Source: Bacteroidales bacterium
GTDB taxonomy: Bacteria; Bacteroidota; Bacteroidia; Bacteroidales; PUMT01
Length of the DNA stretch: 34,486 bases
Direction of reading: 5' to 3'
Assembly (NCBI GenBank): GCA_007132715.1
Contig: SLOE01000121.1
Span: forward strand, 1 to 34,486
Position numbers and translations under genes: made by a program. The notes beneath the pieces are model-generated. The model was given only the letters and a program-made list of their open reading frames with translations, made no database searches and was not told where the DNA came from. Below are positions 1 to 34,486 of this stretch, piece after piece. Position 1 is the stretch's first letter, and each line of letters starts with the position of its first letter.

Positions 1-1878
1 GCCCAGGTCAAAAGGGTTACATTGCTCAATACCACAGATGAGCACTCCACACTGCTGCCTTTGCCGTTAGTTGACTATCACCCTGAACTGGCGAACCCCT
101 CGGTCGGAGGTTTTCCCCGGCTGGCAACGCTTGTGCGCTCAATAAGGGAGGATGCGGGCAACGATCCGGTGCTGCTGATGTCGGCCGGCGACTTTGTCGG
201 GGGCACCCCGTATGCATGGCTGATACTTGAGGGTTATTCTGCAGAGATTGAGATCATGAAACGGATAGGCTACGATGCCCTTACCATAGGGAACCATGAG
301 TTTGATTACGGGCCCGGTAAGATTGCCGGGTACTTCATGAATGCCGGTTACCCCGGGTATAATGACACCATGCCCCTGGTATCTTCAAACCTGGTAATTC
401 CTGAAGGGAACCCGCTTATGGAGGTGGGCATACGCGGGCATCATATATTCGACCTGCCAAACGGTTTAAGGATCGGGGTGTTCGGACTGCTGGGACGTGA
501 AGCATACAGCGTTGCCAGTTATATAGAACCCGTAACGGTAACTGACCAGCATGAGGCTGCCTCCCGCCAGGTTGGGCTGCTCAGGGAGAAGGGCGCCGAT
601 ATAATAGTTGCGCTTACACATTCGGGTGTCGGAGAGGACAGGGAGCTGGCCGCGGCTGTTGACGGTATCGATGTTATTCTGGGAGGGCACACCCATCAGC
701 TTACCCACGAGCCGGTGCGTGTAAACAACACTGTTATCCTGCATCCGGGGTATTATCTTTCCAATCTTGGGAGACTGGACCTGGAGTGGGATCCCCAAAC
801 CGGAGCCCTGTCGGTTGTCAACGAAAGAAACAATAATCCGTTCCTTATACCCCTTGACAGTTCGGTGCCTGAAGACCCTGAGATACTGGCCTTGATAGAC
901 GGTTATACGGATAAGCTGAACCTGTTTGTATCGGAACACACCGAAGGCATGTTCGCTGAGGTTGAAGATCCGGTTTTCAGCTCGGACTTCAGTATGATCA
1001 GTCCGGGACCATTCAGGGAAACAACAGTCGGCAATTTCGTGACCGATGCCATGAGGAAGGAGGTAGCACGGCTGACCGGGCACAGGGTTGACTTTGCAGT
1101 GCAGGCCAACGGCGTTGTCAGGGCCGACATCGTTCCCGGCACGATGGACTGGTCGCGCGACCAGGTCTCATTTTTTGACCTGGTGACCGTTTCAGGCCTG
1201 GGATCGGGGCTGGACGGAAAAGCCGGCTATCCGCTTGTCTCCTTCTGGCTTACCGGCCGGGAAATATTGAGTGTTCTTGAAATAACCTCGCTGCTTTCGC
1301 AGCTGATGGGCGACATGTACTTCCTGCAGGTGAGCGGACTGCGTTACACCTATGACCCCGGCAAGGCCATCTGGCTCAGGATACCATTTGCAGGCATACC
1401 GGTTCCGGCCTACCGTTCGGTAGTCAGCGCAGAGATGTATGCCGGAGAGGGAATTCAGGATGACGGCAATTATGTGCCCGTTGAAGAAGACAGGCTCTAC
1501 CATGTAGTGACCGATCATTATCTCACCTCCTTCCTGCCGATGGTGGGGGATATACTGCCGCGACTCGGACTGGTGCTCAAGGATGAGCACGGCAACACCC
1601 TCACACCCGATGAGACCATCCTGGTGCTCGACGGTAAAGAGTTCAAGGTATGGGAAGCCCTTGCACGGTATGGCGCATCATTTGAACAGGGAGAGGAGGG
1701 ACTGCCGCTGGTGCCTGCATACTATGCCGAAACAGGGGGCAGAATTACCTCACGCGAATTTGTTCCTCTTGCCGTGTGGGCATGGACAGTTATAATAATT
1801 GTATTACTGATCATCTCTTTGCTGGTGCGGCTTGCCGTGATAAAGATACGGGCGCGCATAAGACGCAGGAAAAATTAG
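1..1878 (+). CDS. 5'-nucleotidase / 2',3'-cyclic phosphodiesterase family protein (5' end outside window)
   Basis: The reading frame is open at the first base of the window, so the start codon and probably a signal peptide lie upstream; no ATG precedes the first metal motif. The calcineurin-like metallophosphoesterase domain comes first, with metal-binding motifs TTDEHS, GDFVGG, GNHEFD, LTHSGVGED and GGHTHQ in the usual order. The second half matches the 5'-nucleotidase C-terminal domain (around the TVGNFVTDAMRKE segment), which positions the nucleoside. Family members hydrolyse nucleotides or UDP-sugars outside the cytoplasm. A hydrophobic helix (WAWTVIIIVLLIISLLV) followed by a basic tail ends the protein. 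This suggests a C-terminal membrane anchor, which differs from soluble periplasmic UshA. The exact substrate cannot be read from sequence. The gene runs convergently toward the small gene on the other strand. Confidence 0.88.
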   Translation, partial: AQVKRVTLLNTTDEHSTLLPLPLVDYHPELANPSVGGFPRLATLVRSIREDAGNDPVLLMSAGDFVGGTPYAWLILEGYSAEIEIMKRIGYDALTIGNHEFDYGPGKIAGYFMNAGYPGYNDTMPLVSSNLVIPEGNPLMEVGIRGHHIFDLPNGLRIGVFGLLGREAYSVASYIEPVTVTDQHEAASRQVGLLREKGADIIVALTHSGVGEDRELAAAVDGIDVILGGHTHQLTHEPVRVNNTVILHPGYYLSNLGRLDLEWDPQTGALSVVNERNNNPFLIPLDSSVPEDPEILALIDGYTDKLNLFVSEHTEGMFAEVEDPVFSSDFSMISPGPFRETTVGNFVTDAMRKEVARLTGHRVDFAVQANGVVRADIVPGTMDWSRDQVSFFDLVTVSGLGSGLDGKAGYPLVSFWLTGREILSVLEITSLLSQLMGDMYFLQVSGLRYTYDPGKAIWLRIPFAGIPVPAYRSVVSAEMYAGEGIQDDGNYVPVEEDRLYHVVTDHYLTSFLPMVGDILPRLGLVLKDEHGNTLTPDETILVLDGKEFKVWEALARYGASFEQGEEGLPLVPAYYAETGGRITSREFVPLAVWAWTVIIIVLLIISLLVRLAVIKIRARIRRRKN

Positions 1879-1952
1879 TCCGGTTGGTCTCACAAAACGG
1901 CGGTTGACCGGCCTGCCAGGCCTGATCTGCTGCAGCCTCCGGCAGTGGGGGT

Positions 1953-2228
1953 TTAATCCTGGAGTTTATCCAGCAGCGGGATGGTCTTGTTTTTGATGTC
2001 GTCTATGATTGCCCGGTAATGCTTCCTGACAAGGGCAGGATTCTCTTTTCCGTCGGGGCGGTTGACCCGCGCAATATATTCGTTGCGGTGGGAAATGATC
2101 TCTTCGATAATATTGTTGATCTTCTCTTCCTTAACTTCAGGATGGAAATGCTGGTAAACAAGACATTCGGATATAAGCTCGAATGTGAGGCAGTGTATAT
2201 CCTTCTTGAGTTCTCTTCGGCTGGCCAT
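1953..2228 (-). CDS. small conserved-type hypothetical protein (91 aa)
   Basis: A 91-residue, highly charged, mostly helical protein starting MASRRELKKDI and ending IPLLDKLQD. No signal peptide, membrane segment or catalytic motif is visible, and I do not assign a family. The ATG at 2228 is preferred over an in-frame ATG eight codons upstream because a TAnnTTTG promoter box lies at 2250-2257 and would overlap the longer start. The gene is divergent from mobA and convergent with the nucleotidase gene. The regular charge pattern and the placed promoter argue for a real gene; the function is unknown. Confidence 0.7.
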   Translation of the reverse strand: MASRRELKKDIHCLTFELISECLVYQHFHPEVKEEKINNIIEEIISHRNEYIARVNRPDGKENPALVRKHYRAIIDDIKNKTIPLLDKLQD

Positions 2229-2249
2229 GGCTGTTCTGTTTTGTTTCGG

Positions 2250-2257
2250 CAAAAGTA
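2250..2257 (-). promoter_or_regulatory. Bacteroidota-type -7 promoter box (TACTTTTG)
   Basis: Read on the minus strand, TACTTTTG fits the Bacteroidota primary-sigma -7 consensus TAnnTTTG. It lies about 21 nt upstream of the ATG at 2228. No convincing -33 element was found. It helps choose the start of the small hypothetical gene. Confidence 0.45.
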
Positions 2258-2302
2258 GGAAAATATTTGCACTATTGATATATTGCCCTTATTAAAACAG
2301 TT

Positions 2303-2896
2303 ATGTCTGCCTCAGCCAAACAACTTGCCGCCGTGATCCTTGCAGGAGGGAAGAATATCCGTTTCGGGGGATATGATAAGGCTTTCATGCTCATTGACGG
2401 AACTCCTGTTATAAAGGTCCTGGCCCGTAAACTGGATAACCTTTTCGGGGAAATAGTCGTTGTTACCAACACACCCGGCAGGTATGCAGGCCTTGAGGGG
2501 ATGGTTACCGTTACTGACATCATAAGGGACAAGGGGCCCCTTGGGGGAATTCACGCAGCCATGAAAAGGACCACTGCACCGGCGATATTTGTTGTACCAT
2601 GCGATATGCCTTTTGTAGATACCGATGTGATCAGGAAACTCATACGGCGATATGATAGCCTGACACAGGCCGATGCCCTCATCCCGGTGCTCGGAGAATA
2701 TCCCGAGCCCCTCCATGCGATATACAGTACGGCACTTGCAGCGGATCTGGAGAAGTTCCTTGCCTCATCACCCGATCTGTCGGTCCGCCATTTCATTGCC
2801 GGCCTCAACGCAGAGTATTATGAAATGCCCGGCACTGAAAAGGTGAGGAGGTCATTCACGAACATCAACACCCCCGGTGATCTGCCGGCACAGTGA
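2303..2896 (+). CDS. mobA: molybdenum cofactor guanylyltransferase MobA
   Basis: MobA transfers GMP from GTP to molybdopterin to form the guanine dinucleotide form of the molybdenum cofactor in the cytoplasm. The 197-residue length is typical. Visible motifs are the N-terminal nucleotide-binding loop LAGGKNIRFGGYDKA (residues about 13-27, with the conserved Lys near 26), the KGPLGGI segment, the metal-binding PCDMPFVD, and the C-terminal FTNINTPGDL element common to MobA proteins. The loop reads GGKNIRFGG where many homologues have GG-S-RMG, a tolerated variation. No other molybdopterin gene is in the window, so it appears to be a stand-alone gene. It is divergent from the small gene on its left, with a 74-bp shared intergenic region. 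Confidence 0.9.
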   Translation: MSASAKQLAAVILAGGKNIRFGGYDKAFMLIDGTPVIKVLARKLDNLFGEIVVVTNTPGRYAGLEGMVTVTDIIRDKGPLGGIHAAMKRTTAPAIFVVPCDMPFVDTDVIRKLIRRYDSLTQADALIPVLGEYPEPLHAIYSTALAADLEKFLASSPDLSVRHFIAGLNAEYYEMPGTEKVRRSFTNINTPGDLPAQ

Positions 2897-2929
2897 TCAT
2901 TCCGTTATATTAAAACCGGGTGAATTAGC

Positions 2930-2937
2930 TACCTTTG
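2930..2937 (+). promoter_or_regulatory. Bacteroidota-type -7 promoter box (TACCTTTG) for the aspartase fusion
   Basis: TACCTTTG is an exact TAnnTTTG match 40 nt before the ATG at 2978, leaving a leader of about 33 nt. A -33 element is not obvious. Confidence 0.5.
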
Positions 2938-2977
2938 CGTTTCGCGTAATTTTGTTGTTTAACCAAATACAGATATC

Positions 2978-4843
2978 ATGGCAGGAAAGGAAGTCAGGGG
3001 ATTCTTAAAGGATATAGAGCTGTTCCGCGAGCTTGACGAAGCTGAATATGATACACTCTACAAGTCAGTTTCAGAGAAAGTTATCCCGGAAGGCTCACTC
3101 CTGTTCCGGGAGAATGCACCAAGGACCAATATATTCATCATCTACAGCGGCGAGGTGGAACTTTTCAAGACCACACCATTCGGACTCGAAAAGAGGCTTA
3201 CCTACTTCAGCAGGGGCGATTTTTTAGGTGAAGGCTCCTGGGGCAGCAAGTCGCCCCATTCAACATCGGCAAGGGCGCTTGCCGAAACCAGGGTGCTTGC
3301 GATCGATCAGGAATTTTTTCTGCAGAACAGCTCAGCGGCCCTGAAAATATTTTCAAACATTGCAAGGGTCATGTCGCGCAGGATGCGCAACGCCAATAAC
3401 CGGATCATTGATGTGGGAGCGCAGTACGAATCGGGCAGGACCAGGGAGGAGCATGACCTGCTGGGTGACAGGAACGTGCCGTTCGAGGTATATTACGGCA
3501 TCCAGACCCTGCGCGGGATGGAGAATTTCAATATCAGCGGCATCACCCTGAACTTCTACCCGGTACTGATAAACGCCATTGCCATGGTCAAGATGGCTGC
3601 CGCCAGGGCCAATTACGATCTCGGCCTGCTGGATAAGTCCGTTTGCGACGCAATAGTGCGTGCCTGCAATGAGATCAGGAACGGCAAGTTCCACAGCAAT
3701 TTTGCCGTCGACATGATCCAGGGAGGGGCCGGCACCTCGACCAACATGAACGCCAACGAGGTTATCGCCAACCGTGCCCTTGAGATACTCGGCCATGAGA
3801 GGGGAGAATATGAGTACTGCCATCCCAATAACCACGTCAACCTGTCGCAGTCCACTAACGACGCCTATCCCACCGCCATCAAAATAGCCCTTATAAACAG
3901 CAACAAGACCCTGGTTGAGGTGCTTAAGGAGCTGATCGGTTCATTCAGGAAGAAAGGGGAGGAGTTCGCCGGTGTCATCAAGATGGGCAGGACCCAGCTA
4001 CAGGATGCCGTTCCCATGACCCTGGGGCAGGCCTTTGAGGCCTATGCCACCACCCTTGAGGAGGAGATCCTCAGGCTGAATGAGAATGCTGACCTTTTCC
4101 TGGAGGTGAACATGGGGGCCACTGCAATCGGTACGGGTATAAACTCTGATCCAGGCTATCCCGGCAAGGTGATAAAACACCTGCAGGCCATCACCGGGCT
4201 CAAGATAGTCAATGCCGCCAACCTCGTGGAAGCAACCCAGGACACCGGCGCTTTTGTGATGTATTCGTCGGCCATCAAGAGAACTGCTATCAAGCTGAGC
4301 AAGATATGCAATGACCTCAGGCTGCTCTCTTCGGGCCCGCGTGCCGGTTTTAACGAGATCAACCTGCCGCCCATGCAGCCCGGATCGTCGATCATGCCCG
4401 GCAAGGTAAATCCTGTGATACCCGAGGTAGTGAACCAGATTGCCTTCAAGGTCATCGGCAATGACCTTACCGTCAGCCTTGCAGCCGAGGCAGGACAGCT
4501 CGAGCTGAACGTGATGGAACCGGTCATGGTGCAGAGCCTTTTCGAATCGGTAGAGATGCTAAAGAACGGCATGCTGACGCTCAAGGTGCGGTGCATTGAC
4601 GGAATCACTGCCAATGAAGAGCACTGCCGTGAGCAGGTGCAGAACAGCATCGGACTTGTAACAGCCCTCAACCCGGTCCTTGGCTACGAGGTATGCACAA
4701 AGCTGGCAAAGGAAGCGCTGGAGACAAACAGGGGCGTCTACGATTTGGTTCTGGAGCAGGAGCTGTTGTCAAAAGAGGAACTTGACCGGATCCTCCTGCC
4801 CGAGAACATGATCGCGCCACAGAAGATGGTCAGGAAGAAGTAA
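2978..4843 (+). CDS. aspA: aspartate ammonia-lyase with N-terminal cyclic-nucleotide-binding domain
   Basis: This enzyme deaminates L-aspartate to fumarate and ammonia, feeding fumarate respiration. Residues about 8-130 form a Crp-type cyclic-nucleotide-binding domain (GEVELFK, GDFLGEGS). Residues about 155-615 form a complete aspartase. Aspartase landmarks are EEHDLLGDRNVP, YYGIQTLR, QGGAGTSTNMN, QSTNDAYPT, CNDLRLLSSGPRAGFNEI, and the catalytic flexible loop GSSIMPGKVNP (469-479; the reactive serine is in SS 470-471). The details fit aspartase better than fumarase C. At 621 aa it is about 140 residues longer than E. coli AspA because of the extra domain. No helix-turn-helix follows the nucleotide-binding fold, so it probably regulates the enzyme allosterically or is vestigial (inference). 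An exact -7 promoter box lies 40 nt upstream. Confidence 0.93.
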   Translation: MAGKEVRGFLKDIELFRELDEAEYDTLYKSVSEKVIPEGSLLFRENAPRTNIFIIYSGEVELFKTTPFGLEKRLTYFSRGDFLGEGSWGSKSPHSTSARALAETRVLAIDQEFFLQNSSAALKIFSNIARVMSRRMRNANNRIIDVGAQYESGRTREEHDLLGDRNVPFEVYYGIQTLRGMENFNISGITLNFYPVLINAIAMVKMAAARANYDLGLLDKSVCDAIVRACNEIRNGKFHSNFAVDMIQGGAGTSTNMNANEVIANRALEILGHERGEYEYCHPNNHVNLSQSTNDAYPTAIKIALINSNKTLVEVLKELIGSFRKKGEEFAGVIKMGRTQLQDAVPMTLGQAFEAYATTLEEEILRLNENADLFLEVNMGATAIGTGINSDPGYPGKVIKHLQAITGLKIVNAANLVEATQDTGAFVMYSSAIKRTAIKLSKICNDLRLLSSGPRAGFNEINLPPMQPGSSIMPGKVNPVIPEVVNQIAFKVIGNDLTVSLAAEAGQLELNVMEPVMVQSLFESVEMLKNGMLTLKVRCIDGITANEEHCREQVQNSIGLVTALNPVLGYEVCTKLAKEALETNRGVYDLVLEQELLSKEELDRILLPENMIAPQKMVRKK

Positions 4844-4862
4844 AAAAGCCCGGAGTGCCGGG
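4842..4862 (-). terminator. weak hairpin plus T-tract, minus strand
   Basis: CCCGG and CCGGG (4849-4853 and 4858-4862) form a 5-bp stem with a 4-nt loop. On the minus strand it is followed by CTTTTTTA. It could end transcription of the GH16 remnant just before the convergent aspartase gene. The short stem keeps confidence low. Confidence 0.35.
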
Positions 4863-4927
4863 GGGGGTACACTATTGTTTCGGTCGACACTGTACCCCAT
4901 CATGAATCAATCAAAACGATAAAGTGA

Positions 4928-5431
4928 TTATAGCTGATACACTTTAACATAATCAATGACCATTGATACAGGCAATTCATTCGGATCAATTTCTCCCACC
5001 CAGGATCCTCCAAGTTGCTGACTAAGAATAATATAAAATTGCTGATCAAAAGGCCATTGTATCATGTCCGGATCCAGGCCCTCTAACCTGGGATATCTGA
5101 ACGTTTCCTTGCCATTCAAAGTCCAGATTAACAGATCGGGATACCACTCAAGTCCGTAGATGTTCCATTGAGTGACATCTGCTCCTATATTTCCGATACC
5201 TCTTGGCGGGTTGGTTCTGTTATTGAGAACATTTGTGTAGCGGGTGTGTACGGTATGATAGATTGTGCTGTCATAATTCAGATGTTCCATAATATCAATT
5301 TCACCACTATGGGGCCAGCCTCCATACACAGACTCCTCAGGCATCATCCAGATCGCCGGCCAGGCACCTGATGCGCATTCCTTTTTGGCACGGATTTCAA
5401 TCTTACCATACAGAAATGGTGAAATTGAAAG
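4928..5431 (-). pseudogene. 5'-truncated glycoside hydrolase family 16 (laminarinase-like) remnant
   Basis: The translated segment from YGKIEIRAKK to the C-terminus VIDYVKVYQL is a clear GH16 catalytic half. It has the active-site signature GEIDIMEH with nucleophile and acid/base glutamates, the aromatic AWPAIWMMPE, and the terminal beta-strands. GH16 enzymes cut beta-1,3/1,4-glucans such as laminarin. Intact domains are about 230-300 residues plus a signal peptide. Here about 165 recognisable residues remain and everything upstream of the first GKIEIRAK strand is missing. The frame continues to an ATG at 5470, but those codons are antisense to a dipeptidase C-terminus and give no export signal. 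I therefore call it a remnant, not a functional gene. The segment is AT-richer than the aspartase next door. Confidence 0.8.
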
Positions 5432-5561
5432 TTTAACCAAGTACGAACAGAATAGCAGGTTTATCGACATGCTTTATAAAAGAAATTATACTGAGGAGCA
5501 GGTTGAGATGGTCATGGGTGGAAATTTCCTGAGGATTATGAGAGAAGTATTACCAGATTGA
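5418..5561 (+). pseudogene. C-terminal remnant of membrane dipeptidase (peptidase M19)
   Basis: The plus-strand frame ending with TGA at 5559-5561 encodes about 47 residues, including SRFIDMLYKRNYTEEQVEM and then MGGNFLRIMREVLPD. This is the characteristic C-terminal helix pair of renal/membrane dipeptidases (a Leu-x-x-x-Leu-x-x-Arg-Gly-Tyr-type segment, then GGN-x-x-R). The rest of the roughly 350-400 residue enzyme, including all metal ligands, is absent. The 5' side runs directly into the GH16 remnant on the opposite strand. It is too short for annotation by length alone, but the motif is distinctive. Confidence 0.65.
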
Positions 5562-5755
5562 TAAGTTGGAGTAACTAAATTTTACTTAAAAATCTTCAAT
5601 TTGGCTGTTTTACCAATCAAGTGGTTTAATTCCTCGGGGCTTGCCTTAGGATTAATACAATTTGTTCTTTGAGATGAACCAAGGCTTCTTATTATATTTT
5701 AAATTTTAAACGCTCCAACATATTCGTTACATAATAGCATAATTTTATTAAACTA

Positions 5756-5935
5756 CTATGAAGTCAATTCAACGATAAAGTTCACCTTGGCTTTTAAAGC
5801 CTTAAAGACTTTCAGAATTGTCGCAATGGTTACATTTTTTGCATTTCTCTCAATTCTGGAAATCTGTGATTTCTGAACACCAATCATTTCTCCAAGTTCT
5901 GATTGTGTAAGTTGTCTTTCCTTTCGTGTTTGTCT
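5756..5935 (-). pseudogene. XRE/Cro-type helix-turn-helix remnant (HigA-like), no start codon
   Basis: The minus-strand frame reads RQTRKERQLTQSELGEMIGV then QKSQISRIERNAKNVTIATI and ends VNFIVELTS before TAG. This is a complete XRE helix-turn-helix of the kind seen in HigA-type antitoxins. The frame has no ATG, GTG or TTG before the domain and meets a TGA a few codons upstream. In the next frame the bases just upstream read SLDLLKDK, reminiscent of the LDLLGE-K segment that usually precedes this domain. A small deletion or frameshift near 5935-5945 may therefore have broken the gene (inference). No intact toxin partner was found beside it. Confidence 0.6.
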
Positions 5936-6001
5936 TTCAGCAGGTCAAGGGAATTGATATTATTCAGTATGCAGCAGCGAAGTTGCTGGCCAGGTAATTG
6001 A

Positions 6002-6454
6002 TTATTTTCTTCTCCAGTCCATCCAGCCATCTGCCTGTGCCGGTCTGCTTCCATCGAGCATCAAGCCGCTGGATGTTCTCAAATGATCGGGGCTTTGATA
6101 CCAGAAGTTCAACCTGATGGGTCTGTGGTGATGGATTATAAGGTTACGCCTGTTTTCAGAACCTAACATCTCAACATCCCATCCCAGCAAATTTAAAGTC
6201 TCATCAAGGCTGCTAAATGCCATTTGTGCGGATCCATCCTCGTTCAATGTGAGTTTAACTTCTTCTCCCTGGAATTCACCAACCCAGGTACCGGCAAAAG
6301 AAAAGTCTTCACCAAATACTGCCGGTGCATCTTCACTTTGAACCGATTCTTCTTTCTGGTCAGCTCTTTCCCCATTGCCGGCACTGCCACATCCCCAAAA
6401 TAAAAAACTGAACAACAATACAGCCAGCGTATAAAAAACGGGAACTTTTTTCAT
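6002..6454 (-). CDS. small lipoprotein of unknown function (150 aa)
   Basis: Starts MKKVPVFYTLAVLLF with a hydrophobic core and lipobox FWGC followed by GSAGNGE, a standard lipoprotein signal (SPase II) with the +1 Cys near residue 23. After an acidic linker, the mature part (about FSFAGTWVGEFQGEEVKLTL onward) resembles a small beta-rich, lipocalin-like or META-like fold, but I do not assign a family. The frame stays open upstream to 6715. That extension has no export signal, is rich in Cys/His and looks non-coding, so the start at 6454 is preferred. It is flanked by gene remnants, so it may be a recent passenger. Confidence 0.65.
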   Translation of the reverse strand: MKKVPVFYTLAVLLFSFLFWGCGSAGNGERADQKEESVQSEDAPAVFGEDFSFAGTWVGEFQGEEVKLTLNEDGSAQMAFSSLDETLNLLGWDVEMLGSENRRNLIIHHHRPIRLNFWYQSPDHLRTSSGLMLDGSRPAQADGWMDWRRK

Positions 6455-6599
6455 AACAGAATTTTTAAAGTTAATAATTATGTATTGGCACGTACATTGA
6501 CACTCCCTCCAGCAATCAAAACAAATTAACAGTCCGTTTTTCTTAAATATGCCTGCTAATATACAACTTTTTAAATGCCCCAAACCCATATTCGAAAGA

Positions 6600-6759
6600 A
6601 ATTGCTGTTGGATTTTCTGGACTGTATCAGTTCTTTTAGGATTACCAAAGTTCCTGCCAGGCACAGTATGCGCGTGCCCATAGGCTACTTGTGATGGAAC
6701 ACAAGGTTTAATCATTCAATGAACGTTAAACAGTTATATTAAGCGACTTCTTGTCGCAC
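6600..6759 (-). mobile_element. possible group II intron 5'-end fragment (domain I)
   Basis: On the minus strand, from 6759, the sequence opens GTGCGACAAGAAGTCGC, which fits the GUGYG-type 5' end of bacterial group II introns. It continues through stretches such as AGTAGCCTATGGGCACGCG and GGCAGGAACTTTGGTAATCC that recall domain I of such introns. No reverse transcriptase/maturase is present, so at most a fragment remains; its inner boundary is uncertain. The call rests on remembered family patterns and needs a covariance search. Confidence 0.35.
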
Positions 6760-6820
6760 TACAGTGGTGTGAGAGGTTCTCCCCGTCAGTCACGGCTGGC
6801 GGGGCAGCCTGCTCGATTAC
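6757..6820 (+). mobile_element. possible group II intron 3'-end fragment (domains V-VI)
   Basis: The plus strand reads CACTACAGTGGTGTGAGAGG, like the 3' strand of domain V and its linker. Next comes a hairpin CCCCGTCAG / CTGGCGGGG (6781-6789 with 6796-6804, 9 bp with one G-T pair and a 6-nt loop), then GCAGCCTGCTCGATTAC. The CCTGCTCGAT ending resembles the CCTACTCGAT 3' ends of many bacterial group II introns, with the branch-point A expected in the stem base (inference). The 5' strand of domain V is missing. It ends 11 bp before the Fic stop codon. Confidence 0.42.
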
Positions 6821-6830
6821 AGGGCGTTTT

Positions 6831-7871
6831 TCATTTTATTGAATAATTTGTACCAGGTCCAGTTCCATGTTTCTCAATTAAATTTTTGGCTAGTAACCCC
6901 GGTAATAATTTCTTTACGGTTGGAACTGGTATTCCTAAATTATTTGCTATCTCACCTGATTTACATCCTGGGTTATTCTCTATATAAACCAAAACAGATT
7001 TTTCTTTAGGGGTTAGCTTTGCTTCAACACCCTTAGTAGCTAATTTCATCATCAATTGTTCCTGAATATTGCTGAGTGCATCAAAGAAAAAATTTATCCA
7101 ACCAGAAACATCTTCATGTGGCCGGTGCGATTGACAATTCCTTAGTACACGGTAATATTCAATTTTCCGACTTTCTATTTCATGTTCAAAGCTCACATAT
7201 TGAATCCACTTATAACCATTTTTGAGTAGTAATAATGTTGAAAGCAAACGGCTGAGTCTTCCATTTCCATCCTGGAACGGATGGATGCTTAAGAATTCAT
7301 ATGTAAACAAAGCACATTTTACAAGTGGATGTGTCTTTGTGTCTTTATGATACCATGAAATTAACTGCCTCATAGCATCCTGAGTTGGAAAGCCGGGTTC
7401 GGTAGTTTTAAATATTATCTGTTTGGAACCATCAGGTAATGTCGCTTCAATAGCATTACTATGTTGCTTATAATCACCTTTGTGCCATACGTCTTTTTCG
7501 CTATATTTTAATAAAAGGTTATGCAAGCTTTTAATACTATTTTCTGCTATTGTAATATCAAAGTAAGATTCAGTAATTAAATCCAGAGCATCAAAATATC
7601 CGATCACTTCTTGAGAATCTCTATCCTTGATTTTACATATATCGAGATTGTTCAATAAAACTTCGACCTCTTTATCTGATAATTTTGAACCTTCAATTCT
7701 GGTAGAAGCACCAACACTGCGAATTGTAGCAAAAGACTTTAGCTGCTTGAGACTTTGACCTTCTTTTTTCTCAATCGTTGTCCAGGAAGCATCAAACCTA
7801 TCAATTTGACTAATCAGGTTAATTAAGTCCCAATCTATCTTTAAATTAAATGTATGCACCTTATTATCCAT
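6831..7871 (-). CDS. Fic family protein with N-terminal inhibitory helix and C-terminal winged helix
   Basis: Fic enzymes transfer AMP, or sometimes other nucleotides, from a nucleotide donor to protein hydroxyls. The catalytic motif IHPFQDGNGRLSR (residues about 196-208) is intact, including the catalytic His and the phosphate-binding DGNGR loop. An inhibitory motif STRIEG (about 56-61) matches [S/T]xxxE[G/N], placing it with Fic proteins that silence themselves through an N-terminal helix, so no separate antitoxin is needed. The C-terminal 60 residues (SGEIANNLGIPVPTVKKLLP) look like a winged-helix DNA-binding domain. ATG at 7871 is preferred; the six codons upstream begin with TTG. The 346-aa length is normal for this class. 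The region is AT-rich. Its target is unknown; self-regulation through the winged helix is plausible. Confidence 0.9.
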   Translation of the reverse strand: MDNKVHTFNLKIDWDLINLISQIDRFDASWTTIEKKEGQSLKQLKSFATIRSVGASTRIEGSKLSDKEVEVLLNNLDICKIKDRDSQEVIGYFDALDLITESYFDITIAENSIKSLHNLLLKYSEKDVWHKGDYKQHSNAIEATLPDGSKQIIFKTTEPGFPTQDAMRQLISWYHKDTKTHPLVKCALFTYEFLSIHPFQDGNGRLSRLLSTLLLLKNGYKWIQYVSFEHEIESRKIEYYRVLRNCQSHRPHEDVSGWINFFFDALSNIQEQLMMKLATKGVEAKLTPKEKSVLVYIENNPGCKSGEIANNLGIPVPTVKKLLPGLLAKNLIEKHGTGPGTNYSIK

Positions 7872-7900
7872 AGTCAAATATAACAACAATTCAACATATT

Positions 7901-7936
7901 GATACGATAAGATACGATTTTATTCGATAATGATAC
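7901..7936. repeat. tandem GATACGAT-type decamer repeats upstream of fic
   Basis: Three imperfect decamers in a row (gatacgataa, gatacgattt, tattcgataa) followed by tgatac give about one repeat per helical turn, 30-65 bp upstream of the fic ATG. Head-to-tail sites on one face of DNA are typical of operators, and the Fic protein carries its own winged helix. No protein-binding data are implied. Confidence 0.45.
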
Positions 7937-8171
7937 TGTCTTCTAAATGCCCTGTTTATATGTTGGGAAAAGGTGTTTATGCATCTGATTGTGTTGTGTG
8001 TGGGTGGACAATGGGTTGTATCGTCCTGAAAAAGTTTAGGGTTTTTCTGTATATCATGCAATGGAGGTTTGTATGTTTTGATGGGTAGGAGTGGGGTGAA
8101 CCGGTGGGGGAGTTCGGTGGTTTAATGATATGGGTGGGAGGGTTTGGTCTGTTGCGGGAGAAAGCGACATA
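7937..8171. other. gene-free stretch, G-rich on the plus strand
   Basis: No reading frame with coding character lies between the fic upstream repeats and the terminator of the giant T9SS gene. From about 8060 to 8158 the plus strand is strikingly G-rich and C-poor, with runs GGGG, GGGGG, and GGG-T-GGG-A-GGG (8132-8142). This could fold as a G-quadruplex if a fourth run (8146-8147 or 8156-8158) joins. Confidence 0.4.
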
Positions 8172-8201
8172 AAAATAGCGGCAGGTTGCTGCCGCTATTT
8201 T
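8172..8201 (-). terminator. strong intrinsic terminator of the giant T9SS gene
   Basis: A perfect 13-bp inverted repeat (AAAATAGCGGCAG, loop GTTG, CTGCCGCTATTTT). On the minus strand the stem ends in a T-run (ATTTTTATG). It sits 31 bp after the stop codon of the 1860-aa gene, and its A/T-flanked symmetry would let it work in both directions. Confidence 0.8.
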
Positions 8202-8232
8202 GTGGTCTTTCTGCCGGTGGGGCAGTGGTCTG

Positions 8233-11200
8233 TTACCTGAACACCATCTTGACTGTTTTGACTGATCCGTTGTCTCTTATCCTCAGGAAGTAGATGCCCC
8301 TGGCGGCGCTTCTCAGGTCAATGGTTTCCCTGAGATCTCCGGCGCCCTGGTACTCCCTCGCATAAACGAGATTTCCGGTAACGCTTATTACTTCAACAGT
8401 TATCGCTTTTCCGGGCTTGCCGGCATACTCGAGGTTGAACAACCCGTCGCCCGGGTTGGGATATACAACAACCCTGTCGCGTGCGATATCGGGCAATGTA
8501 AGACCCACGGGTATGAGGTTGACGGTTATTTCAACATCATCGTCGGTGATGGTAAATGTTCCGCTGTCATCCTCATAACCTTCGGCTGACACTGAAAAAC
8601 CGTAATCTTCTCCTGCCGGCAAAGTTACTTCTGCTTTTCCGTCAGTACCGGTCGTAAGCCATGCTACCTCGCCTATTGCAAGGACAGTGATTTCTGCTCC
8701 TTCAATGGGGCTGCCGTCAGCTGCAAGTACTGTGAAGGTGACCGTCCAGTCTGTCTTTATGAAGTTTGCGGTCAGTGTGATGTCTGAACCGGGCATTGTA
8801 TATGTGAAGCCGGCTTCATCACTAACCTCTTCTTCGTCTTCATCTGTCCAGTTCACGAAGGCATAGCCGTCGGCCGCAACGGCATTCAGACCGATCTCGT
8901 CGCCTTCTTCATATTCTCCGCCCCCGGTCACGGTTCCGGCGTCTGCCGGATCGGCCCTGAGGGTAAGGGTATATGTCTCTGCACCCTCTGCAATGAACCA
9001 GGCAGTAAGTTGGAGATCCTCAGCCGGCATTTCGAAGATGTAGGGGTTATCGGTGCTGACCTTCTCATTGTCTTTCCACCATCCGCTGAATTCATACCCT
9101 GCATTTGCGAATGCCTCAAGGTACACCTCTTCTTCGAAATGATACCAGCCTTCTCCTGTAACCGATCCGGCACCGTCGGGTTTGACAGCGACACTTACAT
9201 CGAAATCACGGTCAATGATGGTGAGCATGAATTTTGCAGGTGCTCCCGTATCAAAGTAGATGTCAATGCCTACGTAGATATAGAAATCGCCTTTTGAAAC
9301 CCCGGTTGCATCAAACATACCGGAACCTTTCCCGTTGTCATCGTCGCCACCGATATAGATCCGCAGAACGGCCGTCGTGCCGTCATCGTCAAGGATCTCC
9401 CAGTCATCATACCTGAACTTTTCAAAGGACCATCCGTAGTTTATTAAAAGGGTCAGGCTGTCAACATAGGAGGCGTCGTTCCATGTGATCAGGGTTTCAA
9501 AGTACTCCGGCATGTCAAATTCAAAATAGGTAGCAGAGGATGGATCAATGGTCGCATTGACAACGCCGCTTTCAATTGCGGTAATTGTGAGCAGTGCATC
9601 ATAACCATCATCAAATATGATGGTGAGATCAATCTCATCGTCTGCCTCCTGCAGCATGCCGGAGAGGTAGCTATCGTGGATGAAGAGCCATACACCTTCA
9701 ATCCTGTAATCATCGTCTTCAGTCAGCGCAATACCGGATTCCTCGACCGCGGTTATGCTGCCTCCGGTGACAGAAAGGATGCTGGTGTGCAGGTCGCCCG
9801 GGTTGGACAGGTCATATACCAGCTCTGAAGGATCAAAATAGGCCCTTACAGAGGGAACTATATACACGCCAAACCATTCTAAGTGACCGCTCCCGAATTC
9901 GACATGGAAACCGATAACATCCCCTGCTTCGGGATCAAGTCCCGTTATGAATCCGGCTGATATGGTTAGCACGTCACCGTCTATGGTATAATCGCTATCC
10001 TTTTCAAGCTCAACTGACATGTATTCACCTGACCCGGGATCCTGGAACATATGCCACACTGCAGCTATTTCAGATTCACTTCCCCAGTCGATCATTATTT
10101 CCACATCCTCCTCCTCAGCCAGTCCGAATACCGTAACATCGGGTGTCAGGGAAGGCCTTTGGTAAACTCCTGTAGTAAAGCTTATAACCAGGTCATCCTC
10201 CATTGCAACATAATTGGTTACCGCATCTACCACCGAATAGGCCGGTATGTGGAGGATGTAGGAGGTTTCATTTACAAGCGGCCATTCCGGGATAATATGG
10301 AGCTCATTGCCGTTTATGACCATTACCTGCAGTGACCAGTATTCATTTTCCGCGCTCCTGAGGTAAATATCCCTGAAACCATCGTAAAGTCCTCCTTCGC
10401 TTATATCACGTTCGAAGATGATCACTATATCGGTTGCAGGTGATACATCCGCATCGCCGTCAGCAGGAATTGTTTCCATAACAACAACGAACACCTGGTC
10501 ATCCCGCTCAAGAACAAAGTTGAACCTGTTACCGTCATGCACCTCTTTCACAGTTATGGTTTCTTCCAGGGTGATGTATCCCCAGGCCTCAACCTGCAGG
10601 TCGTATGTGCCGGAGGGGAGAGACAGCTCCGCGATGCCGTGCTGGTCGGTTACCACCGTGACATCAGTGTCGCCGTCATCGGTTATGTTGATCTCAGCAT
10701 TGGGAACCCCTGTACCCGGGCTGTGCATATCTTCAATGGTTATCCTGATCCACCATGTGGGATCGGTAATTGTTACTGTAAAAGGTGCCGGGTCACCCAC
10801 ATCAAACACAACATACCCGTTGACCACATAATCATCACCTTTTACGGCACTTCCCTTTTTGGACGGGGAGTAGATCTTCAGGGTCGCGCTCTCCTGGTCA
10901 ATCTCTTCTACCGCGAAGATCATATCGATCTCATCTCCATCGATCAGTACATAAACCCTTTCTACTTCGCTTGCATCATTCCACGTTACTGTAGTCTCAA
11001 ATTCAGTGGCATCGGAGAAGTCCGCGAATACAAACTCACCGGGGTCAATGGTTGCCCCCATGATCTCCCTGAATGTGGCGGTGAGGGTGGCATCCGATCC
11101 GGGCATTACGAATTTGCCGGCTGTCAGCTCCACCGGATCTCCCTCTTCATCTGTCCATTCCGTGAACACCCAGCCTTCTGTTGTTTCCACACTCAGCGAA

Positions 11201-13815
11201 ACTTCTTCGCCTTCAGTGTATTTACCTGCACCTGAAACAACTCCAGCCCCTTCGGGATCCACCAGGAGAGTGAGTTCGTAGATCCCGGTGCCTTCGGTTA
11301 CGAAACGGGCAGTAAGGGTGACATCATGAGCCGGCATCGTGAAATCAAATGCGGCTTCGTCACTTATCTGCACACCGTCTTTTCGCCAGTTCATGAACTC
11401 ATATCCGGCATTGGCTTCGGCATTAAGGCTGACCTCTTCACCGGCGTGATAAGATCCCTGGCCGGTAAGGACACCACCTTCGGCCGGTTCGGCCTCGAGT
11501 GTCAGATCATACTTCGGTTCTTCAAGTACGGTGTATCTGCTGAACCCGTCAACGGTGAATGTAAGTACATTGTCAACGAGTTCTGCGGTTGTGTTGGCCC
11601 TGACATCCTCGGGTGCGTCATAATCTGCTTCGACACCGAATTCGGTCTTTCTGATTGTGAAAGAGGTCAGTTCATAGCCTTCTACCAGGATATCAGCTTC
11701 GCGGCCGGCCAGGAATGTAAGCGATGCCGGATCGATCTCTACGTAGTAGATGCCGTCACCGGGGATGCTTACCAGCGCCAGTCCGTCATGCAGCGCCGTC
11801 AGCTCCTGCCTGTTGTCAATAATGTTAAGTCCGGGGCCGAACTTAATGGAGCCGTGATCTTCCCTTGCAAAATCAATATCTTTTTCGGTATCATAGAGGT
11901 TGTCAAAATCTTCGAGCCCGGGGACGGCGGTTATGTCCCCGAAAGGGATCTCCACCCCCACGATTGCAAGTCCCCAATCCGACCCTGAATGCGGATCATA
12001 CTCATGATCAGCAATGGGGAAGGGTCCTGTTGGGAATCCCCCGTTTGATATATCAAAGCCTATCACACCCTGCGACACTCCATCCTTTATTGTTCCGGTT
12101 ACTGTGAAGCGCCCTCCGGCGATACTGCTTACAACCCTGTTGTCGAGGACTGCTTCCTCATCGAACTGGTCCGGGCCGCTATAAATACCTTCAGTCACAC
12201 TGGGTGTCAGGCCGTCGGGGAAATCAGGGTGGAATATTTCCACACCGAACTCATCACCTGCGAAATATATCCTGTCAACATCGTCATCAACAAAGGTAAC
12301 CGAGAACATTGCCGGATCATCTTCGCCCCCTTCAAGAACAACTTCAACAAGTGCGCCATCTTCATCAACTTCAAATGGCATCCAGCCCACCGGGTCATAA
12401 TCCGGTGCATCAATAAGATATTGGTAGCTGCCTTCGGGAAGCAAAAAATGGAGATTCCCCCCGGGATCAGTATGAAGATACGGTATATGCCCGAGAATTA
12501 TTGGGCTGACCCCTTCAATTTGAACTCCTGTATGGCTTACAGGGTTACCGGACTGGTCAGTTACCTCAAAAACCACTTCTTTACCGGACATGAACCTCAG
12601 ATCATCCATATAAAGCACTGCGCCTTCCTCTTCTCCGGACCTCATATCAATGCGCAGAAAATCCGGCTCCTGGTGATAATAATTCTGCCAGGCAATAAAC
12701 TCTGTGTATTCGTCAGCGGGAGGGAACTGCAGGAAGTTGCCCCCGACATCATAATCACCGGCCAGAAACTGGAATGAAAGGAAAGCATCTGATGCGGCGG
12801 ACAGGTATTTGTATGCTCCGCCTATAAATTGAGGCGTTCCGGTGAACGGAATTCCGCCGTCATCCCAAAGTCCTTCTCCCAGCGAAAGCATGCCCGATAC
12901 TATATTGCCTTCATCCCATACGTCGAACAGGACGGACTCCAGCCTTACAGCATAATCGCCGGAATAGCTTTCTGCCGTCCTTGTTACGTTCTCAATATCG
13001 TAGGCTGCAAGGTAAGTGTTGCTTGATGTCCACCCTTCGGGATCATATGCAGTGATATCTTCCCAGTCCTCAAAGCTGCCGTTGAGGTCGTGACCGGGAA
13101 CTTCTGCGCCATCAAGGGAAAAGTAAATATTGTCGACCATTATCCAGCTGCCCGCGACCGGGGAGAAATCCGGCAGGCCATTTCCCTTCTTGTAATCCTC
13201 ATCATCCTGGTCACCAAAAATAAAGGAGCTGGTAAAGATGACCAGAAGTTCATCAACATCTATTGCAGTCCCGTCCAGAAAATCAATTTCAAAGTCCTGC
13301 CAGCTGTCATTCTGTCCTGTAACGATCATCATGGTGTCACAAACCGGCTCCCCATCGCTTAATAAATATATCCATACAATTGCGGCATCGCCCTCCTTTA
13401 CATCGTATTTAAGCGAAAAATGGCCCTTGTCGACGGTGTTAACCCAGGGCCTTGGCAATGGCATGCCTTCCTCATCATCATATTCATCTTCATCTCCTTT
13501 GAAAGGGGTGGCGAATCCTTTTTTGTCCTGCCCGGGAAACTTGCCGTACACGGCATACCCCAGTGCCACATAGTCGTATTCCTCTTCAAGAACGCTGGTC
13601 AGTCTGAGTGAATAGCTCCCGTCAACCCGGTCGTCCGACCTTACTGTTGTATAAAGCGCTGTGTTCGGTGATTCATCTGTCAGCCAGCCAATGGGACTGC
13701 TGAAGAGGAATTTCTCTTCCCAGTTCTCGAAGTTTCCGTTGGGAATGATCGATTGTGAGTTCAATGCTGTAAACCCAAAAAACAGGGTAGCAAAGAAGAG
13801 TAATGGTTTTTTCAT
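8233..13815 (-). CDS. giant modular secreted protein with T9SS sorting domain (1860 aa)
   Basis: Signal peptide at 1-21 (MKKPLLFFATLFFGFTALNS). Two related beta-sandwich modules follow (about 22-235 and 240-410), each with NG-FE-WE and a late VDN/MDDL-F motif, like carbohydrate-binding PCMD-type domains. Carboxypeptidase-regulatory-like folds appear at about 412-500, 1020-1103 and 1690-1770. Four InlB-B-like repeats (GYEFMNW, WVFTEWTDEEG, GYEFSGWW, GYAFVNWTDEDEEE) occur at about 768-838, 845-915, 1537-1607 and 1614-1686. CBM_X2-like modules lie at about 920-1016, 1220-1322, 1323-1416 and 1420-1534. An SbsA-type Ig-like domain is at 1108-1217. The C-terminal T9SS type A sorting domain (about 1774-1860, with VVVYPNPGDGLFNLEY and ending VKTVKMVFR) directs export and surface attachment. 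No catalytic domain is recognised. It is very acidic, with many DD/EE runs. The likely role is adhesion or substrate binding (inference). It is transcribed alone and has a strong terminator. Confidence 0.9.
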   Translation of the reverse strand: MKKPLLFFATLFFGFTALNSQSIIPNGNFENWEEKFLFSSPIGWLTDESPNTALYTTVRSDDRVDGSYSLRLTSVLEEEYDYVALGYAVYGKFPGQDKKGFATPFKGDEDEYDDEEGMPLPRPWVNTVDKGHFSLKYDVKEGDAAIVWIYLLSDGEPVCDTMMIVTGQNDSWQDFEIDFLDGTAIDVDELLVIFTSSFIFGDQDDEDYKKGNGLPDFSPVAGSWIMVDNIYFSLDGAEVPGHDLNGSFEDWEDITAYDPEGWTSSNTYLAAYDIENVTRTAESYSGDYAVRLESVLFDVWDEGNIVSGMLSLGEGLWDDGGIPFTGTPQFIGGAYKYLSAASDAFLSFQFLAGDYDVGGNFLQFPPADEYTEFIAWQNYYHQEPDFLRIDMRSGEEEGAVLYMDDLRFMSGKEVVFEVTDQSGNPVSHTGVQIEGVSPIILGHIPYLHTDPGGNLHFLLPEGSYQYLIDAPDYDPVGWMPFEVDEDGALVEVVLEGGEDDPAMFSVTFVDDDVDRIYFAGDEFGVEIFHPDFPDGLTPSVTEGIYSGPDQFDEEAVLDNRVVSSIAGGRFTVTGTIKDGVSQGVIGFDISNGGFPTGPFPIADHEYDPHSGSDWGLAIVGVEIPFGDITAVPGLEDFDNLYDTEKDIDFAREDHGSIKFGPGLNIIDNRQELTALHDGLALVSIPGDGIYYVEIDPASLTFLAGREADILVEGYELTSFTIRKTEFGVEADYDAPEDVRANTTAELVDNVLTFTVDGFSRYTVLEEPKYDLTLEAEPAEGGVLTGQGSYHAGEEVSLNAEANAGYEFMNWRKDGVQISDEAAFDFTMPAHDVTLTARFVTEGTGIYELTLLVDPEGAGVVSGAGKYTEGEEVSLSVETTEGWVFTEWTDEEGDPVELTAGKFVMPGSDATLTATFREIMGATIDPGEFVFADFSDATEFETTVTWNDASEVERVYVLIDGDEIDMIFAVEEIDQESATLKIYSPSKKGSAVKGDDYVVNGYVVFDVGDPAPFTVTITDPTWWIRITIEDMHSPGTGVPNAEINITDDGDTDVTVVTDQHGIAELSLPSGTYDLQVEAWGYITLEETITVKEVHDGNRFNFVLERDDQVFVVVMETIPADGDADVSPATDIVIIFERDISEGGLYDGFRDIYLRSAENEYWSLQVMVINGNELHIIPEWPLVNETSYILHIPAYSVVDAVTNYVAMEDDLVISFTTGVYQRPSLTPDVTVFGLAEEEDVEIMIDWGSESEIAAVWHMFQDPGSGEYMSVELEKDSDYTIDGDVLTISAGFITGLDPEAGDVIGFHVEFGSGHLEWFGVYIVPSVRAYFDPSELVYDLSNPGDLHTSILSVTGGSITAVEESGIALTEDDDYRIEGVWLFIHDSYLSGMLQEADDEIDLTIIFDDGYDALLTITAIESGVVNATIDPSSATYFEFDMPEYFETLITWNDASYVDSLTLLINYGWSFEKFRYDDWEILDDDGTTAVLRIYIGGDDDNGKGSGMFDATGVSKGDFYIYVGIDIYFDTGAPAKFMLTIIDRDFDVSVAVKPDGAGSVTGEGWYHFEEEVYLEAFANAGYEFSGWWKDNEKVSTDNPYIFEMPAEDLQLTAWFIAEGAETYTLTLRADPADAGTVTGGGEYEEGDEIGLNAVAADGYAFVNWTDEDEEEVSDEAGFTYTMPGSDITLTANFIKTDWTVTFTVLAADGSPIEGAEITVLAIGEVAWLTTGTDGKAEVTLPAGEDYGFSVSAEGYEDDSGTFTITDDDVEITVNLIPVGLTLPDIARDRVVVYPNPGDGLFNLEYAGKPGKAITVEVISVTGNLVYAREYQGAGDLRETIDLRSAARGIYFLRIRDNGSVKTVKMVFR

Positions 13816-14057
13816 ATTATGAAGGCTTTTGGTTTTGTTATATTATGTCTGTTCAAAATTGATCTGCTTCACTTCGTAAGATATGGAGATAAATTATAAA
13901 TAGCAATATTTCGCCCCTTAAAAAAACAGCCCCGTTTGCTGCACTGAAAGGAACGGGATTATTTAAATACCGGGTTTGAGGTTTCAGCAAATTCTCTGTT
14001 CCGGATTATGCTAATCCGTTGGTGTTTTGTAATATTGCAAACAAAAATTATACCACT

Positions 14058-14807
14058 ATGCCTGACAAGATATTCAATCACCGCAGTATAAGAAAATACA
14101 AAAGCGACCCGGTAGACGAGGGTCTGCTGCAGACAATCCTTTCGGCCGGCACCAGGGCTTCCACTACCGGTAACATGCAGGTTTACAGTATGGTTGTGAC
14201 CAGGGATGAGCAGCTGAGAGAGAAGTTGTGGGAGTGCCATTTCAAGCAGGACATGGTTTTGCAGGCTCCGGTACACATCACTTTCTGTGCCGATTTCAAC
14301 AGGTTCAACAAATGGTGTGAACAACGAAAGGCTGTGCCGGGCTATGATAATTACCTTTCATTCTTTACCGCAGCTATTGATGCGCTTCTTGTTTCGCAGA
14401 ATGTATGCCTGGCTGCCGAGGAAAAGGGTCTTGGCATATGTTACCTGGGTACTGCAACCTACAATGCAGCCAAGATCATTGATATTCTCAGTCTTCCCCG
14501 TGGAGTGGTGCCGGTTGCTGCTATCGCACTGGGCTACCCTGATGAGGAGCCGGGCCTGACTGACAGGTTGCCGCTTGAAGGTGTCGTGCACTATGAAAGG
14601 TACAGCGACTATGAACCTGCTGATATTGACAGGATATATGCGGAGAAGGAGGCATCTGACCTGACAAGGGAGCTGCTGGAGATAAACAGGAAGGAGACCC
14701 TTGCACAGATTTTTACCGACAACCGCTACAGGAAACAGGACAATGTGCACTTCTCAAAGGAGTTCCTCATGGTGATCAGAGAGCAGGGGTTCATGAACAA
14801 CGAATGA
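14058..14807 (+). CDS. nitroreductase family (NfsA-like) flavoprotein
   Basis: FMN-dependent NAD(P)H oxidoreductases of this family reduce nitro compounds, quinones or flavins in the cytoplasm. The N-terminal HRSIRKYKSDPVDEG, the TRASTTGNMQVYS segment contacting FMN, and the EEKGLGICYLG segment are all present. The C-terminal extension after the core (YSDYEPADIDRIYAEKE) is the NfsA-type tail. The start at 14058 (MPDKIFNHRS) is chosen because the 13 codons upstream lack similarity and would overlap the expected leader. The 242 bp between this start and the giant T9SS gene's start holds both divergent promoters but no further gene. Only a loose TAnnTTTG-like box (TAATATTG) is visible near 14030. 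The physiological substrate is unknown. Confidence 0.87.
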   Translation: MPDKIFNHRSIRKYKSDPVDEGLLQTILSAGTRASTTGNMQVYSMVVTRDEQLREKLWECHFKQDMVLQAPVHITFCADFNRFNKWCEQRKAVPGYDNYLSFFTAAIDALLVSQNVCLAAEEKGLGICYLGTATYNAAKIIDILSLPRGVVPVAAIALGYPDEEPGLTDRLPLEGVVHYERYSDYEPADIDRIYAEKEASDLTRELLEINRKETLAQIFTDNRYRKQDNVHFSKEFLMVIREQGFMNNE

Positions 14808-14884
14808 CCGGTTGGTGATCTTCAACCGTCCTGATATGCTCCTCATATATCACGAATGTTTGTCGGGGATGGGGACCGCCAGTT

Positions 14885-15640
14885 TCAGAATCCGTAGATT
14901 GTAAACCCGCCGTCAACGTTTATTGTCTGCCCCGTGATGTAGGAAGCTGCCGGCATGCAAAGGAAAGCGACAGCCGCGGCTACGTCGGCCGGATCGCCTA
15001 TCTTTTTCAGTGGGGTGCGGGCGATCACCTCTTCCCTGTATTTTTTGTCGCTGAGGACCGACCCGGCGAGCGGGGTGCTGATATACCAGGGGGCAACGGC
15101 ATTTACCCTGATATTGTCAGCCGCCCATTCCGCCGCAAGATATTTCGTCATGTGTATCATGGCCGATTTGGTCATACCGTAAACGACGCCGGTGCGAACG
15201 CTTGTCTGTCCCGCGACCGAGCTTATGTTGACAATATTACCCTGTGGCGATCTTTTCAGAAGGGGGTGGAGCTTCCTGCAAAGATCCCAGGATGACCGGA
15301 GGTTGGTGTTGACGATAGTGTCATACTCCTTATCCGAGTAATCCACTGTCGGTTTGCGGATGTTCATCCCTGCATTGTTCACCAGTATATCGAGGCTGTC
15401 CCATCTCTCTTTCAGGGCTGCAACAAGCATTTCCCGCTGCCCTTTGTCGCTGATATCGCATGCCATCCCGGCGGAGCTGCCGATATTGCCTGTAACGGTG
15501 ATGATATCATCCTGTTTCCTTGCAACGATAAATACTTCGGTACCAAGGGATGCGAGCTCAGTGGCTACAGCCAGTCCGATCCCTTTTGTGCCCCCGGTTA
15601 CCAGGGCCCGTTTTCCTTCAAGTCTCCACCGTTCAGTCAT
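14885..15640 (-). CDS. short-chain dehydrogenase/reductase (SDR)
   Basis: A classical SDR with Rossmann motif TGGTKGIG (15-22), NNAG (88-91), and the catalytic set Asn113, Ser141, Tyr154 and Lys158 (YGMTK). The C-terminus [15 protein letters not shown] is typical. The 251-aa length is normal. The closest feel is to tropinone-reductase-like or 3-oxoacyl-ACP-reductase-like enzymes, but the substrate cannot be fixed. It starts 5 nt after the pyruvate kinase stop codon, so the two are probably co-transcribed and translationally linked. The functional link to glycolysis is unclear. Confidence 0.88.
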
Positions 15641-15645
15641 AACAG

Positions 15646-17067
15646 TCAGGCCTCCTCTCTCAGCAGGTTCTTTACTGTTCCTATTTCTACGTATGACGCG
15701 CCTGTGCTGTGTCCGAAATTTCCGGCAATCACCACCACCAGGCTGCTCTCTTTCACCACCCCTTCACGTAAAAGGGAGTTGACAGCCTGATGCACGAATT
15801 CGTGTGAGGTTTCGCTCGGATCCATATAATGAGCATTTACACCGTATGAGAGGGCAAGTTCCCTTACCACCCTGCGGTCGTAAACTTTAGCCCATACCAT
15901 CTTGCTGCCCCTGTAGGCTGTAAGCCCCCTGATGGTCCTGCCGGACATGGAGTCGGCAATGATAGCCTTTGCCGACAGGTCGACAGCCGCCTTGACGGCG
16001 GCCTTGATAAGGAATGCGGATATGCGGTTGTTAATGACAACAACGGGGATGTCGTTTAGCGTATCCTTGGTCTTTTCCACCTCCTCGGCAACAGATGCCA
16101 TTGTCCGGAGCGATTCGAGAGGGTAGGAGCCGTAGGCGGTCTCGCCGCTCAGCATTATTGCATCGGTCTGGCTGTAGATGGCGTTTGCAATGTCGCTTAC
16201 TTCGGCTCGTGTGGGGCGGGGATTGGTTATCATGCTGTGAAGCATCTGCGTGGCGATTATCACAGGCTTTCTTCTTTCAATGCATTTATCTATCAGTATC
16301 TTCTGGATGCCCGGGATCTTTGCGTAGGGTATCTCGATTGCCAGGTCGCCCCTTGCAACCATAATCCCGTAGGCGTGGTCAAGGATCTCATCGATATTGT
16401 CGACACCTGACTGGTTCTCGATCTTGGCTATTATCTTGACCTTGCTGTTGTGCTTGTCAAAGATCTCCTGTACCTCAATTACATCTTCCTTGTTCCGGAC
16501 GAATGAGTGGGCTATGAAATCGATATCTTCGTCTATTGCCAGTTGTACAAACTCCCTGTCCCTGTCGTTCAGTGCCGGCAGGTTTATGTCAATGCCGGGG
16601 ATGTTTACGCTTTTTTTGCCCAGGATAATGCCCGGGTTGCCTGCTTCGCACACAAGGTGATCCTTTTCTACCGATCTGACTATCAACTCAACATCTCCGT
16701 CATCGATAAGCAGGCAACTGCCGGCCGGAATATCATTCACAATTTTTCCATAGGACATGTAAATTGTATTACCGGATGATTTTTTTCCGGGTTCGCCCCT
16801 CACGATCACCTGATCGCCCTTTTTCACCTGTAGCCCCTTCTCTGTGGGATTGGTCCTTATCTCAGGACCTTTGGTGTCTATGAGTATCGCTATCCTGTCA
16901 GATACCTCCCTTACATTTCTCACTACCTTGAGGGTGTCCTCCGGTTCCTGGTGGGCGGTATTGAGCCTGACGGCATTCATGCCTGAATTGAAAAGGTCGG
17001 TAAGGAAAGGAACTCCGCAGTTTCTGTCAGAGATAGTAGCAACGATCTTGGTCTTCTTGTTCAGCAT
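15646..17067 (-). CDS. pyk: pyruvate kinase
   Basis: Catalyses phosphoenolpyruvate plus ADP to pyruvate plus ATP, the last glycolytic step. Visible are the N-terminal [11 protein letters not shown], the substrate loop [23 protein letters not shown], the active-site IIAKIEN (Lys215, Glu217), the metal-binding [10 protein letters not shown] (Asp241) and ATQMLHSM with [15 protein letters not shown]. The C-terminal allosteric domain is present (total 473 aa). ATG at 17067 is preferred over an upstream TTG at 17094, because GGAGAA lies about 11 nt before the ATG. An exact -7 promoter box precedes it. It heads a two-gene operon with the SDR. Confidence 0.94.
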
Positions 17068-17102
17068 TTTGTGTTGGTTCTCCGTGGTTATCAAAATAAG
17101 CC

Positions 17103-17110
17103 CAAAGTTA
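17103..17110 (-). promoter_or_regulatory. Bacteroidota-type -7 promoter box (TAACTTTG) for pyk
   Basis: On the minus strand TAACTTTG matches TAnnTTTG exactly, 36 nt before the chosen pyk ATG. It also supports rejecting the TTG start, which would sit almost at the predicted transcription start. Confidence 0.5.
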
Positions 17111-17185
17111 CAATATTAGCCTCAACGGTCATATAAAAAATGGACTATATTTACAATACTTAATTACCGGCAAACTTCAAGCGCA

Positions 17186-18082
17186 ATGGAATGGGAACCC
17201 GCAATAAAGGAGTTCAGGGGATATCTCAAACTTGAAAAAGCGTTATCTGACAATTCAGTTGAGGCTTATATAAGCGATATAACAAAGCTGAAAAGCTTCG
17301 CCTCGATGATGGAAGGGAAGCCGGGCCCCGACAGGATAGGGATAACGGAGCTTCATGCCTTTGTGCAGTGGCTTGACAACTTTGATGTTTCAGGCAGGAC
17401 CCTGGCAAGAATAATTTCCGGCATCAGGGCTTTTTACAGGTTTCTCCTTATCGGGGAAATGATCGAAAGTGACCCCTCAGCTTTGCTTGAGATGCCGCGG
17501 ACAGAGCGCAAGCTTCCTGAAGTGCTGTCGGTGGCTGAGATCGATGCTGTAGTTGGGGCAGTTGACCTCAGCACCGAAACAGGCAGCAGGAACAAGGCAA
17601 TTATTGAAACCCTCTACAGCGGCGGATTAAGGGTATCGGAGCTGGTTAATCTGCGCATAAGCGATATCTTTTTCAGCGAGGGGTTCATACGGGTTACCGG
17701 CAAGGGAAACAAACAGCGTCTGGTACCTGTCGGAAGACGGGCGCTCAGGGAGATAGATGTTTGGATGGGAGACAGGAACAGGTTGACGGTGGCAAGTGGG
17801 CATGAGGATATTCTGTTCCTTAACCGCAGGGGCAAAAAGCTTACGAGGGTCATGATATTCACCATTGTAAGGCAGCTTGCCATGAAAGCCGGGTTGAAAA
17901 AGAGTATCAGTCCCCATACATTCAGGCATTCATTTGCCACGCATCTGGTAGAGGGCGGGGCCGACCTGAGGGCGGTGCAGGAGATGCTGGGTCATGAGTC
18001 CATTATTACCACTGAAATATATACACACCTGGACCGCGAATACCTGAGGGATGCCATTATCAGGTTCCACCCGCGCTCATGA
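17186..18082 (+). CDS. xerD: site-specific tyrosine recombinase XerD
   Basis: XerC/D-type recombinases resolve chromosome dimers at dif. The N-terminal SAM-like core-binding domain (about 1-95) is followed by the catalytic domain with the full tyrosine-recombinase set: Arg149 (SGGLRVSEL), Lys173 (TGKGNKQR), His244 and Arg247 (PHTFRHSFATHL), His270 (LGHESI) and nucleophile Tyr279 (EIYTHLDRE). The 298-aa length and the divergent, promoter-sharing position next to pyk fit a housekeeping Xer rather than a mobile-element integrase. Nothing like an attachment site or phage gene is adjacent. Its last 23 nt overlap the 3' end of the convergent OLD-like gene. Confidence 0.92.
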   Translation: MEWEPAIKEFRGYLKLEKALSDNSVEAYISDITKLKSFASMMEGKPGPDRIGITELHAFVQWLDNFDVSGRTLARIISGIRAFYRFLLIGEMIESDPSALLEMPRTERKLPEVLSVAEIDAVVGAVDLSTETGSRNKAIIETLYSGGLRVSELVNLRISDIFFSEGFIRVTGKGNKQRLVPVGRRALREIDVWMGDRNRLTVASGHEDILFLNRRGKKLTRVMIFTIVRQLAMKAGLKKSISPHTFRHSFATHLVEGGADLRAVQEMLGHESIITTEIYTHLDREYLRDAIIRFHPRS

Positions 18083-20402
18083 GCTTTACTTCAAGGGAGG
18101 AAAAGATGACGTTCAGATTGTCACGGGTCTCCTCATCAATATCCTTTTTGCCGATAGTTCCTGCAGAAGCTTCCTGCATGAATGATGCCGCTATTACAGG
18201 GCGTGAAATGATGTTGTCAGCTATATAGGCCGAGTTGGTGCCTGAGATGCCAACTCTCTTCCTGATGATGTGCTTCTTGAAGTCCAGGTTCGACAGGAGG
18301 TCTTCAGCTGCCTGGAAGGATGTGGCATATACCAGCCGTGATCCGCGTGCGTCCTTGTCGAAATTGTGAAGATATGACTGTAACTCATCAAGAGTAACGC
18401 TGTTGTCGGGGTTGTCAAACAGCAGTACGGCGAAATCAAAGCCCCATCCGGTCAGCAGGTTGACCAGTACGGATACTCCGGCGGGGCCGACAGCAGGAAT
18501 GAAGTTCATTTTGGGCTCATGCCCTGTTATCGCGGCAAAAGCGGACAAATAGTAGAAGGTAGTAACGTCTTCAACTATAACGTTTCTGTCTCTGTTCGGC
18601 ACTTCTGTCCTGGTCATGCCTGCCCCCAGCAGGGAGCATACGGGAGAGAGGGTGTCTGATGTTGCTGAGTGGAGGTGAGAGGCATCAAAGATGATCGTTT
18701 CACTCTGCTCCCTGTCCTCGCCGGACCTCTGAACGGCCAGCAGCCTGTAAAGTTTTCCGGTATCGATAAGGTGCGGGGAATGAGTTGAATATATTATCTG
18801 GATATTTTCCTTGATATCCTCGAACACTTTCAGCACATCTTCCTGTGCCCGGGCATGAAGACTGAGTCCTGGTTCGTCGATTAGGAGTATCCTGTTCCTT
18901 GTATGGTTTTTCCTTGCAAATGCCTTGAGCTCGAGATAGAACGAAAGGAACCACCTTACGCCCCTGCTTCTTTGTTTGGGATATAGCCTCTCGTGCCGGT
19001 CCTTGATCCAGAATTCGAGGTAGGGCCGCCCCATTTTGTCGGGATTCGATATGTCATAATGCTCAAGCTCAAAATGAATCCTGATCTTGTTAGTTTTTCC
19101 CAGGCTTTGCCGCCAGTATTCCTGGAAGTCAACAGTCACCTCGTTATTGAGGTTTTCGATCTTCTGCTTGAGTATCCTGTTATTCGTCTGCTTGAAAAAG
19201 CCGGGATCAAGTCCGGCAACCAGCAGGAAATTGCGGACGGCCTTGTACCCTTCGATCCTGACGTTGTCTTCAAAGATATCTTCCAGGTCTATCCTGTTGG
19301 GAAGAAGGCTGCTGAAGTCCTCGAAAAACTCAAACGGTGGTATGTGCTCAAAGAACAGGTCGCCGGCCTCTTCACAGGTCAGCATTGAGCTTACCCTGTT
19401 GTAATCTTCTGTGGCTTCGTCCTCCGCTGCTTCCAACTCTGCATTGTCAATGAGCTTTCCAAGCACCCTCAGCCTGATAGCCGTCTTTTCCCTGAGAAGT
19501 TCAACATTCCGGCTTATTTTAATATATTCTTCCTTTGCGCTGAATAACCGGGCCTCACCTGCCTTTTTTTCCATCTCCTCCTTCAGAAAGGGTATCGACT
19601 GCTCGATGTCAGCCATGGCCGAATGGGCCTTCTCCATCTCCGCAATCTCCCTTTCCATGTTCCCGTGTAACTTCAGGCACTCTTTCGAATAGTTATTTAT
19701 GAACTCCTCCTCTGCAATTTTGAGCCTGATCTCCGATAACCGGTTCTCTTTGTCACTTATATTTTGTGCAAGTGAAGCCAGCTTTTCTTTCACCTTCTCT
19801 GCATTTCGCCTGGCCACCTCACCGGCTGAAGGATCCCTGGACCGTTTGATCTGCTTGTTCAGCAGGTTAAGCTTTGCCTCTGCGGCCTCGGCCTCCTTCT
19901 TCATGTTGTCAATAGTGGATTGCAGCTCTACGGACTCTTTTTCTTTGTCACCGTACTGTTTAATGACCTCTTCTGCCCCGGCCAGGGCTGCTCTTGCCAG
20001 CTCTTTTTCAGCATCCTCTATTCGCCTGAAAACTTCAGTGATCTCATCACCGGCCAGCAGAACAGTGCTTGACTGGTCGGATGTCCATGTTCTTTCAAGT
20101 ATGAAAGAGCCGTCCTTTTTTATTGCATCTGACACACCGGGGGGCAATGACCCTGTTCCTTCAAAATCAAAATTATCATCATCGGGCTTGAACCTGCATG
20201 AGACAACCGGCATGCTCAGGTCGCTGCGAAGGACATCCTCTGATATGGAGCCTTTTTGGAAGCAGTGAAGCGCTTCAAGAACAGATGTTTTGCCCGATTC
20301 ATTCTGTCCGATAAGAGCTGTTATATTGTCGGGCGACAGGTTGTTCCAACCTGAGTCGACAATACTTCTGAAATGCCTGATCCTGAATTGTGTGAGGCGC
20401 AT
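18060..20402 (-). CDS. OLD-like AAA ATPase with coiled coil and TOPRIM-like C-terminus
   Basis: A 780-aa RecF/SMC-style ATPase. Walker A is GQNESGKTS (32-40). A long, charged coiled coil spans about 120-320. A signature-like SRGVRWFLSF is at about 479-488, Walker B ILLIDEPGLS at 505-514, and the His switch STHSPHLI at 539-546. The C-terminal 180 residues look like the TOPRIM nuclease of OLD proteins: VIVEDVTTFYYL (608-619, acidic Glu611) and VLLFDNPDN (659-667). The second acidic motif reads D-N-P-D rather than the common D-x-D, so nuclease activity is uncertain. OLD-family enzymes act in DNA repair and phage defence (established for some members). No UvrD-like helicase (the Gabija partner) is adjacent. 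It starts 12 nt after a SpoIIE-type phosphatase gene and is likely in its operon. The 3' end overlaps xerD convergently by 23 nt. Confidence 0.82.
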   Translation of the reverse strand: MRLTQFRIRHFRSIVDSGWNNLSPDNITALIGQNESGKTSVLEALHCFQKGSISEDVLRSDLSMPVVSCRFKPDDDNFDFEGTGSLPPGVSDAIKKDGSFILERTWTSDQSSTVLLAGDEITEVFRRIEDAEKELARAALAGAEEVIKQYGDKEKESVELQSTIDNMKKEAEAAEAKLNLLNKQIKRSRDPSAGEVARRNAEKVKEKLASLAQNISDKENRLSEIRLKIAEEEFINNYSKECLKLHGNMEREIAEMEKAHSAMADIEQSIPFLKEEMEKKAGEARLFSAKEEYIKISRNVELLREKTAIRLRVLGKLIDNAELEAAEDEATEDYNRVSSMLTCEEAGDLFFEHIPPFEFFEDFSSLLPNRIDLEDIFEDNVRIEGYKAVRNFLLVAGLDPGFFKQTNNRILKQKIENLNNEVTVDFQEYWRQSLGKTNKIRIHFELEHYDISNPDKMGRPYLEFWIKDRHERLYPKQRSRGVRWFLSFYLELKAFARKNHTRNRILLIDEPGLSLHARAQEDVLKVFEDIKENIQIIYSTHSPHLIDTGKLYRLLAVQRSGEDREQSETIIFDASHLHSATSDTLSPVCSLLGAGMTRTEVPNRDRNVIVEDVTTFYYLSAFAAITGHEPKMNFIPAVGPAGVSVLVNLLTGWGFDFAVLLFDNPDNSVTLDELQSYLHNFDKDARGSRLVYATSFQAAEDLLSNLDFKKHIIRKRVGISGTNSAYIADNIISRPVIAASFMQEASAGTIGKKDIDEETRDNLNVIFSSLEVKLMSAGGT

Positions 20403-20414
20403 ATTAGTGAAATA

Positions 20415-21236
20415 TCAGGTTATTGAAAAGCCTAAAACAAGTATATCGTCAATCTGCTCAGTATCTCCCATCCAGTCAGCTATTGTATCCCTGAGGATAT
20501 TGAGTTGTTGCTTCATCTCCCTTTGGTGGATATCCAGCAGAAGGTCCTTGAATGGACCGTACTTGAATTTTTTTTCCAGGGGTCCCCCGAACTGGTCGGG
20601 GAAACCGTCAGTGAACATGTAAATCCTGTCGTTCCTGCTTATGCTTATTATGTTGTTTGAAAAAGGTTCCTCGTCAACTGCATTGACACCAACCGGCATT
20701 TTGTCAGGTTTGATCTCAATAAGCTCGTTTTCCCTGATCAGGTAAAGCGGGTTGTTCGCCCCGGAAAACTGAAGCTCCTGTTTCTCACGGTCTATTATGC
20801 ACATGGAGAGGTCCATGCCATCCTTTGTCTCATTCAGGTCGCCGGTCTGGTTAAGTGCTTCCATCACTTTTTCCCTGAGCTTGTTCAGTATCCTGTTAGG
20901 CCTGTTGGTGCAGTCGGTTTTGACAACCTCGTTAAGAAAAGATATACCCAGAATACTCATCAGGGCCCCGGGAACACCGTGACCGGTACAATCAGCCGCC
21001 ACAATAAAAATACACTTGCCTTTGCGTGAAACCCAGTAGAAGTCACCGCTTACAACATCCTTTGGCATGAACAGGGTGAAATGCTCACCCAGTATTCTAT
21101 CCATGAGTGCAGCAGAAGGGAGCAATGCTCTCTGTATCATACCCGCATAGCGAAGACTTTTAACGATTTCACTGTTATAAATATCTTCGGTATCAGATGT
21201 TTTTTTTGTTAACATAATTCCCGGCCTGTTGCTCAT
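20415..21236 (-). CDS. SpoIIE-type PP2C serine/threonine phosphatase
   Basis: A 273-aa protein consisting almost only of a SpoIIE/RsbU-type phosphatase domain. Metal-binding motifs are SGDFYWV, AADCTGHGVPGALMS, TDGFPDQFGG and the C-terminal IDDILVLGFSI. The N-terminal helix (SEIVKSLRYAGMIQRALLPS) is the standard linker before this domain, with no sensor, TPR or membrane segment in front. Such phosphatases usually dephosphorylate anti-sigma-factor antagonists or other partner-switching proteins, but no STAS or kinase gene lies nearby. The ATG at 21236 is chosen over an in-frame TTG three codons earlier. It is immediately followed (12 nt) by the OLD-like gene, suggesting co-expression. Confidence 0.9.
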   Translation of the reverse strand: MSNRPGIMLTKKTSDTEDIYNSEIVKSLRYAGMIQRALLPSAALMDRILGEHFTLFMPKDVVSGDFYWVSRKGKCIFIVAADCTGHGVPGALMSILGISFLNEVVKTDCTNRPNRILNKLREKVMEALNQTGDLNETKDGMDLSMCIIDREKQELQFSGANNPLYLIRENELIEIKPDKMPVGVNAVDEEPFSNNIISISRNDRIYMFTDGFPDQFGGPLEKKFKYGPFKDLLLDIHQREMKQQLNILRDTIADWMGDTEQIDDILVLGFSIT

Positions 21237-21492
21237 ACTGATCAATGCGACTTTCAGAGCAGAAATGTACGAAATATATATATAATATGGAAAATGACAG
21301 ATTTCTTTTAACCTTTCAGGCCTGTAAATTGTTTATGACAGCAATCCCGGGTAAGTATTGAGATGATATCGGACAAATTGTCGCTAATATAACGTTAAAA
21401 GGGGTTTGGTAGATTTTTTGACTAGTACAAAATAAATTTTTATAAATGGTGTTTCTTTAACTTATCTGACATTAATAATTAAACTTTTGAAA

Positions 21493-22173
21493 ATGGCCCC
21501 AATCTGGATAATATTTATAGGTTTCATGCTCCTGAGCTGGCTTGTTGGAAACCAGCTCAAATCAAGGTTCAAAAAGTATTCGCAGATACCGGTGAACTAT
21601 GGAATAACCGGCAGGGAAGTTGCCGAGAAGATGCTGCATGACAATGGAATTACCGATGTCAAGGTTAGATCGGTCGCCGGCAAGCTGACAGATCATTATC
21701 ATCCGCTGCAGAAAACAGTTAACCTGAGTCGTGATGTATATAACGGGAACAGTGTGGCTGCCGCTGCTGTTGCAGCTCATGAATGCGGGCATGCAGTGCA
21801 GCATGCAAGGGCATATGCCTTTCTGAAGATGAGATCGGCTCTGGTGCCGGCTGTAAGCTTTGCATCCAAATGGGTCCACTGGGTATTGCTCGCGGGGATA
21901 CTGATGGTTGAGGCACAGCCGGGGATACTGCTTGCAGGTATTGTCCTTTTCGGACTAACCACACTATTCAGCTTTATTACGCTTCCGGTCGAGGTCGATG
22001 CAAGCAGGCGCGCGCTTGCATGGCTTAATCACAGCAATATTACAACCAGGTCGACACATCCGCAGGCACAGGACGCCCTGAAATGGGCGGCATACACCTA
22101 TGTCGTTGCAGCATTATCGTCGCTTGCAACATTATTGTACTATATCTGGATCTTTCTGGGCAGACGCAATTAA
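21493..22173 (+). CDS. YugP-type membrane zinc metallopeptidase
   Basis: A 226-aa protein with an N-terminal membrane helix (IWIIFIGFMLLSWLVG), the zinc-protease motif HECGH (96-100) inside AAVAAHECGHAVQHA, two central hydrophobic segments and a last one (YIWIFLG) near the C-terminus. The acidic ligand is likely in LPVEVDASRRA (Glu167). This matches the Zn-dependent neutral protease family typified by B. subtilis YugP; substrates are unknown. The ATG at 21493 is preferred to a TTG two codons upstream. The preceding 256 bp is AT-rich and gene-free, separating it from the divergent phosphatase gene. It ends before a strong convergent-type hairpin. Confidence 0.88.
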   Translation: MAPIWIIFIGFMLLSWLVGNQLKSRFKKYSQIPVNYGITGREVAEKMLHDNGITDVKVRSVAGKLTDHYHPLQKTVNLSRDVYNGNSVAAAAVAAHECGHAVQHARAYAFLKMRSALVPAVSFASKWVHWVLLAGILMVEAQPGILLAGIVLFGLTTLFSFITLPVEVDASRRALAWLNHSNITTRSTHPQAQDALKWAAYTYVVAALSSLATLLYYIWIFLGRRN

Positions 22174-22207
22174 ATGACATTGCTCCTGTTGCACTGTCAG
22201 CATGGTT

Positions 22208-22240
22208 GCCGGTCCCTGCAGGGTAAATACCCGGACCGGC
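22208..22240. terminator. nested inverted repeat between convergent genes
   Basis: GCCGGTCC (22208-22215) pairs perfectly with GGACCGGC (22233-22240), enclosing a second hairpin GGGT-AAAT-ACCC. A five-nt CTGCA bulge sits on one side. It lies between the YugP-type protease stop and the oppositely oriented CxxCH lipoprotein stop, so a bidirectional terminator is likely. There is no long T-tract. Confidence 0.55.
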
Positions 22241-22254
22241 GCTCATCTGTATGT

Positions 22255-22743
22255 TTATCTGATGGAGGACTTTCTCTGAAGCGGCGGCTTGACAGTCAAA
22301 AACTGCATATCTTCCAGGGCATGGCATGAGTTGCATGTATTCAGCATCAGGTTGATGCGCCTGTCGAACATTTCAGTGTCCCTGGCCTCTATGGCCTCTC
22401 CAACATCGGGAATGGTTTTGGTCATGAATTGCTGCGCCGATGCCGCCCTTGCGGGTCTCCGTTCAAGTCCAAGTTCCAGCGTCTCTTCAAGCTCTTCGAT
22501 CTGGTGCGCGGCATATTCCCAGTTACCGTCCTGTCCCGCCCACCATAGCTCCTGGAACCTGTAATCAACCTCCCACATCGCCTTGCCAAACCCGCCAATG
22601 TGGTCGGCCACAGTTTCAAATTTTTCGTTTACATCGCCGGTAAGCCATCCTTCTGAACCAACCGGACTGCCATGATCGCCATTGCATCCTGAAACAAAAA
22701 TTGCTGCTGCTGCCAGAGTGATGGTAATGATATTTCTGCTCAT
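22255..22743 (-). CDS. lipoprotein with a single heme c motif (CxxCH)
   Basis: A 162-aa precursor with a lipoprotein signal (MSRNIITITLAAAAIFVSGC; +1 Cys20). The mature part is helical and rich in Trp/Glu, with a late CNSCH motif (137-141) in LNTCNSCHALEDMQFL that would bind one c-type heme. A predicted four-helix layout with the heme motif near the C-terminus recalls the cytochrome c' type, but this is inference. No cytochrome biogenesis or partner redox gene is adjacent. An alternative is a non-heme lipoprotein with a chance CxxCH, less likely because the motif sits in a Cys-poor mature protein. Confidence 0.72.
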   Translation of the reverse strand: MSRNIITITLAAAAIFVSGCNGDHGSPVGSEGWLTGDVNEKFETVADHIGGFGKAMWEVDYRFQELWWAGQDGNWEYAAHQIEELEETLELGLERRPARAASAQQFMTKTIPDVGEAIEARDTEMFDRRINLMLNTCNSCHALEDMQFLTVKPPLQRKSSIR

Positions 22744-22795
22744 AGCTGATAGGGTTTTTTGGTTAGTAAAGGATCTTTATTATAGAGTATATATC

Positions 22796-22827
22796 CAAAT
22801 ATAGGCTAATTTCGAATAAAAATTCAA
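22796..22827 (-). promoter_or_regulatory. Bacteroidota promoter with -33 and -7 boxes for the CxxCH lipoprotein gene
   Basis: On the minus strand, TTG (22827-22825), 21 nt spacer, then TATATTTG (22803-22796), matching TTG-N19-21-TAnnTTTG. The box ends 52 nt before the ATG. Confidence 0.55.
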
Positions 22828-23012
22828 TTTTCGGTCAAACAATGATGCGATGATCCACAGCAAAAAAATATTGCACTGACTGTAACATTTTGTCCGCTGA
22901 ACGGTCTTATAAGCAGAAGGTGTTCAAAAACGTACAACACTGTTTCGTAACCGGACACCATAGTTATAAACATAAAGAGCTTAAATATTTGATATATAGC
23001 ATAATAATAAGT

Positions 23013-23029
23013 TTGGCACAGAAGCTGTT
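23013..23029 (+). promoter_or_regulatory. possible sigma-54 promoter (TTGGCAC ... TGTT)
   Basis: TTGGCAC with a downstream TGTT resembles the RpoN -24/-12 promoter. The -24 half is perfect. The -12 half has GT where GC is canonical. It lies 38 nt before the ATG of the GRAM-like gene, a suitable distance. Confidence 0.4.
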
Positions 23030-23067
23030 AAAAAGAGAGTGAGGGCCACACCTAAAACAAAGAAGCG

Positions 23068-23376
23068 ATGAAAATTGATCTGAAACCTAACGAAATGGTT
23101 GTAAAAGCCGGGAACTCCGACAGGCTTGAAAACGGAAGCAAAATTGACGGCAAGTTCATAGTTACAAACCAGAGAATATATTTTAAAGGTCTCAACGGGA
23201 ATGCCGGCAAGTATGACCTCGAGATAATGCCCTCGGATATCAGGGAGGTGCACTTTTTTAACACCGGGTTTCTCTCTCCTAACGGACTCAACCTTATCCT
23301 CAAGGGGGGGCTGGAATTCAGGTTCAGGGTAAAGCAGAGAAATTCCTTCGGTGAGCTGATAAACAGTATGTATTGA
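23068..23376 (+). CDS. small GRAM/PH-like domain protein (102 aa)
   Basis: A single beta-rich domain, with the pattern of a bacterial GRAM/PH-like fold: KFIVTNQRIYFKGL (the strand pair with N-Q-R-I-Y-F characteristic of GRAM domains), then SDIREVHFF and LILKGGLEFRFRVKQR, and a final short helix (FGELINSMY). No signal peptide or membrane segment is present, so it is cytoplasmic. Function is unknown; eukaryotic GRAM domains bind lipids, bacterial ones are mostly uncharacterised. It may be controlled by the sigma-54-like element just upstream, which would imply stress or envelope-linked expression (inference). Confidence 0.75.
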   Translation: MKIDLKPNEMVVKAGNSDRLENGSKIDGKFIVTNQRIYFKGLNGNAGKYDLEIMPSDIREVHFFNTGFLSPNGLNLILKGGLEFRFRVKQRNSFGELINSMY

Positions 23377-23393
23377 TCAATTCCTATATATAA

Positions 23394-23408
23394 CCGGCAT
23401 TTTGCCGG
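23394..23408. terminator. short GC hairpin between convergent genes
   Basis: CCGGCA-TTT-TGCCGG is a perfect 6-bp stem between the GRAM-like gene stop and the rlmN stop. It has no real T-tract on either side, so it is a weak terminator candidate. Confidence 0.4.
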
Positions 23409-23435
23409 CCCTTAACATCATGAGTGGTTCAGGTT

Positions 23436-24479
23436 TTAACCCTTCCCGGGAAGTTCTTTAGTTGACAGCATACCGCATGCGGCGAGGATGTCCTCGCCGC
23501 GTGACTGCCTTATGGTGGTGGTGATACCTTTTCTGCTGAGCCGGTCTCTGAAGTTGACCATGGTCCTTTCGTCTGCCGGTAAGAGTTCCACACCCGGCAC
23601 GGGATGGAACCTGATAAGGTTGATCCGGCAGCGCAGCCCGTTCAGCAGCCTGGCCAGCTCCCTGGCATGGAAGGGTGTATCATTCAGTCCCCCGAACATT
23701 ATATACTCGAACGATATTCTCCGCTGTCTGCCGGTTTCAAATGATTTCAGCATCTCTATCATTGTCCCCAGCGGGTATGCTTTTGTTACCGGCATCAGTT
23801 CGCGGCGTTCTTCCTCAACGGGGCTGTGCAGACTGACCGCGAGATGGCAGTTGCTCTGATCGAGAAAGGTTTGTATCCCGCTGGTTATCCCGATGGTGGA
23901 GACCGTTATCCGGCGGGCACCGAAGCCGAAGCCCCAGGGGGAAGTAAGTATTTCCAGGCTCTTCATTACCTCGGGCGTGTTGTCAAATGGCTCTCCCATG
24001 CCCATGTAAACGATGTTGGTTATGTTGCTGCTTTCTTCAATCATCCTGAGCTGGTTGAGTATCTCACCTGCGGTGAGGTTGCCCTGGAAACCCTGCCTGC
24101 CGGTGGCACAGAACAGGCACCCCATTTTGCAGCCGACCTGGGTTGACAGGCAGAGCGTGTACCTGTTTTTTTCGGGGATGAAGACTGCTTCGATATATTT
24201 GCCGCTTTTGGTAGGGAAGAGATATTTTTTTGTTCCGTCGGCCGAACAGACAAACTTGCTGAAAGGGGTTACCCCCGTTTCATACTGTTGTGAAAGCTTC
24301 TCCCTGAAAGCTTTTGAAAGATTGGTCATCTCTCCGACAGATGCAGCCCTCTTCCCGTATATCCATTCTGCTATCTGCAGGGCAGAATATCCGGGCATTT
24401 CCAGATTTCCTGCAACTGACTTCAGCTCTGTAAGAGTTTTCCCGAACAGGCTTTTTTTAACGGCTTCCGGCTTATCCAT
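23436..24479 (-). CDS. rlmN: dual-specificity 23S rRNA / tRNA adenine-C2 methyltransferase RlmN
   Basis: A radical-SAM enzyme that methylates C2 of A2503 in 23S rRNA and A37 in some tRNAs. The [4Fe-4S] motif C117-x3-C121-x2-C124 (QVGCKMGCLFCATGRQGF) is intact, as are the MGMGEPFDN segment and the catalytic Cys335 in RGEDILAACGML. The 347-aa length is typical. The N-terminal accessory domain (GYSALQIAEWIYGKR, then MTNLSKAFREKL) is complete. The start ATG at 24479 is supported by a -7 promoter box only about 7 nt upstream, implying a very short or absent leader. It is divergent from the GH15 gene. Confidence 0.95.
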   Translation of the reverse strand: MDKPEAVKKSLFGKTLTELKSVAGNLEMPGYSALQIAEWIYGKRAASVGEMTNLSKAFREKLSQQYETGVTPFSKFVCSADGTKKYLFPTKSGKYIEAVFIPEKNRYTLCLSTQVGCKMGCLFCATGRQGFQGNLTAGEILNQLRMIEESSNITNIVYMGMGEPFDNTPEVMKSLEILTSPWGFGFGARRITVSTIGITSGIQTFLDQSNCHLAVSLHSPVEEERRELMPVTKAYPLGTMIEMLKSFETGRQRRISFEYIMFGGLNDTPFHARELARLLNGLRCRINLIRFHPVPGVELLPADERTMVNFRDRLSRKGITTTIRQSRGEDILAACGMLSTKELPGKG

Positions 24480-24486
24480 TATGATG

Positions 24487-24494
24487 CAAAGATA
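24487..24494 (-). promoter_or_regulatory. Bacteroidota-type -7 promoter box (TATCTTTG) for rlmN
   Basis: An exact TAnnTTTG match on the minus strand, 7 nt before the rlmN ATG. If used, the transcript would be nearly leaderless. Confidence 0.45.
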
Positions 24495-24577
24495 GCAAGC
24501 TTAACGGTCAGTTTCTTTCTTTAGCCCGAAATTTCATTTACATTTACAGTGCAGAGGAAATATTCAAAAAAATCATA

Positions 24578-26386
24578 ATGGAGAATCTTGATTACGGTGT
24601 TATAGGAAACTGTATGAGTGCAGCGCTGGTATCCAGGGATGGATGGATAGACTGGTGTTGCCTGCCCGATTTCGGATCGCAATCAGTTTTTGCGAGAATA
24701 CTTGACGCCAGCAAGGGAGGTACATTCGGTTTTGAGTGTGACAGCGGCTACCTGACAGAACAGAAATACCTGCCTTCGACCAATATACTGGTTACAAGGT
24801 TTGAGAAGGGCGCGGACAGGTTCGAGGTAATCGATTTCATGCCTCGTTATTACAATGAAGATGGGGGATACTACGCTCCTCCCGATATTGTTCGTTACGT
24901 CGTGCACCTTTCGGGGAAGCCCCGTTTCAGGGTAGTGTATGACCCGAGGCTGAACTATGCAAAAGGTGAAACTGAGACCTTTGCAACCGACGATTATATC
25001 AAAAGCTACAGCACCGAAGGAAAATATGAATCGGTATATCTTTATACAGACTTTGATGAAAAGAGTATAATTGAAAGGAGGGAGATCACCCTGGAGCAAA
25101 ATGCCTTCTTTCTCCTCTCTTACAACCAGAAGATACGTGCACAGGACATTAACAGGGTTTATCTCAAATATGAAAGGACAAAGGTATACTGGCTCAACTG
25201 GTCGGAAAGGACCATCCACCTCAATATGTATGATAAGGAGATAAACAGGAGCGCGCTGGTGCTCAAACTGCTCACCTTCCAGAAAACCGGTGCTGTTCTT
25301 GCAGCAGCAACCACGTCACTGCCCGAGGCAATTGGTGAGGTGAGGAACTGGGACTACCGGTTCTGCTGGATAAGGGATGCAGCTATGACCATAAGGATCT
25401 TCAACAGAATAGCCCACACAAATGAGGCCCTGGGTTTTCTGAAGTTCATCATAGACGTCACCCCGGCAAAGGATGAACGCATTCAGATAATGTACGGCAT
25501 CAGGGGGGAGAAAAGGCTGAAGGAGCGCTTCCTCGATCACCTGGACGGCTATTTCGGGTCAAAGCCGGTCAGGATAGGCAATGCTGCCTACAAACAGAAG
25601 CAGCATGATATTTACGGGGTGCTCATGGATGTGATCTACCAGGATATGACCATGTACCAGGTATCGACCGAACATGCCGAAGAGTTGTGGACTATAGTGC
25701 GCAGCATAGTCAAATCGGTAGAGGCTAACTGGAAGAAACCTGACAAGGGCATATGGGAAATCCGTTCGGAGGGCAGCCACTTTACATTCTCAAAGCTGCT
25801 GTGCTGGGTAGCGGTGGACAGGGCCATCAGAATTGCGCGGATACTGAGAATGGGTAATTATGTAAAGGAGTGGACGCGCCTCAGGAGCATGATAAGCGAC
25901 GAGATACACAGTAAAGCCTGGAGTCCCGAAATACAGGCCTTCACTCAGTCCTACGGAAGCGACAATATGGATGCATCAAACCTGCTGATGGAAACATACG
26001 GTTTTCTGGAGGCATCGGATCCGAAATATATAAGCACGGTAGAGGCCACCCGCAGGGAGCTGCTGAATGACGGCCTTATGTACAGGTACAGGAATGAGGA
26101 TGATTTCGGCTTGCCCACAACCTCGTTCACAATCTGCAATTTCTGGCTTGTGACCAGCCTGAGCAGGATCGGCAGGAGGGATGAGGCGGAGGAGATGTTC
26201 AGGAGGTTGCTCACGTATAGCAACCACGTGGGTCTCTTCAGTGAGGACATTGAGTTCGGTACCCACAGGCTGCTCGGCAATTTTCCGCAGGCCTACTCGC
26301 ACCTTGCCCTTATCGAATCGGCAATGGCCCTGGCAAAGGGTACGACAAGCGAATCGAAGGTTTTCAGGGCACTCGAAAAACCCTGA
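24578..26386 (+). CDS. glycoside hydrolase family 15 protein (glucoamylase/trehalase-like)
   Basis: A 602-aa GH15 enzyme without a signal peptide, hence cytoplasmic. The N-terminal domain starts LDYGVIGNCMSAALVSRDG and WIDWCCLPDFGS, typical of the trehalase-like GH15 branch. The (alpha/alpha)6 barrel carries RNWDYRFCWIRDAAMT (256-271), GNAAYKQKQHDIYG (334-347), GIWEIR (391-396, candidate general acid Glu393) and SEDIEFGTHRLLGNFPQAYSH (candidate general base Glu556). Activity on trehalose or short alpha-glucans is expected; which one cannot be decided. It is transcribed alone, toward tnaA. A loose TACATTTA box lies about 30 nt upstream. Confidence 0.9.
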   Translation: MENLDYGVIGNCMSAALVSRDGWIDWCCLPDFGSQSVFARILDASKGGTFGFECDSGYLTEQKYLPSTNILVTRFEKGADRFEVIDFMPRYYNEDGGYYAPPDIVRYVVHLSGKPRFRVVYDPRLNYAKGETETFATDDYIKSYSTEGKYESVYLYTDFDEKSIIERREITLEQNAFFLLSYNQKIRAQDINRVYLKYERTKVYWLNWSERTIHLNMYDKEINRSALVLKLLTFQKTGAVLAAATTSLPEAIGEVRNWDYRFCWIRDAAMTIRIFNRIAHTNEALGFLKFIIDVTPAKDERIQIMYGIRGEKRLKERFLDHLDGYFGSKPVRIGNAAYKQKQHDIYGVLMDVIYQDMTMYQVSTEHAEELWTIVRSIVKSVEANWKKPDKGIWEIRSEGSHFTFSKLLCWVAVDRAIRIARILRMGNYVKEWTRLRSMISDEIHSKAWSPEIQAFTQSYGSDNMDASNLLMETYGFLEASDPKYISTVEATRRELLNDGLMYRYRNEDDFGLPTTSFTICNFWLVTSLSRIGRRDEAEEMFRRLLTYSNHVGLFSEDIEFGTHRLLGNFPQAYSHLALIESAMALAKGTTSESKVFRALEKP

Positions 26387-26494
26387 AAATTCATCATTAT
26401 CTCCGGCTCTCCTGAAGCCCCTGATATAATGTATAACATACAGCCAGGTTTCATAACCTGAGAATATATTCGGATATTTGTACAAGTTTTACAG

Positions 26495-26587
26495 ATGATG
26501 GTTTTGTTTATCGATTCATACTCCGTTTCCAAACTTCTTTATCTCAATATAAAGAAGAGGGATACCTATCCCTTCCTGCGCTTCTGA
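26495..26587 (+). CDS. possible 30-codon leader ORF upstream of tnaA
   Basis: An ATG-ATG start and a TGA stop enclose 30 codons, MMVLFIDSYSVSKLLYLNI then KKRDTYPFLRF, 84 nt before tnaA. Its middle (SK....NI..K.D..P) loosely parallels the E. coli TnaC leader (SKWFNIDNKIVDHRP), including the D-x-x-P spacing. It lacks the tryptophan that TnaC needs, and the similarity may be chance. A near-consensus -7 box (gATATTTG, 26473-26480) would start a transcript just before it. Kept as a hypothesis only. Confidence 0.25.
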   Translation: MMVLFIDSYSVSKLLYLNIKKRDTYPFLRF

Positions 26588-26594
26588 CAAGCCA

Positions 26595-26624
26595 CCCGGC
26601 AGCTTACGGCATGATCATGCCGGG
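26595..26624 (+). promoter_or_regulatory. two mutually exclusive hairpins before tnaA
   Basis: CCCGGCA (26595-26601) can pair with TGCCGGG (26618-26624). Within that loop CGGCAT-GATC-ATGCCG (26607-26622) is a perfect palindrome using overlapping bases, so only one structure can form at a time. Such alternatives are a hallmark of attenuators, although no T-tract follows. Confidence 0.4.
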
Positions 26625-26671
26625 AAACCGACACCCGCTTTAATTTAAAACCTTTACAAACGATTAATTAT

Positions 26672-28048
26672 ATGGAACTTCCGTTTGCAGAATCATACAA
26701 AATAAAGATGGTTGAAGCCATCAGGAAAAGTACCCGCGAAGAGCGGGAGAAATGGATCAGGGAGGCCGGATACAATGTGTTCAACCTTACAAGTGCGCAG
26801 GTTTATATAGACCTGCTTACCGATTCAGGTACCGGTGCAATGAGCGACAGGCAATGGTCAGCCATGATGGTTGGCGACGAGAGTTATGCAGGTGCATCGA
26901 GCTACTACAAACTAAAGGATGTGGTAAGGGATATCACCGGGTTTGAATGGTTCCTGCCGACACATCAGGGCAGGGCTGCCGAGAACGTGCTGTTCTCAAC
27001 GCTGGTCAGGGAGGGGGACATTGTTCCCGGTAATTCCCATTTTGACACCACCAAAGGCCATATTGAGTTCAGGAAGGCGACGGCGGCCGACTGCACTGTT
27101 GATGCTGCAGAAGATACCACACTCGACCATCCCTTCAAGGGCAATATCGATCTGCTAAAGCTGGAAGATGTGCTCAGCAGCTACCCGGCCGAACGCATTC
27201 CCTTCGTTATTGTGACCGTTACCTGCAATTCCAGCGGGGGACAGCCTGTATCGATGGACAACCTGCGGGCTGTACGCGAAATGGCCAACCGCTACGGAGT
27301 TCCGGTGATATTCGATGCTGCAAGGTTTGCCGAGAACGCCTGGTTCATAAAGGAGAGGGAAAAGCTCTACAGCGACAAAAGCATTAAGGAGATAGTGCGC
27401 GAGATGTTCTCATATGCCGATGCAATGACGATGAGCAGCAAAAAAGACGGGATTGTCAATATGGGTGGTTTCATTGCATTCCGCAAAGAGGAGTGGTTCA
27501 GGGAAGCCTCGGTATACAACATTTTGTTTGAGGGTTTCATCACCTACGGGGGGATGTCGGGGCGCGACATGAACGCGCTTGCACAGGGGCTGGTAGAAGG
27601 GACCGATTATGAGTATTTGCGGACAAGGATAAGGCAGATTGAATACCTGGATGGGTTGCTGAGGCAATACAACATCCCTGTTCAGACTCCCGTTGGCGGA
27701 CATGCCGTTTTTGTCGATGCCGGCAGATTTTTGCCGCACCTGCCCAGGGAGGAGTTTGTGGGGCAGGCCCTCGTAGTTGAGCTTTACCTGGAGGCGGGTG
27801 TAAGAGCCACGGAAATCGGCACATTGCTGGCCGACAGGGACCCGGAAACAAGGGAGAACCGGTATCCGGCAGTCGAATTTGTAAGGCTGGCCGTTCCCAG
27901 GCGTGTATATACGAACAACCATATGGATGTGGTTGCCGCAGCCCTGAAGAATATTTACGACAGGAGGGATGAGATAAGAAGGGGGTACCGGATCGTGAAA
28001 GAGGCACCCATAATGAGACATTTTACAGTAGAACTGGAAAAAATATAA
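26672..28048 (+). CDS. tnaA: tryptophanase
   Basis: A PLP enzyme of the beta-eliminating lyase family, 458 aa, splitting L-tryptophan to indole, pyruvate and ammonia. Key marks are DLLTDSGTGAMS, THQGRAAENV, GGQPVSMDNL, DAARFAENAWFIK and the PLP lysine in MSSKKDGIVNMGG (257-258). It is called tryptophanase rather than tyrosine phenol-lyase because it has FDTTKGH with Asp125 (phenol-lyase has Thr here), RFAENA rather than RCVENA, and His450 in MRHFTVEL where phenol-lyase has Phe. Several other positions (the N-terminus EAGYNVF, MSDRQWSAMM) look phenol-lyase-like, so the assignment is strong but not absolute. No tryptophan permease (tnaB) follows. The upstream 285 bp is gene-free except for a possible leader ORF and alternative hairpins. 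Confidence 0.85.
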   Translation: MELPFAESYKIKMVEAIRKSTREEREKWIREAGYNVFNLTSAQVYIDLLTDSGTGAMSDRQWSAMMVGDESYAGASSYYKLKDVVRDITGFEWFLPTHQGRAAENVLFSTLVREGDIVPGNSHFDTTKGHIEFRKATAADCTVDAAEDTTLDHPFKGNIDLLKLEDVLSSYPAERIPFVIVTVTCNSSGGQPVSMDNLRAVREMANRYGVPVIFDAARFAENAWFIKEREKLYSDKSIKEIVREMFSYADAMTMSSKKDGIVNMGGFIAFRKEEWFREASVYNILFEGFITYGGMSGRDMNALAQGLVEGTDYEYLRTRIRQIEYLDGLLRQYNIPVQTPVGGHAVFVDAGRFLPHLPREEFVGQALVVELYLEAGVRATEIGTLLADRDPETRENRYPAVEFVRLAVPRRVYTNNHMDVVAAALKNIYDRRDEIRRGYRIVKEAPIMRHFTVELEKI

Positions 28049-28097
28049 GGATTGCTTTTGTAGACCCCCGGATCATGCATAAATTCAGGGCGCTTTG

Positions 28098-28772
28098 TCA
28101 TTGCATGCCGTTCATTGACTGCAGCAGATCCCAGTGGTCATCTGAGAAATCTTCAAGACTGTTAAGGATCAGATCAGCTATGCTGAACTTTGGGTTTTCA
28201 AGGTTCGACTTTTCCGGGACAACCACTGTCTTCATTTTCGCAGCCTTCGCAGCAAGCAGTCCTGCCAAAGAATCTTCTATTGCCAGGCAGCCGGAGGGAG
28301 TTATACCAAGTTTTCGGGCGGTCGTTATATAGACTGCGGGATGAGGTTTACCAAATTCCTCATTTGTACCGGAGGAGGTTATGACGAACTCGTTCGCCAG
28401 ATCCAGCTTTTTCAGCACATGTTCTATGACATCAGGGGCAGAGGAAGAGGCAAGTGCCCTTGGGATATTCCGTTCTTTAAAAAATTTAATAATTTCTTTT
28501 ACTCCGGGTGCAGGGACACCTTTCTCATCAATAATATCGCATACGGTTTTTTCGATCTCCAATCCTATCTCTTCCTGTGATGGGTTATCCCATGGCTGAA
28601 ACCTGTACCAGTGCGCTACCGTCTCATCCGTCCTGAATCCGGTGGTTTGCCTGCACATATCTTCCGTCAGGCTGATCCCAACCCTTTCAAACACCTTTAT
28701 TTCAGCTTCTCGCCAGAGAGGTTCAGATTCAATCAGTACCCCGTCCATATCAAATATTACTGCTTCGATCAT
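28098..28772 (-). CDS. HAD-superfamily sugar-phosphate phosphatase (HxpB/YniC-like)
   Basis: A 224-aa HAD phosphatase with nucleophile motif IFDMDGVLIESEP (Asp8 and Asp10 by position), motif II ASSSAPD, motif III Lys in FGKPHPAVY, and motif IV IEDSLAGLLAA. The cap segment VAHWYRFQPWDNPSQEEI parallels VDLWYARQPWNGPSRQEV of E. coli HxpB (YniC), which dephosphorylates hexitol phosphates and 2-deoxyglucose 6-phosphate. Beta-phosphoglucomutase is the alternative, but the cap resemblance favours a phosphatase. It is divergent from the GH26 mannanase gene with back-to-back -7 boxes, so joint expression in mannan use is conceivable (inference). Confidence 0.85.
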   Translation of the reverse strand: MIEAVIFDMDGVLIESEPLWREAEIKVFERVGISLTEDMCRQTTGFRTDETVAHWYRFQPWDNPSQEEIGLEIEKTVCDIIDEKGVPAPGVKEIIKFFKERNIPRALASSSAPDVIEHVLKKLDLANEFVITSSGTNEEFGKPHPAVYITTARKLGITPSGCLAIEDSLAGLLAAKAAKMKTVVVPEKSNLENPKFSIADLILNSLEDFSDDHWDLLQSMNGMQ

Positions 28773-28791
28773 ATGTTCTGCAAATTAGGCG

Positions 28792-28799
28792 CAAAGATA
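28792..28799 (-). promoter_or_regulatory. -7 promoter box (TATCTTTG) for the HAD phosphatase
   Basis: An exact TAnnTTTG match on the minus strand, 19 nt before the ATG at 28772. It is separated by only 12 bp from an opposite-facing box. Confidence 0.5.
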
Positions 28800-28811
28800 C
28801 TTTTTTCTGAT

Positions 28812-28819
28812 TAAATTTG
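28812..28819 (+). promoter_or_regulatory. -7 promoter box (TAAATTTG) for the GH26 gene
   Basis: An exact TAnnTTTG match, 31 nt before the ATG at 28851. It supports that ATG over the upstream in-frame TTG at 28824, which would fall at the predicted transcription start. Confidence 0.5.
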
Positions 28820-28850
28820 CCATTTGCTCCGACTTCACAGCCTCTGCTTC

Positions 28851-31268
28851 ATGACAAATACCACTATCAACAAACGCTTCTCTTCAATAATGCTCCCCGG
28901 TATTTTGATTGCATTTTTCCTGGCATTAAACTTTCCGGGGTTCTCACAAAACGGCACACTGGTTGGTTCGGCTGAAGCTGAAGATGGCGAACTCCTGGGC
29001 GGCAGTGCCATACAAACCTCAATTTCCGGATATTCGGGAACAGGTTACGTGGGTAATATCAGAAACAGCGGCGATGGTGTTATCGTAACTGTTTCCGTAC
29101 CCGAAACTGCTTTCTATGCGATTCTTATCAGGTATCATTCTGCAACCAGAAAAATTCAGAATGTTAACGTAAATGACACCGGGGCCTTGCAAGTTGAATT
29201 TCCGGGGTCAAGCGGATGGGAATTTGCTGATGCCGGGAAATATATGCTCAACGAAGGTGAAAATATAATTAAGCTGACACACAACTGGGGATGGACTGAA
29301 ATTGACCGTTTCGATGTTCACACCACAACATTGAACAATTATGACGACGTGGTATCTGAACTGGTTATTGAAAACTCAACCGTTGCTGCCAGATCGGTCT
29401 ACAACTATATTTTGTCTCATTACGGTGAACGTATTATTTCCGGGCAAACCGATGGTGTAACTTATTACCGGATTAAAGAACTTACAGGACAATCGCCTCT
29501 CTATAAAGTATGGGATTTTCAACACTATACGGAAGGATATCCCTACTTGTGGCGTGACGGTGGTCACACTTTTGGAGCAAATCCCAATGCCAGGAACGTC
29601 GAAAATGCCATCGACTGGTATAATAACAGCGGAAGGAAGGGCATTGTGGGTTTTCAGTGGCATTGGCATTCACCAGCCGGAGGTCAGGTCAGTACCAACA
29701 CCTTTTACACCAGTCAGACTACTTTTGATGTGCGCGAAGCTGTCAAAGAGGGAACACCCGAATATGACCTGATTATAAGGGATATTGATGCCATTGCTGT
29801 TCAATTAAAGAAGTTCCAGTCAGTCAATATTCCTGTACTGTGGCGGCCATTGCACGAAGCAGGTGGTGGCTGGTTCTGGTGGGGAGCAAAGGGACCCGAA
29901 GCCTGCCTGAAATTATATGATATAATCTTTGACCGTATGACAAATCACCATCAACTGGACAATCTGATCTGGGTATGGTCAACTCCCGAATCTGACTGGT
30001 ACCCGGGTAACGAAAAGGTTGATATTGTAGGGCATGATTCTTATCCCGGAAACTATAACTACTCAACACAAAAGAACATATTCGATATTTACCACGAACT
30101 TACGGGAGGTAAAAAAATAGTGGCAATGACTGAAAACGGCCCTATTCCCAATATTGATACTTCTCTTGATTATGATGCACCCTGGTCGCTTTTCGCATCA
30201 TGGTACAATCTTGTCTTTGAACAGAATTCAGATGATCACCTGATCGAAGTTTATAACAATCCTCGAGTTATCACCATTGAAAAAGATACGTTTCCCAGGA
30301 TTCTGAGCACTGCAAACGGATCAGTTTGCGATTCCGGAACCGTTACACTGGAGGCTGAATCCAATTTTGGCGAAGTAAACTGGTATGCAGCACCGGCCGG
30401 TGGTGAGATTTTGCATACAGGTGAAAGTTTCATTACTCCTGAAATTTCAGAAACAACCACCTACTATATTGAAGCTTCTTATAATGGCAGCTATAGTATA
30501 ATGAACCGTATTGCCGTAACGGCAAAAGTGTATGAACCTGTAGGAGCATCCATAATTGAAGGTTTTCCGGATGTATGCCAGGGAGATACCGGAATTATAT
30601 ATACGATACCTGCAGATGAAAATGCAGATACCTACACCTGGACGGTACCTGAAGGTGCAACATATGAATATGCTGGATCAACCAGTTCAATTTCAGTAAA
30701 TTTCGGAGAAAATGCCCAATCAGGCAGCATTGTTGCAACTGGCGAAAATGTGTGTGGCGCTGTAGTGGCTGGCACATTTCATGTAAATGTAAACGAAATT
30801 CCGGCTACTCCGTTTATATCACTAAATGATACCGTTTTACAATCAGATGCACCGGAGGGGAATCAATGGTATCTTAATGGGAGTATCATACAAAATGCAA
30901 CCAGCCACTATTATGCCAATCCGCAAGAAGGTAAATACTACACCATAGTTACTATTAATGGTTGCTCATCCGACCCCTCCAATGTTATAAGTATCGGGGG
31001 AATTACAGGATCATACAAGCTTGAAGATAATAAGTTCAGGATATATCCCAACCCGCTGAAAAGTGGAAATACAGGAATTACAATATATGGAATTGATCTG
31101 AATTCAAATGTTTTAATCAGCTTATTCGACTTACATGGACGTAAGATCTACTCAGGTGAACTAACCGGTACCGAATTTGTACTGGATAAAAGTATTGCAC
31201 CAGGAATCTATTTAATCAGAATCGCCGGCTATGCAATCAATTATTCTGAGAAACTGATTTTTTTATAA
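28851..31268 (+). CDS. secreted GH26 beta-mannanase with CBM35-like and T9SS sorting domains
   Basis: An 805-aa protein. A signal peptide ends around FPGFSQ (33). A CBM35-like module (about 38-156, EAEDGELLGG ... NIIKLTHNWGWTEIDRF) binds carbohydrate. The GH26 catalytic barrel follows (about 165-480), with WDFQHY, the substrate-binding FQWHWHSP, acid/base Glu336 in LWRPLHEAGGGWFWWG and nucleophile Glu428 in VAMTENGP. Two Ig/PKD-like modules (about 485-650; one carries TYTWTVPEGATYEYAGS) lead to a T9SS type A sorting domain (FRIYPNPLKSG ... KLIFL, about 728-805). It hydrolyses mannan or glucomannan outside the cell. The gene is AT-richer than neighbouring core genes, suggesting later arrival. 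No SusC/D transporter is in the window. Confidence 0.92.
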   Translation: MTNTTINKRFSSIMLPGILIAFFLALNFPGFSQNGTLVGSAEAEDGELLGGSAIQTSISGYSGTGYVGNIRNSGDGVIVTVSVPETAFYAILIRYHSATRKIQNVNVNDTGALQVEFPGSSGWEFADAGKYMLNEGENIIKLTHNWGWTEIDRFDVHTTTLNNYDDVVSELVIENSTVAARSVYNYILSHYGERIISGQTDGVTYYRIKELTGQSPLYKVWDFQHYTEGYPYLWRDGGHTFGANPNARNVENAIDWYNNSGRKGIVGFQWHWHSPAGGQVSTNTFYTSQTTFDVREAVKEGTPEYDLIIRDIDAIAVQLKKFQSVNIPVLWRPLHEAGGGWFWWGAKGPEACLKLYDIIFDRMTNHHQLDNLIWVWSTPESDWYPGNEKVDIVGHDSYPGNYNYSTQKNIFDIYHELTGGKKIVAMTENGPIPNIDTSLDYDAPWSLFASWYNLVFEQNSDDHLIEVYNNPRVITIEKDTFPRILSTANGSVCDSGTVTLEAESNFGEVNWYAAPAGGEILHTGESFITPEISETTTYYIEASYNGSYSIMNRIAVTAKVYEPVGASIIEGFPDVCQGDTGIIYTIPADENADTYTWTVPEGATYEYAGSTSSISVNFGENAQSGSIVATGENVCGAVVAGTFHVNVNEIPATPFISLNDTVLQSDAPEGNQWYLNGSIIQNATSHYYANPQEGKYYTIVTINGCSSDPSNVISIGGITGSYKLEDNKFRIYPNPLKSGNTGITIYGIDLNSNVLISLFDLHGRKIYSGELTGTEFVLDKSIAPGIYLIRIAGYAINYSEKLIFL

Positions 31269-31371
31269 AAATGCCGGAACCGGATTAAACTTAAAACGAC
31301 CTGATTATCATAAATATGCGTCAGTATCAAAATAGCTCCTTCTGTCATCTGAGCCACAAATTTTTCTATTC

Positions 31372-31984
31372 ATGCAGAGCATAAGACATATTTACAAGAT
31401 CGGTCACGGGCCATCCAGCTCCCATACGATGGCTCCAAGAAGCGCATCATCGATCTTCCTCAGGCGGTATCCCGGTGCCGGCAGGTACAGGGTGACGCTT
31501 CACGGGAGTCTTGCCGCGACGGGACTGGGACACCTTACTGACGTAACTCTGAGGGAGGCTTTTGATGGAGAAAATCCTTGAGTGGTGCTATAGCAACGGC
31601 AAGGCCATCTGGGAATTTGTTTCGGAATATGAGGAGCCGGATATATGGGACTATCTTGCCGAGGTGTGGAAGATCATGCAGACTTCCATAAAGAGCGGAC
31701 TGGAGAAGGAGGGTACACTGCCCGGTGTCCTGAAGCTGGCAAGGAAAGCTCCTTCGTATCATGTAAGGATTATGCATTCGAAGGGCTACATAAAAAAGCG
31801 GACCTCAGTATATGCCTATGCTCTTGCCGTATCGGAGGAGAATGCTTCAGGCAACCTGATAGGCTTCGACCAGGTGGTCAAAACAATGATGAAGACCGGC
31901 CAGGACCTGCCAAGCCTCTACAAGGAGACTTCGGCAGGGGGACTGGCTATGTTTCACGGCATTGACAGGCTGAAAAGAGAGTGA
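31372..31984 (+). pseudogene. sdaA: L-serine dehydratase pseudogene with two internal deletions
   Basis: The 5' part encodes MQSIRHIYKIGHGPSSSHTM through GSLAATGLGHLTDVTL, the normal N-terminus of single-chain iron-sulfur L-serine dehydratase. After about 65 codons it jumps to an alternative frame near 31562-31581. It resumes with KILEWCYSNGKAIWEFV, EPDIWDYLAEVWKIMQ, LPGVLKLARK and AYALAVSEENASG. A second gap follows, then GFDQVVKTMMKTGQDLPSLYKETSAGGLA at the C-terminus. About 90 residues are missing at the first gap. About 150 are missing at the second, including the cysteines that hold the [4Fe-4S] cluster (usual CGSCG and CDPVCG motifs). Roughly half of the usual 400 residues remain, so it cannot be active. 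The intact enzyme makes pyruvate and ammonia from serine. Confidence 0.88.
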
Positions 31985-32088
31985 TGCGGGCCGGAAATAT
32001 TAATACAGCTGTAGCTTGTACCCGGCAGACCCGGAATCCAGGTATTTCATACCCGGGGCTTAAATACTTCAGCACGTAATGGCATCTG

Positions 32089-32096
32089 TAAATTTG
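32089..32096 (+). promoter_or_regulatory. -7 promoter box (TAAATTTG) before the large exported hydrolase
   Basis: An exact TAnnTTTG match, only 5 nt before the ATG at 32102. If functional, the mRNA would be leaderless or nearly so. Confidence 0.4.
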
Positions 32097-32101
32097 TAGG
32101 T

Positions 32102-34450
32102 ATGAGATATTTATTTATCCCTCTCTTTCTGATCATTTTCTCCCTGGCGGCAGGCGTCTTTGGCCGGAATGAACTGTTACCAGCCGGCAAAACAGAGAGT
32201 TCCGTCCGCCTGGCAGGGGATTTTTTTGACATCGAGGTTTATCCGCGATCATTCTCATTGTACATCATCAGCAGGGAGGGCACAGGGGCATGGGCCTCCA
32301 GGTCTGACAACAACTATGAGGTGGCGGATCTGCGCAAAGGCAGTGATTTCGTAAGCTGGACCATCCCCGAAAGGGAAATAAAGGTGACCCTCGAAATGAA
32401 AGGTGATCATCTTGATGTAAATATCATATCCAGCAATACCGGCAGTTTTAAATGGCCCGAGATCAGTAAGGGCGTTGAGGCATATACGTTGCCATGGTAC
32501 CAGGGTAAGTACATACCGGCGCGGGATAGCCTGTGGATTGAATTCTGGAACTTCTACGGCCCCTTTACGGGGGCGCAGCATCTGTCTATGCAGTTCCTTG
32601 GAGTTAATTTTGAAGACTTTGCGCTGGTATATATTATCAGCAACATGTTCAACAACCGGTTGGAACTGGGTGGGGAGGAATCTCTCAGACTCAGCTTCAC
32701 CCATGAATTTCCGGCAACGGTCGAGGACAGGCGCTACGGCTTCAGGATATATAAAAAGTCCAATGACCCGGTTGCAATTGCAAAGACATATAAGGAACAT
32801 GTGAATGAGAGCGGACGGTTCGTAACGCTTGAACAGAAGGCCGGGGCCAGCCCCGGTGTAAGGAAGCTGTATGGCGCACCGCATATCTATCTCTGGGGTG
32901 ACGAGATGATCGTGAGGGAGAATATTGCGGACTGGAAGGGATTCGCTGACTTTTTCCTTGCTGAGGCTTCGGCTCCGGGCCACAATGTTTCTAAACACAT
33001 ACTCGGGCTTGCCGCCGGAACGGAATACGGGGATGAGCTTGCAGGTCTCGCCGGGGAGCCGGAAAGCATTGGCCGGACGAACCTGTATCTGCAGAACCTT
33101 TACTGCAGCGCTTTGAATGCGGCGTTGTCTTCTGATAAGTTCTTCGACAGCTCGGTTTTTGATACCGGGAGACTGGGTGATGAGATCAGTGACCTTGCGT
33201 TCAGGGGTGCTGAATCACTGTCTTACTCTGATCTTTTCAGGCTGAACAAATACCTGTTCTTTTCTCATTACGGGGAATTCCTGGCACCTCTGGCTGAATG
33301 GGGGAACGGAACCTCCCTTTTCGTTCTCGACAAGCTGCAGGAGATGGGTGTAAAGAGGGCCTGGCTGGGACTTGCTTCGTTCAGGAATGCATTTATGCAT
33401 CCCGGATTTATTGACAGGGCAAATGAGCTGGGTTACCTTACCGGGGTATACGATTCATACCACAGCATCCATGAGCCTGGGAATGAGAGCTGGAGAACGG
33501 CAACATTCAAAGATACCACACTCTACTACACCGCAGCGATCATGAACAGGAACGGGGAATATGAGAGGGGCTACCAGGGTGTGGGAAGGAAGCTTAATCC
33601 GCTGTTGTCATTCGGTGCTGTAAAGGACAGGCTGAACAGTGTGCTGGGGGAGGGTGTAGCATTCAACAGCTGGTTCATTGACTGCGACGCTACCGGCGAG
33701 GTGTTTGATGATTATACGGAAGGCCGGATGACAAGCCAGTACGACGACATGAACGCGAGGCTGGAGCGTATGGCCTGGATCAGGGATGAAAAGGGTCTGG
33801 TGATCGGATCGGAGACCGGGAACGATTTTGCGGCCGGGGTTATAGCCTATGCGCACGGGATGAATACTCAGGTGCTTCCATGGCAGGACAGGGACTGGAG
33901 GGTCAACAGGGACTCCGAATATTTTGTGGGGACCTGGTATGCCCCGGGCGGGGGCGTGCCTCTGCGCTTTTCAAGGCAGGTGCCGGTAAAGGAGCTGTAC
34001 AGGTACATCTATTTTGACAGCCGGTTCTCCTTGCCCCTGTTTCAGCTGGTTTACAATAACTCGGTCATTACCTCGCATCACTGGGAGTTCGGCTCGCTGA
34101 AATTCAGCCAGGAGGTTGACAGGACCAGGCTGCGCGAGATACTGTATAACGTACCGCCCCTGTACAATCTTGACAGGAGGCTCATAACCCGACACCGGGA
34201 GTTAATATCGGAACATGTTGAGTTGTTCGCACGCACACACCAGGTGGCGGTGACAAGAGAGATGACCGCTTTTGAATGGCTGACGGGCGACAGGCTGGTG
34301 CAGAGGACGCAGTTCGGCGAGGATCTTGAGATCATAGCGAATTTCGGCGACGCGGACCACTATCATGCCATATACGGGCTAATACCCCCGATGTCGCTCA
34401 TAGTTGCAGATATTGATAAAGGTACTGCGGTGTTATACACAACACAGTGA
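32102..34450 (+). CDS. exported glycoside-hydrolase-like protein (782 aa; GH101/GH129-like)
   Basis: A signal peptide (MRYLFIPLFLIIFSLAAGVFG) is followed by an N-terminal beta-rich domain of about 240 residues (SWTIPEREIKVTLEM; LPWYQGKYIPARDSLW). Next is a barrel-like region with AWLGLASFRNAFMHPGF, GYLTGVYDSYHSIHEPG, WFIDCDATGEVFDDY and VIGSETGNDFAAG. The pattern (Asp in FIDCDATGE, then a Glu about 43 residues on in GSETG) resembles retaining alpha-glycosidases of the endo-alpha-N-acetylgalactosaminidase type (GH101/GH129). I make this family link from motif layout only, so treat it as provisional. No T9SS sorting domain or lipobox is seen, so it is probably periplasmic. It is transcribed alone; 36 bp of uninterpreted sequence follow. 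Confidence 0.6.
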   Translation: MRYLFIPLFLIIFSLAAGVFGRNELLPAGKTESSVRLAGDFFDIEVYPRSFSLYIISREGTGAWASRSDNNYEVADLRKGSDFVSWTIPEREIKVTLEMKGDHLDVNIISSNTGSFKWPEISKGVEAYTLPWYQGKYIPARDSLWIEFWNFYGPFTGAQHLSMQFLGVNFEDFALVYIISNMFNNRLELGGEESLRLSFTHEFPATVEDRRYGFRIYKKSNDPVAIAKTYKEHVNESGRFVTLEQKAGASPGVRKLYGAPHIYLWGDEMIVRENIADWKGFADFFLAEASAPGHNVSKHILGLAAGTEYGDELAGLAGEPESIGRTNLYLQNLYCSALNAALSSDKFFDSSVFDTGRLGDEISDLAFRGAESLSYSDLFRLNKYLFFSHYGEFLAPLAEWGNGTSLFVLDKLQEMGVKRAWLGLASFRNAFMHPGFIDRANELGYLTGVYDSYHSIHEPGNESWRTATFKDTTLYYTAAIMNRNGEYERGYQGVGRKLNPLLSFGAVKDRLNSVLGEGVAFNSWFIDCDATGEVFDDYTEGRMTSQYDDMNARLERMAWIRDEKGLVIGSETGNDFAAGVIAYAHGMNTQVLPWQDRDWRVNRDSEYFVGTWYAPGGGVPLRFSRQVPVKELYRYIYFDSRFSLPLFQLVYNNSVITSHHWEFGSLKFSQEVDRTRLREILYNVPPLYNLDRRLITRHRELISEHVELFARTHQVAVTREMTAFEWLTGDRLVQRTQFGEDLEIIANFGDADHYHAIYGLIPPMSLIVADIDKGTAVLYTTQ

Positions 34451-34486
34451 GCCGGATGGCAGTGACGCTTGGTACCTGCTGATGAC

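Follow-up and report, generated by a model that had tools for sequence, protein, structure and literature searches.

The DNA analysed here (the window, 34,486 nucleotides) is contig C55 of the draft genome G000, an assembly of 171 contigs that is 85% complete. Two minus-strand genes border the stretch of interest: the Fic/DOC gene of a cassette at 6831..7889 (Pfam Fic, 57.4 bits) and a lipoprotein-like gene at 6002..6454 (MKKVPVFY..GCGS), the latter recognised from the list of open reading frames and its sequence, a Pfam search having returned no match for it. Between these genes lie the remains of two group II introns, here called A and B, with the exact 5' end of B on the minus strand meeting A on the plus strand at 6759|6760. 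Intron A is represented by its last 58 nt (6760..6817, plus strand), comprising the 3' strand of domain V (6760-6776), domain VI (about 6777-6811) and the 3' end CTCGAT (6812-6817). Its 3' exon, at 6818..6830 on the minus strand, is the R''-side remnant of an attC-like site following the Fic stop codon, by comparison with the homologue in G309:C160. About the first 96 nt of B are left (6664..6759, minus strand), consisting of the 5' end GTGCGAC at 6759 and the start of domain I; the inner limit at 6664 was placed by eye, and a putative, degenerate continuation of domain I at 6549..6663 on the same strand is uncertain, corresponding to the weak tail of an RF02012 alignment. Beyond the B remnant, the GTTATG at the start of the lipoprotein-like gene (6459-6454) may represent the R' core of an attC site.

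The minus strand from 6759 (GTGCGACAAGAAGTCGC...) opens with GTGCG, in agreement with a GTGYG 5' end, and aligns with relatives of B, one of which, in the complete genome G103, scores 87.4 bits against RF02012 (D1D4-7). Positions 6681-6759 of the window are 87% identical to two places in that genome, and the B copies in G103 and G486 are intact by nature. Other copies of B reach 60-98 bits against RF02012 in 8 of 10 matches, and RF00029 was recovered in two B relatives, at 40.4 bits (L059; gathering threshold 40) and 38.7 bits (L056). The first-pass annotation had read a group II intron 5' end on the minus strand from 6759, as the relatives confirm, and had proposed Rfam models as a check. Under a lax threshold RF02012 matched the minus strand at 6706-6549 with 22.7 bits (E 0.01), below its gathering threshold of 34, and a scan of the whole window at gathering thresholds returned no match. 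The same annotation had also advised looking for intact copies elsewhere in the genome. Searching the window's own genome, an 85% complete draft, with RVT_1 gave no match, and thus no partner was found there for either remnant.

On the A side, window positions 6760-6817 resemble the 3' ends of introns in relatives (74-92% identity), with many of the matches beginning at 6760. The domain VI of the window and the domain V of the relatives both fold, the relatives' typed domain V sequences forming a hairpin with a two-base bulge that lies one base pair away from the joint. The earlier description of a domain V 3' strand, domain VI and a CTCGAT end on the plus strand was therefore sound in content, with its start now moved from about 6757 to 6760. 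Class assignments come from the reverse transcriptase (RT) of one relative each, the RTs themselves having been lost from the window. For A, the RT of the relative in G315 scores 334 bits to 7uim, which we take to be a IIC enzyme, 332 bits to the GsI-IIC RT and 128 bits to LtrA. For B, the RT of the relative in G103, an intron with the loop ACGAA and so not of the kind inserted in domain V, reaches 526 bits against the 6me0 maturase, presumably the IIB enzyme of T. elongatus, and 138 bits to LtrA. On these scores A is best described as IIC-like and B as IIB-like, and the suggested fusion of two copies of one intron does not apply, as A and B differ in kind. Several IIC-like introns (L018, L025, L034, L039, L045, L084) also have short palindromic hairpins inserted within domain V or close to it.

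The surroundings of A are those of an attC-like site. The Fic gene is 92% identical (1028/1120) to a cassette on contig C160 of a related genome, G309, our empty-site reference, with the aligned part ending at the very border of A; the uninterrupted homologue reads CGCCCTGTA-ACAAAGTG.., which sets the 3' border of A to within a base or two. An attC-like repeat comes after the Fic gene in G309 and recurs there behind another gene. Because the Fic alignment ends at the intron border, A appears to have inserted in the attC-like site of the Fic cassette, antisense to the cassette, with B in the sense orientation. G309-type attC halves were sought in the window with up to 3 mismatches, and none were found. 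The G309:C160 contig also encodes a 372-aa protein of the phage integrase family, which scores 108 bits in its best piece against an integron-integrase model with a cut-off of 265; given this score, and an attC recognised by eye rather than by a model, "integron" is here a reading from context. The locus itself (L097:6539-7657 and the next 8 kb) is integron-like, with attC-like repeats and a probable toxin-antitoxin pair.

The joint between B and A is real, recurrent DNA. Scanning 393 genomes of the order gave matches across it in G000, G348, G590 (two places) and G642, as well as a match with short overlap only in G453. A pattern scan of genome contigs yielded seven stretches carrying the joint, including one in the draft genome of the isolate Cyclobacterium lianum (strain CGMCC 1.6102). 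Of these seven, one repeats the G348 locus and another a G590 locus, and a further pair represents a single locus, identical over 3 kb, in two MAGs. Searching the C. lianum genome produced 12 matches, eight with B sequence and four with A only. Altogether 15 distinct sites in nine genomes carry the joint (the locus shared by two MAGs counted once), six of them in C. lianum and nine outside Cyclobacterium, listed with patterns built from known copies that more diverged copies would escape. A blastn search of plasmids and an exact-pattern scan of viral contigs gave no match. The head-to-head orientation first noticed in the window is thus correct and widely repeated. An assembly chimera, one of the explanations offered at first, or a random inversion might be entertained for a fragmented draft in which RTs gave no match, but the same joint occurs in diverged sequence in separate assemblies of different organisms, one of them an isolate, and we give this explanation almost no credence. 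A mobile element of about 152 bp with fixed ends was ruled out, as other copies reach further to the left. In G348 (L012:1320-1505) the B remnant continues into a fragment that resembles the end of an IS66-type transposase.

The position of the joint within A is equally constant. At 14 of the 15 sites 16 nt separate it from the CTYT that opens the shared antisense domain V motif, and at the remaining site, in G453, domain V has an extra hairpin. The hosts differ nonetheless: the domain VI loops of the A introns are unrelated between sites, and the exon at the joint varies (CACTGTA, CACTGCA, CACTGAT, CATCCGC, CACCGTA, CACCGAG, AACCGTA and others). Where A copies retain the 5' strand of domain V, the domain is continuous and B absent in all 28 rows (27 places; 23 rows flagged by script, 5 by eye). 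The CAC at the joint, initially proposed as a CAC/GTG microhomology, is the complement of the first three bases of B, and uninterrupted copies of A read ..ACG|TACAGTGG in their own right, so that microhomology is not required. The first nucleotide of B occupies one domain V position whichever the host intron, which a random inversion or a microhomology joint would not bring about; we reject both, and insertion at a precise point with subsequent deletion fits better. The original suspicion of a rearrangement was a fair one, as the deletion we propose is itself a rearrangement, even though the three explanations named at the time fit poorly.

The specificity of B was approached through its 5' end. 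With the 5' exon ignored, the exact pattern of the B 5' end occurs at 27 places in the 393 genomes, the upstream exons being judged by eye. Each of the five places with the loop AAGAA (the window and four known before) has an antisense domain V upstream, and none of the 22 others does (0/22); by eye, 19 of the 27 are unrelated palindromic repeats or gene sequence. Palindromic repeats of the GTGCGACTTGAAGTCGCGCCCCGA type, which look unrelated to introns, matched the 17-base pattern in several genomes of the order (L104, L105, L107, L112, L114-L118, L120, L122-L126).

In the alignment of B relatives EBS1 can be read in a loop of domain I, and in G103 and G589 compensatory changes in EBS1 and exon preserve 7/7 pairs each. 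In the domain V-type copies, EBS1 pairs at 5-6 of 7 positions with the antisense domain V in a single register in all six copies used, that is at 6 of the 15 joint sites, EBS1 having been lost in the window. The total EBS1-IBS1 score of 12 introns was 123.5, above all 5000 permutations (mean 74.6, maximum 122.0), with loops read by eye and the register left free. These were 12 of the 16 aligned introns, CL73k, CLC16, L165 and L166 having been dropped (loop missing, degenerate or unplaceable) and CL61k standing outside the alignment. Inside the domain V group alone the EBS1 signal is modest. The median domain V-type score is reached by 13% of random exons of like composition, and in an A end of the CAGTGG type other sites reach up to 12.5, against 6.5 for the real one; EBS1 alone therefore does not pick the site. 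In CTCGGTGG-type A the real site ties for the best score. Judged by eye, the 3' exons of B relatives mostly begin with A, and the domain V site would give C.

If B lies inside A, then the 5' region of A should be found beyond B, and in C. lianum this is the case: in the sense of A, the inverted B is preceded in these units by the A 5' region and followed by the A 3' end. A model of the A 5' region built from four seeds of other genomes matched two of the seven B-bearing units on G696:C22 (E below 1e-3), which the remaining units resemble, and gave no match to shuffled sequence. Our first model, with ten seeds, recovered six of the seven, one of them partly; six of its seeds were C. lianum units, which makes those scores circular. 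The four-seed model found nothing in the window or in L012, L056, L059, L062, L063, L065 (where the contig ends inside B), L174 and L190. On this C. lianum contig (L079/L080, about 61-77 kb) eight same-strand genes stand in array, most of them separated by A/B composites, and the genes beside the array are presumably a conjugative transfer operon. To the left of the inverted B, G697:C26 has the first half of an RT on the plus strand, probably part of the same A intron, the A 5' region there being judged by eye and unmatched by the model. At this locus (L190:8600-8690) two RT genes enclose a long palindrome, tail to tail at their PQGG motif, an arrangement that a large nested insertion might leave on collapsing through a hairpin.

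The repeated occurrence of composites permits another reading, in which A with B inside formed on one occasion, or on a few, and was then propagated as a whole, through cassette recombination, array duplication or mobilisation in trans through A, in which case recurrence need not mean repeated homing. The seven B-bearing units on one C. lianum contig, several of which share the A-side sequence of the inner joint, would suit such spread, and local spread in C. lianum can be compatible with homing. As a general explanation we consider it unlikely: a domain V of the CTTTCACAGAACCGTA type is found in one C. lianum unit, the domain VI loops have no resemblance between genomes, and the A of G697 looks different by eye.

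No locus keeps both junctions of B, and the second junction, a B 3' end followed by the antisense domain V 5' strand, was found in 0 of 393 genomes. In L056 and L059, domain V-type B introns with intact 3' ends run into other sequence, with no 5' half of A. It seems likely that a domain V-type B recombined here with a second, leader-type B in the same orientation downstream in the array, which would delete the 5' half of A and leave a canonical 3' exon. These intact 3' ends could also be accounted for by a process akin to the twin priming of L1, which gives the same topology. Here an A cDNA that stopped at the domain V bulge, a position beside a stem, would have joined a B cDNA reaching the exact 5' end of its RNA, in one attC integration event. 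Such an event would predict neither the pairing of domain V-type EBS1 with the antisense domain V exon nor the A 5' sequence beyond B in the C. lianum units, and we regard it as distinctly improbable, more so than a spreading composite.

Taken together, we think it reasonably probable that the window holds the worn remains of a IIB-like intron B that homed in antisense orientation into domain V of a IIC-like intron A resident at attC, followed by deletion. In this model A would first have entered the attC-like site behind the Fic cassette, antisense to the cassette gene. B, guided by EBS1 pairing with the antisense domain V sequence, would then have entered the antisense strand of domain V by reverse splicing, at a point one base pair off the two-base bulge, so that it pointed with the genes and split the catalytic domain of A. 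Deletion of the 3' part of B, the 5' part of A and the rest of attC would finally have left the B 5' end and the A 3' end face to face. The sequences themselves establish both intron ends, the joint and how often it recurs, the attC-like surroundings and, in C. lianum units, A 5' sequence beyond the inverted B; the route of reverse splicing, the order of events and the deletion are what we infer.

A broader proposal, which we make tentatively and hold to be less probable than the history of the window itself, is that this IIB subfamily acts as a predator of retroelements, targeting the antisense domain V of IIC introns and destroying them. The IIC copies in integron arrays would provide dispersed landing sites, with recombination between the direct repeats of the subfamily reshuffling the cassettes. 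If so, evolution would have turned the catalytic core that group II introns share into a target for their rivals, giving a natural example of hyperparasitism among retroelements and of competition for integron attC sites. The proposal would also make sense of a class of head-to-head intron fragments otherwise liable to be dismissed by annotators as chimeras. The antisense domain V target is open to retrohoming assays.

Nested group II introns are already known. In Thermosynechococcus elongatus one intron homes site-specifically into another to form twintrons (PMC2882425), and in Methanosarcina acetivorans the insertions of nested introns are balanced by deletions (reviewed in PMC4424553). The inner intron of T. 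elongatus is flanked by two start codons of the outer ORF (PMC2882425), as opposed to domain V here, and the twintron passages of both papers make no mention of antisense or domain V insertion, whereas B is antisense to A and thus cannot splice out to restore it. We rejected the label twintron, as B is not in splicing orientation within A. In the openly accessible literature, including the accessible parts of PMC5894124 and PMC8919778, we found no prior description of antisense insertion into, or targeting of, domain V. IIC-attC introns sit antisense in attC sites (PMC7923331; PMC4424553), and A resembles them in its attC-like site, its antisense orientation to the cassette and the RT of one relative that is closest to IIC. 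It differs in being reduced to its last 58 nt and cut by another intron. A close parallel to B is UHB.I2, a group IIB1/CL1 intron in a cassette array (PMC7923331). As with UHB.I2, B relatives of the ACGAA kind follow a GTTA core of attC type, the RT of one of them (G103) is IIB-like, and several B relatives lead at their 3' ends towards the start of a gene; unlike UHB.I2, the AAGAA kind has for its 5' exon the domain V of a IIC-like intron in antisense. Among B relatives with the loop ACGAA or one near it, the upstream GTTA core was present in 6/6 read by eye.
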